NCBI RefSeq assembly: GCF_004025325.1
Contig: NZ_RSFE01000004.1
Coordinates: forward strand, 1-64,000
Source: Pseudidiomarina gelatinasegens
GTDB lineage: Bacteria > Pseudomonadota > Gammaproteobacteria > Enterobacterales > Alteromonadaceae
Direction of reading: 5' to 3'
Length of the DNA stretch: 64,000 nucleotides
Shown: positions 1-64,000 of the stretch, piece by piece
How the letters are laid out: each line of letters opens with the position of its first letter
Numbering within the stretch: the stretch's first letter is position 1
Notes under the pieces: model-generated
What the model saw: the letters and a program-made list of their open reading frames with translations, nothing else
Databases searched by the model: none
Told to the model about the DNA's origin: nothing
Position numbers and translations under genes: made by a program

Positions 1-339
1 GTGGCACGCTTTTTATCGCAAGTTATCGAGGCTCGTAAGAGGCCTGACTCGATTGTTTGCGACAACGGCACAGAATTTACGAGCAAGGCTATGTTCTTCT
101 GGAGCAAAACTGAAGGTGTACGCCTGAGCTTTATTCAGCCAGGGAAACCCACACAGAATGCCTTCGTAGAGAGTCTGAACGGAAAGTTCAGGAATGAATG
201 CTTAAACCAGCATTGGTTTAGAACTCTTGATGAGGCACGTTACGACATTGAGCAGTGGCAGCGTCATTACAACGAAGAAAGACCACACAGTTCACTGAAT
301 TATTTACCGCCAGCTGAATATGCAAAACAGGTGGCATAG
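1..339 (+). CDS. IS3-family transposase OrfB, C-terminal part (truncated by window edge)
   Basis: This is the C-terminal part of an IS3-type DDE transposase (rve integrase core). The visible part is 112 residues. The second catalytic Asp lies in CDNGTEF (residues 20-26) and the catalytic Glu in the FVES motif (about 55-58). The tail RPHSSLNYLPPAEYA is typical of IS3-family OrfB proteins. OrfB is normally near 270-290 residues and translated as an OrfAB fusion by frameshifting, so more than half is missing to the left. The GTG at base 1 is only where the window begins and should not be taken as the real start. Whether the element is intact cannot be judged here. Confidence 0.9.
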   Translation: MARFLSQVIEARKRPDSIVCDNGTEFTSKAMFFWSKTEGVRLSFIQPGKPTQNAFVESLNGKFRNECLNQHWFRTLDEARYDIEQWQRHYNEERPHSSLNYLPPAEYAKQVA

Positions 340-387
340 AAACTGAAATCTCATTGAAAATATGGTGTTATTTCAGGGGAAAGGTCA
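1..387 (+). mobile_element. right-hand end of an IS3-family insertion sequence
   Basis: The window opens inside an insertion sequence. The transposase tail ends at 339. The element appears to end at 387, where the reverse complement of the last bases reads TGACCTTTCCCCTGAAATAA. A terminus starting TGA with a transposase-proximal inverted repeat of this kind is usual for IS3-family ends. The left end and the first transposase frame lie outside the window, so the target duplication cannot be checked. Confidence 0.75.
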
Positions 388-429
388 ATGCTTTCACGAA
401 TTCAACCGCTCACAAAAGAGTAATACAAT

Positions 430-1002
430 ATGAAACTAAAAAAATCAGCCAACATATTATCAATCATCTTCGCAGCAACATTTTTGGTCAGTTGCGGAAG
501 TTCAGATGACTCTACAGAGGTGGACGGACTCCCCACCTATATTGTTAATGTTGAATCGACACCACACTATTTTGGCGTAGATTCCGATATTAACATTGAC
601 GCAGTTGCACAAGTGCAGAACGGCACTGACACCGTAGCTTCTGACATTTATGGTTTTGAATACGAGTTTGGAACCTCATACGAGTTGCGTGTTTGGCAAC
701 TCGAAATTGCAGCATCCGACAGTTCAAGCGGGATTTCAACAGAGCTCGTCGAGGTGATCTCAGCGACACCTGATGCAATTGGCACAAGTTACGTTTACAA
801 CGAAGTGACATTAGAAGGAAATCCATTCACCGCGAACGAGCAAACAGCTGGCGTGTATGCATTTTACCAGTATGAATTTCTGTGTGCCGAAAACGTTGAC
901 TGTGATGGGCTTGTTGCCATAGCCGACAGTGGTGGTTTGGTGAGTGTTGAGTTTGAATACACCGGTGGCGAGGTTCCCATTACACTGGTGTGGTGGAATT
1001 AA
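430..1002 (+). CDS. hypothetical secreted lipoprotein
   Basis: I do not recognise this 190-residue protein. It has a clear lipoprotein signal: two basic residues near the N terminus, a hydrophobic stretch at about 9-20, and a lipobox LVSC with Cys22 as the predicted lipidated residue. Ser follows the +1 Cys and Asp appears a few residues later, so outer-membrane retention is likely. The mature part is acidic and Thr/Val-rich, with a paired-Cys segment (CAENVDC, about 154-160) that may form a disulfide and a predicted beta-rich composition. It stands alone: a transposon end lies 42 bp upstream and a terminator downstream. Local base composition is more AT-rich than the core genes to the right, which fits an accessory gene. 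Confidence 0.65.
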   Translation: MKLKKSANILSIIFAATFLVSCGSSDDSTEVDGLPTYIVNVESTPHYFGVDSDINIDAVAQVQNGTDTVASDIYGFEYEFGTSYELRVWQLEIAASDSSSGISTELVEVISATPDAIGTSYVYNEVTLEGNPFTANEQTAGVYAFYQYEFLCAENVDCDGLVAIADSGGLVSVEFEYTGGEVPITLVWWN

Positions 1003-1038
1003 CCGCAATCCATCTCAAGTTAGTTAACGATTTAAATT

Positions 1039-1080
1039 AAGCCCTCAAAGCTGGACATGCCAGTTATTCGGGGCTTTTTA
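1039..1080 (+). terminator. rho-independent terminator after the lipoprotein gene
   Basis: AAGCCC (1039-1044) pairs with GGGCTT (1071-1076), followed by TTTTA and more T residues. A second small stem, CTGG/CCAG, sits inside the loop. It is 36 bp past the lipoprotein stop codon. Confidence 0.65.
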
Positions 1081-1579
1081 TTTCTATACATCACAGTAAG
1101 AAATTCATCAAAAGTCACTATTATCTGCAAAGAATAAACCTTCAACGCAAAGTGTTCCGAACCAAAACACGCTTTAACACGAAAAACTATTAGCTTCCCC
1201 CCAACAATCTCTTAATTCTTCTTATGCTCACCAAAGTGAAAAACATACTTGAACTTCAACTTAGAAACGTCTACCCACTAGCAACGGACCGTTGAAAGCT
1301 AATATTTATAGGCCTTTCAAGATTGCTCATTCAAAATAATTTATTAGCGCTTATTATGGGAATTTACACGAATAATGAGCCACTTAAAATTGGGGGATTA
1401 CACTCTAGCCTATTTCTCAATTTTTGCGGGACAAAATTTCATCTCAGAAGCCTCTATTTGTTTTGAATTACATGACGTAACTAATATTAATAAGCTAATG
1501 CTGAATGCAAGCATACTTCTTTGAATCATATTTTAAACATCCACTTTTTGCGTAACCATTCCAGAGCATATTTTCGCTT
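1081..1579. other. AT-rich intergenic stretch with no gene seen
   Basis: About 500 bases between the terminator and the convergent LysR gene. I see no convincing reading frame, tRNA or riboswitch, and only scattered short palindromes such as AACGGACCGTT near 1283. Base composition is clearly more AT-rich than the flanking core DNA. Together with the transposon end and orphan lipoprotein it looks like the edge of an acquired or decaying segment. Confidence 0.5.
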
Positions 1580-2452
1580 TTAAAAATAGTCCCAGATAAT
1601 TTGGGCGGCGGGGCCTGCAATGCGCTCTGCTGAGCGAACAAGATGCACTTCCAGGTGAACCTGGTTGATGAAGTCCGGTATGTCGATGCGGATGAGATCA
1701 CCGCGCGCCAGCTCATCGCCAATAATGTCACCGGGTACAATACCCCAGCCCATACCGGCTACGAGTAATTCACGCTGGGCGATGGAGTCGTTAACACGTA
1801 TCCGTTGTTGGCCGGGCATACGAATCATTCGGTCCAAATTAATGCCGACGTCTTGGTTTTGCGGCATCAACATGGGTATGTCGAGTAAATCACGCCGCTG
1901 GGTGGGCAAGCCATACTTGGCCACAAGTGCTGGCGAAATGGTGACCAACAATTCAAATGGGCGGACTAACTTGGTTTCAAAATCACCATGCTGCCGAAAC
2001 ACGGGTAACCAAGGCGTTAATGCTAAATCGGCTTCACCTTCTCGAATGGCCCGCAAAGAGCGCAGTTGTGCTTCGCCGTTTAGCAGAAGATCAGTGGTTG
2101 GGTAACGGGTTTGCATGGCGCGCATGGCCTCAAATAAGCTGGCGGGTGCGCAGGTGTGATCGTACGAAATACGTAGCACCGGCTCTGCACCATCGCGCAA
2201 CTGTTGGGTTAAGGATTGCAAACGTTGTTGCTGCCGCAGTACCTCGCGCGCCTGTCGTAAAAATTGCTCACCATAAGCGGTTAATTTTAGCCGATAGCCT
2301 TCACGATCAAACAGCGGAAACCCCACCTCGTCTTCAAGCTTCTTAAGTGCCATACTGACCGCTGCTTGGGTTCGGTGTAAGTGTTCGGCAGCCCCCAATA
2401 GCGTTCCTGTCTCACTCAATGCATTGAGCATTTGTAGTTGTTGAATCTTCAT
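1580..2452 (-). CDS. LysR-family transcriptional regulator
   Basis: This 290-residue protein has the LysR layout. An N-terminal winged helix-turn-helix covers about residues 1-60 (QLQMLNALSETGTLLGAAEH, then TQAAVSMALKKLED as recognition helix), followed by a linker helix and a periplasmic-binding-like effector domain from about 88 to 290. It is divergent from the RND efflux operon starting at 2620, with 167 bp between them. That is the classic arrangement for a LysR protein controlling its neighbour and itself. The effector is unknown. Control of the pump operon is inferred from position only. Confidence 0.88.
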   Translation of the reverse strand: MKIQQLQMLNALSETGTLLGAAEHLHRTQAAVSMALKKLEDEVGFPLFDREGYRLKLTAYGEQFLRQAREVLRQQQRLQSLTQQLRDGAEPVLRISYDHTCAPASLFEAMRAMQTRYPTTDLLLNGEAQLRSLRAIREGEADLALTPWLPVFRQHGDFETKLVRPFELLVTISPALVAKYGLPTQRRDLLDIPMLMPQNQDVGINLDRMIRMPGQQRIRVNDSIAQRELLVAGMGWGIVPGDIIGDELARGDLIRIDIPDFINQVHLEVHLVRSAERIAGPAAQIIWDYF

Positions 2453-2561
2453 CGCAAGCGCACCGAATCTAATTAAATAAAACTGAACATGTATTCAAGA
2501 TTAATTCAGTATTATTTTACATGCAACAGCGTAAAATCATTATCCGTGTTCTCGTTCCAAC

Positions 2562-2601
2562 GAATAACCAATAACTAATAACTAATATCGCTCTCGTTTT
2601 T
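2562..2601 (+). repeat. heptamer array element, copy 1
   Basis: Four 7-bp units (GAATAAC, CAATAAC, TAATAAC, TAATATC) run from 2562 to 2589 and end in GCTCTCGTTTTT. The same layout, NAATANC repeats followed by a GCTTTTGCTTTT-like 12-mer, recurs at 22413-22438 and on both sides of 36481-36615. Here it lies just before the ribosome binding site (GGAGGT, 2611-2616) of the RND adaptor gene. Confidence 0.6.
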
Positions 2602-2619
2602 CATCTCACTGGAGGTTTT

Positions 2620-3699
2620 ATGCACATTCGTTTTTTCATCCTCGCCGCCCTTGCGGCTTTAGCTGGTTGCAGCGATGCACCGCAGGAGAAACAGCGCGCG
2701 GCAGTCATACAACCGGTGAAGTTGCATACCGTCAGTTTTGCTGATGGTCAGCGTGTACGCAGTTTCCCGGCGGTGGTTGAAGCTGCGCAAGTGGCACAAC
2801 TGGCGTTTCGCGTAGGTGGTGAAATTCAAGAGTTTCCGGTTAAGGCCGGGCATGAGGTTACACAAGGCCAATTGATTGCCAAGCTCGACCCAACCGATTA
2901 TCAATTGGTACTGGACCAAGCGCAGGCGCGCTTTGAGTTGGCACAGGCGCAATTTCGCCGCACAGAAAACCTGGTTGACCAAGGGGTGATATCGCCACAG
3001 CAATTTGACGAAGTGAAGTCGAACCTTGAAGTTGCGCGGGCGAATGTTGAAACGGCCCGAGCCAACGTGCGCTATACCGAGTTACGCGCACCCTTTGCTG
3101 GAACCATTGCCCACGTGTTTGTTGAGCGCTATGAAACCGTGCAGCCACAGCGTCAAATCGCGACCTTGCAAATGAATAACGCAATTGATGTCAGTATTCG
3201 CGTACCTGAGGGGCTTTTTGCGCGGGTGCAACGCCAAACGAATTACCAGCCTGACGTGACCTTTGCAGCAGCGCCAGAACGACAGTTCAAGGCCAGTTTA
3301 AAAGAGTGGGATTCCACTGCCGACCCTGCTACCAACACCTACAAGGTGGTGTTTACCCTACCCGCGCCAGAAAATTTGAATGTGCTTCCGGGTATGTCGG
3401 CAATGGTGTCAGTTGATGCGAATGCTGTGTCACAGCAGGCTGAAGCCGCCATATTAGTGCCCACAGCAGCGTTGTTTTCGCCCACCTCAGATGCGCCTGA
3501 CCAAGGGCATTTTGTTTGGGTTTTTAATCCTGAAACCGAGCGGGTTCAACAGCGCCAAATTACCGTTCGAGCGGTGACCAACCAGGGCGTTGAGGTTATC
3601 GACGGGTTAACGCCCGGCGAGCAAATCGTGATTGCCGGCGTGCATGCGTTGCAAAGCGAACAGCAGGTGCGTCCATGGGTTAAGGAGCGTGGCCTGTGA
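2620..3699 (+). CDS. RND efflux system periplasmic adaptor (membrane fusion protein), lipoprotein
   Basis: This is the adaptor of a tripartite efflux pump, linking the inner-membrane RND transporter to an outer-membrane channel. The 359-residue protein has a lipoprotein signal with lipobox LAGC (Cys17), so it is anchored in the inner membrane. Next come a biotinyl/lipoyl-like half-motif (about 64-95, GHEVTQGQLIAKLD), a long alpha-helical hairpin (about 95-150, repeated QAxFxxAxxxF pattern), the second lipoyl half (RAPFAGTIA) and beta-barrel domains. GGAGGT sits four bases before the ATG. The stop overlaps the pump gene start (GTGA), so the two are translationally coupled. No outer-membrane channel gene is present, so a TolC-like protein encoded elsewhere is presumably used. 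Confidence 0.92.
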   Translation: MHIRFFILAALAALAGCSDAPQEKQRAAVIQPVKLHTVSFADGQRVRSFPAVVEAAQVAQLAFRVGGEIQEFPVKAGHEVTQGQLIAKLDPTDYQLVLDQAQARFELAQAQFRRTENLVDQGVISPQQFDEVKSNLEVARANVETARANVRYTELRAPFAGTIAHVFVERYETVQPQRQIATLQMNNAIDVSIRVPEGLFARVQRQTNYQPDVTFAAAPERQFKASLKEWDSTADPATNTYKVVFTLPAPENLNVLPGMSAMVSVDANAVSQQAEAAILVPTAALFSPTSDAPDQGHFVWVFNPETERVQQRQITVRAVTNQGVEVIDGLTPGEQIVIAGVHALQSEQQVRPWVKERGL

Positions 3700-6600
3700 T
3701 AAATATCGCTCGCTACAGTATAAAGCGCACCACCACCAGTTGGTTGGTGTTGCTGATTTTACTGCTTGGTGGTGTGGTGGCGCTGCAAAATATTGGCCGC
3801 TTAGAGGACCCTGAATTCACCTTAAAGCAAGCCATGGTGATTACCCAGTATCCCGGCGCCACGTCACAGCAAGTTGAAGAAGAAGTAACCTACCGGCTGG
3901 AAAATGCCATTCAAGAATTGAGCTACGTTGACCATATTACGTCGGTGTCACAGCCTGGCTTAAGTCAAATCATGATTGAGATGCACAGCACGCTGCGCAA
4001 GCATCAAATGCCGCAGGTGTGGGATGAGCTGCGCCGCAAGGTCAACGACACCCGCAAACATTTGCCGCCAGGCAGCGGCGAGCCAATGGTGAAAGACGAC
4101 TTTGCTGATGTATATGGCATGACGTTCGCGATTACTGGCGAGGGCTATAGCTATCAGGATATTGCCGACTATACCGATTACCTGCGCCGCGAATTGGTGT
4201 TGGTTAAAGGGGTTGGCAAAGTACAAGTTTCCGGCAAACAAAACGAACAGGTGATCGTTGAAGTTTCACGTGAAAAACTTGCTAACTTTGGCGTGCCGCC
4301 TCAACAAATCGTTAATTTGCTGCAAACCCAAAACACCGTCAGCGATGCTGGCCGCGTGCAAGTAGGTAGCGAACGCATTCGTCTGCAAACCAGCGGCGAG
4401 TTTAAAAGCGTTAATGAACTATCCAACTTAATGATCAGCAACCCGGGTGCCGACGAACGTATCTTGTTGCGCGATGTGGCGACGGTAACGCGTGAATACC
4501 AAGACATTCCGACGCATTTAGTACGTTACAACGGTGAAGATTCCTTGTGGTTAGCACTGTCATTTGCTGAAGACGTGAACGTGGTCGATGTGGGTGAACG
4601 CGTCATGCAACGTCTGGACGAGCTGCGTTATGCACAACCAGTTGGCATGGAGGTTCAAAAAATTTATGACCAGCCTTCGGAAGTGGATAATTCGGTCAAT
4701 AATTTCCTGATTAACCTCGCTGAAGCCATCGTGATTGTGGTGATAGCGTTACTGTTAACCATGGGCTTACGCTCGGGCGTACTCATTGGCAGTGTATTGC
4801 TCATCACCGTGCTTGGCAGCTTTATCTTCATGTACCTGATGGACATTCAACTGCAACGGGTTTCTTTAGGCGCCCTGATTATTGCGCTGGGCATGCTGGT
4901 TGATAACGCAATTGTGATTGCCGAAGGTATGCTGGTTGGTGTTCGGCGTGGCCTGTCACGGGTTCAAGCCGCCATTGACGTGGTGCAACAGAATATTTGG
5001 CCGTTACTGGGCGCAACCGCCGTTGCCATTATTGCCTTTGCGCCAATAGGCCTGTCACGAGATGCCAGCGGCGAGTATGCCAATTCGCTGTTCTGGGTGC
5101 TGTTTATTTCGTTGTTACTCAGTTGGTTCACAGCCATTACGCTGACACCGTTTTTAGGAAACATATTATTCCGCAAAGATGCGCGCGCCCGAACAGCTCG
5201 TGAGCAGCCGGAAGACGACGACCACGTTTATAATCACTGGGTGTTTCGTGGTTATCGCATCATGCTGCACTGGTTTTTACGCTGGCGTAAAACAACTGTT
5301 GCGGTGATGCTGTTGCTGTTGGTTGTTGCTGGCTACGGGTTTACCACAATAAAACAGTCGTTCTTTCCACCCAGCACGACACCAATGGCGTTTGTCGATT
5401 TGTGGTACCCACAAGGCACCGACATACGTGCGACAGCGCAGCAAGTGAAACAGCTGGAACATTACTTGGCCACACAGCGCGTGGATGCGGAAAACCAAAA
5501 CAATGGCTTAAAATTTGTCGCCTCAACCATTGGTCAGGGTGCGCCGCGATTTACGCTGACCTACCAAGTGGAAAAGTCTTATGAAAGTTACGCGCAGCTT
5601 ATTTTACGGGCGGAAAGCACCGACCAGCTGCAGGCTATTTTATTGGACTTTGAAGCTTACCTGAAGGTTGAGCAACCTGACGTTGAGTACAAAATGAAGC
5701 CCCTGGAAATGGGTCCCACGCAAACCGCGAAAATCGAAGCCCGCTTTAGTGGTTCTGACCCGGTTGTGCTGCGCCAATTGGCCGACCAAGCGCGGTCAAT
5801 TATGGCACAAGACGACGGTGTGCATAACTTGCGTGATAACTGGCGCCAGCGCACCAAAGTGCTGCAACCTGAATTCAATGAAGCGGCAGCACGGCGCTTG
5901 GGCATCACCAAATCGGATGTTGACGATGTACTGAAGCGGAACTTTACCGGGCAAACAGTTGGCGTTTATCGTGACGGCACTGACTTGTTGCCGATTGTGG
6001 TGCGCGCCCCGGCCGGTGAACGTACTGATTTGAACAACTGGCAAGAGCTGCAAGTATACAGCTCAGCCTTGCAGCAGCATATTCCGCTTGGTCAAGTGGT
6101 GCGTGACATGACCTTGTTGGCCGAGGACAACCTCATACTGCGCCGCGACCGCAAGCGCACAATTACCGTTATGGCCGACCACGATATTTTTGGCGACGAA
6201 ACCCCAGCTATGGTCTTGTCGCGCGTTCGCCCAGCGATTGAAGCGATTGAATTGCCGGTTGGTTATGAGCTGAGTTGGGGTGGCGAATTCGAGGCCTCAG
6301 AAAAAGCCACAGGCGCAGTATTCCAAGCTTTGCCACTCGCCTTTTTAGTGATGTTCATTATTACCGTATTGTTGTTTAGCTCCATTCGTCAGGCCAGCGT
6401 GCTCTGGACCACCGTACCGCTGAGCGTTATTGGCGTTACCTTGGGGCTATGGGTAACCAATCAGCCGTTTGGTTTTATGGCCTTGCTTGGTTTCTTAAGC
6501 TTGTCAGGCATGCTGATTAAAAACGGCGTGGTGTTGCTGGAGCAAGTGCGCGTTGAGTTGCATGCGGGCAAAGAGGCGCTTAGTGCGCTTGTTGATGCCT

Positions 6601-6785
6601 CAATTAGTCGCGTGCGGCCGGTCACCATGACCGCAGCCACCACCATTGTCGGAATGATCCCATTGTTATTTGATGACTTCTTTGTCAGCATGGCGGTGGT
6701 TATTATGTTTGGCTTGGGCTTCGCTACCCTGTTAACACTGGTGGTGGTGCCGGTTATGTATGCGTTAGTGATGCGAGTTAAATGA
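3696..6785 (+). CDS. RND-family inner-membrane efflux transporter (HAE-1-like)
   Basis: This is a proton-driven RND pump of 1029 residues, the usual family length. It has the two-fold repeat: a first transmembrane helix at about 12-30, a large periplasmic loop, a helix bundle at about 335-490, a second periplasmic loop, and a final bundle at about 860-1025. The proton-relay region reads GMLVDNAIVIAEG in the first half and GMLIKNGVVLLEQ in the second. The relay Asp and Lys are therefore present, although the usual second Asp of the LVDD motif is Asn. It starts at GTG, overlapping the adaptor stop by four bases, with AAGGAG upstream, and overlaps the next gene by four (ATGA). Substrate is unknown. 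The sequence lacks the Met features of heavy-metal RND pumps, so organic compounds are more likely. Confidence 0.92.
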   Translation: MINIARYSIKRTTTSWLVLLILLLGGVVALQNIGRLEDPEFTLKQAMVITQYPGATSQQVEEEVTYRLENAIQELSYVDHITSVSQPGLSQIMIEMHSTLRKHQMPQVWDELRRKVNDTRKHLPPGSGEPMVKDDFADVYGMTFAITGEGYSYQDIADYTDYLRRELVLVKGVGKVQVSGKQNEQVIVEVSREKLANFGVPPQQIVNLLQTQNTVSDAGRVQVGSERIRLQTSGEFKSVNELSNLMISNPGADERILLRDVATVTREYQDIPTHLVRYNGEDSLWLALSFAEDVNVVDVGERVMQRLDELRYAQPVGMEVQKIYDQPSEVDNSVNNFLINLAEAIVIVVIALLLTMGLRSGVLIGSVLLITVLGSFIFMYLMDIQLQRVSLGALIIALGMLVDNAIVIAEGMLVGVRRGLSRVQAAIDVVQQNIWPLLGATAVAIIAFAPIGLSRDASGEYANSLFWVLFISLLLSWFTAITLTPFLGNILFRKDARARTAREQPEDDDHVYNHWVFRGYRIMLHWFLRWRKTTVAVMLLLLVVAGYGFTTIKQSFFPPSTTPMAFVDLWYPQGTDIRATAQQVKQLEHYLATQRVDAENQNNGLKFVASTIGQGAPRFTLTYQVEKSYESYAQLILRAESTDQLQAILLDFEAYLKVEQPDVEYKMKPLEMGPTQTAKIEARFSGSDPVVLRQLADQARSIMAQDDGVHNLRDNWRQRTKVLQPEFNEAAARRLGITKSDVDDVLKRNFTGQTVGVYRDGTDLLPIVVRAPAGERTDLNNWQELQVYSSALQQHIPLGQVVRDMTLLAEDNLILRRDRKRTITVMADHDIFGDETPAMVLSRVRPAIEAIELPVGYELSWGGEFEASEKATGAVFQALPLAFLVMFIITVLLFSSIRQASVLWTTVPLSVIGVTLGLWVTNQPFGFMALLGFLSLSGMLIKNGVVLLEQVRVELHAGKEALSALVDASISRVRPVTMTAATTIVGMIPLLFDDFFVSMAVVIMFGLGFATLLTLVVVPVMYALVMRVK

Positions 6786-7519
6786 ACATAAATGTATTAG
6801 GCGCCAGCGGCGGCTTAGCTGGGCTGAGCGGCAGCACCTGCCTGCAAATCAGCGAAACCATATTGATTGATGCCGGAACCGGTATCAGTCAATTGAACCT
6901 GGCACAAATGCAGCAGGTACGGCATATATTTTTAAGCCACAGCCATAGCGATCATATCTGTTGCCTGCCCATGCTGCTGGCTAACTTATTTAACGCGCTT
7001 GACCCGTCTCAGTCGGTGACCTTGTATGGCTCAAAAGACACGTTCGCTGCGCTTAAGGCACACGTGTTTAACTGGGTGATTTGGCCCGATATGACGGTGA
7101 TGCCGTCGGCAGAAAAGCCACTTGTGCGTCTGCAAGAAATTGCAGCGGGCGAATCCGTTACCATTGAGGGTATAGAGATTAAGACCTTTGCCACCTACCA
7201 CACCGTGCCCACGTTAGGATATGCAGTGCGCAAAGCTGGGCAACTGACGGCCTTTGTTGCTGACACGGGTTATGCCGAAAGTGTTGTCAGCGCTCTCAAC
7301 GCATTGGGCCCGCTTGATGCTATTATTCTTGAATGCTCGTTTCCCAACGAACTCGAAGCGATAGCATTGCAGTCGTGCCACTTAACGCCACACCTTTGCG
7401 AAAAGCTGCTCGGCGGTTTAACCGAGCAGCCCAAACGCATTTGGATTAATCATCTGAAGCCCGACCTGGCCGAACGCATTCAGCCGCAGCTAGCCCCTGA
7501 CTGGCAGCTACTGCTATAG
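6782..7519 (+). CDS. metallo-beta-lactamase-fold hydrolase, class II cyclic-nucleotide phosphodiesterase-like
   Basis: This is a 245-residue cytoplasmic MBL-fold enzyme. The metal motif HSHSDH spans residues 53-58, with Asp30 in LIDAGTG upstream. Further ligands are expected at His in TYHTVPT (about 139), Asp in VADTGY (about 160) and His in WINHLKP (about 223). The GGS...LIDAGTG N terminus and the HTVPTLGY segment resemble bacterial 3',5'-cyclic-nucleotide phosphodiesterases of class II and related RNase Z-like proteins. The activity is inferred. Its start codon overlaps the RND pump stop (ATGA), so it belongs to the same operon. That is not a usual partner for a drug pump. It converges on the cusA-like gene, with only 14 bp between the stops. 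Confidence 0.8.
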   Translation: MNINVLGASGGLAGLSGSTCLQISETILIDAGTGISQLNLAQMQQVRHIFLSHSHSDHICCLPMLLANLFNALDPSQSVTLYGSKDTFAALKAHVFNWVIWPDMTVMPSAEKPLVRLQEIAAGESVTIEGIEIKTFATYHTVPTLGYAVRKAGQLTAFVADTGYAESVVSALNALGPLDAIILECSFPNELEAIALQSCHLTPHLCEKLLGGLTEQPKRIWINHLKPDLAERIQPQLAPDWQLLL

Positions 7520-7533
7520 ATCGGGCTACTCAT

Positions 7534-10500
7534 TTAAGCTGCCTTAACTTTGCGTTGCCAATACAGCCAATAAACCGCCGGTAACACAAACAAACTTAAT
7601 AGTGGCGCAGCCACCATGCCACCAATCATAGGTGCGGCAATGCGCTGCATCACTTCACTACCAGTGCCCTCAGTGAGCATAATCGGCAGTAGGCCGGCGA
7701 TAATGGTTATTACCGTCATTGCTTTCGGTCGCACTCGCTGCACCGCCCCTTCCATAATGGCGTCATGCAAGCTGGTGCGGGTACGCTCAGTACGGTCGTG
7801 CCACGCATTGTTCAAGTACAACAACATCACCACGCCAAACTCGGCGGCAACACCCGCCAGCGCTATCATGCCCACCACCACAGCGATGGACAGGTTAAAC
7901 CCGAGCAACCAGATAAACCATAAGCTACCCGCCAATGCGAGTGGCAATGTCGCCATGATCAGCACCGCCTGTTTGAACGAGCGGAAGGTGAAATACAGCA
8001 GAATAAGGATGACCGCTAAGGTTACCGGCACCACCTCTTGCAACTTGGCTTTTACGCGTTGCATGGACTCGTATTGCCCTGACCAGCTAACGCTGTAGCG
8101 CGGTGGAAGTTGGTACGCATCCACAATAGGTTGGGCGGCGGCCAATACATCACTGACGGGTACATCTGCCGCGACATCTACGAATATCCAGCCGGTAGGC
8201 CGTGCATTTTCACTGCGAATCATTGCCGGCCCCATGGTTACACGAATATCAGCAACCTGTTCAAGAGTAACCCAGGCGCCGTCTTTGCTGACCAATGGCA
8301 TGGTTTTCAAACGTTCAACGTGGTCACGCTCGGCACGCGGATAGCGCAATGTGATTGGGTAGCGTTCTGTACCTTCAACGGTTTCTGCAATGGTCGCGCC
8401 GCCGATGCCAAATTTTATCGCGTTTTGAATATCGGCTTGGGTGAGGCCATAGCGCGCCGCTTTGTCCAGTTGCGGCCGTATTTCGATATAGCGGCCACTT
8501 GCCGGACGTTCGGCAAAAACCGAACTCACGCCAGGCACATTCTGCAGTACCTGTTCCAGTTCAGCGCCAATACGTTGTATTTCTTTCAGATCAGGCCCTG
8601 CAATTTTCAACCCTAACGGCGTTTTAAGCCCGGTGGAGAGCATGTCGATACGGGTTTTAATTGGCTGTACCCACGCATTGGTGATACCAGGCACCTGCAC
8701 TGTTGCATCAAGTTCCGCGATAATATCGTTAATGGTGATGCCTTCACGCCACTGGTCTTCAGGTTTTAACTGAATGGTGGTTTCCAGCATGGTCAATGGG
8801 GCTGGGTCTGTTGCTGTTTCGGCACGGCCGGATTTACCAAATACCGTATCAACCTCGGGCACTTGTTTGATTAACCGGTCAGTTTGCTGCAATAACTTGC
8901 CGACCGCGGCAGGGCTCACACCCGGCATAGTGGTTGGCATGTACAGCAAATCGCCTTCTTGCATGGCAGGCATGAACTCGCTGCCCAGCTTACTCAGCGG
9001 GTAGTAAGCACTCACTGCGGCCACAATAGCTAACACCAAGGTAAACTTTGGCCAGTTAAGCACCACATTCAATAGCGGCCGGTACACAGCAACCAACATA
9101 CGCGTAAGTGGGTTACGGTGTTCGCTAATGATTTTCCCGCGCACAAAATAGCCCATCAATACCGGCACCAAGGTAATCGACAGCAATGCTGCCGCCGCCA
9201 TGGCAAAGGTTTTGGTGTACGCCAACGGGGCAAACAAACGCCCTTCTTGTTGCTCTAATGCGAAAACTGGAATAAAGCTAAGTGTAATAATCAGCAGCGA
9301 TAGAAATAATGCTGGCCCCACTTCACTGGTGGCTTTAGCAATGATTTGCCAATGCTCAGCCCCCTGCGGGGGCGCGCCATGCTGTTCACGGTAGCGCTCC
9401 AAATGTTTGTGGGCATTTTCCACCATCACAATGGCCGCATCCACCAAAGCACCAATGGCAATAGCAATACCACCTAAGCTCATAATATTGGCATTAATTC
9501 CCAGCCAGCGCATCACGATAAAACTCATTAACACCGCCAAAGGCAGGGTGATAATTGCCACCAGCGCGGAACGAATATGCAGCAAAAAGAGGATGGTGAC
9601 TAATGCCACAAACGCCATTTCTTCAACCAGCTTGGTGGTTAAGTTATCAACGGCGCGGTGGATAAGTTGCGAACGGTCATACACCGGCGTTATTTCAACA
9701 CCGTCAGGTAACCCTTGCTGCAGCGTTTTAAGTTTGTCGCGCACCCGCTCAATTGTAGCTAAGGCATTTTCGCCATGGCGCATGACAACAATGCCGCCGA
9801 CCACTTCGCCTTCACCATTAAACTCCGCGATACCGCGACGACTTACTGGCCCGCGTCGCACGGTAGCTACGTCGTCTAAGGTAATCGCGGTGCCGGTTGC
9901 ACTGCGCACATTCAATGGTAATTTACGTAAGTCTTCAAGTGACTGCAGGTAACCTGTACCACGCACCATGTATTCGGCTTCAGCCATTTCAATAATGCCG
10001 CCGCCTACTTCGGCGTTAGCCGCTTGAATTGCGTCACGTATGGCGCCCAAGGTTAAACCGTAGGTTTGCAAACGTTCAGGCTCAATGACCACTTGATAGG
10101 CCTGCACCATACCACCGACGGTCGCAATTTCTGACACGCCGCTTACGCTTTGCAACTCTTGCTTTAAGAACCAATTCTGCAAGCTGGTGAGTTGCCCTAA
10201 GTCATGCTGCCCGGTGCTGTCGGTTAATACATACTGAAAAACCCAACCCACACCACTCGCATCAGGCCCAAGTTCGGGCGTAACCCCCTGCGGTAAGCGC
10301 TCTTGTGCTTGGCTTAAATATTCCAATACACGGCTGCGCGCCCAATAGATATCGGTACCGTCTTCAAACAGAATATACAGGTAGGAGTCGCCAAAAAATG
10401 AATAGCCACGTACTTCAGAGGCACCCGGTACGGCCAGCATAACGTTGGCGAGCGGCCAGGTGACCTGCTCCTCCACCAGTTGTGGTGCCTGCCCGGGATA

Positions 10501-10656
10501 ACTGGTTTTAACAATCACCTGTACATCGGAAAGGTCAGGAATGGCGTCAAGTGGCGTGCTGGTCATGGCACGCCAGCCAAACCAAGCCGCTAATATGGCC
10601 GCAATAATAACCAGTATGCGGTTACGCAGTGAGGCATTAATGATTTGCGTGAGCAT
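7534..10656 (-). CDS. cusA: CusA-like heavy-metal RND efflux transporter (Cu/Ag)
   Basis: This 1040-residue inner-membrane pump of the heavy-metal RND group would export Cu(I)/Ag(I) from periplasm or cytoplasm. It shows the HME proton-relay sequence [16 protein letters not shown]. Three Met residues correspond to the CusA metal triad: in [10 protein letters not shown], in PLTMLETT and in [10 protein letters not shown] place the start at the ATG at 10656 ([14 protein letters not shown]), which matches family N termini and has AGGAGG just upstream. A longer frame begins 29 codons earlier and lacks that support. It overlaps the end of cusB by 20 bp. It is the last gene of the minus-strand metal module. 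No cusC-like outer-membrane channel or cusF is seen nearby. Confidence 0.92.
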
Positions 10657-11857
10657 CAGTGGCCTCCTGCGATTGTGGATTCTGCATACGGCTGTTGAGT
10701 AGCGTCGCTTCTGAATCAAGCAGGAATTGGCCGGCCACAACAACTTGCTCTCCGGCTTCTAAACCATGCAAGATTTCAGCTTGGTCGCCGACCACCAGAC
10801 CAACATGTACGTCGCGCTGGACAAAGCTATTGTCGTCGGTTTTTACCATCACTCGGTTCGTGGTACCGGTAATCATTAAGCTGCTTAGCGGCACAGTTAG
10901 CGCATCACGTTTCGGGCCACCGTAAAGTTCTACTTCGGCTTGCATGCCAACCAGTAAGTTAGTACCCACTTTGCTGTCTGGCATTTTGATTCGTACCCGT
11001 TGGGTGCGCGCTTGGGCATCAAGCGCCGGATAAATGTAGTCGATGGTTGTTTCATGCTTGTTCAGTCCAGCTTGCGGCAAGGTCACATCAACCGGTGCAC
11101 CAGCGCTGAGCCAATCGCTGTAGCGTTCCGGTACATCGGCAATGAGCCAATAGCTGTCATCGCCGGTTAAGGTCATGACTGCCAGGCCCGGCTCAATGTA
11201 CATGCCTTCCGCCACATTAAGCTCTGTTACCACACCGCTATGCGGAGCAAACACTGGCACGCGGTAGATAATCTCTTTGGACTTTTCCAATTGGGCAATT
11301 AATGGCTCAGCAAACCCGAGCAGCTCTAGGCGCAATTTAGCGTCGCGCAATAAGCGCGGATTTGCCGATGCGCTGCTTAACGCCTGCAAAAAGTCTTGCT
11401 GTGCAACAACGAGTTCACGGCTGTAAATGTCATAAACTGGATCGCCCTGCTCTACCTGCTGGCCTTCACTGCGCACGTGCAAGCGCTCAATCCAACCGGA
11501 GGCACGCGTATGCAGGTGATGGCGTGCGTTGTCATTCCACTGCACGCTGGCAATGGTTGGGTAGTAACGCCATAGTGTGGTGACTTCGGCCGTGGTGGTG
11601 CGTATGCCAAGGTTCTGCTGCATTTGCGCGCTGACTTTAACATCGCTTTCTTGCACACGCTGACGCGGCTCCAGGTCCATACCACAAATTGGGCAGGTGC
11701 CAGGCTCATCACTGACAATGTGACTGTGCATGGGGCACACATATTCGGTGCTTGCCTCGTGTTCATCATGGTTTAGCTCAAATTCTTGCGCACTAAGCGT
11801 AGGAATAGCCAAGATCACACAAAGCATAAGTACAACAATAGAACGCATGTAATTCAT
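10637..11857 (-). CDS. cusB: CusB-like periplasmic adaptor with heavy-metal-binding domain
   Basis: This is the membrane fusion protein of the copper/silver pump, 406 residues. An N-terminal signal sequence (about 1-23, cleavage near LSAQ) is followed by a heavy-metal-binding domain, [15 protein letters not shown] and then CPICGMDL (about 39-63), with Cys and Met ligands. Lipoyl/barrel-sandwich, helical hairpin and beta-barrel domains follow (for example [17 protein letters not shown]). The C-terminal [19 protein letters not shown] is a typical CusB-family ending. It lies between the CopL-like gene (66 bp upstream) and cusA (overlapping). Metal specificity is inferred from the CusA Met triad and the binding domain. 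Confidence 0.9.
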
Positions 11858-11923
11858 AAGATTTCTGCCAATTAGTTATCACAACACACGAACCTACATG
11901 GCTCGTAAAACGAAACGTGTTAA

Positions 11924-12289
11924 CTAGGCAGACATAGGGGGGCGCAGCGATGTTTCGCTACGGGTTAGCAGCAGCGCATTCACAGATGGCCACAGGGTAA
12001 CCGGATGGTATAAGGCGTCGACAGCAAAGCGAGCAATTAATGCTCCGGCTGACGAGCTGCAATGGTGCTGACAATCGCTACAGCTATTGTCACAACTTTG
12101 GTGCATGGTGGTTGCTTCAACCGCCGGCTGCTCACAGCAGTCGTGCTGTTGGCTATCCGAGGTTGCCGTGTCCATCATGGCATGATGAGACATCATTGAG
12201 GCTGACGAAGGCGCAGCAGCTTGCGCTGGTCCCGAAAACGGGGCCAGCAGCAAACTAACTATAATCATCAGCTTCAACAATGTGTTCAT
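11924..12289 (-). CDS. CopL-like secreted His/Cys/Met-rich metal-binding protein
   Basis: This is a 121-residue exported protein with a signal peptide (about 1-24, ending AQAAA). The short mature region is packed with likely metal ligands: MMSHHAMMD, HDCCEQP, MHQSCDNSCSDCQHHC. The C terminus, with RPP just before the end, matches the CopL family of metal-binding regulatory proteins found at the head of copper-resistance operons. It precedes cusB-cusA on the same strand with a 66-bp gap, so it is probably the first gene of that operon. The function in the cell is not well defined. I infer copper binding, and a sensing or buffering role is plausible. Confidence 0.75.
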   Translation of the reverse strand: MNTLLKLMIIVSLLLAPFSGPAQAAAPSSASMMSHHAMMDTATSDSQQHDCCEQPAVEATTMHQSCDNSCSDCQHHCSSSAGALIARFAVDALYHPVTLWPSVNALLLTRSETSLRPPMSA

Positions 12290-12320
12290 GGTTTTGATTA
12301 TAAACCTATCTCTGGTGCAA

Positions 12321-14384
12321 TTACCAGATAGTTACACGCTCTTCCGGTGGCAAGTACAAATCATCACCTGGTTTTACGTCAAATGCTTCGTAAAACGCTG
12401 GGATGTTAACCACTGTGCCATTAACGCGATAATCAGCTGGCGAATGCGGGTCACTTAATACTTGGTTACGAACATATTCGTCACGCGCTTTGGTTTTCCA
12501 CACTTGTGCCCAACCCAAGAACACGCGCTGCTCGCCAGTGTAACCGTCCATCACTGGTGACTCTTCACCGTTTAACGACGTTTGATAGGCGCGATACGCA
12601 ATCGTTAAACCAGCTAAATCACCGATGTTCTCACCTAAGGTTAATTTACCGTTGATGAACGTATCTGGAATAACTTCGTAGCTATCGTACTGAGCTGCAA
12701 GCATTGAACCACGCGCATCAAATGCTTCGCGATCTGAGTCTGTCCACCAGCTGCTTAGGTTGCCGTCGCCGTCATATTTAGAACCTTGGTCATCAAAACC
12801 ATGGCCTAATTCATGACCAATTACTGCACCGATACCACCGTAGTTCACAGCGTCTTCCGCATTCATGTCGAAAAATGGCGGTTGCAAGATGCCTGCGGGG
12901 AATACAATTTCGTTACGTACTGGGCTGTAGTAAGCGTTTACAGTTTGCGGCGTCATGCCCCAGTCTTCTTCTTTAACTGGCTGACCAATTTTGCTGATGT
13001 TTTCTTGATAATCAAACGCGTATGAGCGCTTGTAGTTACCAACCAAATCATCTGCAGAAACAACGAGGCCTGAATAATCACGCCATTCGCTTGGGTAACC
13101 AATGTACGGCGTAAATTTGCTCAGTTTTTCCAGCGCTTTCTGCTTGGTTTCCTCAGTCATCCACTCCAGATCTTTGATTGAATCACCGTAGGCAACGATC
13201 AAGTTATCAACCAACTCTTCCATGCGAGCTTTTGCCGCTGGTGGAAAATACTCCGCAACGTAAAGTTGACCCAACACTTCACCTAACGCGTTATCGGTTG
13301 CATCAACACCGCGCTTCCAACGTGGCTCTTGTTCTGGTGTGCCACGCAATACTTGACCATAAAAGTCAAAGCGACGGTCATTGATTTCTTCGGTTAGCGC
13401 TGACGCGAAACGATCAACAGTTTTCAACGTCATGTAGTGTTTCCACGTATCCACGCTGACTTCGTCAAACATTTCACCGAAACTTTCAAAGTAGCTTGGC
13501 TGACGCACAATAATGTCGCTTGCTACATTAGCGCCTGTGGTTTCAGCCCACGTTGCAAAGTCAAATGCATCAAACATTGTCGCTAATTCTGCCAATGACT
13601 TTTTGTTGTAGGTTTTGTCTGCGTTGCGGCTCTCGACTCGGCTCCACTGCGCTTCGGCAAGTTTGGTTTCTAGTTCGAGTATCGCAGCAGCAGCTTCTTC
13701 AGCCTGTTCATAATCAACCAGCGCAAGTACATCGGCGATGTAGGCTTGGTATTGCTTGCGAATTTCTACGAATTTTTCGTCGTCTTTCAGATAGTAGTCG
13801 CGATCAGGCAGACCTAAACCAGATTGCGACATGTACATCGCATTGATTTCTGGATCTTTGGCATCTGGATACACGTAAAAACCGAACGGAGAACTTACGC
13901 CAAGCTTGGTTAATTCAGCCATGCGTGCTGCCGCTTCGGCGTGATTGCTTACTTGCGCGGTTGCTTGTAGATCAGCAGCTATCGGCGTGTAGCCCAAGCT
14001 GTTCAGCTTTTCGACGTCCATATAGCTATTAAAAAAGTCACCAATTTTTTGCGCATTGCCGCCTTCTTCGGCAGCTTTTGCCGAGGCTTCTTCAATAATT
14101 TTGCGCAAGCGTTCCTGGTTTTCTTCACGTAGCTCTAAGAATGAACCGATACGTGACTTATCTGCTGGCATTTCAGCATTGTCATACCATGTACCATTCA
14201 CATAGTGGAACAAGTCGTCTTGTGGACGTACATCGGTATTGAATGCTTCAAGGTTCAAGCCTGACGTTAATTGCTTCTGCGGCTGTTCTTGTTGGGTTTG
14301 TTGTTGTTCAGATTGCTGTGGTGAGCATGCAGCCACACCCAACGCTAATGCTACGCTTAGCGCAATGGTACTTACTTTGTTCAT
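12321..14384 (-). CDS. M13-family zinc metallopeptidase, lipoprotein (PepO/neprilysin-like)
   Basis: This is an exported endopeptidase of 687 residues. It has a lipoprotein signal with lipobox GVAAC (Cys20), then a Gln-rich spacer, then the M13 N-terminal domain. The catalytic zinc motif reads VIGHELGHGFDDQG (HExxH, about residues 525-538). The third ligand and transition-state region GENIGDLAG lies about 60 residues later, and the C-terminal VRVNG-like segment is the usual peptide-binding element. Length and motifs fit active M13 peptidases. It starts 15 bp downstream of the ferritin-like gene stop on the same strand, so both are probably on one transcript. The substrate is unknown. Confidence 0.92.
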   Translation of the reverse strand: MNKVSTIALSVALALGVAACSPQQSEQQQTQQEQPQKQLTSGLNLEAFNTDVRPQDDLFHYVNGTWYDNAEMPADKSRIGSFLELREENQERLRKIIEEASAKAAEEGGNAQKIGDFFNSYMDVEKLNSLGYTPIAADLQATAQVSNHAEAAARMAELTKLGVSSPFGFYVYPDAKDPEINAMYMSQSGLGLPDRDYYLKDDEKFVEIRKQYQAYIADVLALVDYEQAEEAAAAILELETKLAEAQWSRVESRNADKTYNKKSLAELATMFDAFDFATWAETTGANVASDIIVRQPSYFESFGEMFDEVSVDTWKHYMTLKTVDRFASALTEEINDRRFDFYGQVLRGTPEQEPRWKRGVDATDNALGEVLGQLYVAEYFPPAAKARMEELVDNLIVAYGDSIKDLEWMTEETKQKALEKLSKFTPYIGYPSEWRDYSGLVVSADDLVGNYKRSYAFDYQENISKIGQPVKEEDWGMTPQTVNAYYSPVRNEIVFPAGILQPPFFDMNAEDAVNYGGIGAVIGHELGHGFDDQGSKYDGDGNLSSWWTDSDREAFDARGSMLAAQYDSYEVIPDTFINGKLTLGENIGDLAGLTIAYRAYQTSLNGEESPVMDGYTGEQRVFLGWAQVWKTKARDEYVRNQVLSDPHSPADYRVNGTVVNIPAFYEAFDVKPGDDLYLPPEERVTIW

Positions 14385-14399
14385 AATTTCCCCGTTTGT

Positions 14400-14684
14400 T
14401 TAATGACCTATTACTTCTTCGGTGAATAGGTATTCTTTAAGTTCTTCGTCAAAAACTTTGTCGCGACGCCGGATCCATTCTAGGGTCATGGCGGCGTGTT
14501 CTTTTTCTTCATCACGATTGTGAATAAGAATTTTTCTTAACTCGTCATCTTTGCACACATCGATACGTTGGTTATACCAATCGACGGCTTCCAATTCTTC
14601 CATTAGTGACACAATAGCTCGGTGCATATCGCGGGTTTCTTCCGACAATAGCTCGAACGGTTCGTGGTATCCTTCGTTGGCCAT
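14400..14684 (-). CDS. encapsulated-ferritin-like protein (EncFtn family) without targeting tail
   Basis: This small four-helix-forming ferroxidase subunit has 94 residues. It closely resembles the core of encapsulated ferritins such as that of Rhodospirillum rubrum: MEELEAVDWY at 28-37 and HNRDEEKEHAAMTLEW at 55-70. The ferroxidase ligands Glu30, Glu60 and His63 and the nearby Tyr37 match EncFtn Glu32, Glu62, His65 and Tyr39. These proteins form a decamer of dimers and oxidise Fe(II). In encapsulin systems a C-terminal peptide (a GSLGIGSL-type motif) targets them into the shell. This protein ends right after the second helix (LFTEEVIGH) with no such tail, and no encapsulin shell gene is in the window. 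GGAGG precedes the ATG. It is followed by the M13 peptidase. Confidence 0.85.
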   Translation of the reverse strand: MANEGYHEPFELLSEETRDMHRAIVSLMEELEAVDWYNQRIDVCKDDELRKILIHNRDEEKEHAAMTLEWIRRRDKVFDEELKEYLFTEEVIGH

Positions 14685-14841
14685 AAATGCCTCCGTCGTT
14701 ATTCACAGTGGATTTTCGGTTAACCTTTCTACCATAAGCCAAGCCGCTTTTGTTCACAACATAAATGCTATGCTAAGCATCGCAACATCTCGATTTTTTG
14801 TCTCAAATTGTTTCGATGAATTGAATCAACGCAGGATAGCG

Positions 14842-14869
14842 TTGACTTATACACACGCGTGTGTATTAT
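14842..14869 (+). promoter_or_regulatory. hicAB promoter with palindromic operator
   Basis: A -35 TTGACT (14842-14847) and a -10 TATTAT (14864-14869) are separated by 16 bp. A perfect 18-bp palindrome, ATACACACGCGTGTGTAT (14849-14866), fills the spacer and overlaps the -10. HicB antitoxins commonly autorepress through such palindromes, so this is the expected operator. It lies 18 bp upstream of hicA. Confidence 0.75.
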
Positions 14870-14886
14870 TGATACTAAGGATCAGT

Positions 14887-15072
14887 ATGAAATCATCCGA
14901 CCTCATAAAGCTATTAAGAACCCATAAGTGCGAATTTATTCGTCATGGCAAGGGGGACCATCAGATCTGGTATTCCCCCATTACAAAGAGAAAGTTCTCA
15001 GTTCCTCATCCCAAACGCGATCTGCCAAGAGGAACTCTGAACAGTATCAAACGTATGGCTGGCATTAATTAA
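14887..15072 (+). CDS. hicA: HicA-family toxin (mRNA interferase)
   Basis: This is a 61-residue toxin with the small double-stranded-RNA-binding-like fold of HicA. The N terminus MKSSDLIKLLRTHK and the segment RHGKGDHQIW, carrying the expected catalytic His25, match the family. The basic C terminus ends LKR-like (SIKRMAGIN). The start is the ATG at 14887, which aligns with the family N terminus and follows AAGGA at the usual distance. A longer in-frame extension upstream would run through the promoter and is not credible. It precedes hicB by 20 bp. It is predicted to cleave mRNA and tmRNA unless bound by HicB. Confidence 0.88.
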   Translation: MKSSDLIKLLRTHKCEFIRHGKGDHQIWYSPITKRKFSVPHPKRDLPRGTLNSIKRMAGIN

Positions 15073-15092
15073 ATCAGTAAGGATTACTAATT

Positions 15093-15521
15093 ATGATGTT
15101 TATGGTTGGTATTGAACGCCCAAAATCCGACACCGAAGCATGGGGGTTGATCGTTCCTGTTTTTGAAACGTTGGGCTATGGCTGTATCGCGGCATCCGAT
15201 ACTGAACACAAAGTTTTATATCATGCCAAGCAGGCTATTCTAACGATGGCAGAGGAGGTGCTTACCGACGGACATTTGCTGACTAGCTTAAATGGAGATT
15301 TTCAAAGCTATCGCGATGAGTTCCCAGAATATGACGACTGGATAGCATTAGAGGTTGATGTTGAACGCCTAAAAAGGGTTCAGAAAAGGATTAATATTAC
15401 GCTGTCCGAGCCTCTTTTAGCTCGAGTTGACGCTTACGTCGGGTTTCATAAGGAATTTAAAGATCGGTCCGATTTTTTGGCTAAAGCCGCCGATCAATTT
15501 ATGTCTGAGCAAAAAAAGTAA
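15093..15521 (+). CDS. hicB: HicB-family antitoxin
   Basis: This is a 142-residue antitoxin partner of hicA. The N-terminal part (about 1-85) is the degenerate RNase H-like HicB fold, here without the very short form seen in some families. The C-terminal part (about 95-138) contains KRINITLSEPLLARVDAYV and FLAKAADQF, a ribbon-helix-helix DNA-binding motif. It should both neutralise HicA and bind the palindrome in the hicA promoter. The toxin-first gene order is standard for hicAB. The stop codon runs into the shared terminator. Confidence 0.85.
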   Translation: MMFMVGIERPKSDTEAWGLIVPVFETLGYGCIAASDTEHKVLYHAKQAILTMAEEVLTDGHLLTSLNGDFQSYRDEFPEYDDWIALEVDVERLKRVQKRINITLSEPLLARVDAYVGFHKEFKDRSDFLAKAADQFMSEQKK

Positions 15522-15547
15522 CCCGTGAGATTACTCACGGGTTACTT
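15518..15547. terminator. bidirectional terminator between hicB and lpd
   Basis: A perfect 13-bp stem, AGTAACCCGTGAG (15518-15530) with CTCACGGGTTACT (15535-15547), encloses a four-base loop. T runs follow on the plus strand (TTTTTA), and a run of A residues precedes it (so a T tract follows on the minus strand). It can therefore serve both hicB and the convergent pdh operon. Confidence 0.9.
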
Positions 15548-15554
15548 TTTATCG

Positions 15555-16979
15555 TTACTTTTTCGCTTTTTTGTTCGGAAGGTCAGTAATTGAGCCTTCG
15601 AAGACTTCAGCGGCAAGGCCAACTGATTCATGCAAGGTTGGGTGCGCATGAATGGTTAATGCGATGTCTTCTGCATCACAGCCCATTTCAATGGCCAAGC
15701 AGATTTCGCCCAATAGCTCACCAGCATTAGAGCCAACAATTGCGCCACCAATGATGCGGTTGTTCTTATCAAACAACAATTTGGTGAAACCATCTGTTGC
15801 GCCTTGTGCAATAGCGCGGCCAGAAGCTGACCATGGGAATACTGCTGCTTCGTACTCAACACCTTGTTCTTTCGCTTCTTTCTCAGTCAAGCCTGCCCAT
15901 GCAACTTCAGGGTCGGTATAAGCAATTGAAGGAATAACTTTCGGATCAAAGAAGTGTTTCTTGCCCGCAATAACTTCGGCTGCAACGTGGCCTTCGTGTA
16001 CAGCTTTGTGTGCAAGCATTGGCTGACCCACTAAGTCACCGATTGCGAAGATGTTCTTCACGTTGGTGCGCAGTTGGTTGTCTACTTCAATAAAGCCACG
16101 GTCAGTTACTTTCACGCCCGCGTTTTCAGCACCTACTTTGTCACCGTTTGGTGCACGACCAACAGCAACCAATACGGCGTCATACTTCACCGGTTTCTCA
16201 GGCGCTTTGTCGCCTTCAAAAGTCACGTGAATGCCGTCTTTCTTGGCTTCAACTTTCGCCGCTTTAGTGTTCAGCATAATGTTGTCGAATTTCTTAGAAA
16301 TTGACTTGGTGAACGACTTAATGATGTCTTTGTCTGCCGGCGGAATCAGTTGCTCAGTCATTTCAACCACGTCAACTTTCGCGCCCAATGCGCTGTACAC
16401 ACAGCCCATTTCCAAACCAATGATACCGCCGCCTAAAATCAGCATACGGCCTGGTACGAATGGCAGTTCCAGTGCATCGGTAGAGTCCCAGATGCGCTCG
16501 TCGTCATGCGGTACAAATGGCAATTTAATTGACTGTGAGCCAGCTGCGATAATCGCGTGCTCGAAGTTGATGACCGTTTCGTTACCGTCTGCGTCTTTAA
16601 CTTTCAGTTGTTTGTCGCTAGCAAATTCGCCCACGCCATTCACAACTTTTACTTTGCGCATTTTCGACATTTGGCCTAAGCCACCGGTCAATTGGCCAAT
16701 AACTTTTTCTTTGTGCGTACGGATTTTATCGAGGTCGATTTTTGGCTTGCCGAATTCAACACCTTCTGCGCCCATGTGCTTCGCATCTTCAATGTGCTTG
16801 GCAATGTGCAACAAGGCTTTTGAAGGGATACAGCCAACGTTCAAGCAAACACCACCTAAGGTGCTATAGCGCTCAACCATTACGGTTTCCAAACCTAAGT
16901 CTGCAGCACGGAATGCTGCTGAGTAACCACCTGGGCCGCCACCAAGAACGACTACTTGTGCCTTCACTTCTTTGCTCAT
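15555..16979 (-). CDS. lpd: dihydrolipoyl dehydrogenase (E3)
   Basis: This is the FAD-dependent E3 subunit shared by pyruvate and 2-oxoglutarate dehydrogenase complexes, which reoxidises dihydrolipoyl groups with NAD+. The 474-residue protein has the FAD-binding motif VVLGGGPGGYSAAFRAADLG (about 10-29), the redox disulfide GGVCLNVGCIPSK (about 42-54), and the NAD-binding motif ILGGGIIGLEMG (about 181-192). The catalytic His-Glu pair lies in HAHPTLHE (about 444-451). It is the last gene of pdhR-aceE-aceF-lpd, 68 bp after aceF with a hairpin in the gap, and ends at the bidirectional terminator. Confidence 0.97.
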   Translation of the reverse strand: MSKEVKAQVVVLGGGPGGYSAAFRAADLGLETVMVERYSTLGGVCLNVGCIPSKALLHIAKHIEDAKHMGAEGVEFGKPKIDLDKIRTHKEKVIGQLTGGLGQMSKMRKVKVVNGVGEFASDKQLKVKDADGNETVINFEHAIIAAGSQSIKLPFVPHDDERIWDSTDALELPFVPGRMLILGGGIIGLEMGCVYSALGAKVDVVEMTEQLIPPADKDIIKSFTKSISKKFDNIMLNTKAAKVEAKKDGIHVTFEGDKAPEKPVKYDAVLVAVGRAPNGDKVGAENAGVKVTDRGFIEVDNQLRTNVKNIFAIGDLVGQPMLAHKAVHEGHVAAEVIAGKKHFFDPKVIPSIAYTDPEVAWAGLTEKEAKEQGVEYEAAVFPWSASGRAIAQGATDGFTKLLFDKNNRIIGGAIVGSNAGELLGEICLAIEMGCDAEDIALTIHAHPTLHESVGLAAEVFEGSITDLPNKKAKK

Positions 16980-17009
16980 AACAACCTCATCTGAATCCGG
17001 TAAAAACGT

Positions 17010-17030
17010 GGGGCTGATTATAACAGCCCC
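17010..17030 (-). other. intercistronic hairpin between aceF and lpd
   Basis: GGGGCTG (17010-17016) and CAGCCCC (17024-17030) form a perfect 7-bp stem with a 7-base loop in the aceF-lpd gap. No T tract follows on the minus strand. An RNA-stabilising or partly attenuating element is therefore more likely than a full terminator. Confidence 0.5.
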
Positions 17031-17047
17031 TGCACAATTTGTTTAAT

Positions 17048-18844
17048 TTATAGAACCAATTTACGAATATCCGAAAGCACCGCACTTAAGTAAACACTGA
17101 AGCGGGCTGCAACGGCACCGTCAATAACGCGGTGATCATAGCTCAAGCTGAGTGGCAACATCAGGCGTGGATCAAAGTCTTTGCCATTCCACTTCGGTTT
17201 CATTTCGCTTTTCGACACGCCTAAGATGGCAACATCTGGCGCGTTCACAATTGGCGTAAACGCCGTTCCGCCGATACCGCCTAGGCTTGAGATTGAGAAA
17301 CAACCGCCTTGCATGTCCTGAGCCTTGAGTTTGCCGTCACGTGCTTTCGCACTAATTTCTAGCAGCTCATCAGAAAGTTCATAGATGCCTTTTTTATCGA
17401 CATCGCGGATAACCGGCACAACCAGACCATTTGGCGTGTCCACCGCGATACCGATGTGCACGTATTTTTTCATGATCAAGTGTTCGCCATCCGGCGCCAA
17501 TGACGAGTTAAACACAGGGTACTCGCGCATTGCTTTAGCAACAGCTTTCATGATGAAAACCAATGGCGTGATCTTCACACCATCTTTCTTCTTCGCCTGC
17601 AATTCATTTTCTTGCTTGCGGAATGCTTCCAGCTCAGTGATATCAGCTTCATCAAACTGCGTCACGTGCGGGATGGTTACCCAGTTGCGATGCAAGTTTG
17701 GTCCGGAAATTTTCTGAATGCGTGTTAATGGCACTTCTTCAATTTCACCAAACTTGCTGAAATCAACTTTCGGTGGCGCAATGACTTGCAGACCGCCTTC
17801 ACCTTGTGCAACACCGCTTGATGCATTCGCTTTCGGGCGTGACAGTTCGTATTTCACGAATTCTTGCACGTCTTCTTTAAGGATACGTTCTTTACGGCCC
17901 GAACCTTTAACTTTGTTCAAATCAACACCGAACTCGTTCGCCAAACGGCGTACTGCAGGTGACGCATAGGCCAATCCTTCGGCTTTCGATTTCTTGTCTA
18001 GCGGGTGATCGGGCACCGGCGGTTTGCGATCGGTTTTTTCAGAGTCGCTGTCAGCGGCTTTCTCAGCATCGCTGTCAGCGGCTTTCTCAGCATCGCTGTC
18101 AGCGGCTTTGCCGCTGTGAGATTGGGGGTCAGACACCGCTTCCGCGGTATCAGACCCCTGAGCTGATGTTTCGAGTTTTATGACGAGCGAGCCTTGTTTC
18201 ACTTTGTCGCCAACTTTTACTTCTACAGACTTAACCACACCCGCTTCTGGACTTGGCACGTCCATGGTTGCTTTGTCGGTTTCAAGCGTGATGAGGCCGT
18301 CTTCTGCGTTAATTTCATCGCCTTCTTTGACCAGCACTTCGATGACATCAACTTCACCGTCTTCGCCAATGTCCGGAACAGTCACCTCTATCACCTTTGT
18401 CGATGCCGGCTCCGTCCCGCTCTCTCCACTACCGTGATCGGGGTCTGGCTTGGCGTCAGCCGTGCCTGACCCCTCACCTTTCTTGTCAGCATCGCTGTCG
18501 GCTTTGTCAGCATCGCTGTCGGCTTTGTCAGCATCTTTGTCAGCGGCTTCGCCGCTGTTAGATTGGGAGTCAGACTCCGCTTGCGCGGTGTCAGACCCCG
18601 ACTCAGCTGCCGCTTCGAACATTGCCAGCAGGTCGCCTTCTTTGATTTTGTCGCCGACTTTTACCTTCAGTTCAGCCACAACACCGGCAAACGGTGCTGG
18701 GATGTCCATCGATGCTTTGTCGCTTTCAACTGTGATCAGTGAGTCTTCGGCTTCAAGGCTATCGCCTTTGCTCACCAGAATTTCTATGACTTCAACTTCA
18801 TCACCGCCCACATCGGGGGCTTTTACTTCTTTTAAATCTGCCAT
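17048..18844 (-). CDS. aceF: dihydrolipoamide acetyltransferase (E2) with two lipoyl domains and acidic repeat linkers
   Basis: This is the E2 core of pyruvate dehydrogenase, transferring acetyl groups from lipoyl arms to CoA. It has 598 residues. Lipoyl domain 1 (about 1-75) has the modified Lys in ESDKASM, and lipoyl domain 2 (about 150-225) has it in ETDKATM. A peripheral-subunit-binding domain lies at about 290-325 ([16 protein letters not shown]), and the catalytic domain at about 365-598 ends with the His motif YDHRVIDGA. The linkers are unusual. In place of the Ala/Pro-rich linkers of E. coli they are Asp/Ser/Ala/Lys-rich: one has the 7-residue unit DADKADS repeated, the other an 8-residue DAEKAADS repeat. 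Each carries a 58-bp REP-like segment in frame. The acidic composition would suit a salt-adapted host. Confidence 0.96.
18101..18158. repeat. REP-like palindromic segment A inside aceF
   Basis: A small hairpin, AGCGGC/GCCGCT (18101-18115), is followed by a large imperfect one. GGGGTCAGACACCGC (18125-18139) pairs with GCGGTATCAGACCCC (18144-18158), 13 of 15 positions matching. It encodes part of the linker after lipoyl domain 2 and is 52/58 identical to segment B at 18542-18599. Three 24-bp tandem copies (18044-18115 region) adjoin it. Confidence 0.7.
18440..18473. repeat. GGGGTC-GACCCC palindrome inside aceF
   Basis: GGGGTCTGGC (18440-18449) and GCCTGACCCC (18464-18473) are inverted with one mismatch. 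The pair lies in the linker between the two lipoyl domains and shares the GGGGTC/GACCCC ends of segments A and B. Confidence 0.55.
18542..18599. repeat. REP-like palindromic segment B inside aceF
   Basis: The layout matches segment A: AGCGGC/GCCGCT small hairpin (18542-18556), then GGGAGTCAGACTCCGC (18565-18580) facing GCGGTGTCAGACCCC (18585-18599). It encodes part of the linker after lipoyl domain 1. Two to three 21-bp tandem units (about 18485-18545) adjoin it. Confidence 0.7.
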
Positions 18845-18865
18845 GCTTGCCTCCGCTCCCGTTGC

Positions 18866-21538
18866 TTACGCGTACAGTGGGTTGATTTTGTTGGTATCGA
18901 TGCCGTATTCCTTGATCGCTTTTTCAACGACTTTGGCATCAATATCGCCCGCCTTCGCCAACTCAGTTAGAGCAGCAACAACAATGTACTGTGGATTCAC
19001 TTCAAAATGACGGCGTAAGTTTTCACGGCTGTCTGAACGACCGAAGCCATCCGTACCCAATACACGATAAGGTGTTGGCATCCATGCACGGATTTGATCC
19101 GCGTATTGCTTCATGTAATCCGTTGCCGCAATGGTTGGGCCTTTGGCTTTTTCAAACACTTTGGTTACATAAGCGGTTTTCTGCTTCTTACCTGGGTGCA
19201 GCATGTTATGGCGTTCAACGTCATAACCGTCGCGGGCCAACTCATTAAACGACGTCGCGCTGTAAACTTTTGCGGTAATGCTAAAGTCGTCGGCCAGCAA
19301 TTTCGCAGCAGCACGTACCTGCTCCAAAATTGTGCCAGAGCCAACCAGCTGTACTTCGCCTTTCGCTTTACCCGAGGCTTTCACGGTTTCAAACTCGTAA
19401 ATGCCTTTAACAATGCCTTCTTCAACGCCTTCTGGCATTTCTGGCTGTTTGTAGTTTTCGTTCATAACAGTCAGGTAATAGAACACATTCTCTTGTTCAC
19501 CATACATGCGGCGTAAACCGTCTTGCACGATAACTGCCACTTCGTAGCCATAGGTTGGGTCGTAAGTAATACAGTTCGGCACGGTATTGAACAAGATGTG
19601 GCTACTGCCGTCCTGGTGTTGTAACCCTTCACCGTTGAGCGTGGTTCGCCCTGCAGTACCGCCGACTAAGAAGCCGCGTGCCTGGCTATCACCGGCAGCC
19701 CACACTAAGTCACCCACACGTTGGAAACCAAACATGGAGTAGTAGATGTAGAACGGAATCATCGGCTCATTGTTGGTTGAGTAGCTGGTGGCTGCTGCAA
19801 CCCATGACGCCATGGCGCCGAGCTCATTGATACCTTCTTGTAGTACTTGGCCCTTGGTATCTTCGCGGTAGTAGGCAACTTGATCGGCGTCTTGTGGCTC
19901 GTACTTCTGGCCTTGGCTGGAGTAAATACCCACTTGACGGAACAAACCTTCCATACCAAAGGTACGGGCTTCGTCTGGAATGATTGGCACAATACGTTGG
20001 CCAATCTTTTTGTCTTTCAACAGCGCCGTAAGAACACGTACAAACGCCATGGTGCTGGAGATTTCACGATCACCTGAGCCTTTGGTTACAGCTTCAAATG
20101 CTTTTAATGACGGAATCTCTAGCTCAACGTCGGTTTTCGGTAAACGTTTCGGCATGAAGCCACCAAGCGCTTCACGGCGCTCGCGCATGTACTTCATTTC
20201 TTCGCTGTCGTCTGGGAACTTGTACAATGGAATGTCTTCAAGTTCGCTGTCTTTAATCGGAATATTAAAGCGGTCACGGAAGTGTTTAATTGCCTCCATG
20301 TCCATCTTCTTCACTTGGTGTGCAATGTTTTTACCTTCACCGGCGGTGCCCATGCCATAACCTTTAACGGTTTTAGCAAGGATAACCTGTGGGCGGCCTT
20401 TGGTGTTCACGGCTTTGTGGTATGCAGCGTATACTTTCATTGGGTCGTGGCCACCGCGGTTTAAGCGCCAAATGTCTTCGTCGGTCAGGTTTGAAACCAT
20501 CGCCTTGGTTTCTTCGGTTTTGCCGAAGAAATGCTCGCGGGTATAAGCACCGCCCTTCGCTTTGTAGTTCTGGTATTCACCGTCAACGCTATTTTGCATA
20601 ATTTCAGCAAGCTTGCCTTCGGTATCACGGTACAACAATGGATCCCAGTAGCGACCCCAAATTACCTTGATAACTTCCCAGCCTGCGCCACGGAATGTAC
20701 CTTCCAGCTCTTGAATGATTTTGCCGTTACCACGTACCGGGCCATCTAAACGCTGCAGGTTACAGTTTACAATAAAGGTTAGGTTGTCTAAGCCTTCGCG
20801 CGTTGCCAAGCCAATAGCACCCAAGCTTTCTGGCTCGTCCACTTCGCCGTCGCCCAAGAAGCAATAAACGCGCTGGTTTGAACAATCTTTAATGCCACGG
20901 TCGGTTAAGTACTTCAGGTAGCGTGCCTGATAAATTGCCTGAATGGGGCCAAGGCCCATAGATACAGTTGGGAATTGCCAAAAGTCAGGCATTAAATGTG
21001 GGTGCGGATACGATGGCACGCCTTTACCGTCAACTTCTTGACGGAAGTTATTCAATTGCTCTTCGCTGATGCGCCCTTCTAGGTATGCGCGCGCATAGAT
21101 GCCCGGCGAAACGTGCCCTTGAACATACAGGTAGTCGCCACCGTCTTGATCAGTCGGGGCGCGGAAGAAATGGTTAAAACCAACATCGTACAGCATGGCT
21201 GACGAAGCAAAACTTGAAATGTGGCCACCTAATTCGAGGTCCTTTTTTGAACCACGCAGAACCATCGCCAATGCGTTCCAACGAATTGCAGCACGCACCC
21301 GCGCTTCAATTGAGCGGTCGCCCGGCATGGTTGGCTCTTGGCTAGCAGGGATGGTGTTCAGGTAAGCTGTCGTTGCGTTGTACGGCAGATATGCACCGCT
21401 ACGGCGAGCCTTTTCAATGAGTGATTCGAGTAAGAAATGGCCGCGCTCGGCGCCGTCTTCTTCCAACACGACCTCGAGGGCTTCAAGCCACTCGCGCGTT
21501 TCTTGCGGGTCGATGTCGTCTTTTAAATGGTCAGTCAT
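18866..21538 (-). CDS. aceE: pyruvate dehydrogenase E1 component, homodimeric type
   Basis: This is the thiamine-diphosphate-dependent E1 that decarboxylates pyruvate and acetylates the lipoyl arm. I place the start at the ATG at 21538 (MTDHLKDDIDPQETREWLEAL), giving 890 residues, close to the 887 of E. coli AceE, with AAGGA upstream. The frame is open 29 codons further but that part overlaps pdhR and looks random. The ThDP motif begins at GDGEVDEPES (about 231-240) and ends with the NCNLQRLDGPVRGN segment. QDADQVAYYRE and the transketolase-like central domain follow. It is 21 bp upstream of aceF and 10 bp after pdhR. Confidence 0.97.
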   Translation of the reverse strand: MTDHLKDDIDPQETREWLEALEVVLEEDGAERGHFLLESLIEKARRSGAYLPYNATTAYLNTIPASQEPTMPGDRSIEARVRAAIRWNALAMVLRGSKKDLELGGHISSFASSAMLYDVGFNHFFRAPTDQDGGDYLYVQGHVSPGIYARAYLEGRISEEQLNNFRQEVDGKGVPSYPHPHLMPDFWQFPTVSMGLGPIQAIYQARYLKYLTDRGIKDCSNQRVYCFLGDGEVDEPESLGAIGLATREGLDNLTFIVNCNLQRLDGPVRGNGKIIQELEGTFRGAGWEVIKVIWGRYWDPLLYRDTEGKLAEIMQNSVDGEYQNYKAKGGAYTREHFFGKTEETKAMVSNLTDEDIWRLNRGGHDPMKVYAAYHKAVNTKGRPQVILAKTVKGYGMGTAGEGKNIAHQVKKMDMEAIKHFRDRFNIPIKDSELEDIPLYKFPDDSEEMKYMRERREALGGFMPKRLPKTDVELEIPSLKAFEAVTKGSGDREISSTMAFVRVLTALLKDKKIGQRIVPIIPDEARTFGMEGLFRQVGIYSSQGQKYEPQDADQVAYYREDTKGQVLQEGINELGAMASWVAAATSYSTNNEPMIPFYIYYSMFGFQRVGDLVWAAGDSQARGFLVGGTAGRTTLNGEGLQHQDGSSHILFNTVPNCITYDPTYGYEVAVIVQDGLRRMYGEQENVFYYLTVMNENYKQPEMPEGVEEGIVKGIYEFETVKASGKAKGEVQLVGSGTILEQVRAAAKLLADDFSITAKVYSATSFNELARDGYDVERHNMLHPGKKQKTAYVTKVFEKAKGPTIAATDYMKQYADQIRAWMPTPYRVLGTDGFGRSDSRENLRRHFEVNPQYIVVAALTELAKAGDIDAKVVEKAIKEYGIDTNKINPLYA

Positions 21539-21548
21539 ACTTCTGTCC

Positions 21549-22304
21549 TTACCCTTGCTGAGTTCGGCGTAGCGACCGCTGAATTCGTGACTGTTCACGA
21601 TTCGAGGTGAGCAACGCATGTTCAATATAGGCTAGCAACTGATGGCAGGTTTCTCGAGCCTGCTCCGGTTCGCCAGCGGTAATGGCAGCCACAACTTGCT
21701 GCCGATGTTCGTGTAATTGCTGCATAACGCCCGGCTTGTGCGCGAGGTCCTGCAGGTTTTGAAGAATATTTTTCTGCAACAGTGGCAACATACTGCGCAC
21801 CAAGTGCAACAGGATCACATTGTGCGAGGCTTCGGTAATACGCAAATTAAACTCGGTCAGCGCCTGCGCTTGTGCGGCGAGCTCCGCACCTGGGTCTAAT
21901 TGTAGCGCATTGAAGGCAGCTTTTATCGCCTCGATATCGGCACTGGTGCCACGCAAAGCAGCGTAATACGACGAGATGCCCTCTAAGGCATGACGAAACT
22001 CGAGTAAATCAAATTGGGATTCTGGATGCTGCGCTAACAAGTTTAGTAGCGGCTCTGCAACACGCTCTTGCATGTTATCGCAAACATAAGTGCCGCCACC
22101 TTGACGTCGCTCAACTAAACCACGTGCTTCAAGTTTCTGAATGGCTTCACGCAAACTCGGACGGGACACTGAAAACTGTGCGGCAAGATCGCGCTCAGAC
22201 GGCAACCGCGCCCCAGCTTCGAGCGTGCCGTCAACAATCATGGCTTCAATACGTTCCATGATCACATCTGAGAGTTTAGTCTGCTGAATGCGTTTGAATG
22301 TCAT
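21549..22304 (-). CDS. pdhR: PdhR, pyruvate-responsive GntR-family repressor
   Basis: This is a 251-residue FadR-subgroup GntR regulator. The winged-helix DNA-binding domain covers about 10-75 (ARLPSERDLAAQFSVSRPSLREAIQKLEARGLVERRQGGG). The FCD effector domain covers about 90-240, with metal-ligand-type residues in EFRHALEGI. The family member at the head of aceEF-lpd binds pyruvate and represses the operon until pyruvate accumulates. The operon context here, plus a TTGGT-N3-ACCAA site at its own promoter, supports the name. aceE follows after 10 bp. Confidence 0.92.
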   Translation of the reverse strand: MTFKRIQQTKLSDVIMERIEAMIVDGTLEAGARLPSERDLAAQFSVSRPSLREAIQKLEARGLVERRQGGGTYVCDNMQERVAEPLLNLLAQHPESQFDLLEFRHALEGISSYYAALRGTSADIEAIKAAFNALQLDPGAELAAQAQALTEFNLRITEASHNVILLHLVRSMLPLLQKNILQNLQDLAHKPGVMQQLHEHRQQVVAAITAGEPEQARETCHQLLAYIEHALLTSNREQSRIQRSLRRTQQG

Positions 22305-22311
22305 ATGACTA

Positions 22312-22438
22312 CCGTTGTTCGTGCGCTGCGCTGTTCGTCCGTTTCACTGTTCGTGCGCTTTGCTGTTCGAACAGTGCGAAGCACGGACGAATAGAGAGCG
22401 TAGCGAACGTACGAATAACGAATAACGCTTTTGCTTTT
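22312..22438 (+). repeat. composite intergenic repeat in the pdhR leader (heptamer element, copy 2)
   Basis: This is a run of related 10-20-bp units built on GTTCGTGCGCT / GTTCGTCCGT and their reverse complements, centred on a GTTC/GAAC axis near 22369. It is followed by two GAATAAC heptamers (22413-22426) and the 12-mer GCTTTTGCTTTT (22427-22438). That end is identical to the left end of the element at 36481 (read in reverse). It lies between the pdhR promoter/operator and the pdhR start, so it is transcribed as 5' leader. Confidence 0.6.
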
Positions 22439-22449
22439 GGTAATACCAA
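22437..22449 (-). promoter_or_regulatory. PdhR operator
   Basis: TTGGTAATACCAA is a perfect palindrome with a 3-bp centre and fits the known PdhR consensus TTGGT-N3-ACCAA. It lies just downstream of the predicted -10 of the pdhR promoter, around the transcription start, where bound PdhR would block initiation. Confidence 0.75.
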
Positions 22450-22458
22450 TAGACCAAC

Positions 22459-22487
22459 ATTGTAGATCAGGGTTTCGTAAAAACCAA
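22459..22487 (-). promoter_or_regulatory. sigma-70 promoter of the pdhR-aceE-aceF-lpd operon
   Basis: Read on the minus strand, -35 TTGGTT (22487-22482) and -10 TACAAT (22464-22459) are separated by 17 bp. Transcription would begin near 22452, giving a leader of about 150 bases before pdhR. Confidence 0.6.
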
Positions 22488-22498
22488 ATAGATTCCGA

Positions 22499-23281
22499 CT
22501 AAACCCAGCCACCAATGGTTAGTAACGCAACAAAAACGACGTATAACAAGAAGTTACGTTTAACCAGCGCGGTAGTGGTCGGAGCAGTCAAGTCATCGGC
22601 GAGTTCGCCCACCTTGGTCAACGCGATAAAGTTGTTTTGTGGTTTGTTGCCAATGGAGCTTAACCACACCGGCAGCGCTTTGGAGAAGTTACCAACCAGA
22701 AGAAAGCCCAAAGTCATCAGGCGGGTTGGTAACCAGTTGATAATTTGATGCACGGTTTGCCAGCGCGGGCTTTTATTGTGGCGCATGTCACGCAGCGTGG
22801 CGTAGACCAATGCACCGGTAACGCCCAACAGCACGAAGTAGATCATCACTGCGAAATAGTGCCGCAGATGAATCCATAGCAATAGGTGTTCAACGGGTGC
22901 AGCCTCTTTACGCCCTGATGCCTGCTGCAATAATTTCAGCTGGCGTGCTTGTTCAGCGCCGTCCTCTTCAGATTCGGCCTGCAAGTAACGCTTGTAAGCT
23001 GCACGCGCAGCCGGTGCTTGAATGGCGGCCAGTATACCGGCGGCACTCACCAAGAAGGTCAGCAACACATTGTTTAGCAGCGCCAGCACAAAGCCGATAA
23101 ACAGCGCGGGGATAATTGCCCAGAGTACTTGGCCTAAATCGTGCTGACGCCAAGCCTCCAGTTGCGCGCCGCGCACCTGCCAATGTTGCCAGCGTAAAAT
23201 AATACGACGCCAATGCAAGTTACGGGTAATTTCTAGCGTTCGTTCTAACGAATATGCAAGCAATATTACCAACAAATACAT
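22499..23281 (-). CDS. ampE: AmpE-family inner-membrane protein
   Basis: This is a 260-residue membrane protein of the AmpE/CobD-like superfamily. Predicted membrane segments lie at about 50-95 (PALFIGFVLALLNNVLLTFLVSAAGILAAI), 138-160 (FAVMIYFVLLGVTGALVYA) and at the C terminus (FLLYVVFVALLTIGGWV). The motif LLWIHLRHYFAVMIYF and the internal NFSKALPVW region are family hallmarks. It follows ampD by 2 bp on the same strand, the classical ampDE arrangement. Its role is unclear. In enterobacteria it is linked to beta-lactamase induction phenotypes together with ampD, but no ampC or ampR is in the window. Confidence 0.88.
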   Translation of the reverse strand: MYLLVILLAYSLERTLEITRNLHWRRIILRWQHWQVRGAQLEAWRQHDLGQVLWAIIPALFIGFVLALLNNVLLTFLVSAAGILAAIQAPAARAAYKRYLQAESEEDGAEQARQLKLLQQASGRKEAAPVEHLLLWIHLRHYFAVMIYFVLLGVTGALVYATLRDMRHNKSPRWQTVHQIINWLPTRLMTLGFLLVGNFSKALPVWLSSIGNKPQNNFIALTKVGELADDLTAPTTTALVKRNFLLYVVFVALLTIGGWV

Positions 23282-23283
23282 GC

Positions 23284-23844
23284 TTATACCTTCTTACTGA
23301 GCAATTGGTGGAACCGCTGCCAGTCAAATGCTGGGCCTGGGTCGGTTTTGCGCACTGGCGCAATGTGTTCGTGCCCTACTATACGACGCCGCGTTAAGCC
23401 CGGGTAGTATTCGATGAGTTGTCGGGCCACTTCAGCGAGGCGCTGGTACTGTTCATTAGTGTAGGGCTGGTGGTCTGTTCCCTCAAGCTCTATTCCAATT
23501 GTGAAGTCGTTACAGCGGCGGCGGCCGCAATAGTGCGAGCGACCAGCATGCCATGCACGACGATGAAACGGCACATATTGAATCAACTCACCGTCGCGGC
23601 GAATTAAGCAATGCGCGGAAACACGCAGCCCCTCAAGCACAGCGAAGTCTGGATGCGCGCTGGTATCCAATGTTCCCATAAACAAGTCGTCGATATACGG
23701 CCCGCCGAATTCGCCAGCAGGCAGACTAATGCCATGCACCACCAACACGCTGATGTCGTTCGCGTCGGGGCGTTCGTCGGCGTGGGGCGATTCGCGGTGC
23801 TGAGCCTGTGGTAGCCAGCCGTTGTTGATGTTCGGTGTTGTCAT
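23284..23844 (-). CDS. ampD: AmpD, 1,6-anhydro-N-acetylmuramyl-L-alanine amidase
   Basis: This is the cytoplasmic zinc amidase that strips peptides from anhydro-muropeptides during cell-wall recycling. It has 186 residues, matching AmpD. The amidase_2 fold shows the zinc His in VLVVHGISLP (about 34), the second His at SAHCLI or RAWHAG (about 98), and the C-terminal ligand set in VGHEHIAPVRKTDPGPAFDW, with the conserved catalytic Lys and ligand Asp. No signal peptide is present, as expected for AmpD rather than AmiD. It is divergent from the 24086 gene and sits near nadC, echoing the ampD-nadC neighbourhood of other gammaproteobacteria. Confidence 0.95.
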   Translation of the reverse strand: MTTPNINNGWLPQAQHRESPHADERPDANDISVLVVHGISLPAGEFGGPYIDDLFMGTLDTSAHPDFAVLEGLRVSAHCLIRRDGELIQYVPFHRRAWHAGRSHYCGRRRCNDFTIGIELEGTDHQPYTNEQYQRLAEVARQLIEYYPGLTRRRIVGHEHIAPVRKTDPGPAFDWQRFHQLLSKKV

Positions 23845-24085
23845 GTGTGTGACTTCTTGTGCCTCGTTGTGTCTCGTTAACTAACCACAGCTAACCAATG
23901 CGGTGCTGAGCAACAGCTAACACCATAGTTTTATCTTCAGTAATTTTATAGGCTTTTTCTAAATCAGATGTAAATTCAAGGCAAAGTAACGTACCGATTA
24001 GATTGATTTTACTGTAATTAAATTTGATTACTTTTATTTATGTAATTATATTTAATTACTAATAGCAATCGAGGGAGCATCCGCC

Positions 24086-24670
24086 ATGACGTCCAGAAGC
24101 GCAGTGTTGACCGGCGAAGTCGTCGATTTTCCAAAGAATAGCTCCCAAAGCAGTCGGCACTTAAGTGCGCACATTGAACTAGGGCTGCGGTTACTTCATG
24201 ACTATGTCCCATTTTCCTATGATGTGTTTCGCGGCAAACACTTTGTTATTCAAACGGCGCAAGCAAGTCATGCGCTTGATATTGCCATGCTGTTACGGTT
24301 ATTTCTTAAATCAAAGCAACAGCACGATGAATGGGATGTACGAATTGGGGTTGGGTTAACCGAAGACTTATCGAACCAAGCACTGGCGTCTTTAAAGAAA
24401 GACCGGCTTATGGTTCTAACCGGAAGCCCCAGCACAGATGACCGGTTAAGATTAACAACCAAGTTTGCTGATACGTTGCTTTCGCAGTTAACGTCCACCC
24501 AAGCTCAGGTACTCAGCTATTACCTGAGATTTATGCCGATAACCCATCAAGATTTAGCGGATAAACTGAATAAGTCACGTGTAAATGTCACGCAGATACT
24601 TAATAGCACGCATTATAAGTTGTTCGAATTGTATCTCACTGAAGCAAGGCAACTATTGGCAACGGATTAA
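24086..24670 (+). CDS. unrecognised protein with C-terminal helix-turn-helix (SatD-like?)
   Basis: I do not recognise this 194-residue protein with certainty. The N-terminal part (about 5-115) has a mixed alpha/beta pattern with LTGEVVDFPK, FSYDVFRGKHFVIQ and a WDVRIGVGL strand, which recalls SatD-family proteins and nucleotide-cyclase-like folds. The C-terminal part (about 130-190) has ITHQDLADKLNKSRVNVTQIL, a good helix-turn-helix of the sigma-70 region 4/LuxR sort. No signal peptide or membrane segment is seen, so it is cytoplasmic. A regulator is a reasonable guess. The upstream region (23930-24070) is very AT-rich. nadC follows 87 bp later with its own promoter. Confidence 0.5.
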   Translation: MTSRSAVLTGEVVDFPKNSSQSSRHLSAHIELGLRLLHDYVPFSYDVFRGKHFVIQTAQASHALDIAMLLRLFLKSKQQHDEWDVRIGVGLTEDLSNQALASLKKDRLMVLTGSPSTDDRLRLTTKFADTLLSQLTSTQAQVLSYYLRFMPITHQDLADKLNKSRVNVTQILNSTHYKLFELYLTEARQLLATD

Positions 24671-24685
24671 TAATTAGCAACTTTC

Positions 24686-24714
24686 TTGTGAGAAACGTCC
24701 CACAGCCCTACAAT
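24686..24714 (+). promoter_or_regulatory. sigma-70 promoter of nadC
   Basis: TTGTGA (24686-24691) and TACAAT (24709-24714) are separated by 17 bp, 43 bp before the nadC ATG. Confidence 0.5.
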
Positions 24715-24733
24715 ATGCCACATTGAGTAATGA

Positions 24734-25624
<891 letters not shown>

Positions 25625-25627
25625 CTA

Positions 25628-25655
25628 TTGACGAATTAAATTGATCTGCTATGTT
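25628..25655 (+). promoter_or_regulatory. candidate sigma-70 promoter of the pilA leader
   Basis: TTGACG (25628-25633) and TATGTT (25650-25655) with a 16-bp spacer begin four bases after the nadC stop. Initiation near 25662 would give a leader of about 370 bases containing the riboswitch. No good -24/-12 (sigma-54) site was found. Confidence 0.5.
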
Positions 25656-25723
25656 TTAGAGGCAATGCGCAACTAAAAGCCCCCACTGTCGAATGAAAAG
25701 ACAGGAATGGTGGTTCTTAGGTG

Positions 25724-25847
25724 CCAGGCATGCTTTAAAAGGCAAAGCTACTGAGAGGTAGTGACGCAAAACCTCCGGTCCAACTGGTATGGGCGGCTTT
25801 ATAGCCAACCAAATTAGCGGATAGCGGGGCTGCAGGCTAAAGTCTGG
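25724..25847 (+). promoter_or_regulatory. cyclic-di-GMP-I (GEMM) riboswitch aptamer in the pilA leader
   Basis: The stretch reproduces the GEMM-I core in order. First comes AGGCAAA (25740-25746), then a hairpin closed by a GAGA tetraloop (CTACT/GGTAG, about 25748-25761), then GACGCAAA (25762-25769), the CCTCCGG segment, and the 3' element TAGCGGGG (25822-25829). The outer P1 stem is also present: CCAG (25724-25727) with CTGG (25844-25847), and CTTTA (25733-25737) with TAAAG (25838-25842). Aligned to the V. cholerae Vc2 aptamer, position 20 is G and position 47 is A. That fits recognition of cyclic-di-GMP rather than the cAMP-GMP variants that carry A20. Part of pairing region P3 was not resolved by eye. 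Confidence 0.85.
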
Positions 25848-25883
25848 TGGATGAAGTAGCTTTCCGATGTTATGTCGATAAAG

Positions 25884-25938
25884 CAAAAACCACTTGTTCT
25901 TTCGGCTGATGCAGATGACTTGTTGTGGTTGTTTTTTG
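25884..25938 (+). terminator. candidate expression-platform terminator of the riboswitch
   Basis: AACCAC (25888-25893) can pair with GTGGTT (25925-25930), followed by GTTTTTTG (25931-25938). It lies 40 bases after the aptamer and 90 bases before pilA, where a transcription-control platform is expected. A second hairpin, CATCCA/TGGATG (25943-25970), follows. The stem is short for a strong terminator, and whether ligand binding turns pilA on or off cannot be read by eye. Confidence 0.5.
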
Positions 25939-26029
25939 TGACCATCCAAGTGCTGATGTGCATCTGGATGCTACTTAGACAGACACAACAACAACTAATA
26001 AGTTCGAAATTACTTTCGGGAGATATTTC

Positions 26030-26551
26030 ATGAAAGCGCAAGTACAAAAAGGTTTTACCTTAATCGAATTGATGATCGTTGTTGCGATCATTGGTATCTT
26101 GGCAGCTGTAGCAATTCCAATGTACAGCGACTACACCCAACGTGCTAAAGCTTCTACTGGTTTAGCTGCATTGGCTAACTACAAAACTACTGTAGCTATG
26201 TGCTATCAGACTTACGGTGCGTTAACGAACTGTAATGCAACGACTGGTGATACTACAGTGACAAACGCTGACGGTACATCTTCAACAGTACCAGGTACGC
26301 CGACGCCAATTCCACCAGCAATCACCGACGCTGACAATGTCAACGGTGTAACATCTGCAGATGTTCAAGGTGGTCTGATAACGGCCACTTTAAAAGCAGT
26401 TGATGTTGATGGAAACCCAATCCAGGTAAGCATCCAACCTACTGCTTCAACGGGTGGTGGTGTTCTAACATGGACTATCGGATGCTCAGATTTTAGCAAA
26501 GGCTCTCGAGTTGATGGTTGTTCAGCTGCTACTCAGGCTCCTGCAGCTTAA
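26030..26551 (+). CDS. pilA: type IV major pilin
   Basis: This is the structural subunit of type IVa pili. The short basic leader MKAQVQKG is cleaved by PilD before Phe9 in the signature [24 protein letters not shown]. Glu13 (mature Glu5) is present for assembly. The protein is 173 residues. The mature domain has an early Cys pair (MCYQTY and TNCNA) and a second pair near the C terminus (TIGCSDF and DGCSA), the latter suiting the D-region disulfide loop. A Thr/Pro-rich insert ([12 protein letters not shown], about 82-95) is a likely variable or glycosylated surface region. GGGAG lies about 13 bases before the ATG. It is preceded by the riboswitch leader and followed by a strong hairpin before pilB. 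Confidence 0.93.
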
Positions 26552-26591
26552 TTAACGTAGTCTATTGTTGATTCGTTGACTGAACTTGTAT

Positions 26592-26624
26592 GAGGCCTCA
26601 AACATGAATTGTGTTTGAGGCCTC
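26592..26624 (+). terminator. hairpin between pilA and pilB
   Basis: GAGGCCTCAAAC (26592-26603) and GTTTGAGGCCTC (26613-26624) form a perfect 12-bp stem with a 9-base loop. The T-run is poor (CTGATTATG). It is therefore probably a partial terminator or mRNA 3'-end stabiliser, which would give much more pilA than pilB message. Confidence 0.65.
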
Positions 26625-26652
26625 TGATTATGCGTATTCTTAGGTAGAAACC

Positions 26653-28350
26653 ATGCTGCACCACTCCCTCGCGGCTTTGCTGCTGCGTGACAAACTCATT
26701 CCTGAAGATAAGCTCACCCGTTGCAGTGAGTATGCTTGGGAAAATAAGCTTCCTTTTAGTGCCTGCTTAATTGAGCAAAAGCTTATTTCGCCAAGCGAAC
26801 TTGCCAACTTTTGTTACCTCGAGTCCAACGCGCCCTGGCTTGATCTCGACGCTTTTAACGCCGATTACATACCTCAAGAATTCATCAACGAACGTTTAAT
26901 TCGTAAGAACCACGCGATTCCGCTCTACCTGCGCGGCAATGTACTTTATGTGGCTGTTTCTGATCCAACTCGGATTGAAACGCTCGATGAATTCCAGTTC
27001 CGTACACGTATGCAAACGGAAGCGGTGCTCGTTGAAGAAAGCAAACTGCAAAAACTGATTGATACGGTGCTGGAAAACGACTCTTCGGCGCTGGGTGTTA
27101 CAGCCGAAGATGAACAAGAACTTCGCGATATCGATGCCACGGATGAGCGCCAGGATGACACCGGTGCGGTATCAGCAGACGTAAAAAATGACGCGCCCAT
27201 TGTTATTTACATCAACAAGATGTTGTTGGATGCCATTAAACGCGGTGCCTCGGATTTGCACTTCGAACCCTATGAGCAGGAATATCGGGTGCGCTTTCGT
27301 ATCGATGGCGTGTTGCATGAAATTGCCAAACCACCTGTGCAGCTAGCAGGCCGCATCGCAGCGCGGTTAAAAGTTATGTCGCAGCTTGATATTGCCGAGC
27401 GCCGACTGCCCCAAGATGGACGTATAAAACTTAAACTTTCCAAACATAAAGCCATAGATTTCCGGGTTAGCTCATTGCCGACTTTGTACGGCGAGAAAAT
27501 TGTATTGCGGATACTTGATGCCGCAGCTGCCATGATCGGTATCGAATCACTCGGTTATGAACCTGATCAGCAAAAGCTTTATGAAGAAGCACTAGAAAAG
27601 CCGCAGGGCATGATTCTGGTTACCGGCCCAACGGGTTCAGGTAAAACCGTATCACTGTATACAGGCCTCAATATTCTTAATACCCCCGAACGCAATATTT
27701 CTACCGCCGAAGACCCTGTAGAAATTAACTTAATGGGGATTAACCAGGTTCAGATTAACGTCAAAGCCGGTTTGGGTTTTGCCGATGCGCTGCGCTCGTT
27801 TTTGCGGCAAGACCCTGACGTGGTCATGGTGGGTGAGGTACGTGACTTAGAAACAGCAGAAATTGCGATTAAAGCGGCGCAAACGGGTCACTTGGTGCTA
27901 TCTACGTTGCACACAAACTCAGCCGCTGAAACACTGACTCGTCTCATGAACATGGGCGTGCCGGCGTATAATATTGCGGGCTCAGTGACACTGATTATTG
28001 CGCAGCGACTGGCGCGACGCCTCTGCGGCCATTGCAAGGAAGAAGAAAAACTGCCAAAAGAAGAGATGCTGCGCCAGGGTTTTAGTGAAGAACAGATAAA
28101 AACTGCCACTGTTTATAAAGCAGTAGGTTGCGATCAGTGCACGAACGGTTATAAAGGTCGTACAGGTGTATACGAGGTAATGCCGATTACACCCAACATC
28201 GCAGACCTTATAATGACCGGTTCATCGTCGTTGGATATTGCCAAACAAGCACGCAAAGATGGTATTAATTCTTTGCGCGAGTCGGCATTACTTAAGGTTG
28301 CCAAGGGCACCATTAGCTTGATTGAAGCGAACCGCGTGACCAACTTCTAA
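26653..28350 (+). CDS. pilB: type IV pilus extension ATPase
   Basis: This is the hexameric cytoplasmic motor that polymerises PilA. The 565-residue protein has an N-terminal MshEN-like domain (about 1-140) followed by the N2 and ATPase domains. Walker A is GPTGSGKT at 325-332. The Asp box (EDPVE) and the Walker B segment [16 protein letters not shown] follow, and the His box reads STLHTNSA. A tetracysteine zinc motif (CGHC then CDQC, about 457-500) is typical of PilB. In the N-terminal domain the RLG signature used by c-di-GMP-binding MshE proteins is replaced (HSLAALL), so direct ligand binding looks unlikely. pilC follows after 54 bp. Confidence 0.96.
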
Positions 28351-28404
28351 TTCGACTTACCAGAAGAATAAACAAAATAATAATCAGAATAAGTAGGTGC
28401 AGTA

Positions 28405-29631
28405 ATGGCAAAAAAACCTCAGACCATGAAAGAAATCACCGAGTTTGCCTGGACTGGTATCAACAGGCGCGGACAGAAAGTTAAAGGCGTACTGCGCGCC
28501 GATAGCGACCGCATGGTGCGTACCAAGCTGCGCGCCCAAGGCGTAATGCCGAAAAGCGTGAAGAAAAAGGGTAAGCCGTTACTGGGCGATAAAAAGATTG
28601 TTGGTGCTGATATTGCTTTATTTACTCGCCAAATTGCCACCATGCTTGCTGCTGGTGTGCCGCTATTGCAGTCATTGGAAATGGTGGCGAAAGGTGTTGA
28701 GAAAGTCAAAGTTCGTAACCTCATGCTCACGATTGCCAACGATGTCGCTGCAGGCTCACCGTTAGCTGGTGCTTTGCGCAAACACCCAGACGTATTTGAT
28801 AGTTTGTATTGTGATTTAGTTGATTCCGGCGAGCAGTCCGGTTCACTCGAAACCATCTTTGATCGTGTCGCCACGTACCGGGAAAAGTCCGAACAATTGA
28901 AGGCGAAAATCAAGAAAGCTTTGGTTTATCCAGCCTCTGTTATCGTGGTCGCAATTGCCGTAACAATTATTTTGCTGGTATTCGTGGTACCACAGTTTGA
29001 GGCGGTGTTTAAAGACTTCGGTGCTGAACTGCCCGCCATGACCCAATTTGTGGTGACCTTATCGGAAATCGTCCAAGCCTACTTTTTATACGTTATCGCT
29101 GGATTTATCGTCGCTGCTTGGTTGTTCAAACGGGCCTATAGTAAAAGCCAAGCATTGCGCGACAAGGTGGATAAATACTCCTTAAAAATTCCGGTTATCA
29201 AAGAGATTTTGAATAAGGCTGCGGTAGCCCGTTTTGCCCGTACGTTGTCGACCACTTTTGCCGCTGGTGTGCCGCTGATTAGCGCACTTGATTCAGCCGC
29301 CGGTGCTTCTGGCAATGCTGTCTATCGCGACGCGATTTTCCGCATCCGCGATGAAGTAACTTCGGGCATGCAAATGAATACGGCCATGCAATCGCAGGAT
29401 TTGTTCCCGACCCTAGCCGAACAGATGGTTTTTATCGGCGAAGAATCCGGTTCATTGGACGACATGCTTGCGAAAGTTGCCGATATTTACGAACGTGAAG
29501 TTGACGACTTAGTCGATAACCTGACCGCTCTGCTCGAACCAATGATCATGGTTGTTATCGGGGTGCTGGTAGGTGGTTTGATTGTCGCCATGTACTTGCC
29601 TATCTTTTCACTCGGTAAGGTGGTCAGCTAA
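28405..29631 (+). CDS. pilC: type IV pilus inner-membrane platform protein
   Basis: This is the polytopic base protein that couples PilB and the retraction motor to pilin insertion. It has 408 residues with two T2SSF domains (about 70-193 and 270-395). Membrane segments lie at about 170-195 (ASVIVVAIAVTIILLVFVV), 225-245 (YFLYVIAGFIVAAWLF) and 377-400 (MIMVVIGVLVGGLIVAMYLPIF). The repeated motif GEQSGSLETIFDRVA / GEESGSLDDMLAKVA marks the two halves. The pilD start follows one base after its stop codon. Confidence 0.96.
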   Translation: MAKKPQTMKEITEFAWTGINRRGQKVKGVLRADSDRMVRTKLRAQGVMPKSVKKKGKPLLGDKKIVGADIALFTRQIATMLAAGVPLLQSLEMVAKGVEKVKVRNLMLTIANDVAAGSPLAGALRKHPDVFDSLYCDLVDSGEQSGSLETIFDRVATYREKSEQLKAKIKKALVYPASVIVVAIAVTIILLVFVVPQFEAVFKDFGAELPAMTQFVVTLSEIVQAYFLYVIAGFIVAAWLFKRAYSKSQALRDKVDKYSLKIPVIKEILNKAAVARFARTLSTTFAAGVPLISALDSAAGASGNAVYRDAIFRIRDEVTSGMQMNTAMQSQDLFPTLAEQMVFIGEESGSLDDMLAKVADIYEREVDDLVDNLTALLEPMIMVVIGVLVGGLIVAMYLPIFSLGKVVS

Positions 29632-29632
29632 C

Positions 29633-30502
29633 GTGGATATTATCTTTGATTATCCAGCGCATACCTGGTGGGTTACGGTGTTCGGGTTACTTTTAGGCTT
29701 AGTGGTTGGCAGTTTTTTAAATGTGGTGATTGGCCGTTTCCCGGTCATGATGCAACGCCAATGGCAACGTGAGTGCGCCGAAGTAACCGGTGTAACCCCG
29801 TCGGAGCAACACGAACCCTTTAACCTTGCCAAACCGAATTCGCATTGCCCTAAGTGTAAGTCACCCATCAAATGGTACGACAACATTCCGGTTATCAGTT
29901 GGTTGTTGTTGCGCGCCAAATGCCGCAGTTGTGGCACGCATATTTCTGCACGTTACCCGCTGATTGAACTGCTCACGGGAATCGTCTTTGCGCTGATTGT
30001 GTGGAACCTTGGGTTCACCTTCACCACCTTTGTGTACTTATTTTTGGCGTGTTTGCTAATTAGCATGTTCTTTATTGATGCCGACCACATGCTGCTGCCG
30101 GATCAAATGACCTACCTGATGCTTTGGACTGGCTTAGGCTTTGCGGTTTACAGCGGGCATATTCCGCTTCAAGATGCGGTGATTGGTGCCATAGCCGGCT
30201 ATCTGGCTCTCTGGAGCGTCTACTGGGCGTTTAAACTGGTAACAGGGAAGGAAGGTATGGGCTACGGCGATTTTAAGCTGCTAGCGGCCTTTGGCGCTTG
30301 GCACGGCTACCAGTTATTGCCGGTGACGATTATCGCAGCTGCGGCAAGCGGCGCAGTTATCGGTATTGTTTGGCAGCAAATCAACCGTAACAAGCAAGGC
30401 CAACCCATACCTTTTGGTCCGTTTCTAATTTGCGGTGGTGTTATTGCCATGTTGTGGGGTGAGCAACTACTTCGCGGCTACCTTAATTGGGTTCATGGCT
30501 AA
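29633..30502 (+). CDS. pilD: prepilin leader peptidase / N-methyltransferase
   Basis: This is a bifunctional inner-membrane enzyme that cleaves the PilA leader and methylates the new N-terminal Phe. I choose GTG at 29633 (VDIIFDYPAHTWW), one base after the pilC stop with AAGGTGG upstream, giving 289 residues, the family norm. The open frame extends 17 codons into pilC without support. The zinc-binding Cys pairs lie at CPKCKSP (about 77-83) and CRSCGTH (about 99-105). The two catalytic Asp residues are expected in FFIDADHMLLPDQ (about 147) and MGYGDFKLL (about 211). Eight or so hydrophobic segments are present. Its stop overlaps the coaE start by one base. Confidence 0.95.
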   Translation: MDIIFDYPAHTWWVTVFGLLLGLVVGSFLNVVIGRFPVMMQRQWQRECAEVTGVTPSEQHEPFNLAKPNSHCPKCKSPIKWYDNIPVISWLLLRAKCRSCGTHISARYPLIELLTGIVFALIVWNLGFTFTTFVYLFLACLLISMFFIDADHMLLPDQMTYLMLWTGLGFAVYSGHIPLQDAVIGAIAGYLALWSVYWAFKLVTGKEGMGYGDFKLLAAFGAWHGYQLLPVTIIAAAASGAVIGIVWQQINRNKQGQPIPFGPFLICGGVIAMLWGEQLLRGYLNWVHG

Positions 30503-31113
30503 TGTTTGTGGTGGGTGTTACCGGCGGCATTGGTAGCGGCAAAACCACCGTCACCGACTTGTTTAAAGCGCACGGAATTACCATTGTCGACGCCGACGTG
30601 ATTGCCCGCCATATTATGGATACTGGCAGCCCCGCTTTAGCGGCTGTCGAACAGCGCTTCGGCACCGAAGCGTTGCATGATAACGGCAGCTTAAATCGGG
30701 CGTGGCTACGCGAACGCATTTTTAATCACCCCGAAGACAAGCAATGGCTGAATGACCTCACTCACCCGCTTATTCGCGAGCAGTTGCTGCGCGAACTCGA
30801 AGCTGCCACGTCGCCCTACGTGATTCTCTCGGCGCCATTGCTGGTGGAAAATCGGTTAACTTCACTTTGTGATCGGGTGCTGGTTGTTGATGTCAGTGAA
30901 GCCACACAAATTGAACGAACGCTTATGCGCGATGATGTTTCCAAAGCGCAGGTGCAGGCTATTATTGAGGCTCAAGCAACACGCCAACAACGCTTGGATG
31001 CTGCCGACAATGTTATCCACAATGATGGCGACCGAAGCCTTCTTGTTAACCAAGTTGAGAAATTGCACGAAATTTACCTGCGTTTAGCAGATACCAATAC
31101 GCCAAGTGATTGA
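30502..31113 (+). CDS. coaE: dephospho-CoA kinase
   Basis: This is the last step of coenzyme A synthesis, phosphorylating the 3'-hydroxyl of dephospho-CoA. I place the start at the ATG at 30502 (MFVVGVTGGIGSGKTTV), giving 203 residues like other CoaE proteins. A TTG five codons earlier would also be in frame but overlaps pilD further. The P-loop is GGIGSGKT (residues 8-15). The DADVIARH substrate segment (about 32-39) and the HPLIRE lid region (about 91) are present. pilD-coaE-zapD (yacF) clustering is common in gammaproteobacteria. Confidence 0.95.
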   Translation: MFVVGVTGGIGSGKTTVTDLFKAHGITIVDADVIARHIMDTGSPALAAVEQRFGTEALHDNGSLNRAWLRERIFNHPEDKQWLNDLTHPLIREQLLRELEAATSPYVILSAPLLVENRLTSLCDRVLVVDVSEATQIERTLMRDDVSKAQVQAIIEAQATRQQRLDAADNVIHNDGDRSLLVNQVEKLHEIYLRLADTNTPSD

Positions 31114-31132
31114 AAGTTCGCTGTAAGCAGCT

Positions 31133-31909
31133 ATGATAGAGACCATGAATAACAATAATAATACGGCGACTATTGAATACGAGTACCCGCTACTTGAGCG
31201 GGTGCGCACTTATTTGCGCCTGGAGCATATTGTACATGCTCTGCAACCCAACACCCCTGTTAGCCAGCAGAATTTCACCCGATATTTTAGCGCATTATTT
31301 TCCGTGCTCGATTTGTGCGAGCGCAGCGACGTGCGCACCGATGTACAAAAAGATTTAGAACGGCGCAAAGCCCAGTTGAAAATTTGGGCTGAACACCCGG
31401 ATGTGAATCAACAACAACTGCAAGAAACCATGCAGCGGGTTGGTGATGCGCTGCAGGCTATTCAGCCAATGAGTCGCGTGGGCAGTAACCTTAAGCAAGA
31501 CCGCTTACTTAGTGCAATTCGTCAGCGGTTCGCGATGCCCGGTGGCACCTGCAATTTTGACGTGCCACAGCTGCATTTTTGGCTGCACCAACCGCAGGAA
31601 GTGCGCGATGCAGACACGAACCGTTGGTGGTCTGAACTTGACGTGCTGGTAAATGGTTTGCTGCTGGAATTGGAGCTGATGCGTGGCCAAGCCCGCTTTC
31701 AAACCGCGAGTGCTCCCAATGGATTATTGCAAGAAAGCACCGAACCGTTGAGTTTGCTGCGTATTCGTGTGGCGGCAGACTTGCCCGCCTACCCGGTTAT
31801 TTCTGGGCATAAACAACGCTTTAGTATTCGCTTTTTGCGCTATGAACCGGTGAACGGAAAAGCCTCGTACGATCAGAACGTGGAATTTGAACTCGCGCTC
31901 TGCCCTTAA
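31133..31909 (+). CDS. zapD: ZapD, cell-division protein that crosslinks FtsZ
   Basis: ZapD (formerly YacF) dimerises and bundles FtsZ filaments at the septum. The protein is 258 residues from ATG 31133. A second ATG four codons later (31145, MNNNNNTATIEYEYPLLERV) is equally possible, and neither has a strong ribosome binding site. The family features are YEYPLLERVRTYLRLEH near the N terminus, a helical first half, and the C-terminal beta region around LPAYPVISGHKQRFSIRFL. It follows coaE by 19 bp and converges on mutT with a 13-bp gap. Its partner ftsZ lies 6 kb to the right. Confidence 0.92.
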   Translation: MIETMNNNNNTATIEYEYPLLERVRTYLRLEHIVHALQPNTPVSQQNFTRYFSALFSVLDLCERSDVRTDVQKDLERRKAQLKIWAEHPDVNQQQLQETMQRVGDALQAIQPMSRVGSNLKQDRLLSAIRQRFAMPGGTCNFDVPQLHFWLHQPQEVRDADTNRWWSELDVLVNGLLLELELMRGQARFQTASAPNGLLQESTEPLSLLRIRVAADLPAYPVISGHKQRFSIRFLRYEPVNGKASYDQNVEFELALCP

Positions 31910-31922
31910 CGCTCTAGCCGCG

Positions 31923-32321
31923 CTATAACGTTAACAACCGCTCAATAATGGCTTCGTTGGCTGCTGGAAATGGGTACGCCTCAAGCTGATGCACAGGCAC
32001 CCAAGCCCACTCCTGCCCTTCTTTTTGCTGCACAGCACCACGAAACGCAGTCACCATCCACACGTCCAGAAGCACCTGTTTATCGGGGTAATCGAATTGA
32101 ATAGCAGTTAACGGTGAGGCGGCATCCACCGTGATATTACATTCTTCATGCAACTCACGGCACAATGCACTGTAAACATCTTCGTCGGCTTCGACTTTGC
32201 CGCCGGGAAACTCCCACTTATTGCCCTGATGCAAATGAGCGTGACGACGGCTAATGAACACATCACCGTTGGTGTTTTGAATGACACCAACGGCAACATG
32301 TACGCGTTTAGATTTTGCCAT
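31923..32321 (-). CDS. mutT: MutT-family 8-oxo-dGTP diphosphatase (Nudix)
   Basis: This cleans 8-oxo-dGTP from the nucleotide pool to prevent A:T to C:G changes. The start is set at the ATG at 32321 ([16 protein letters not shown]), giving 132 residues, close to E. coli MutT (129). The longer open frame would read antisense-like through the secA tail. The Nudix box G-x5-E-x7-REUxEE is complete: [20 protein letters not shown] at about 38-57. The start lies 14 bp inside the end of secA, so coupling with secA is likely. Confidence 0.93.
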
Positions 32322-35007
32322 GGCACTGTTTAAATTTCTTACCTGAACCACATGGGCATGGGTCATTGCGGCCAACTTGCTTGGCTGAACTGGCTTGTGC
32401 CGGAGCTTCGCTGGTACCACTGGTTGGCGCACCTTCGTGCTGATATTCCTTTTGCTGTGACGCTTCTGCAGCACGACGTTTAGCTTCAACCGCTTCTACG
32501 TCTTCTTCTGCACGCACGCGCACTTTGCTTAGAATGGTCACCACTTCTAGCTTCAATGCTTCAAGCATTTCGGCAAAGAGTTCAAAAGCTTCACGCTTAT
32601 ATTCTTGTTTCGGGTTCTTCTGCGCATAACCACGCAAGTGGATACCTTGACGCAGATGATCCATCGCCGCAAGATGCTCTTTCCAATGCATATCAAGGCT
32701 TTGCAGCATGATGGTTTTCTCGAACTGACGAATTACTTGCTCGCCAACCATCTGTTCTTTGTCGCGGTAGGCTTTAACCAGCTCATCAAGAATTCGCTCA
32801 CGCAATACTTCTTCGTGCAATTTGTCGTCTTCATCTAACCATTGCTTAATTGGCAACGGTAGGGCGAAGTCGGCACGCAAGCGCTCTTCTAATCCGTCGA
32901 GATCCCACATTTCCAGCAATGACTGCGGCGGAATGTATTCGCTGATCACGCGATCAATCACATCGGCGCGAATCACTTCGATGGTTTCTGAAATATCGCC
33001 TTCGTCGAGCAGTTCGTTGCGTTGCTCGTACACCACTTTACGCTGGTCATTGGCAACATCATCGTATTCAAGCAATTGTTTACGGATATCGAAGTTGCGG
33101 CCTTCAACTTTGCGTTGCGCGTTTTCGATAGCGCGGCTGACCCACGGATGCTCAATAGCTTCACCTGGCTTCATGCCAAGACGCTTCATCATGGTCGCCA
33201 TGCGCTCCGATGCAAACATGCGCATCAAGGCATCTTCAAGCGATAAGTAGAAGCGTGACGAACCTGGGTCACCCTGACGGCCTGAACGACCACGTAACTG
33301 GTTATCGATACGGCGTGATTCATGACGCTCGGTACCAATAATATGCAAGCCACCAGCTTCTATGACCGCGTCGTGACGTTTCTGCCACTCGGCTTTCACT
33401 TCTTCAATTTTTTCTGGGCTCGGGTCTTTCAGCTCAGCAATTTCAGTTTGTAAGTTGCCGCCCAATACAATGTCGGTACCGCGGCCAGCCATGTTGGTGG
33501 CGATAGTGATTGCACCTGGCATACCCGCTTGCGCAACAATTTCAGCTTCACTGGCGTGAAATTTTGCGTTCAGTACTTTGTGCGGAATCTTTTTCTTCTT
33601 CAGTAACTTCGACAGCAGCTCTGAGGTTTCAATTGAAATGGTACCCACCAACGCTGGGCGTTTGGCAGCACGGCATTCTTCAATATCGGCCACAATGGCG
33701 TCATATTTTTCTTCAGCAGTAATAAAGATCAAGTCTGCACGGTCATCACGAATCATCGGCCGGTTGGTTGGAATCACCACTGTTTCCAAGCCATAAATAG
33801 ACTGGAACTCGAACGCTTCCGTATCGGCAGTACCTGTCATACCTGCCAGCTTGGTGTACAAGCGGAAGAAGTTCTGGAAGGTAATTGATGCCAAGGTTTG
33901 GTTTTCGTTTTGAATTTTAACGCCTTCTTTGGCTTCAATGGCTTGGTGCAAGCCTTCTGACCAACGACGCCCTTCCATGGTACGACCGGTGTGTTCATCA
34001 ACAATGATGATTTGGTCGTCTTTGACAATGTAGTCGACGTCTTTTTGGAACAAGTGATGCGCACGTAACGCTGCGTTGACGTGGTGCAGCAGGGTAATAT
34101 TTGCCGCAGAGAACAAAGAGTCGTCTTCGGCCAACATGCCACGTTCTTTTAGAATTTCTTCCACGTGCTCTTGACCGTGTTCGGTCATGTGTACTTGCTT
34201 AGACTTTTCATCAATGGTGAAGTCACCCACACCGCGCTCTTCTTCGGTGTCTTCTTTTTCCTGACGCTCTAGCAACGGTACAATGTCATTCATTTTCATG
34301 TACATTTCTGAGCTGTCTTCGGCGGCACCTGAGATGATCAACGGGGTACGCGCTTCGTCAATCAAGATGGAATCCACCTCATCGACAATTGCATAGTTCA
34401 ATTCACGCTGCACGCGCTCTTGTGGGCTGAACGCCATGTTGTCGCGCAGATAGTCGAAGCCAAATTCGTTGTTGGTGCCGTAGGTAATGTCGGCTGCATA
34501 AGCTTCACGCTTCGCCTGCGGGTTCATACCTGGAATATTGAAAGCAACACTAAGGCCTAGGAATTCAAACAAAGGACGGTTGGTTTCGGCATCGCGGCGC
34601 GCCAAATAGTCGTTTACGGTAACAATATGAACGCCTTTACCAGAAAGTGCATTCAGGTAGGCTGACAAGGTGGCGGTAAGGGTTTTACCTTCACCGGTAC
34701 GCATTTCGGCAATGCGGTTGTCGTTCAAAATCATACCGCCCACCAACTGCACGTCGAAGTGGCGCATTTTAAACACCCGCTTCGATGCTTCGCGCACGGT
34801 GGCAAAGGCTTCGACAAGTAGGTCGTCTAACTTTTGGCCTTGCTCGACACGCTGCTTAAATTCAACGGTTTTTTGTTTGAGTTCTTCGTCGCTAAGTGCT
34901 TCAAATTCAGGTTCAAGCGCATTAATTTGCTGAACCTTTTTTTGTAAACCTTTAAGAATGCGATCGTTGCGGCTACCAAATACCTTGCGGAATAAACTAC
35001 CTAACAT
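32308..35007 (-). CDS. secA: SecA, preprotein translocase ATPase
   Basis: This is the motor that pushes preproteins through SecYEG. The 899-residue protein has the full domain set. Walker A is MRTGEGKT (about 102-109), with the DEAD-like motif [10 protein letters not shown] (about 206-215). The preprotein-binding domain follows, then NBD2 with [11 protein letters not shown], helical scaffold and wing domains. An acidic linker leads to the C-terminal zinc tail [13 protein letters not shown], used for SecB and phospholipid contact. No secM arrest gene precedes it. An M23 peptidase gene occupies that place, 36 bp upstream. Confidence 0.98.
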
Positions 35008-35043
35008 GTGAATCTAATTTCCTGTTGTAGCAATCACTCGGCT

Positions 35044-35976
35044 TTAGTCAGCCGAGCGATAGACATATTTGTATGGGTCGATTTGACGGTTATTACGTAA
35101 CACTTCGTAGTGCACATGCGGCCCTGTTGAGCGCCCTGTGCTACCGATAAGAGCGATTTGCTGCCCCCGTGTTACCACGTCACCTTCTTTGACTAACAGC
35201 TCTTTGCTGTGGCCGTAGCGGGTTTTTAAACCGCCCCCATGGTCAATTTCGATTAACTTGCCATAACCTGAGCGCTCACCAGCCCAGGTTACAACGCCAG
35301 CACCCGTCGCATAAACACCGGCACCTTCTTCAAGGCTCGCGAAGTCTAAGCCTTTGTGCATTGCGGGGCGACTATTAAACGGGTCTTTACGAATTCCGTA
35401 TTGCGACGACAGCCAACCAGACTCAATTGGACGCCCGGCAATGTAGCTCTCTGCTGAGATATGGTGACTCATCATCACAGACTCAAGGAGTGCAAGCTGT
35501 TTTTGTTTGCTGGAAAGCTCACCGAGCATGCCTTCGATTTGGTCGATGACATCGCGGCCATCTACTTTTGGCGCATCGATGATTGAGGCCTCGGGGCCAC
35601 CCATGACTTCAACCAGGGGTTCGTCAAAGGCGAACTCACCGTTATCTAAATCAGCGACCGAGGCTAAACGTTGCCCTAAGGCATCTAAACGGCGTAACTG
35701 TGACTGCATCTCACCCAAATAGATGGTCATGGCAGTCAGTTTTTTCTCGGTCTCGTTTTTTAATTCGAGCACCGCCTGCTCTTGTGCAGCCAATGCCAGT
35801 TTTTCTTCTGTAATTTTTGCCCGCGCGCTATCTGGGTCTAACCCCTGATGCACCCACGGCTTCGTCACAGCAAGTACACCAAACGCAGCAAGGCCAGCCA
35901 GCGACAGGATACGTCGACGACTTAGCGCAAAACTGAATTTAACTTTGGTGCCTCGGTAGAAGACTGATAAACTCAT
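35044..35976 (-). CDS. M23-family peptidoglycan endopeptidase (LytM domain), membrane-anchored
   Basis: This is a 310-residue cell-wall hydrolase. An N-terminal cytoplasmic stretch and one membrane anchor (about 22-42) are followed by a coiled coil (about 50-105, rich in Glu/Lys/Ala). The LytM domain covers about 190-300. The zinc ligands are intact: HKGLDFA (HxxxD) and HVHYEV (HxH), so it should be an active DD-endopeptidase and not only an activator. It sits directly upstream of secA and divergent from dciA with only 29 bp between starts. Its neighbourhood of lpxC and division genes suggests a role in envelope growth or separation, but the exact substrate is not shown. Confidence 0.9.
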   Translation of the reverse strand: MSLSVFYRGTKVKFSFALSRRRILSLAGLAAFGVLAVTKPWVHQGLDPDSARAKITEEKLALAAQEQAVLELKNETEKKLTAMTIYLGEMQSQLRRLDALGQRLASVADLDNGEFAFDEPLVEVMGGPEASIIDAPKVDGRDVIDQIEGMLGELSSKQKQLALLESVMMSHHISAESYIAGRPIESGWLSSQYGIRKDPFNSRPAMHKGLDFASLEEGAGVYATGAGVVTWAGERSGYGKLIEIDHGGGLKTRYGHSKELLVKEGDVVTRGQQIALIGSTGRSTGPHVHYEVLRNNRQIDPYKYVYRSAD

Positions 35977-36005
35977 GCAATCTCTCGCTGCTAATTATAT
36001 ATGTT

Positions 36006-36482
36006 ATGGCACGAAAACGACCACGCGATATTCAACAACTGTTCGGCGGTCAGCGCTTACAGCGTTTTACTGACTTTACAGAGCAATACCAACGCTGGCA
36101 ACAGCAATTGCAACAATGTTTTGATGCACTGCAGCTGTCGCCTTTATTGGCACATTGTAAAGTGGTGTCGGTTCGTGCGCACACCCTTGTGCTGGAAGCT
36201 TCATCAGCGGCCTTGGCCAATCGAATAAAGCTGCAGCAAAGCCGCATTATAACGCATTTTCAATCTGAATCTACGGGGCATATCTCGCGCCTTGAAGTTC
36301 AGGTGCGTCCACAAATGCGTACGCCTTTGGCGCAAAGCATGGCAAAACCCACGCAAGCTGTTCAAAAAACAGGCAATAACGATGATGAAACGGTTGCGAA
36401 ATTACGTCAGCAGGCGGAGTTATGTGAGGAGCCGCTGCGCTCGCAGCTGCTCGCTTTAGCGGAGAAATACGAGAAAAACTAA
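36006..36482 (+). CDS. dciA: DciA (DUF721), replicative helicase operator
   Basis: DciA is the ancestral bacterial protein that helps load the replicative helicase DnaB at the origin. It was replaced by phage-derived DnaC in E. coli. This copy is 158 residues. The conserved DUF721 region covers about 10-100 (QLFGGQRLQRFTDF...LSPLLAHCKVVSVRAHTLVLEASSAALANRIKLQQ), and a variable, probably disordered C-terminal tail follows. It lies divergent from the M23 peptidase and convergent with lpxC. That place is common for dciA in gammaproteobacteria outside the enterics. Identification rests on sequence pattern and position. Confidence 0.85.
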   Translation: MARKRPRDIQQLFGGQRLQRFTDFTEQYQRWQQQLQQCFDALQLSPLLAHCKVVSVRAHTLVLEASSAALANRIKLQQSRIITHFQSESTGHISRLEVQVRPQMRTPLAQSMAKPTQAVQKTGNNDDETVAKLRQQAELCEEPLRSQLLALAEKYEKN

Positions 36483-36615
36483 AAGCAAAAGCGATATTAG
36501 CTATTGGATATTGGCGGAAACAAAAAGACCGCTTCCAGCCTCAGCGGTCTTCTCTAATATCTAATATCTAATATCTAATATCTAATATCTAATATCTAAT
36601 ATCGTACTTGCTTTT
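36481..36615. repeat. inverted heptamer element (copies 3 and 4) around a terminator
   Basis: The left arm starts AAAAGCAAAAGC (36481-36492), then three degenerate reverse-complement heptamers (GATATTA, GCTATTG, GATATTG, 36493-36513). The right arm has seven perfect TAATATC units (36555-36603) and ends GTACTTGCTTTT (36604-36615). The arms are reverse complements of each other over about 33 bp with few mismatches. A terminator hairpin sits in the centre. The right arm abuts the lpxC stop codon. The perfect TAATATC array is a likely variable-number tandem repeat. Confidence 0.75.
36525..36551 (-). terminator. terminator of the lpxC/dcw transcript
   Basis: AAGACCGCT (36525-36533) and AGCGGTCTT (36543-36551) form a 9-bp stem. 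On the minus strand it is followed by TTTTTGTTT, a good T tract. On the plus strand (dciA) the T run is poor. Confidence 0.8.
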
Positions 36616-37530
36616 CTACGCCAGCGACGGTGTGGCGAAGGCGATTGGCGCGCTTTCTGCTTCAGCTTCGAAGGTGACGAACTCCCACGCTTCTTGATTC
36701 TGCAATACCGCACGCAACAATTGATTGTTCAGCGCATGGCCTGATTTGAATGCACGTAAGTTACCTAAAATTGCGTAACCGCCCATGTATAAATCACCAA
36801 TCGCATCTAAAATTTTATGCTTGACGAACTCGTCGTCGTAACGCAAACCGTCGTTATTCAGAATACGGAATTCATCCAATACCACGGCGTTGTCGAAGCT
36901 GCCGCCTAACGCAAGGTTATTAGCGCGCAGCATTTCGATGTCTTTCATGAAGCCGAAAGTGCGTGCACGACTGATTTCTTTAATAAAATTACTGCTATTA
37001 AAGTCAATGCTTAGCACTTGCCCGGTATCGGCAATGGCCGGATGGTCGAAGTCGATGGCAAAGTCGATACGGAACCCATTATGGGGTAGTAGTTCCGCCC
37101 ACTTGTCATCTTCTTCAACACGAATCGGCTGTTTAATCTTAATAAACTTTTTCGCTGCGCCTTGCTCTTCAATTCCCGCGCTCTGCAGCAGGTATACAAA
37201 GGGGTGTGAGCTACCATCCATGATCGGGATTTCATGGCTATCAACTTCAATGATCAGGTTATCGATGCCCATCGCCGCAACCGCCGCAAGCAAGTGCTCC
37301 ACGGTTGATACGCGAACGTTGTCATCGTTGATCAGACAGGTACACATACGCGTATCCCGCACTAACTCAGCGTTAGCAGGAATATCTACAGCAGGGTTTA
37401 AATCTACGCGGCGAAACACCAGACCTGTATTCGCAGGTGCTGGTCGCAGCGTAAGCTGAACCTTGTTGCCTTTATGCAAACCAACACCAGTGGTTGCAAT
37501 CGGCTGCTTGATTGTACGTTGTTTAATCAT
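36616..37530 (-). CDS. lpxC: LpxC, UDP-3-O-acyl-N-acetylglucosamine deacetylase
   Basis: This zinc enzyme makes the first committed step of lipid A synthesis. I choose the ATG at 37530 ([21 protein letters not shown]), which matches E. coli MIKQRT and gives 304 residues against 305. The open frame starts seven codons earlier with TTG. Zinc ligands are expected at His in STVEHLLAA (about 78) and in the [11 protein letters not shown] motif (His and Asp, about 235-240). The general acid/base His is in SGHALNN (about 262). It follows ftsZ at the end of the dcw cluster with an 89-bp gap, as in E. coli. Confidence 0.97.
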
Positions 37531-37619
37531 GTCTGCTCTTCTTCTCATCAAGTCTTTTGACCAGCAAAAGGCGCAATAGTTTAACGGATTATCTAAAAAA
37601 CCGCAAGAAAACGAGGTTC

Positions 37620-38843
37620 CTAATCGACTTGACGGCGTAAAAATGCCGGGATGTCGAGATAATCCATGTCTTTGCCTTGATTTGCCTGAGGTTTCGCCGT
37701 CGGCTTGCTTGCTACCGGTTCGGCTTCCATGGACTCTTCGTCAGCTTCTGGTTCAATGTTGCGTGCAGTTGCAGTATTGCCATAACTGCCGCCACTGCTG
37801 GTGTTGCTACCACTGCTTCGGCTGCCGTAACTTGGTGCAGGCTCACGACGGTTCACTAATGCGATGTCGGGCTTACGCTCGCCACCAATGCCCGTTGCAA
37901 CCACAGTGACACGCAACTCTTCAGACATGTCCATGTCAATGACAGTACCGACGATGACGGTTGCATTCTCAGATACAAACCCTTTCACAACGTTACCGAC
38001 AATTTCAAATTCTTCCATGCTCAAGTCCATGCCAGCGGTGATGTTCAACAACACACCACGTGCACCAGACAGGTCGATGTCTTCCAACAGCGGGCTGTTG
38101 ATGGCCATCTCTGCCGCTTCTTGAGCGCGGTCTTCGCCGCGTGCGACGCCGGTACCCATCATGGCAGTACCCATCTCACGCATTACCGCACGTACGTCTG
38201 CAAAGTCGACGTTGATCAGGCCGTCGCGGGTAATTAAGTCTGAAATACCTTGTACAGCCCCTAATAATACGTCGTTTGCCTTAGCAAAAGCATCAAGCAG
38301 GCTGGTACCTTTACCTAAAACTTTCAAAAGCTTTTCATTAGGAATGGTAATTAGCGAGTCAACGTTGCGCGCTAATTGTTCAATACCTTCTTTGGCTGCA
38401 GCCATGCGACGTTGGCCTTCGAATGGGAATGGTTTGGTTACCACTGCCACGGTCAAAATGCCCAGTTCGCGTGCCACTTCGGCAACAACAGGTGCAGCAC
38501 CCGTTCCGGTGCCACCGCCCATACCGGCAGCAATGAATACCATATCAGCGCCTTGCAGATGCTTGCGAATTTCGTCGCGCGCTTCTTCTGCGGCCTGACG
38601 GCCAACTTCTGGATTCGCGCCAGCACCAAGCCCTTTGGTGATGTCGGTGCCCAGTTGAATGGTTGCGTGAGCGCCATGATTGCGCAACGCCTGCGCATCG
38701 GTGTTGGCAACAATAAATTGCACACCTTCAATGGACTCGCTAATCATATGTTTGACAGCGTTACCGCCGCCGCCTCCGACGCCAATGACCTTAATCACTG
38801 CGTCCGAATCAAAGTTGTCGACTACTTCGAATACTTCAGACAT
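37620..38843 (-). CDS. ftsZ: FtsZ, tubulin-like division GTPase
   Basis: This forms the Z ring at midcell. The 407-residue protein has N-terminal [14 protein letters not shown] (about 17-30), the tubulin signature [10 protein letters not shown] (about 108-117) and the T7-loop NVDFADV (about 208). A Ser/Gly/Glu-rich variable linker runs from about 320 to 390. The conserved tail [14 protein letters not shown] binds FtsA, ZipA and ZapD. It starts 65 bp after ftsA. Confidence 0.98.
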
Positions 38844-38908
38844 GTTGTTTCTCCTTATACCTGCTTATTGTACTACCCCTAGTGAAGATATCCAAAACGT
38901 TGTTTTCT

Positions 38909-40141
38909 TTAAAATTCGCCTTTAAACCAGCTCAGCAAGCGTTTTCCTAAACCAATCACGTTGGTTGTGCTTGCCTCACTTTGGCGGTTTTGAACATCTT
39001 CCTGACCATAACGTAGCAAGCCAACCGCTGTTGCATAGGTTGGATCTTGCACGTAATCGCTCAGACCGTGCATGCCCAGTGGCTCACCTAAGCGCACTGG
39101 CATTTGAAATATTTCTTCTGCGAACTCAATAGCGCCTTCCATGCGCCCGCACCCGCCGGTTAATACAATACCGGCTGCAATCTGGTCTTCGAGTCCGCTT
39201 TGGTTGATTTGATCACGTATCAACTCAAATAATTCTTGATACCGAGGCTCCACCACCTCTGCCAAAATATGGCGCTGCATGGTACGCGATGGGCGTCCCC
39301 CCACAGATGGCACCTCGATGTTGTCGTCTTTGCTCACTAGCTCACGCAATGCGCACGCGTATTTTGTTTTGATTTCTTCGGCGTGGTTCAGCGGCGTGCG
39401 GAATATCTTGGCAATGTCGCTGGTGACTTGATTCCCAGCTGCCGGAATCACCGCCGTGTGACGCAGTACCCCACCGGTGTAAATATTGATGTCGATGGTG
39501 CCAGCACCCATATCCACCAGGGCGACACCCAAGTCTTTTTCGTCATCGGTTAGCACCGCATAGCTTGACGCAAGCGCCGAAAAAATCAGCCGATCTACGC
39601 TTAAGCCGCAACGCTCAACCGCTTTTACAATGTTCTTAGCCATATCGTTGGCGCAGGTAATGATGTGTACCTTGGCTTCCATGCGTACGCCTGACATGCC
39701 GATTGGACTCTTTATGCTTTCTTGCGAGTCGATGATGAATTCCTGCGGTAATACGTGCAAAATGCGTCGTTCTTGCGCTATTGGCACCGATTTCGCCGCG
39801 TGAATCACGCTATCAACATCGTCTTGCGTTACTTCGGCTTCGTTAATTGGCACCATGCCGGATTCGTTTTGGCAGCCAATGTGGCGCCCGGAAATATTCA
39901 GGTATACCGATGCAATGCGGCAATCAGCCATCAATTCCGCTTCTTCAACGGCCCGTTGAATGGACTGCACCACAAGATTCAGATCATTAACGCCGCCTTT
40001 ATCCATGCCGCGCGCAGTTGCCGCACCAACACCAATCACGCTGATGTCGCTGTCAGGCATAACTTCGCCTATCAGCGCCACCACTTTGCTGGTGCCAATG
40101 TCTAAACCTACTACCATGTTCCGTTCTGCTGCTTTCGACAT
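38909..40141 (-). CDS. ftsA: FtsA, actin-like membrane tether of the Z ring
   Basis: This 410-residue actin-fold ATPase anchors FtsZ filaments to the inner membrane. Motifs include the phosphate-binding VGLDIGTSKVVALIGE (about 11-26), the phosphate-2 segment LVDMGAGTIDINIY (about 208-221) and the adenosine motif IVLTGGCGRMEG (about 329). The C-terminal amphipathic helix GLGKRLLSWFKGEF is the membrane-targeting sequence. It lies between ftsQ (17 bp) and ftsZ (65 bp). Confidence 0.97.
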   Translation of the reverse strand: MSKAAERNMVVGLDIGTSKVVALIGEVMPDSDISVIGVGAATARGMDKGGVNDLNLVVQSIQRAVEEAELMADCRIASVYLNISGRHIGCQNESGMVPINEAEVTQDDVDSVIHAAKSVPIAQERRILHVLPQEFIIDSQESIKSPIGMSGVRMEAKVHIITCANDMAKNIVKAVERCGLSVDRLIFSALASSYAVLTDDEKDLGVALVDMGAGTIDINIYTGGVLRHTAVIPAAGNQVTSDIAKIFRTPLNHAEEIKTKYACALRELVSKDDNIEVPSVGGRPSRTMQRHILAEVVEPRYQELFELIRDQINQSGLEDQIAAGIVLTGGCGRMEGAIEFAEEIFQMPVRLGEPLGMHGLSDYVQDPTYATAVGLLRYGQEDVQNRQSEASTTNVIGLGKRLLSWFKGEF

Positions 40142-40158
40142 GTTGCGTTTCTCTCTTT

Positions 40159-40893
40159 TTATTCTTCGTTTTCGTCTTTCCAGGCCACCGCAACGCCGGT
40201 GTCATAACGTAAGTCCACATAGTCTATCGGCTTGGCTTTATGCCGAATTATGGTTGGGAACAAATCAATAAAGCGTTGTACCCGTTCCAGTAACCCTTCA
40301 CGACCTAGCCGCAAACGAATGCCAGACAACAACTCCACATCCACTGCGAAACGCTCGGAGAGCGTCAGGGCCACCACTTGGTGGCCGTTAATTTTGAGCA
40401 GTTCATGTACTTGTTGATACTGCTCAACGGTTTCTTGTACTGCATGTTCAGGGCCATTGAGTTTTGGTAACAACACATCAATGACCGATTTATCCACTTC
40501 AAACACTTCGCCTTTTGCACTCACCAGCGCATCGGGTCGTGTTGCTTCGTTCCAGTGCCCGATTGGCTTTTGTTCAACCAAAAACACTTTCAAAATGTCG
40601 GGCCATTCTTTTCGTACTGAGGCCTGCTCTATCCAGGGCTGGGCTTCCAGTCGTGTTCGAATGCTATTTACATCGGCTGAGAAAAAGCTTCCCAGCTCTT
40701 CTCCCGCTAATGCATCGCGTACGTCGGCGCGTTTCAAATACTGCAACTCACCTTGTACCACTAATCGTTTCAACGGCACTTCGTTGGCGTCCATCGCCAA
40801 ATAATACAGCCATGCAACGCCCGCTATCGCTCCGATGACGACGCTGAGAAAAAAACTAAACCCCAGCCAAAACTGCCAGCGGACTGCCGCCAC
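40159..40893 (-). CDS. ftsQ: FtsQ, divisome assembly protein
   Basis: This is a bitopic inner-membrane protein bridging early and late division proteins. It has 244 residues, with one membrane helix at about 9-33 (FWLGFSFFLSVVIGAIAGVAWLYYL), a periplasmic POTRA domain at about 42-112 (LKRLVVQGELQYLKRADVRDAL) and the beta domain after it. The start is GTG at 40893 with GAGG upstream, one base after the ddl stop. Confidence 0.94.
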   Translation of the reverse strand: MAAVRWQFWLGFSFFLSVVIGAIAGVAWLYYLAMDANEVPLKRLVVQGELQYLKRADVRDALAGEELGSFFSADVNSIRTRLEAQPWIEQASVRKEWPDILKVFLVEQKPIGHWNEATRPDALVSAKGEVFEVDKSVIDVLLPKLNGPEHAVQETVEQYQQVHELLKINGHQVVALTLSERFAVDVELLSGIRLRLGREGLLERVQRFIDLFPTIIRHKAKPIDYVDLRYDTGVAVAWKDENEE

Positions 40894-40894
40894 C

Positions 40895-41818
40895 TTAAAC
40901 CTCGCTAAGTTCGAGTATGCGCAATACCAACTGCTCGAAACTCATACCCACTGCTTTAGCCGCCATCGGCACCAAGCTTTTGGTGGTCATGCCGGGCACC
41001 ATGTTCGCTTCCAACAACTTAAAGTTGCCTTCTTGGTCGCACATCACGTCAATGCGACCCCAACCTTTGCCGCCAACCGCACGAAACGCTGATACCGCCA
41101 ATTGTTCTAAGGCGCGCTCTTCCAGTTCGCACAATCCAGCCGGACAATGATATTGTGTGTCACCGGCCTGGTACTTGGCATCGTAATCATAAAATTCATG
41201 GGTAGACTGCACGCGAATTGCCGGCAATGCCTGGTCACCCACAATGGATACTGTGTATTCAGGGCCACTTAACCAACTTTCGACCAAAGCTTCCTGATCG
41301 TATTTGTGTGCCAACGCCACGGCCTGTTCCAGTTCAGCTGCATTGCGCGCTGGACTCATACCGATACTGCTGCCTTCTTGAGCGGGCTTCACCATGACTT
41401 TGCCACCGAGCTCTTCAATCATTGAGGCCCAATCAACTGGCTTGCCACGAACGATAACGGCACTTTGCGCAACCGGTAGACCGGTCGACTGCCACACGCG
41501 CTTGGTGCGTACCTTATCCATTGCTAGGGCGCACCCTAACACGCCACTGCCGGTGTACGGAACGCCTAGATACTGCAGTGCGCCTTGAATGGTACCGTCT
41601 TCACCGCCGCGCCCGTGTAACACAATAAAGGCGCGATCAAAGTGTTGGTCAACCAATCCTGTTAGCGGTTGCTCCGCAGGATCAAACCCATAGGCGTTGA
41701 TGCCCTGTGCCTGCAGGGCGGCTAATACTGCCTGACCTGAGCGCAACGACACGTCGCGCTCGGCAGAATCGCCGCCAAACAGCACAGCTACTTTGCCAAA
41801 GTCTTTGCTCGTAGCCAT
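40895..41818 (-). CDS. ddl: D-alanine--D-alanine ligase
   Basis: This ATP-grasp enzyme makes the D-Ala-D-Ala dipeptide for the stem peptide. The 307-residue protein has the N-terminal KVAVLFGGDSAERDVSLRSG (about 8-27), HGRGGEDGTIQGALQ (about 68-82) and the ATP-grasp core with VMVKPAQEGSSIGMS. Metal-binding GRIDVMCDQ and LEANMVPGMT lie near the C terminus. It is the DdlB type embedded in the dcw cluster. Its ATG overlaps the murC stop (TAATG). Confidence 0.97.
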   Translation of the reverse strand: MATSKDFGKVAVLFGGDSAERDVSLRSGQAVLAALQAQGINAYGFDPAEQPLTGLVDQHFDRAFIVLHGRGGEDGTIQGALQYLGVPYTGSGVLGCALAMDKVRTKRVWQSTGLPVAQSAVIVRGKPVDWASMIEELGGKVMVKPAQEGSSIGMSPARNAAELEQAVALAHKYDQEALVESWLSGPEYTVSIVGDQALPAIRVQSTHEFYDYDAKYQAGDTQYHCPAGLCELEERALEQLAVSAFRAVGGKGWGRIDVMCDQEGNFKLLEANMVPGMTTKSLVPMAAKAVGMSFEQLVLRILELSEV

Positions 41819-43311
41819 TACGACTTCTCTCCCTGCAATTGATCGGCTTTGGCGCGCAACGATGCAGGCGCCAATTCGGTTGCCACTAAATCACGTGCGA
41901 TTGCACCAATGGTGCCAGCGCCTTGCGCCAGTAACATGTCGCCGGGCTGCAGCACATCGGCTAAAACCTTGTACAGTGCACTGCGGTCACCAACATAAAT
42001 CGGCTCCATTTGCCCGCGCATGCGAATTGCTCGCGCCAAAGCACGGCTGTCTGCTCCAGTAACGGGTGCTTCACCTGCGCTGTAAACATCAAGTAACAGC
42101 AGCACGTCCACCTCACTGAGTACATTCACGAAATCATCGAATAAATCCCGTGTCCGTGAATAACGGTGCGGCTGAAACGCCATCACGATACGCCGCTCGG
42201 GCCAACCGGCTCGAGCAGCGGCGATGGTTACAGCCACTTCCGATGGATGGTGCCCATAGTCATCGACCAACAGCACATCGCCTTGCTGGCCATTGTGTTC
42301 GCTCGCAAAAGCGCCGAGGTGTTCAAACCGACGTCCGATGCCACCAAATTTCTCCAGTGCGGCGATGATTGCCGCATCACTGACACCTTCGTCAGTTGCC
42401 ACCGCGATAGCCGCGAGGGCATTCAAAGCATTGTGTCTACCTGGCAAATTCACTGTTACTGGCAAAGGCTGTTGGCCAGCGCGATGCACTGTAAATGAGC
42501 TCATGCCACCATTCTGGTGATAATCTGCACCACGCACATCCGCGTCGTCGCTGAACCCATAAGTAATTATCTGTCTGCCCACGCGCGGCAATAATTCACG
42601 TACCACCGGGTCATCCACACACATCACTGCTAAACCGTAAAATGGCAGGTTGTGCAGGAAGTCGATGTAGGTGTCGAGCAGCTTATTGAAGTCGCCCCCG
42701 TAGGTGTCCATGTGATCGGCTTCGATATTGGTCACAACTGCAACCATCGGCTGCAGGTGTAAGAACGATGCATCTGACTCGTCAGCTTCGGCAATCAAGT
42801 ACTTGCTAGTACCCAAGCGTGCATTGGTGCCAGCGCTATTGAGCAAGCCACCAATAACGAAGGTGGGATCTAAGTCGCCTTCGGCAAATACGCTGGCGAT
42901 TAAGCTGGTAGTAGTAGTTTTTCCGTGTGTGCCTGCAATGGCGACACCATGGCGAAACCGCATTAACTCGGCCAGCATTTCAGCACGACGTACCTGCGGG
43001 ATTAACAATTCTTTGGCAGCCACTAACTCTGGGTTGTCGGCCTTAATCGCCGATGACACCACAATAACGTCAGCTCCTTTTACATGCTCGGCAGCATGGC
43101 CGATAAAGATTTCTGCACCAAACCCGCGTAAACGCCGAGTATTCGCGTTCTCGGCCAAATCTGAGCCAGCAATTTCATAGCCTTGATTCTGCAATACCTC
43201 AGCAATGCCTCCCATCCCAGCGCCGCCAATACCGACAAAGTGGATGCGGCGCACACGACGCATCTCCGGTACATTAACGACTGTAAATGGGGTTGCTTTG
43301 TCTTGCTTCAT
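41818..43311 (-). CDS. murC: MurC, UDP-N-acetylmuramate--L-alanine ligase
   Basis: This adds L-Ala to UDP-MurNAc. The start is placed at the ATG at 43311 ([20 protein letters not shown]), which overlaps the murG stop by one base (TAATG) and gives 497 residues. An upstream extension of 16 codons lies wholly inside murG. Motifs include the Rossmann [16 protein letters not shown] (about 22-37), the Mur-ligase ATP site [13 protein letters not shown] (about 123-135), and the [10 protein letters not shown] segment typical of MurC. Confidence 0.96.
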
Positions 43312-44411
43312 TACTTGATGCCTACGGTTAATTTTTCTGGATTTGCCCAACGCTCGCACTGATTCACAACGGCTTCAGTCGCGTTCGGATAAGCTGCTTG
43401 TGCGGCATGCTTCTGCATGGCCCTGCGCATTTCTTCGTCGCGCAATAATTCATTTAATACCTGAACCAATGGTTCTATCTGTACCAGTTCTGACTGAGGT
43501 AACAATCGCGCGGCACCTGCCTCAACCAACTCGCGTGCATTGGCCGTTTGGTGGTCATCCACCGCATGCGGCAGCGGTACGAAAATTGCTGGGGTACCTA
43601 CTACAGCCAATTCTGCAACGGTAAGTGCCCCGGCGCGACAGATCACAATGTCGGCGCTGCTGTAGGCCCGATGCATATCGGTAATAAATTCTTCCACCTG
43701 TACTTGGGCAGTTACGGGCCCATAAGCAGCCTTCACTGCGGCCTCACGGCCTTGCCCGCATTGGTGCTGAACTATTAAATTCTTCTGCAGTGCGGCGTCC
43801 AATTGCGCAATAGCGGCCGGTACGGCTTCGTTTAATGCTTGCGCACCAAGGCTGCCACCCACAATTAATAGCTTCAGTTTGCCGTCGGTAGACGTGGCAA
43901 CTTCCTTTGCCGACCAGTTGGCACGCAACGGATTGCCAGTAATCTCCGCCATGGGCAACTGCTTCTTCGCAGCCCCGAAACCAAGCATGACGTGCTGCGC
44001 AAAGCGCGCTAATAACTTGTTGGTTAAACCTGCTACAGCATTTTGTTCGTGTACCAGTAAAGGTACGCTCAGCGACCGTGCAGCAAGCCCTGCAGGCCCG
44101 CACACGTAGCCGCCAAAGGTCAGCAATAGTTGCGAGCGATGCCGTTTCAGCAATTTACGGCACTGCAAGAATGCTTTGAATAGACGCCATGGCGTGCCCA
44201 ATTTACGCATTACCCCATGCCCGCGCATACCTTGCATGGTGATTTGTTCCAGCTTAAAGCCCGCCGCTGGCACAACTTTACTTTCAAGTCGCTGCTCGGT
44301 TGTTCCCAACCAAACCACTTCCCACCCGTAGCTGCGTAACTGCTCGGCTACAGCTAAAGCAGGAAACACGTGACCGCCGGTGCCGGCAGCTGCAATCATA
44401 ATGCGATTCAT
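43311..44411 (-). CDS. murG: MurG, lipid II-forming GlcNAc transferase
   Basis: This GT-B glycosyltransferase adds GlcNAc to lipid I at the inner face of the membrane. The 366-residue protein has N-terminal [18 protein letters not shown] (about 8-25), [16 protein letters not shown]-like acceptor-side residues (about 120-133), and the donor site [12 protein letters not shown] (about 260-271) with [14 protein letters not shown]. The ATG overlaps the ftsW stop (ATGA). Confidence 0.97.
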
Positions 44412-45694
44412 GCGCGACCTCCGGCTTTAGTCGACGCTCTGCGCCGCGGTGCCACTTTGATTTGGCTGACGCGCACTTCGTAGTCAACGCGCAGCAAAAT
44501 ACCTATTGCAATACAGCTAATCAGTAAACTGGTACCACCGTAGCTAATCAACGGCAGCGTCAACCCTTTGGTAGGCAACAAACCTGCTGCAGCGCCAATG
44601 TTCACCATGGACTGAAACGCAAACCAAATGCCAATTCCGTATGCGATAAAACCGCCGTATTGATGTCCGGCATGCAAGGCTTTTCGCCCCAACTGCATGG
44701 TGCGAATCACTAACGCGAACGACAACACCAATACCACGACAATACCGAAGAAACCGAGCTCTTCACCAACAACCGCCATAATAAAGTCGGTGTGTGCTTC
44801 AGGCAGGTATTGCAGCTTCTGAATGCTGTTTCCTAAGCCTTGCCCGAACCAATCACCGCGCCCGAAAGCCATGAGTGACTGCGTTAACTGATAGCCACTA
44901 CCGAACGGGTCTTGCCATGGATCCATGAACGACACTACCCGGCGCATGCGGTACGGTTCTTTAACAATTAATAAGGTAATGGCCAGCGCAAAGGCGACCA
45001 GTACTGCGAAAAATTGCCACAACCGGGCGCCAGCAAGAAATAACATGCCCACCGCGATACATGACATGACCACGAGCGAGCCAAAGTCTGGCTGCAATAA
45101 CAGCAACCCTGCAAAAAAGAACAACACGATTAGCGGCTTAATGAAACCACGTAAGTTTTCCTGCACTTGGTCCACACGCCGCGTTAGGTAGCTGGACATA
45201 TAAACCACAAAGAACAATTTCGCGACCTCAGCCACCTGCAAGGTGAGTGGGCCGAGTTTTATCCACCGCTTGGCGCCGTTTACTTCATGTCCAATAACCA
45301 ACACCATGGCCAACATGCCCATGGCGATCAGTAACAGTGAGCCGCTACCGCGATACCACCACTGCACAGGAATTTGTATCACCGTAAAGAGCAGCACGAG
45401 ACCCAGCCCGACATACATGCCGTGGCGAATCATGAAGTGAAACGGATTACCGGTAAGTCGCTCTGCTGCTGGGAATGACGCTGAAGTCACCATGATTAAG
45501 CCAATGGCAATTAAGCTCAGCGTCAGCCACAGTAATACCCGGTCATACAACAGCGTTGCATCACTGTCTGCCCACCAATCGCGCCAGCGCTGCCACAATG
45601 GCGCACCCATAGCATCCAGCATTGGCTGGATACCAAGTTCCAGCTGCTGCTCGGTGCCATTGGCAGTGCGCGCTTTGTGCGCTTTAGCGACCAT
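44408..45694 (-). CDS. ftsW: FtsW, septal SEDS peptidoglycan polymerase
   Basis: This multi-pass SEDS glycosyltransferase partners with FtsI to make septal peptidoglycan. The start is set at the ATG at 45694 (MVAKAHKARTANGTEQQ), giving 428 residues, with GGAGG seven bases upstream. The open frame runs 24 codons further but lies inside murD. About ten membrane helices are visible. The functional Asp-containing loop is in the LLLQPDFGSLVVM region (about 185-197), and the SEDS signature lies near ISYGGTSLLISCIAIG. It overlaps murD by 11 bp. Confidence 0.95.
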   Translation of the reverse strand: MVAKAHKARTANGTEQQLELGIQPMLDAMGAPLWQRWRDWWADSDATLLYDRVLLWLTLSLIAIGLIMVTSASFPAAERLTGNPFHFMIRHGMYVGLGLVLLFTVIQIPVQWWYRGSGSLLLIAMGMLAMVLVIGHEVNGAKRWIKLGPLTLQVAEVAKLFFVVYMSSYLTRRVDQVQENLRGFIKPLIVLFFFAGLLLLQPDFGSLVVMSCIAVGMLFLAGARLWQFFAVLVAFALAITLLIVKEPYRMRRVVSFMDPWQDPFGSGYQLTQSLMAFGRGDWFGQGLGNSIQKLQYLPEAHTDFIMAVVGEELGFFGIVVVLVLSFALVIRTMQLGRKALHAGHQYGGFIAYGIGIWFAFQSMVNIGAAAGLLPTKGLTLPLISYGGTSLLISCIAIGILLRVDYEVRVSQIKVAPRRRASTKAGGRA

Positions 45695-47039
45695 AATGTG
45701 CCTCCACTGCAGCGCGGAATTCATCACCGCGATGCTCGTAATTCTTAAACATGTCCAAACTTGCACAGGCTGGCGAGAGCAGAACCATACTTTGTGGCGT
45801 TGCCAACTCAGCTGCCGTGCTTACGGCTTCTTCAAGGTTGGTGACACGCACTGCGTGTTCAACTTGATGAGCAATGCGCTCACCGTCTTTACCCAATACA
45901 ATCACTACATCTACGTGCTGCAAAGCCGCTCGGAAGTGGCTGAAGTCAGCCCCTTTGCCATCACCGCCAGCAATCAATATTAATTTGCCGTTTACCAATT
46001 GGCGCATGCCAAAAATTGCAGCCTCTGCCGCGCCGATATTCGTGGCCTTGGAGTCGTTTACCCACCGCACCTGATCGAATTCGCCAATAAGCTCACAGCG
46101 GTGCGGCAAGCCTTTGAATGCTCGTACCGCACCAAGTACATCTTGGGGCTGAATATCGAGCGCGTAGGCTAAGGCTAGCGCTGCCTGTACGTTTAATAGG
46201 TTGTGTATGCCGGTTAACTGCAATTCACTGGCTTTCAACAACGACTCGCCACAAAAGCTAATCGCAAACTCACCTTCATGCTCCGTTAAGCCAAACATCG
46301 CTGGACCATGGTCGTTACTTGGGCCAAGCCCGAACGTAATCTGGGCGTCCATCGGAACCTGCACCGGTGCAGTCATTTCCTGTTCGCGATTCCACACTGC
46401 AACATCGGTGCGGTTATAAATACGATGCTTCGCATTTGTGTAGTCGCGCAAGTCACTGTAACGGTCCATGTGGTCATCGCTGATGTTCAGGATGGTTGCG
46501 CCACGCAAGTGCAAATCGTGCATGAGTTCGAGCTGAAAACTTGAGAGTTCAATAACGAAGGCATCCACAGGCTGACCGACCAGCTCAAGCACCGGAACCC
46601 CAATGTTGCCCCCCATCGCCACTTTTTTACCGGCCGCGATGAGCAACTCTGTCACCAACCGCGTTACCGTTGATTTACCATTTGACCCGGTAATACCTAA
46701 CACCGGCTTATTGGCATGGCGCGCAAACAAGTCCATGTCGCCGACTACCGGTATTGCCGCATCAATCGCGAGTTGCAACGCTGGAGTACGCAAGTCAACA
46801 CCCGGGCTAACGACCAACAAGTCCATACCAAGAATGTGTTCCAGCTCAAGTGCACCGGTGTGAATCTCAAGGTTAGGCGCCAGTTGTTTGAGTTCTGCCA
46901 TACCCGGTGGTTCAACACGGGTGTCAAATACCACTGGGTTAATATCACGCTGCAGCAAATAGCGTACGCACGATAGCCCAGTTTGGCCGAGGCCAACTAC
47001 GCCGATCATCTCATAGCTGTCTAATGCTGCTAATTTCAT
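45684..47039 (-). CDS. murD: MurD, UDP-MurNAc-L-Ala--D-glutamate ligase
   Basis: This adds D-Glu to UDP-MurNAc-L-Ala. The 451-residue protein has N-terminal VVGLGQTGLSCVRYL (about 14-28), the ATP site GITGSNGKSTVTRLV (about 114-128), the SDDHMDRY segment (about 186) and WVNDSKATN (about 325) for the C-terminal domain. It lies 3 bp after mraY. Confidence 0.97.
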   Translation of the reverse strand: MKLAALDSYEMIGVVGLGQTGLSCVRYLLQRDINPVVFDTRVEPPGMAELKQLAPNLEIHTGALELEHILGMDLLVVSPGVDLRTPALQLAIDAAIPVVGDMDLFARHANKPVLGITGSNGKSTVTRLVTELLIAAGKKVAMGGNIGVPVLELVGQPVDAFVIELSSFQLELMHDLHLRGATILNISDDHMDRYSDLRDYTNAKHRIYNRTDVAVWNREQEMTAPVQVPMDAQITFGLGPSNDHGPAMFGLTEHEGEFAISFCGESLLKASELQLTGIHNLLNVQAALALAYALDIQPQDVLGAVRAFKGLPHRCELIGEFDQVRWVNDSKATNIGAAEAAIFGMRQLVNGKLILIAGGDGKGADFSHFRAALQHVDVVIVLGKDGERIAHQVEHAVRVTNLEEAVSTAAELATPQSMVLLSPACASLDMFKNYEHRGDEFRAAVEAHYGR

Positions 47040-47042
47040 GAT

Positions 47043-48125
47043 TTATCTCAGTTTCAATGTTGCTAAGCCAATAAGTACAAATACCAGGCTCAATATCCAA
47101 AACCGTACGATAACGCGCGGCTCTGGCCAGCCTTTTAATTCATAATGGTGATGTATAGGCGCCATACGAAAAACCCGTTTACCGCGCAATTTATAAGACC
47201 CTACTTGCAATATTACGCTGAGGGTTTCCATCACAAAAACGCCGCCCATAATAAACAGCACCAATTCTTGACGCACCATCACGGCAATGATGCCCAGCGC
47301 AGCGCCCAAAGTCAGCGAGCCGACATCGCCCATAAAGACCATGGCCGGATAGGTGTTGAACCATAAGAACCCCAAGCCTGCCCCGAAAATTGCGGTACAC
47401 ACAATCAACAGTTCGCCAGACAATGGTAAAAATGGAATATTGAGATACTGCGCAAAATTCGCGTTACCTGAGGCGTAGGCGAATACACCCAGAGCACCGG
47501 CAACCATGATGGTTGGGACAATCGCTAAACCGTCGAGGCCGTCCGTTAAGTTCACGGCGTTGCTGGTGCCCACCACTACAAAATATGCCAACAAAATGTA
47601 CATCATGCCCAGTTGCGGCATCACGTCTTTGAAAAATGGAACCAGCAGTTGCGTTTCTGCGCCGATGGTTGCGTTTGCGTACAAATAGACGGCTGCTAAG
47701 GTTGCGATGAGCGACTGCCAAAAATACTTCCAACGCGCCGGTAAACCGCGTGAGTTCTTCTGCACCACTTTACGGTAGTCGTCAATAAAGCCCACCAAGC
47801 CAAAGCCAATGACTACCGCTAACACCACATGCACGTAGCGGTTGGTTAAGTCAGCCCATAATAATGTCGACAGCACGATGGACGCGATAATCAATACCCC
47901 ACCCATGGTAGGGGTGCCGGCTTTACTTAAATGCGACTGCGGACCGTCGTCACGCACCGCTTGGCCGACTTGTAAACGCTGCAAGTACTTGATGAGCGTT
48001 GGGCCCATCCATAATGAGATTAGCAGTGCTGTGAGCACGCTAAGAATAGCGCGCATAGTTAGGTACGAGATGACGTTAAAAGCACTCGCGAATTGGGTTA
48101 AGTATTCGGCTAACCAAACTAGCAT
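47043..48125 (-). CDS. mraY: MraY, phospho-MurNAc-pentapeptide translocase
   Basis: This integral membrane enzyme makes lipid I from UDP-MurNAc-pentapeptide and undecaprenyl phosphate. It has 360 residues and about ten membrane segments. The key motifs are [10 protein letters not shown] (about 113), [10 protein letters not shown] (about 190) and the [15 protein letters not shown] loop (about 322-336), holding the Asp and His residues of the active site. It overlaps murF by 7 bp. Confidence 0.98.
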
Positions 48126-49564
48126 GCGTGCTTTCCTTCTGGTGAAGTCATAGGTTGCAGTTCTTCCTGACGGTGTTGCAACGCTTCAATGACACGCTCC
48201 ATTCGTGCGCTGCGCGACCCTTTTACTAAAATGGTTATCGGGGCTTTGGCTTGCTTCACCGTAGCAATGATGGCTTCGACCAAGCCTTCAATTGCCGAGA
48301 AATGACGGCCGCCGCGCCCATTAAAAACTTCGCTCGCACTTTGGCTCAATACTCCTGCGGTGTACAAATTATCGATACCCGCGTTAATGGCGTAAGCGCC
48401 TACTTCTTCATGGTATTCCCGAGCTTGACTGCCAAGTTCACCCATGTCACCAAGCACCATCATGCGGTAACCTGGATAGGTAGCGAGCATGTCCAGTGCG
48501 GCCTTGACCGAACCCACATTGGCGTTATAGCTATCGTCAATGAGGCGAATATGGTCGTTGAGGCGAATCACGTGTAACCGACCTGCCACTGGTGTTAATT
48601 CAGCCAATGCGGTTTGTGCATCAGTGAGCGCACAACCTACCGCAACCGCAGCCCGAATAGCCACTAGTGCGTTGTCAACATTGTGTAAACCAGGCAAGCT
48701 AAGCTTAATATGTGCTTGCTGTGGCGTGGCTCCGCCCAGTTCAACATCAAATTCGGCACACCCTTGCTCATCCACTGAGATATTGCGCGCACGCACTGTA
48801 GGTTGTGGTTGCTGCGCATCGGCCTGTTCGCGGCCAAAGGTTTCGTGATGAATGCTGCTGAGCTGCTGCGCCCAGCCTTGCACAAAGTCGGAATGAAATG
48901 GCGTAAGCGCTAAACCATGCGGACCTAGCCCACGGAAAATTTCAGATTTCGCGCGATAGACTCCATGAATGTCACCAAAGCCTTCAACATGTGCTGGCGC
49001 CACGTTGTTAATTATGGCCACATCCGGTTGGGTTAAACGCGTGGTATAAGCAATTTCACCTAAATGATTGGCACCGAGTTCAATTACCGCAAACTGATGG
49101 TGCGGCTCTATCCGTAATAAGGTAAGCGGCACCCCAATATCATTATTAAAGTTACCCGCAGTTGCCAGTACCTCGCCTTGCTTGCGTAATATTGCCGCAA
49201 GCATTTCTTTAACGGTGGTTTTACCGCTGCTACCGGTAATTGCAATGGTTTTTGGTGCTACTTTTGCTTTCACTGCGGCACCAAGTAGGCCTAACGCATG
49301 GCGTGTGTCTGCCACTACAATCTGCGGCGCGCCTTGACAGTCTTCTGGGCTAAGTTCGCGTTCTACCATGACTGCTGCTGCACCATCGCGGATTGCTTGG
49401 CTGGCAAAGTCATGGGCATCAAAATTTGGGCCTTTTAAGGCAATAAACAGGCATCCTTTGGGCATGTGCCGCGTGTCAGTGCTGACTTGATTCACGGTAC
49501 GGTTGGCGCCAATTAAGCGCCCTTCAACAGCTGCGGCAATCCACGCGAGATCTATGCGAATCAT
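48119..49564 (-). CDS. murF: MurF, UDP-MurNAc-tripeptide--D-Ala-D-Ala ligase
   Basis: This completes the UDP-MurNAc-pentapeptide. It has 481 residues. The N-terminal substrate domain contains [19 protein letters not shown] (about 27-45). The ATP site is [14 protein letters not shown] (about 110-123), followed by [12 protein letters not shown] (about 162) and [10 protein letters not shown] (about 337-346). The start ATG overlaps the murE stop (ATGA). Confidence 0.96.
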
Positions 49565-51054
49565 GATAATTCCTCCGCGGACTGGCTGGTTGCAGTGATT
49601 TCTGCAACCAGTTTGCGTTCATCATAATCAATGCGCTGTTGGCCGATGACCTGGTAGTCTTCGTGCCCTTTACCTGCCAGCAATACAACATCATCAGCTT
49701 TGGCCTGTGCAATCACCTGGCGCACTGCGTTGTCACGCCCCATGATGACTTGCACGCGCTGGCGGCTCGGCATGCCAGCAAGAATATCTTTGACAATTTG
49801 CTCAGGCTCTTCCGTGCGCGGATTGTCGTCAGTAACAACCACCTGATCAGCCAAATCTGCAGCGACTGCGCCCATTTGAGGCCGCTTGCCACGGTCGCGG
49901 TCGCCACCACAGCCGAACACACACCACAGTTGGCCGTGGCAGTGGCGGCGTAATGCGCTCAGCACCTGCTGCAGGGCATCAGGGGTGTGTGCATAATCCA
50001 CAATCACTAAAGGTTTACCGGCGGTTCCACCAAACGCTTCCATGCGGCCAGGTACTGCATGCAATTTGGAACTTGCGGCCACTACCGTTTGCGGCGAATG
50101 CCCAAGCGTTATTACGGCACCGATAGCAGCTAATAAATTGTAAACATTAAAGCCACCTAGCAACGGCGAGTGCACAGTTAACTGTTCGAGATTGTCATGG
50201 CTATGGCGCACATTTAACGTAAATTCAGTGCCGTCATGCGCATACCGAACTTCACTTGCCCATAAACTGTGCGCCGCTGACTGCGGCGTTAAACTAAAGC
50301 GCCAGCTGTCGGTGCGGTCGGGCAACCAAGCCGCTACTGCAGCATCATCGGCATTCAGTACACTGAACTGCGTGTCGAGTTCGGTAAATAAGCGGCGTTT
50401 CGCGCCAGCGTAGTTGGCCATGGTGCCATGGTAATCAAGGTGATCACGACTTATGTTGGTTGCGACACCTACTTTAAAATGCACGGCTTCAACGCGGCGT
50501 TGCACTAATGCATGTGAGGAAACTTCCATCGCCACAGCCTGCGCGCCTTCGCTGCGCAGCACTTGCAGACGATGCTGTACGGCGATCGCGTCAGGCGTGG
50601 TGTGAGTTTCAGGCAATAAACGCCCCGGGAAGCCACTGCCGGTGGTACCGATAACACCACAACGCACCCCAAGCGCCTCAAGCAATTGGGCTGCAATGTA
50701 TGTCACTGAGGTTTTACCGTTGGTGCCCGTAACACCAATCACATCGATTGCTTGCGACGGCTCGTGGAAAAAACGTCCAGCAATGTGTGATAGTTGATTT
50801 TTCAGCTGTGGGACTTCAATGACCCACGTTGAGCCACGTAACTCCATACCCACCGCTTCAGAGTCGGCCAGCACCACTGCTGCTCCGGCTGCGATTGCGG
50901 CATCAATGAAATGACGTCCATCCACCTGATAACCAGGTACGGCAATAAAGAGATCGTTCGCAGCAACTTGGCGACTGTCGAGCTTCAGGCCACCCACTTT
51001 CACAGCGGGTAGTTGCATCGGGTATTCCGGTAGCAAGGTCATGAGATCAATCAC
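49561..51054 (-). CDS. murE: MurE, UDP-MurNAc-L-Ala-D-Glu--meso-diaminopimelate ligase
   Basis: This adds the third residue of the stem peptide. The DNPR motif (TDDNPRTEEP, about 409) indicates meso-diaminopimelate as substrate. The 497-residue protein has KLDSRQVAANDLFIAVPG (about 24-41) and the ATP site GVTGTNGKTSVTYIAA (about 110-125). GTG at 51054 is the chosen start, because GGAGG lies six bases before it. It overlaps ftsI by 8 bp. Confidence 0.97.
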   Translation of the reverse strand: MIDLMTLLPEYPMQLPAVKVGGLKLDSRQVAANDLFIAVPGYQVDGRHFIDAAIAAGAAVVLADSEAVGMELRGSTWVIEVPQLKNQLSHIAGRFFHEPSQAIDVIGVTGTNGKTSVTYIAAQLLEALGVRCGVIGTTGSGFPGRLLPETHTTPDAIAVQHRLQVLRSEGAQAVAMEVSSHALVQRRVEAVHFKVGVATNISRDHLDYHGTMANYAGAKRRLFTELDTQFSVLNADDAAVAAWLPDRTDSWRFSLTPQSAAHSLWASEVRYAHDGTEFTLNVRHSHDNLEQLTVHSPLLGGFNVYNLLAAIGAVITLGHSPQTVVAASSKLHAVPGRMEAFGGTAGKPLVIVDYAHTPDALQQVLSALRRHCHGQLWCVFGCGGDRDRGKRPQMGAVAADLADQVVVTDDNPRTEEPEQIVKDILAGMPSRQRVQVIMGRDNAVRQVIAQAKADDVVLLAGKGHEDYQVIGQQRIDYDERKLVAEITATSQSAEELS

Positions 51055-52795
51055 GTGAACCTCCGAAGCCGGCAGCTTTTAATTCTGTGTTGGCCAAATT
51101 ATCGGGTGGCACATTCATAACCCGCAGCGCGTCGCTGACAATTTCAGCGAATACTGGCGCCGACACCTCGCTGCCATAATATTCGTCGCCACTGGGTTCA
51201 TTAATGGTAACCACTACGGCGATGCGCGGATTACTAACTGGCGCCACGCCTGCGAATAACGTGACGTATTCATCGCCATAGCCACCCGCAATCGCCTTAC
51301 GCGACGTACCGGTTTTGCCAGCCACGCGGTAGCCACGAACCTGCGCGCGACTGCCTGAACCATTAGCCACCACACTTTCTAACATGGCTAATACGGTGTT
51401 AGCGTTTTGCTTGGAAATCACTTGCTCGCCTTCGGGCCTGCCTTCGCGGCGTTGAATGGTTAATGGGTTACGAATTCCGTCGTTACCAATAATCGCGTAC
51501 ATCTGCGCTAACTGAAGCGTGGTTGCCGACATGCCATAACCGTAAGATAAAGTTGCAATTTCAAAGTCCGACCAACGCTGGCGGTTTTGTAAAATACCAA
51601 AGCTCTCGCCCAACATGGCGACTCCTGTATCGTTGCCGAAGCCCACTGCAGCATAGGTGTTGAGCATGGTGTCGATACCTGCTGCTAATGCTACTTTGGC
51701 AGTGCCAACGTTACTTGAGTTCTCTAAAATTTGTGTAATGGTCAGCTCACCCCGATTGCGTGGGTCACTGACCCGGCGGCCACCTAAACGCAGCCAGCCT
51801 GGGCTAGTGTCAATCACATCACCGGCCTTAATCACGCGTGACTCCAGGCCAGCAAGAATGGCCAGCGGCTTAACCGTAGAGCCCGGTTCATAAGCGTCTG
51901 TAATAGCCCGATTGCGCAATTTGTGCGGCTGCATGTCGGAGCGATTATTTGGGTTGTAGGACGGGCTGTTGACCATTGCGAGCACCTCGCCGGTTTGCAC
52001 GTCAAGAATCACGGCTGAACCTGAAGTCGCCTGGTGATAGCGCACGGCTTTTTTGACTTCGGTATACGCCAGCGATTGCAAACGTTGATCAATACTCAGC
52101 GTTAATTGTTGTGGTTGTTGCGCTTCGGTAACTCGTATTTCTTCAACAACCCGCCCTGCCGCGTCCTTGCGATAAACTCGCTCACCGGGAATACCGGTAA
52201 GTACTTGGTTATAAATAGCCTCAAGGCCATCAATGCCGAGGCCGTCAATGTCGGTGAAGCCCACCACATGTGCGGCAATTTCACCAGCGGGATAAAAACG
52301 CCGCGATTCAGTTTTCAGATACACGCCTGGAATACCTAATTGACGCACAAAGTCGGCCACGCCCGGTGTTACTTTGCGTTCCAGGTACACAAACCGACGG
52401 GTCGGATCGGAAACTTTGCTCATCAGATCGTTTACGTCGGTGCGGAACACCTCCGCCAATGCTAACCAGCGCTCACGATTATCAAGCCCGTTGCCCTCAT
52501 GCACGCGTTTAGGATCTGCCCATACCGTTTGTACCGGAACACTTACCGCCAGCTCGCGACCATTGCGGTCAAGAATACTACCGCGTTGTACGGTCGTTGC
52601 GTCGGCGCGTAGTGAACGGCGATCGCCCTCATAGATCAGGCGCTCAGGTTCTATAATTTGGATATATGCTGCACGAGCCACCAAGCTGCCGAACACGCCC
52701 AAAACCACCAGCATCGCGAAGTAGAAACGCGCCTTGCTTAAGTGTGGTTGCGCTTTTTTAGTTGCGCGACGGTTTGGCTTTGGTGTTATTGCCAT
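51047..52795 (-). CDS. ftsI: FtsI (PBP3), septal peptidoglycan transpeptidase
   Basis: This class B penicillin-binding protein crosslinks septal peptidoglycan. It has 582 residues. A short cytoplasmic basic tail and one membrane helix (about 27-47) are followed by the pedestal domain (about 60-220) and the transpeptidase domain. The active-site Ser is in EPGSTVKPLA (SxxK, about 304-313). SSN (about 361) and KTGT (about 495) complete the three penicillin-binding motifs. It overlaps ftsL by 10 bp and murE by 8. Confidence 0.97.
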   Translation of the reverse strand: MAITPKPNRRATKKAQPHLSKARFYFAMLVVLGVFGSLVARAAYIQIIEPERLIYEGDRRSLRADATTVQRGSILDRNGRELAVSVPVQTVWADPKRVHEGNGLDNRERWLALAEVFRTDVNDLMSKVSDPTRRFVYLERKVTPGVADFVRQLGIPGVYLKTESRRFYPAGEIAAHVVGFTDIDGLGIDGLEAIYNQVLTGIPGERVYRKDAAGRVVEEIRVTEAQQPQQLTLSIDQRLQSLAYTEVKKAVRYHQATSGSAVILDVQTGEVLAMVNSPSYNPNNRSDMQPHKLRNRAITDAYEPGSTVKPLAILAGLESRVIKAGDVIDTSPGWLRLGGRRVSDPRNRGELTITQILENSSNVGTAKVALAAGIDTMLNTYAAVGFGNDTGVAMLGESFGILQNRQRWSDFEIATLSYGYGMSATTLQLAQMYAIIGNDGIRNPLTIQRREGRPEGEQVISKQNANTVLAMLESVVANGSGSRAQVRGYRVAGKTGTSRKAIAGGYGDEYVTLFAGVAPVSNPRIAVVVTINEPSGDEYYGSEVSAPVFAEIVSDALRVMNVPPDNLANTELKAAGFGGSRD

Positions 52796-53103
52796 GGCAC
52801 TAGCACCTCCTGTTCAGCTTCTGCACGCACCATATTCAGGCGTTGCTCAGCAATGCGTTCTACCCGGTTGTGCTCGGTCAGAGTGTTCTGTTCAATCTGT
52901 AAATGCCGCCATTCAATATCAAGCGCATCACGCTCCGACAGCAACTCATCACGCTCGATAGTAAGCAAGCGATGCCCATGCGAAACGTAGATAACTGCCA
53001 ACGCACTTGTTATAGCCATTAAAAACAGCAACACCAGCACAAGGTGCTGGCGAAAATCGTCAAACAAAACAGATACTAACGCAGGTACTCGGCTAGCTTT
53101 CAT
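52786..53103 (-). CDS. ftsL: FtsL, divisome bitopic protein
   Basis: This small protein forms a complex with FtsB and FtsQ and activates FtsWI. It has 105 residues: a cytoplasmic N terminus, one membrane helix at about 22-41 ([20 protein letters not shown]), then a leucine-zipper-like coiled coil (about 50-90). Sequence is poorly conserved in this family, so the call rests on size, topology and its place between rsmH and ftsI, which it overlaps by 11 and 10 bp. Confidence 0.93.
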
Positions 53104-54043
53104 AATCTAACCTCGCTGCAATGCGTAGCACCGAACTGCGGGCGCGTGGGTTTAATTGTGTTTCGGCGGCCGACGGTTTGATTGCTTTGCCAACCAAGCG
53201 CAATGTTTGGCCCCGATCAAAGTCGGCATCACGAATAGGCAACCCGGCGGGAATTGAGCGGCCTTTGGCCTGGCCCCGCATAAAGCGTTTTACCAACCGG
53301 TCTTCAAGGCTATGAAAACTAATAACTACCAAGCGGCCCTCGGGTTTTAAACCTGTCACGGCTGCCGTCAATGCCGTTTCAATTTCATCCAGCTCGCCGT
53401 TGATATGAATACGAATACCTTGAAAGCTGCGGGTAGCTGGGTGCTTGTGTTTGTCTTTAAATGGCACGGCGTTGGAAATCAGCTCAGCCAATTCACGGGT
53501 GGTGGTCAGCGGCTGTTGTTCGCGGTGCTTAAGCACGGCTTGCGCAATACGCCAAGCGAAACGTTCTTCTCCATATTCGCGCAGTACAAATGCAATTTCA
53601 TCGGCACTGGCATGATTTAAAAAGTCGGCGGCAGTGGGACCACAGCTGGTATCCATGCGCATGTCGAGTGGGCCTTCGCGCATGAAACTAAAACCGCGTT
53701 CGGCGTCATCCAATTGTGGGGAGGAAACGCCAAGGTCGAACAGAATGCCATCCAGTTGCCCGGACAGTTGCTGGGCTTCCAGCACTTCTGCTAAACGTGA
53801 GAAAGGGGTGTGGATAATGGTAAAGCGTGGATCATCGCGCAAGGATTCAGCTGCTGCTATCGCGGTGGGGTCACGATCCAGTGCATAAAGTTTACCTTGA
53901 GCGTTTAATTGAGCCAGAATTGCGCGCGAGTGCCCCCCTCTACCGAAGGTAGCATCTAAATAAATTCCGTCTGGTTTGATCGCAAGGCCCGCGATGGACT
54001 CTTGTAACAACACCGAGACGTGTTGTTGCGCTTCTGTTGTCAT
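53093..54043 (-). CDS. rsmH: RsmH, 16S rRNA (cytosine-1402-N4)-methyltransferase
   Basis: This SAM-dependent enzyme methylates C1402 in the ribosomal P site. The 316-residue protein has [32 protein letters not shown] (motif I GRGGHS, about 35), [21 protein letters not shown] (about 101-121) and [14 protein letters not shown] (about 260). Its ATG overlaps the mraZ stop codon (TAATG). Confidence 0.97.
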
Positions 54044-54501
54044 TATAATGAGAAGTCTTGTAGTCGATCAGTGAGTGCCAAGTCGTCTTGTTGCTCCGCT
54101 GCCATATCGGCTGCGATCTGTTCTTGCCAAGCCGCTTCAGACCAGAGTTCAAATTTATTGAGCTGACCAATAATCATGATCTTTTTGCTCAGGTCCGCAT
54201 GTTGACGCAAGGTTGGTGCAATCAAAATACGGCCATTTTTATCCATCTGGCAATCTTCGGCGTGACCCAGTAACAGACGCTGGAGACGACGCTCCGCGGG
54301 GTTCATGCTGGATAAGGTGGTGAGCTTCTGTTCAATCAACTGCCACTGTGGCAACGGATACAGCAATAAACAGGGTTGCTTGATATCGATGGTGCAGACC
54401 ATTTGCCCGTCACAATCCAAAAGCAAGCTCTTGCGATACTTTGACGGTATCGCGAGCCGGCCTTTGTCATCTAGACTGAGTGCTGCTGCGCCACGAAACA
54501 T
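54043..54501 (-). CDS. mraZ: MraZ, dcw-cluster transcriptional regulator
   Basis: MraZ is the AbrB-like DNA-binding repressor that heads the dcw cluster and binds TGGG repeats in its own promoter. The 152-residue protein has two SpoVT-AbrB-like halves: [14 protein letters not shown] (about 10-23) and [16 protein letters not shown] (about 88-103). It is the first gene of the 18-kb division and wall operon that runs to lpxC. The expected operator lies just upstream of its start. Confidence 0.96.
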
Positions 54502-54510
54502 AATATTGAT

Positions 54511-54533
54511 CCACTTTTACCCACAAATCCCCA
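54511..54533 (-). promoter_or_regulatory. MraZ boxes (TGGG repeats)
   Basis: On the minus strand three TGG(G) units are spaced 10 bp apart: TGGGG (54533-54529), TGGGT (54523-54519) and TGGAT (54513-54509). The last is degenerate. They lie right after the predicted -10 and before the mraZ ATG, matching the known MraZ operator arrangement. Confidence 0.7.
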
Positions 54534-54542
54534 CAATGTGAC

Positions 54543-54572
54543 AGTCTAGGTGCCGATCTTTCCACCTGTCAA
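54543..54572 (-). promoter_or_regulatory. sigma-70 promoter of mraZ and the dcw cluster
   Basis: On the minus strand, -35 TTGACA (54572-54567) and -10 TAGACT (54548-54543) have an 18-bp spacer. Transcription would start near 54536, directly at the MraZ boxes. Confidence 0.65.
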
Positions 54573-54688
54573 GCAAAAATCCTAAGTTTGCGGTGTGCGA
54601 CCGCTCTTGACGGAAAGGTTCATGTAAAGGATGATGCGGTAGGTATGTCATCTAGCATATAATTCTAACAATAAGCTTTCTCATATAA

Positions 54689-56935
54689 ATGAAGCAGATA
54701 GATGTTGTGAGTTTTCCAGATAAGTTCGGTAAGCAGTCCGAACGCTGGCGCTTATTGCGCTACCTTGTTGTCGTGCTCTTCATCGCGTCGGCTTTGCTGT
54801 ATGCGGTTTACCTTGTGGTTGACGGTGAACGCCAGCAGCAACTCGAGGTTGAAAAGCGGCGTGCCGGGGAACATTTAAGCGCAATGCGCGGCCAGATTGA
54901 GCAACGTCTACAAGCTAATATGCTTGCGCTTAGAGCTTTGCGCCCAGAAATTCTTTGGCAAGACAACCCCGACCGAGTGCGCTTACAGCACATCATGGAT
55001 GAATTCCTTTCGTCCAATCTTGACATCATGCATGTTGCGCTTGCTCCTGAACTTGAAGTTAAATTTGTTTACCCCGTTGAAGGCAACCAGTCGATGATTG
55101 GGTTCAACTACCGCCTTGATACCGAGCAATATGCCGGCATATTACGTGCTATTTCCGTTAAAGACGTGGTGCTTACGGGCCCCTTGCGTCTTACGCAGGG
55201 GCGCGAAGCGTTAATTGCGCGCATGCCAGTGTTTCGAAACGATCGTACGCTGTGGGGCATCGCTTCTTTAGTTATCGACCACGTGCATCTATTAGATGGC
55301 GTGCGCTTCTATCAGCATCCAAACTACTCGTTTGCAATTCGCCATGCGGTGACCGAGTCTGAGACAACCGCTGTACCATTTGCTGGCGAAAATGATGTGT
55401 TTCAGCAAGATGCTTTGGTTACGGAGATTACCTTCCCGCGTGGGCGTTGGGAACTTGCAGCTTATCCGCGAGACGGCCGCTGGGTTGCCACCAACGCCGA
55501 CTTCTGGTTGCACTGGGCTATTGGTATTGGCTTAACGGCGGTTATTTTATCTGCCTTCTTAATGCTGATATTTACCCAGCATCGTCTGCGCGGTGCAATT
55601 TCCACCATTGCTTATCAAGCACGCTATGACGGGCTGACCGATTTACCAAATCGTAATTTCTTCTCTGAGCAACTTGGCGCTGATATTCGCTCTGCATTAC
55701 GCAATCAACAAAAGTTTGCGTTGTTGGTTCTTGATCTTGACCATTTGCGCGAAATCAATGACGTGCTCGGCCATGAAGTTGGCGATGCACTGCTACAGCG
55801 CGTAGCTGAGCGGATTCGTACCAGTATTCGTGAAGATGACTTACTCGCTCGTATTGGCGGTGATGAATTTGCGATTGTGTTGCGTGACCTGAATGATCCA
55901 AGTGAAGCGGAAATTCGCGCGAAAGCCATTATGAATGATCTGTTGCATACGCTGGATATTGAACACAACCATATTAATATGACCGCCAGTACCGGCATCG
56001 CAATGTTCCCGCATGACGGTCAAGAAGTTCAGCAGCTACTGAAGCACGCAGAATTAGCAATGTATGCCGCTAAAACTCAAGGTGCTATGAGTGTGCATTT
56101 CTTTGATGAGCAATTGCGTCAAAGTACCGAACGGGATATCAATCTGCACCATCAGATTATCAAAGGCATTGAAGCCGAACAGTTTGAAGTGCATTACCAA
56201 CCTGTTATTGAAACGGAAACCGGTTTACTGACGCGTTGTGAAGCACTGCTGCGCTGGACACATCCTGAGCGCGGCGCTATTTCGCCAGCCGAGTTTATTC
56301 CGATTGCGGAAAAAACTGGCGCAATCATAGGGTTGGGTGATTTTGTGCTGCGCCAAGTTGTGCGCGATTGGAAGAAAATGAACGCAGCTGGGCTTGATTT
56401 GTCCATCGCGCTTAACCGTTCACCGCGAGAGTTTAACGATCGCCAAGCCGCAACCCACTGGTTAAACGTAATCGCCGCTGCCGATGTGCCGCCGAATCGC
56501 CTGATGTTTGAAATTACCGAGTCGATGCTGATGCGCAATAAAGAACGCCAATTTGCGAATTTGCGCAAGCTGCGTGATGCGGGCATTACACTTGCCATAG
56601 ATGACTTCGGTACCGGCTATTCGAGCTTGAACTACCTGCGCTCATACCCAATTGATGTGATTAAAATTGACCGCAGCTTCTTGCATAACGTACCGCATCA
56701 GGGTCAACAAAAAGCTTTGGTTGAAGTGCTGATTCGTATCGCCCACACCTTGAATATGAAAGTGGTTGCGGAAGGTGTTGAACATGAGCAGCAAGTTGAA
56801 TTTCTGCAGCAACAACACTGTCACTTCCAGCAAGGATTCTTCTACGGCCGAGCAATGCCACTCAATGAATTTATTCGATTCACGCAGCAATTTAATCGCA
56901 ACGTGATGGATAACAATGGTATCCAGGGTGAAGTG

Positions 56936-56953
<18 letters not shown>
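54689..56953 (+). CDS. membrane GGDEF-EAL cyclic-di-GMP enzyme with periplasmic sensor
   Basis: This 754-residue protein makes and/or degrades c-di-GMP. A membrane helix (about 23-45) and a second (about 272-298) flank a periplasmic sensor region with a CHASE-like feel. The GGDEF domain (about 310-470) has an intact active site (RIGGDEFAIVL, motif at 390-394). The EAL domain (about 495-745) has EALLRW at 518, NRSPREF, EITESML, DDFGTGYSSL, KIDRSF and VVAEGVE, so the metal and substrate residues look complete. Both activities are therefore possible. A TATAAT (54658-54663) lies 25 bp upstream and the ribosome binding site is weak. The last 18 bp overlap the 3' end of the convergent rnpB. Confidence 0.92.
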
Positions 56954-57299
<346 letters not shown>

Positions 57300-57308
57300 G
57301 CGCGCATT

Positions 57309-58160
57309 CTACGTGTTATCTTGCTCGAGTGCTAGCTGATACAAGGTGTTTTTACGCGCACCGTGAATTTCAGCGGCCAGCGCAGCGGCTTTTTTTAGTG
57401 GTAACTCTTTGCGCAACAAATTTAATGTCTTCATGGCTGCAGGGTTTACATCCTCTGCCGCCTGCTCTTCAGCACCACCTAAAATCAGCACAATTTCGCC
57501 GCGTTGTTGATTGCTGTCTTCGATAACACGTTGTTGCACTTCGGCAATGCTGCCACTCAAATACGTTTCGAATTGCTTGGTGAGTTCACGCGCCATAACT
57601 AACGGCCGGTCGGCGCCAATTTCGCTAACCATGTCGGCTAAGGTGTCAGCAATTCGATGCGGTGATTCGTAAAAAACTAAGGTGCGGGTTTCACTAACAA
57701 GTTCCTGCAGGCGCTTGCGACGCTGTTGTGGTTTGGCGGGAAGAAACCCCTCAAAGGTAAATCTGTCAGTGGGTAGTCCTGCTCCCGAGAGTGCAGTTAC
57801 GAAGGCGCATGCCCCCGGTAACGCTGTTACGGTCACGCCTGCTGCGCGGCATTGCTGTACCAAAACGTAGCCAGGATCACTGATTAGCGGGGTTCCAGCA
57901 TCACTTATCAAAGCAATATTATCGCCTTGTTGCAGGCGTTCAATTACCTGGCTGGCCCGTTGACGTTCATTGTGCTCGTGCAGCGCAAACATTTCTTTGC
58001 GAATGCCCAAATGCTGCAGCAGTTGTCCGCTATGGCGGGTATCTTCAGCGGCAATCGCATCACAATCGCGCAAGACATTTAACGCGCGTTCGGTGATATC
58101 GCCCAAATTACCAATGGGTGTCGGTACGATGAATAAGCTGCCCGCTTTCGTTGCGCTCAT
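57309..58160 (-). CDS. rsmI: RsmI, 16S rRNA (cytidine-1402-2'-O)-methyltransferase
   Basis: This methylates the ribose of C1402, the same nucleotide modified by RsmH in the dcw cluster. I choose the ATG at 58160 ([21 protein letters not shown]), with AAGGGG upstream, giving 283 residues against 286 in E. coli. The frame is open 45 codons further but crosses the lpoA promoter region. Motifs include [12 protein letters not shown] (about 12-23), [11 protein letters not shown] (about 39), [13 protein letters not shown] (about 85) and FYESPHRI (about 157). Its stop is 10 bp from the rnpB 5' end. Confidence 0.96.
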
Positions 58161-58254
58161 GTTAACCCCTTGTAAGAACCACACAGCTCCGTTGTTTAGG
58201 TGTGCCGTACGGTTTATAGTATGACCCATTGATGAAACTATTGGTGGATCAGAA

Positions 58255-60102
58255 ATGACGGCTGCTATTGTGCCAAAGAAGTTGCTGCTGTGCATGGTTA
58301 TTGTTGCACTAACAGCATGTTCTTCCGGCCCGCGTTCAGGGTCAGAACAACCGCAAACACGCGGTGACGATACCGATTTTATTGCGGTGCCATTAACTGA
58401 GCAAGATCGCTCTGCGTCTAGCTGGTTGGCTAATGCACGATTGCTAGAGGGTGCTGCGCAAGTGGATGCCTTATTGCAAGCAGCAGCAACCTTTCAACGT
58501 GACGAGCAGTGGCAACAAAGTGCAGTGGTTATTGCCCAAGTGCAACGCCACTTTGAGCCACAAGCCTTGAGTGCGGAGCAGCAGCAACTTGTAGCTTTAC
58601 TGGAAGCCCGCTTCGCTGCATATGAAGGCCGTTGGACCTATGCCGAGCAATTATTGCAACCGTTGTTAACACCACGCTTATCGCAAGATTATCCGGAGCA
58701 AACACTTGAACTTGCCTTGCAAGCAGCGCGCGCACAGCGGCATTGGCAACAGGCTGCGCGGTATCAGTTACAGCTGGTTAATGTGGTACCGGAACATATT
58801 GAACCGACCGAAGTTTGGGCAGTATTGAAACAGGTTACCGACCCGAACGCGGTGGTTTTGCCACCAAGCTCTCAACGCAGCCGATTGGTGGCGGGATGGG
58901 TGCAACTAATGACAGCCTTGCATGAAATCAGCGCCACCCCGAATCAATTCGATGCCATTTTAAGTCAGTGGCAGCAGAACTTTGCTGATCATCCCGGTCA
59001 ATTCGTGGTGGACAATCTAACTGCACTTACCGCTCAGCCCCGTAATCAGGTTTTAGTATTACTGCCGCTAACTGGCCAATACCAAGAACAAGGCAATGCG
59101 GTACGCGACGGTATCATCAAAGCATTAACGCGCCAGCCGCAGGTTAAGGCTGTGTTTATTGATACCAATCAGCTCGATTTCGCGGCCTTGCCTGAACTAC
59201 TGCAGCAGCATCAAGCAAGCATGCTTTTAGGGCCATTATTGAAACCCAATGTTGCTGCCATTGATGTCAGTACGCTGCCAGAGGACTTACCGTGGCTAAC
59301 GCTCAATGAGCCGGAAACCGGCTTTGTAGCAGTGCATGGCTTGCAACATTTCTTCGCATTGGATACCGAAACTGAAATTAAACAAGCCGCTGCATATATG
59401 GCACAGCGTGGGCATCGGCACCCGGTTGTATTAGCACCGGCTACTAATCGGGGCCAACAGCAAGCTGAGCTTTTCAAACAAGCATGGCAAGCGCAGTTTG
59501 CGGATGACACCAGTATTGCGTTGGGTAGCTATCGGAATACCGAAGAAATGAAATCAGCAGTGCAAGACCAGCTTGGTGTTACCACCAGTGAAGCACGTAT
59601 CTACCAAGTGAAGATTGCGGCTGGCAAGATTATTGTTGAGTCACAAGCGCGCAGCCGAGCAGATATAGATTCAGTTTATTTGGTTGGTGGAATTGAACAA
59701 ACGCGCCTGTTGAAACCATTTATTGACGTAAATATTTCGCCGTTTATGAAAGCGCTACCCGTGTATGCCAACTCCGGTAGCCACACCCTACGCAATGATC
59801 TTAGCGAAAACGACTTAGACAATGTGCGTTTTACTGAAGCTCCTTGGTTGCTGCCTGGTCATAGCGAAAGCGAGGTTCTGGAAGAGCTTTTAGCGATGCG
59901 CACTGGCTGGGGCTATAGCACTGCGCGGCTTGTAGCATTTGGTCACGATGCACTATTGTTAAGTCAGCGTTTACCGCTACTGCAAACAATGCCTGGCATA
60001 TCCGCCAAAGGGTTAACTGGCGAATTACAGGTTACCGATGAGCAAGTAACGCGAAAACTTAATTGGGCACGCTTCAAAGGGCACGAAGTCGTAGCCGAGT
60101 AA
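58255..60102 (+). CDS. lpoA: LpoA, outer-membrane lipoprotein activator of PBP1A
   Basis: LpoA reaches from the outer membrane to stimulate the bifunctional synthase PBP1A. It has 615 residues. The signal peptide has lipobox LTAC (Cys22, followed by SS, consistent with outer-membrane sorting). A helical TPR-like N domain covers about 45-250, and the C domain (about 262-600) has a periplasmic-binding-protein fold ([24 protein letters not shown]). GGTGG lies before the ATG. It is divergent from rsmI and heads lpoA-yraN-diaA-dolP, an order shared with E. coli (rsmI-lpoA-yraN-diaA-yraP). Confidence 0.93.
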
Positions 60103-60140
60103 CTAAAAACTCAGTAACATCGACAGGTTAAGGACATGGA

Positions 60141-60491
60141 ATGTCACGCAAGGATATGGGAAATCAGGGCGAAGAAATTGCCCGCGCGCTGCTTGAGCGG
60201 AATGGTTTAGATCATGTACAAAGCAATTTTCGCTGTGACATGGGCGAAATTGATTTAATTATGCGAGATGGCGACGCTTGGGTGTTTATTGAGGTAAAAT
60301 CTCGAAGCAACGAAAGATTTGCGAGTGTGGTTGAACAGATTACCGCAGATCAATGTCAAAGAATTCGACGTTGCGCGCAACTCTTTTTAATTCAGCAAAA
60401 CTTAAATGAGCATGTTACTTTCATGCGTTTTGACATCGTAGCCATTGTGATGGACTTTGAACAAGCCCAATGGTTGCAGGATGCATTTTGA
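60141..60491 (+). CDS. yraN: YraN family (UPF0102) endonuclease-like protein
   Basis: This 116-residue protein has the restriction-endonuclease-like fold of UPF0102. The pattern MGNQGEEIARALLERNG (about 6-22), CDMGEIDLIMRDGDAWVFIEVKSR (Asp-x(n)-ExK, about 33-56) keeps the putative PD-(D/E)XK catalytic residues. The biological role is not established. It sits between lpoA (38 bp) and diaA (9 bp), the conserved order. Confidence 0.92.
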   Translation: MSRKDMGNQGEEIARALLERNGLDHVQSNFRCDMGEIDLIMRDGDAWVFIEVKSRSNERFASVVEQITADQCQRIRRCAQLFLIQQNLNEHVTFMRFDIVAIVMDFEQAQWLQDAF

Positions 60492-60500
60492 AGAGGCTAT

Positions 60501-61073
60501 ATGCAAGACCCAATAAAAACCTTATTTACTGAGTGCATTCAAACCCAAATTGCGGCAGCAGATATGCTGCAAGAGCCGCTCGAAAGCGCTGCTAACTTAT
60601 TGGTTGGGTCGTTACTGCAGGGTCGCAAGATCTATTGTTGTGGCGAAAGCCTGGCACACGCTACGTCACGCCATTTTGCCCACATCATGTTAACTGGCTT
60701 AAGTTTTGAGCGGCCGCCCTTTCCGGTTACCTCGTTACATGCCGATTATGGTGCTAAAGAACATACCCGTATGTTCGCCCAGCAAATTCAAGCAGTGGGG
60801 CAAGCAAATGATGTGTTAATGGTATTCAATGCCTGTGAACGCGCACCGCGTGTAAGCGCAGCCATGGAAGCCGCATTGAGTCGTGAGATGCTTATTATTG
60901 CAATAACGCACAATAGCGATACGGACATCGCTGGCCTACTTGGCCCTGAGGATGTCGAGATAAGGATACCGACCAGCAACAGCGCGCGAGCTAGTGAGCA
61001 CTTACTACAGATTTCAAATATGCTGTGTACCATTATCGAACATCGTATTTTTCCACAGGAGACAGATTCATGA
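60501..61073 (+). CDS. diaA: DiaA, DnaA-binding SIS-domain protein
   Basis: DiaA is a SIS-fold protein that promotes timely replication initiation by binding DnaA multimers at oriC. It has 190 residues. The SIS domain covers about 35-180 with KIYCCGESLAHATSRHFAH (about 43-61). It is related to phosphoheptose isomerase (GmhA), but the position between yraN and dolP favours DiaA. The stop overlaps the dolP start (ATGA). Confidence 0.92.
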   Translation: MQDPIKTLFTECIQTQIAAADMLQEPLESAANLLVGSLLQGRKIYCCGESLAHATSRHFAHIMLTGLSFERPPFPVTSLHADYGAKEHTRMFAQQIQAVGQANDVLMVFNACERAPRVSAAMEAALSREMLIIAITHNSDTDIAGLLGPEDVEIRIPTSNSARASEHLLQISNMLCTIIEHRIFPQETDS

Positions 61074-61645
61074 GCAACCGTCGGAAATTGATTCGTACCA
61101 CGTTTCTTAGCGCCCTTCTTACGGTGACGTTAAGCGGTTGTGCGGCAGCCTTAGTGGGCGCCACAGCGGTGGGTATTTCTGCGGCGACGGATACCCGAAG
61201 TGTAGGCACGCAAATTGATGATCAAACCATTGAAGTACGCGTGATTACAGCGTTAAAAAATGACGATCGAATGGATGACTCACGCGTGCAAGTAGTTTCA
61301 TTTAATCGTTCGGTATTGCTGCTGGGTCAGGTAACTAACAGCTCACTGCGCGAACTTGCCAGCCATATTGTTCGCAATACCAAGGGCGTCGACCGTGTGC
61401 ACAACGAACTTCAGGTTGCACCAGTTATCTCATTTGGGCAGATCAGCAAAGACACGTACATTACGAGCAAAATAAAGGCTAAATTCGTTGCTAACGATAA
61501 GATTAAAGTAAGTGATATTAAGGTCGTTACAGAAAATGGTGAGGTTGCACTAATGGGCTTGGTAGACCGTGATATTGCGCAGCTCGCTATTGATATCGCG
61601 CGCAACATTAATGGGGTTACACGCGTTATCGACGCATTCGAATAA
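61070..61645 (+). CDS. dolP: DolP (YraP), outer-membrane BON-domain lipoprotein
   Basis: DolP supports outer-membrane integrity and BAM function at the division site. The start is the ATG at 61070 (MSNRRKLIRTTFLSALL), overlapping the diaA stop with CAGGAGAC upstream, giving 191 residues as in E. coli. The lipobox is LSGC (Cys23). Two BON domains follow (about 45-115 and 122-190), with paired motifs VITALKNDDRMDD...VLLLGQV and KIKAKFVANDKIK...VALMGLV. It converges on sspB with a 6-bp gap and no clear terminator. Confidence 0.95.
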   Translation: MSNRRKLIRTTFLSALLTVTLSGCAAALVGATAVGISAATDTRSVGTQIDDQTIEVRVITALKNDDRMDDSRVQVVSFNRSVLLLGQVTNSSLRELASHIVRNTKGVDRVHNELQVAPVISFGQISKDTYITSKIKAKFVANDKIKVSDIKVVTENGEVALMGLVDRDIAQLAIDIARNINGVTRVIDAFE

Positions 61646-61651
61646 CACGTT

Positions 61652-62134
61652 TTATTTTACAACGCGCAAATGCGAGCCTGACGACTTCTTCTTGGTTGCT
61701 TTAGATTTTGATTTGGGTTCGCTTTGCGCCGATTCCTTGTCTTCATCAATTTCTGAAGACAACTGCTCCGACGATTGCTCGAGCGTGGTTACACTTGGGG
61801 TGTCGTAATAAGGTTCTGGTTCAAATACTGACCCAGCACCGTTCTCACGAGCATACAGTGCTAATATTGCACCCATAGGTACAATCACCCGATGCGGGTT
61901 GCCAGAAAACCGGGCGTTAAATTGCACCGATTCGTTGTCGACAACAAAATTTGTAACCGCAGTTGGGGAAATATTAAGAATAATCTGACCGTCTTGCACA
62001 AACTGCCACGGCACCTGACAGCCAGGATAATCCGCATCAACCACTAGGTGTGGTGTTACTTGATTATCGATTATCCACTCATACACCGCCCGCACTAAGT
62101 ACGGACGGCGTGGTGTCATCTCTTGGTCACTCAC
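61652..62134 (-). CDS. sspB: SspB, ClpXP adaptor for ssrA-tagged proteins
   Basis: SspB delivers ssrA-tagged peptides to ClpXP. It has 160 residues. The substrate-binding dimer domain covers about 5-110 (RPYLVRAVYEWIIDNQVTPHLVVDADYPG; FNARFSGNPHRVIVPMGAILALYARENG). A disordered acidic tail then ends in LRVVK, the ClpX-binding motif seen in E. coli SspB. It overlaps the sspA stop by four bases. Confidence 0.97.
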   Translation of the reverse strand: MSDQEMTPRRPYLVRAVYEWIIDNQVTPHLVVDADYPGCQVPWQFVQDGQIILNISPTAVTNFVVDNESVQFNARFSGNPHRVIVPMGAILALYARENGAGSVFEPEPYYDTPSVTTLEQSSEQLSSEIDEDKESAQSEPKSKSKATKKKSSGSHLRVVK

Positions 62135-62760
62135 CGACCTAAGTCTCGCTCATTCTCGGTGAGGGATTCCTGGAATGATTCGCGCTCAAACACACGAACC
62201 ATGTAGGCTTTTACTTCTTTCGCGCCGGCACCTTCTAACTCGATACCATACAATGGCAAACGCCATAACAATGGAGCGAGATAGCAATCAACCAAGCTAA
62301 ACTCTTCACTCATGAAGAAAGGTGAGTCTGCAAACAATGGTGCCAGCGATAAAATACCTTCGCGTAGCTCCTGACGTGCTGCTTCAGCACCTTTACCACC
62401 AGCTCTAATTTTTTCCGCAAGCGCATACCAATCACGATCAATACGGTACATCATTAAGCGGCTGGTACCCCGTGCAACAGGGTACACCGGCATTAATGGC
62501 GGGTGCGGGAAACGTTCATCAAGGTACTCCATGATGATATGAGCGTTATAAAGCACTAACTCGCGATCAACCAGTGTCGGCAATGAGTCCGCATATGGGT
62601 TAAGTTGCATTAAGTCTTCCGGACGGTTATCCGGGTCAACAAATGTTATCTCAACACCAACGCCTTTCTCTGCAAGCACGATACGCGTTTGATGGCTGCG
62701 TAAGTCATTTACGCCCGAATATAAGGTCATTACTGACCGTTTGTTTGCCGCAACCGACAT
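62131..62760 (-). CDS. sspA: SspA, stringent starvation protein A (RNA polymerase-associated)
   Basis: This is a GST-fold protein that binds RNA polymerase and acts in stationary-phase and acid responses. I choose the ATG at 62760 (MSVAANKRSVMTLYSG), which matches E. coli MAVAANKRSVMTLFSG, giving 209 residues. The GGAG of the in-frame ATG four codons earlier is its ribosome binding site. The conserved PHPPLMPVYPVARG segment (about 84-97) is the functional surface in the family. sspB follows on the same transcript. Confidence 0.97.
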   Translation of the reverse strand: MSVAANKRSVMTLYSGVNDLRSHQTRIVLAEKGVGVEITFVDPDNRPEDLMQLNPYADSLPTLVDRELVLYNAHIIMEYLDERFPHPPLMPVYPVARGTSRLMMYRIDRDWYALAEKIRAGGKGAEAARQELREGILSLAPLFADSPFFMSEEFSLVDCYLAPLLWRLPLYGIELEGAGAKEVKAYMVRVFERESFQESLTENERDLGR

Positions 62761-62777
62761 GTTGTTCTCCATAAAGC

Positions 62778-63524
62778 TTATTTCACGTCCTTAAAGAATT
62801 CACGTTTCAGCAGTATCGCGAAAATCAAAAAGACTAATAGGAAACCGAACACGTACCAGCCAATGCGCTTCTGTTGCAACATCATTGGTTCACCTGTGTA
62901 AACCAAGAAATTGGTCAAATCAAGCGCAGCTTGGTCGTATTCAGCTTCAGTCAACATACCGCTGCCATCGGCTTTGATACCTACATAAACGTCCTGCATT
63001 TCGCCGTCGATCATACGCTGTTCAGTTGTTTTACGCGGCACACCTTGCAGTTCCTGCAATGCATGCGGCATACCAACCGCTGGAAATACTGCATTGTTCA
63101 CGCCAAATGGACGGCTTTCGTCTACATAAAATGAACGCAAGTAGGTGTAAATCCAGTCAGCACCACGAACGCGTGAAACCAGCGTTAAGTCTGGAGCTGT
63201 TGTACCAAACCAATTACCTGCATCTTCGGCAGTCATGGCGTTGGTTACTAAGTCACCGACTTTTTCGCCTGTAAATTGTAAGTTCTCGACCCCTAATTCT
63301 TCAGGAATCTCTAGGTCTTTGAACGTGCGGTTGTAGCGTTGATACTGCATTGAGTGACAACCCAAGCAGTAGTTCATGAACAACTGTGCACCACGTTGCA
63401 ATGACGCTTTGTCATGCAAGTCAACGTTCGCTTTATCCAGTGGAACCGTCGGGTCAGCTGCTAATGTTGCAACTGACCACAGTGATGCTGCTACCAGCAG
63501 AGTATTTTTAATAAACTGTTTCAT
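62778..63524 (-). CDS. petC: cytochrome c1 of the bc1 complex
   Basis: This is the haem-c subunit of ubiquinol-cytochrome c reductase. It has 248 residues from the ATG at 63524, which overlaps the petB stop (TGATG). A GTG one codon earlier is also in frame. A signal peptide (about 1-22) is followed by the haem-attachment motif CLGCH (about 53-57). A Met ligand region near FPAVGMPHAL (about 150) and a C-terminal membrane anchor (about 222-240, WYVFGFLLVFLIFAIL) then follow. The order petB-petC-sspA-sspB is conserved in gammaproteobacteria. Confidence 0.96.
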   Translation of the reverse strand: MKQFIKNTLLVAASLWSVATLAADPTVPLDKANVDLHDKASLQRGAQLFMNYCLGCHSMQYQRYNRTFKDLEIPEELGVENLQFTGEKVGDLVTNAMTAEDAGNWFGTTAPDLTLVSRVRGADWIYTYLRSFYVDESRPFGVNNAVFPAVGMPHALQELQGVPRKTTEQRMIDGEMQDVYVGIKADGSGMLTEAEYDQAALDLTNFLVYTGEPMMLQQKRIGWYVFGFLLVFLIFAILLKREFFKDVK

Positions 63525-64000
63525 CACTTAGTAATCCTCTCTGGAACTGGCTTCGTATTCTCGTTCTTACTGTAGAAGAACAAGACAACAAAGAACGCAA
63601 AGTACAAGAAGGTGAAGATACGCGCGAACATAGTGTAAACCTCAGTCGCTGGCTTCAGACCTAAGTAGCCAAGCGCGATGAAGCTGATCGCAAATACCGT
63701 CAGGTTCACTTTGTGAATGGTGCTACGGTAGCGAATTGAGCGTACTTTGCCGCGGTCAAGCCATGGCAATACGAACAAGGCGACGATAGCGCCAAACATC
63801 AAGATAACACCGAACAACTTATCTGGAACTGCACGCAAAATTGCATAGAACGGCGTGAAGTACCAAACAGGTGCTATATGCGCTGGCGTTTTCAGCGGGT
63901 TAGCCGCTTCAAAGTTTGGTGGCTCTAAGAACAGACCACCCATTGCCGGAGCAAAGAAGATGACGTAACAGAAGAAGAACAAGAAGATAGCAACGCCCAC
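63524..64000 (-). CDS. petB: cytochrome b of the bc1 complex, C-terminal part (truncated by window edge)
   Basis: This is the C-terminal 158 residues of the membrane cytochrome b subunit. It keeps the Qo-site loop motif PAHIAPVWYFTPFYAILRAVPDKL, split here into the HIAPVWYF and YAILRAVPDK parts. Membrane helices follow at about 62-82, 97-115 and 125-148. The haem-ligand half and the real start lie beyond 64000. It reads straight into petC with a one-base overlap. Confidence 0.95.
   Translation of the reverse strand: MGVAIFLFFFCYVIFFAPAMGGLFLEPPNFEAANPLKTPAHIAPVWYFTPFYAILRAVPDKLFGVILMFGAIVALFVLPWLDRGKVRSIRYRSTIHKVNLTVFAISFIALGYLGLKPATEVYTMFARIFTFLYFAFFVVLFFYSKNENTKPVPERITK

Follow-up and report, generated by a model that had tools for sequence, protein, structure and literature searches.

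A probable c-di-GMP-I riboswitch before the pilin gene pilA of Pseudidiomarina and its candidate platform for translational control

In this study, we found that the leader of the type IV pilin gene pilA of Pseudidiomarina gelatinasegens carries a c-di-GMP-I (GEMM-I) aptamer, and that this leader element is very probably a riboswitch for c-di-GMP. The analysis covered a stretch of 64,000 nucleotides, called the window here, together with the genome that contains it and the genomes of relatives. The riboswitch assignment is well supported by the covariance model, the contact bases of the ligand, the occurrence in 21 of 26 genomes of the genus, the 31 GGDEF matches in the window's genome and the absence of the aptamer where GGDEF matches are few. 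Read from its letters, the leader is an aptamer with two alternative pairings and a complement of the Shine-Dalgarno region. From this arrangement we infer that the leader switches, that it acts on translation and that it may turn pilA off.

The pilA leader and its aptamer

The gap between nadC (24758-25624) and pilA (26030-26551) measures 405 bp, close to the 400 bp or so given by the sequence-only reading that preceded this work, and pilA is followed by pilB, pilC and pilD. The features of the gap that concern the promoter, the aptamer and the gene are as follows.

25628-25655, + strand: sigma-70-type promoter, TTGACG (25628-25633), 16 nt, TATGTT (25650-25655); from a pattern scan and leader conservation
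25680-25713, + strand: 5' leader hairpin, CCACUGUC / GACAG..GGUGG, between promoter and aptamer; from the sequence
25723-25729, + strand: 5' strand of the outer P1, GCCAGGC, pairing with 25842-25848
25731-25837, + strand: c-di-GMP-I (GEMM-I) aptamer, RF01051
25747-25762, + strand: P2 hairpin with a GAGA (GNRA) tetraloop; double changes across 20 leaders
25772-25829, + strand: P3, CCTCCGGTCC (25772-25781) with GGATAGCGGGG (25819-25829), variable loop, without a UCUAAG-type receptor
25842-25848, + strand: 3' strand of the outer P1, GUCUGGU; from the alignment of leaders
26016-26023, + strand: Shine-Dalgarno region of pilA, UCGGGAGA; from the sequence
26030-26551, + strand: pilA, encoding a type IV pilin of 173 aa; Pfam families N_methyl, at 37.7 bits and over its cut-off, and Pilin, at 21.8 bits and slightly short of its cut-off of 22

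A GEMM-I aptamer before pilA had been proposed from the letters alone, with a covariance search with the Rfam model RF01051 as the way to check it. This search gave a significant match of 54.1 bits against a gathering score of 35, with an E-value of 8.7e-8 over the 64-kb window and 7.9e-10 over the genome, and it was the sole match in the 2.47 Mb genome. The proposed sequence blocks were recovered as well, namely AGGCAAA, the GAGA-capped P2, GACGCAAA and TAGCGGGG, together with the complementary P1 stem formed by GCCAGGC (25723-25729) and GTCTGGT (25842-25848).

Papers are cited here for those parts of their text that were accessible. The bases G20, A47 and C92 are c-di-GMP contacts of Vc2 (PMC4744006), and by alignment they correspond to 25742, 25769 and 25833. 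All three are kept in the window, with G at 25742 and A at 25769 as the sequence-only reading had it. Among the aptamers linked to pilA, G20 and A47 were found in 21 of 21 and C92 in 20 of 21; the exception, L039 of genome G001, has a T at C92 and is otherwise intact and pilA-linked. In GEMM-Ib aptamers, which bind cAMP-GMP, A replaces G20, and the change G20A is associated with cGAMP binding in the accessible text of PMC6274999. All 21 aptamers have G at this position. On the basis of G20, c-di-GMP would be preferred over cAMP-GMP, and the leader RNA is expected to bind its ligand.

The family RF03167 (c-di-GMP-I-GGC) belongs to the same clan and gave a comparable match (48.3 bits, with a better E-value in permissive searches). 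In a permissive search with clan competition by E-value it was kept over RF01051, while RF01051 is reported at gathering thresholds. We rejected RF03167 as the family of this aptamer, since its score lies below the cut-off of 59 and the G of the model consensus in GACGCGAA is replaced by A in the window; the aptamer L016 lies above that cut-off, at 61.5. Within RF01051, the score of the window aptamer ranks 43rd among the 49 matches compared.

The helices P1, P2 and P3 of the class and a GNRA loop on P2 were all found, P1 being without covariation. The full P1 consists of GCCAGGC/GUCUGGU and GCUU/AGGC. Its outer part is paired in 139 of 140 cells across 20 leaders and shows no double change; as it hardly varies, it is conserved without proof from covariation. 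Five of the six pairs of P2 showed double changes in the same leaders. Covariation across relatives, named beforehand as a check on the helices, was thus seen in P2 and was not seen in P1. The GNRA loop differs from GAAA in 20 of the 21 pilA-type aptamers, and GAAA together with UCUAAG was observed only in L014, which branches deepest within the genus in the NadC tree. The letters GGUCC stand in 20 of the 21 (GGUGC in L039), and L014 and many others have GGUCUAAG there. UCUAAG is likewise missing from four other compared loci with GUGA loops. This departure in tetraloop and receptor may lie behind the modest RF01051 scores.

The sigma-70 promoter proposed upstream of the aptamer was found again as TTGACG-16-TATGTT. 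The pattern scan alone is at chance level and weak as lone evidence (one site found, 1.6 expected). Of the 21 leaders of the genus, 20 have TATGTT and 19 the complete hexamer pair, and both hexamers also occur in the aptamer-less genome G025. Between promoter and aptamer, other leaders seem to have different hairpins from that of the window, as judged by eye and uncounted.

Apart from the leader, the interval between pilA and pilB contains a perfect inverted repeat, GAGGCCTCAAACA/TGTTTGAGGCCTC, at 26592-26624, without a T-run. PilB (26653-28350) has an MshEN domain at residues 60-139 (Pfam, 61.7 bits); in other proteins, this type of domain binds c-di-GMP. A bacterial RNase P RNA of class A (324.9 bits) lies on the - strand at 56935-57296.

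Distribution in the genus and the c-di-GMP network

Of 26 genomes of the genus, 21 have a match to RF01051, and among the 23 more complete ones 20 do. All 21 carriers have one aptamer 167-200 nt before the pilin start, and the remaining 3 of the 24 matches in the genus are second elements elsewhere. A pattern search with a 20-base core returned 18 loci, consisting of 15 from Pseudidiomarina and one each from Idiomarina loihiensis, a gammaproteobacterial MAG and Turicimonas. The Turicimonas locus (L069) was discarded as a chance hit, with no aptamer in the stretch read.

In the family sample, the aptamer was present in 184 of 295 genomes. The pilin motif GFTLIELM was found within 700 nt at none of 28 other aptamer loci examined, and no pilin was among the reading frames listed at 7 further loci of the family. 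To the extent that downstream genes were viewed, which was for part of the 184 carriers, the link to pilA is specific to the genus. Where pilA follows nadC in four other genera of the family (G026, G027, G030 and G031), the core GACGCAAA did not occur in the 700 nt after nadC, and in G119, G247, G227 and G281 no pilin motif was found within 1.5 kb after nadC.

Aptamers of this class were also seen before other genes. At L013, L017, L089, L090 and L091, from this genus and genus g35, the aptamer is followed by a small secreted protein and then a chaperone-like frame; we presume that these genes are perhaps for spore-coat-U-type fimbriae. At L012 (G049), an aptamer lies 74 nt upstream of the gene for a secreted protein that contains HGYISKPESRGYLC and resembles a chitin-active oxygenase (compare Vc1 and gbpA). 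At L041, L043, L045, L046, L048 and L049, from other genera of the family, aptamers lie 59-97 nt before small secreted proteins of 114-119 aa, some of which are followed by a frame that is presumably patatin-like.

No match was found in G010, G016, G022, G024 and G025 of the genus. The pilA leaders of G010, G016 and G022 are short. In G025 the aptamer and the platform are gone, and the leader keeps both promoter hexamers and GCCAGGC, followed by three bases and GUCUG. The sequence of G024 ends inside pilB, and four genomes thus count as seen to lack the aptamer. In a NadC tree of 32 rows, the aptamer label needs four changes and fits one gain and three losses; the well supported branches require only two changes, with several forks left open.

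GGDEF matches number 31 in the window's genome. The protein in the window that had been read as GGDEF-EAL was confirmed as a GGDEF protein of 754 aa at 54689-56953; its EAL label was given by eye. The carriers have 25-43 GGDEF matches in the 20 genomes that are at least 90% complete and 14 in G001, which is 77% complete. Without the aptamer the counts are 16 in G010, 16 in G022, 11 in G025 and 0 in G016 (86% complete), and G024 has 16. The aptamer-less genomes are also smaller (1.9-2.2 Mb), so the relation between GGDEF matches and the aptamer is a correlation. G016, which lost the aptamer and has no GGDEF match, is a relative of G001, the genome of L039.

These counts bear on the possibility of a different ligand, or of a decaying RNA without a regulatory role. 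The low rank of the window score, the loss of the usual tetraloop and receptor, the T at C92 in L039 and the preference for RF03167 by E-value in the permissive search would fit such a possibility. It is nevertheless highly improbable, as the contact bases are kept in 20 of 21 aptamers, P2 covaries, the RF03167 match falls short of its own cut-off, the genome is rich in GGDEF matches and the aptamer is missing where these are few.

The downstream platform and possible modes of control

From the 3' end of the aptamer, a strongly conserved block of 85 nt extends from 25830 to 25914. The features of this region, which we call the platform, and of its surroundings are listed below.

25830-25842, + strand: switch strand CUGCAGGCUAAAG, either the 3' side of aptamer and P1 or the 5' strand of anti-P1; C92 is 25833
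25854-25867, + strand: AAGUAGC (25854-25860), which would form the 5' side of a long-range helix HB and overlaps CUUUCCGA (25860-25867); double changes, duplex energy -8.0
25888-25938, + strand: hairpin and T6 (25932-25937) of the sequence-only reading; no terminator-like site, T6 not conserved
25899-25914, + strand: CUUUCGGCUGAUGCAG, 3' strand of anti-P1 and candidate anti-Shine-Dalgarno; from anti-P1 pairing and the Shine-Dalgarno complement
25970-25976, + strand: GCUACUU, 3' strand of HB; partly paired otherwise in the window's three minimum-energy folds

Two strands can pair with the 3' end of the aptamer, GCCAGGC upstream (P1) and CUUUCGGCUGAUGCAG downstream (anti-P1). P1 and anti-P1 share letters, so they cannot fully coexist, and their exclusivity is probably the switch, as judged from the conserved letters. 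Anti-P1 was read from the letters and from single-sequence folds and was counted afterwards. Its 13 pairs are paired in 99.1% of 234 cells (18 distinct rows), with two unpaired cells, both at one pair, against 26-48% in slid registers. Six pairs are invariant, six show one-sided compatible changes and one shows a double change (C-G to U-A, in L036), which was matched by 33 of 500 shuffles and is a weak, suggestive pass. A further double change, GUGG/CCAC to GUGA/UCAC, was noted by eye in L027. Anti-P1 was missing from both RNAalifold structures, that of the downstream region, whose energy was only -9.6 kcal/mol, and that of aptamer and platform together, in which P1 was drawn. Ensembles constrained to P1 or to anti-P1 were at most 4 kcal/mol apart in 18 of 20 leaders. 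Because the platform of L014 does not align with those of the other leaders, this leader is absent from the 20-row alignments and from the pair counts, and it enters the 21-row counts; it has a hairpin at the same place, built from other letters. A helix UUGUUGU/ACAACAA, which appears in the window's folds, is not claimed, since with such simple letters pairing is possible in many registers.

When 20 leaders were scanned for conserved helices, the longest were two of eight pairs. One of them is UCUUUCGG/UCGGGAGA, which involves the Shine-Dalgarno region and is 97% paired; the other uses promoter letters and is probably untranscribed. The Shine-Dalgarno pairing showed no double change in 18 distinct leaders and did not beat shuffles. 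When the span from the aptamer 3' end to the Shine-Dalgarno region was searched for complements in 21 leaders, the 3' strand of anti-P1 ranked first in 14 and fell short of the best by no more than 0.1 kcal/mol in another 6. CUUUCCGA (25860-25867) is a second complement, better by 0.1 in six leaders including the window, and in L016, which has CUUUCAG for CUUUCGG, the equivalent stretch is far better (-10.8 vs -5.5). In L014 its own, different Shine-Dalgarno is best complemented within the 3' arm of its hairpin. At most 5% of strand shuffles did as well in 10 of 21 leaders, the values being 7% for the window and 16% for L014.

Taken together, these pairings suggest the following mechanism. In the absence of c-di-GMP, CUGCAGGCUAAAG would pair with CUUUCGGCUGAUGCAG 56 nt downstream, and anti-P1 would hold the CUUUCGGCUGAUGCAG strand off the ribosome site of pilA, so that PilA would be made. 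With c-di-GMP, P1 would close the aptamer and block anti-P1. The freed CUUUCGG strand, or the nearby CUUUCCGA, could then pair with the Shine-Dalgarno letters CGGGAGA, and translation of PilA would be lowered. In constrained folds of 20 leaders, opening the ribosome site required on average only 0.88 kcal/mol more when P1 was enforced than when anti-P1 was, and the cost was higher under P1 in 13 of 20, including all six of the window's clade. The order was reversed in 7 of 20, four of them by more than 0.5. The Shine-Dalgarno complement is thus present and hidden in anti-P1, and the folding energies are mixed, so we consider the chance that the leader is a translational OFF switch to be about even.

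The opposite direction, an ON switch in which P1 displaces anti-P1, HB forms and the ACAACAA stretch and the Shine-Dalgarno region open, appears somewhat unlikely. HB is compatible with P1 and crosses anti-P1, which leaves room for such a switch; it is paired in 92.9% of cells with 12 double-change cells, and on three of five measures none of 500 shuffles reached as high. It fails the other two (254 and 488 of 500 as high), which are those described as less misled by relatedness, and it does not appear in the window's three minimum-energy folds. HB also crosses the Shine-Dalgarno pairing, which counts against the OFF model. The seven leaders with the site more open in P1 agree with ON control, as do the C. 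difficile pilA1 and Geobacter pilM switches, both ON in the accessible texts of PMC6366702 and PMC9262584. Against it, the Shine-Dalgarno complement sits in the very strand that anti-P1 hides, and the mean opening energy points the opposite way.

The sequence-only reading had taken the hairpin and T-run at 25888-25938 as the expression platform, and this part of it did not hold. Transcription attenuation at this place is very unlikely, even though T6 follows the complementary letters ACCAC/GUGGU and a run of five T stands at roughly these columns in L033. A scan of 25600-26700 found no terminator-like site (0.8 expected), and hence no intrinsic terminator 3' of the aptamer as in a transcription-terminating riboswitch. 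Among the other 19 aligned leaders, the T-run is five long in L033 alone, four in 3 and one or two in 15. The three folds of the window leader agree in pairing most of the letters between 25920 and the middle of the T-run with 25977-25991. Other Rfam families met in the platform in permissive searches were dismissed, namely mir-231 (E 1.6), mir-153 (E 2.6) and MIAT (E 1.7), all on the - strand and far below cut-off.

The lack of an intrinsic terminator, the long and conserved leader and the modest direct effect on the ribosome site could also be reconciled with a platform that exposes or hides a site for Rho or an RNase. Such control is unlikely, given the conserved Shine-Dalgarno complement.

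Comparison with known systems

A c-di-GMP-I riboswitch before a pilin gene belongs to an ordinary class, and no description of its conserved platform was found in the literature searched. In this search, which drew mainly on literature open without subscription, none of the papers listed dealt with a c-di-GMP riboswitch before the pilA gene of Idiomarina or Pseudidiomarina. The element may already stand in the member lists of Rfam. Idiomarina and a c-di-GMP riboswitch are both named in the accessible part of PMC12530212.

If the riboswitch assignment is true, the pilin of a marine genus is coupled to c-di-GMP at the RNA level. The 21 homologous leaders and about three natural losses provide material for study, and the system allows a direct test of gammaproteobacterial c-di-GMP-I switching without a terminator. 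Tentatively, and with rather less confidence than in the single parts, we suggest a genus-wide, undescribed platform composed of the aptamer's 3' strand, a conserved strand repeating the CUUUCGG that stands immediately before the Shine-Dalgarno region, and HB, possibly as a pseudoknot with anti-P1. Through it, pilin translation would fall as c-di-GMP rises, the reverse of C. difficile, and it would be lost when the c-di-GMP network shrinks.

Vc2, from the tfoY leader of Vibrio cholerae, is of the same class as the window aptamer and shares the contact bases G20, A47 and C92 (PMC4744006). The window leader differs from it in the gene controlled, in the GAGA loop without the UCUAAG receptor and in its own conserved platform. 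According to the accessible text of PMC9262584, Vc2 is a translational OFF switch dependent on P1, at odds with PMC4744006, which in 2016 called its mechanism unknown. As far as the accessible text of PMC6366702 goes, c-di-GMP switches may be ON or OFF, and neither of the V. cholerae class I switches uses termination. The Geobacter metallireducens pilM switch resembles the window in its GEMM-I fold before pilus genes and in the competition between aptamer and downstream strand, but its ligand is cGAMP and it is an ON switch with an intrinsic terminator (PMC9262584, in part). Cdi-2-4 of Clostridioides difficile pilA1 likewise senses c-di-GMP in the leader of a major pilin, but it has a class II fold and acts by transcription termination as an ON switch (PMC6366702, in part). 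The OFF model for the Pseudidiomarina leader therefore predicts a sign opposite to that of the C. difficile pilin switch.
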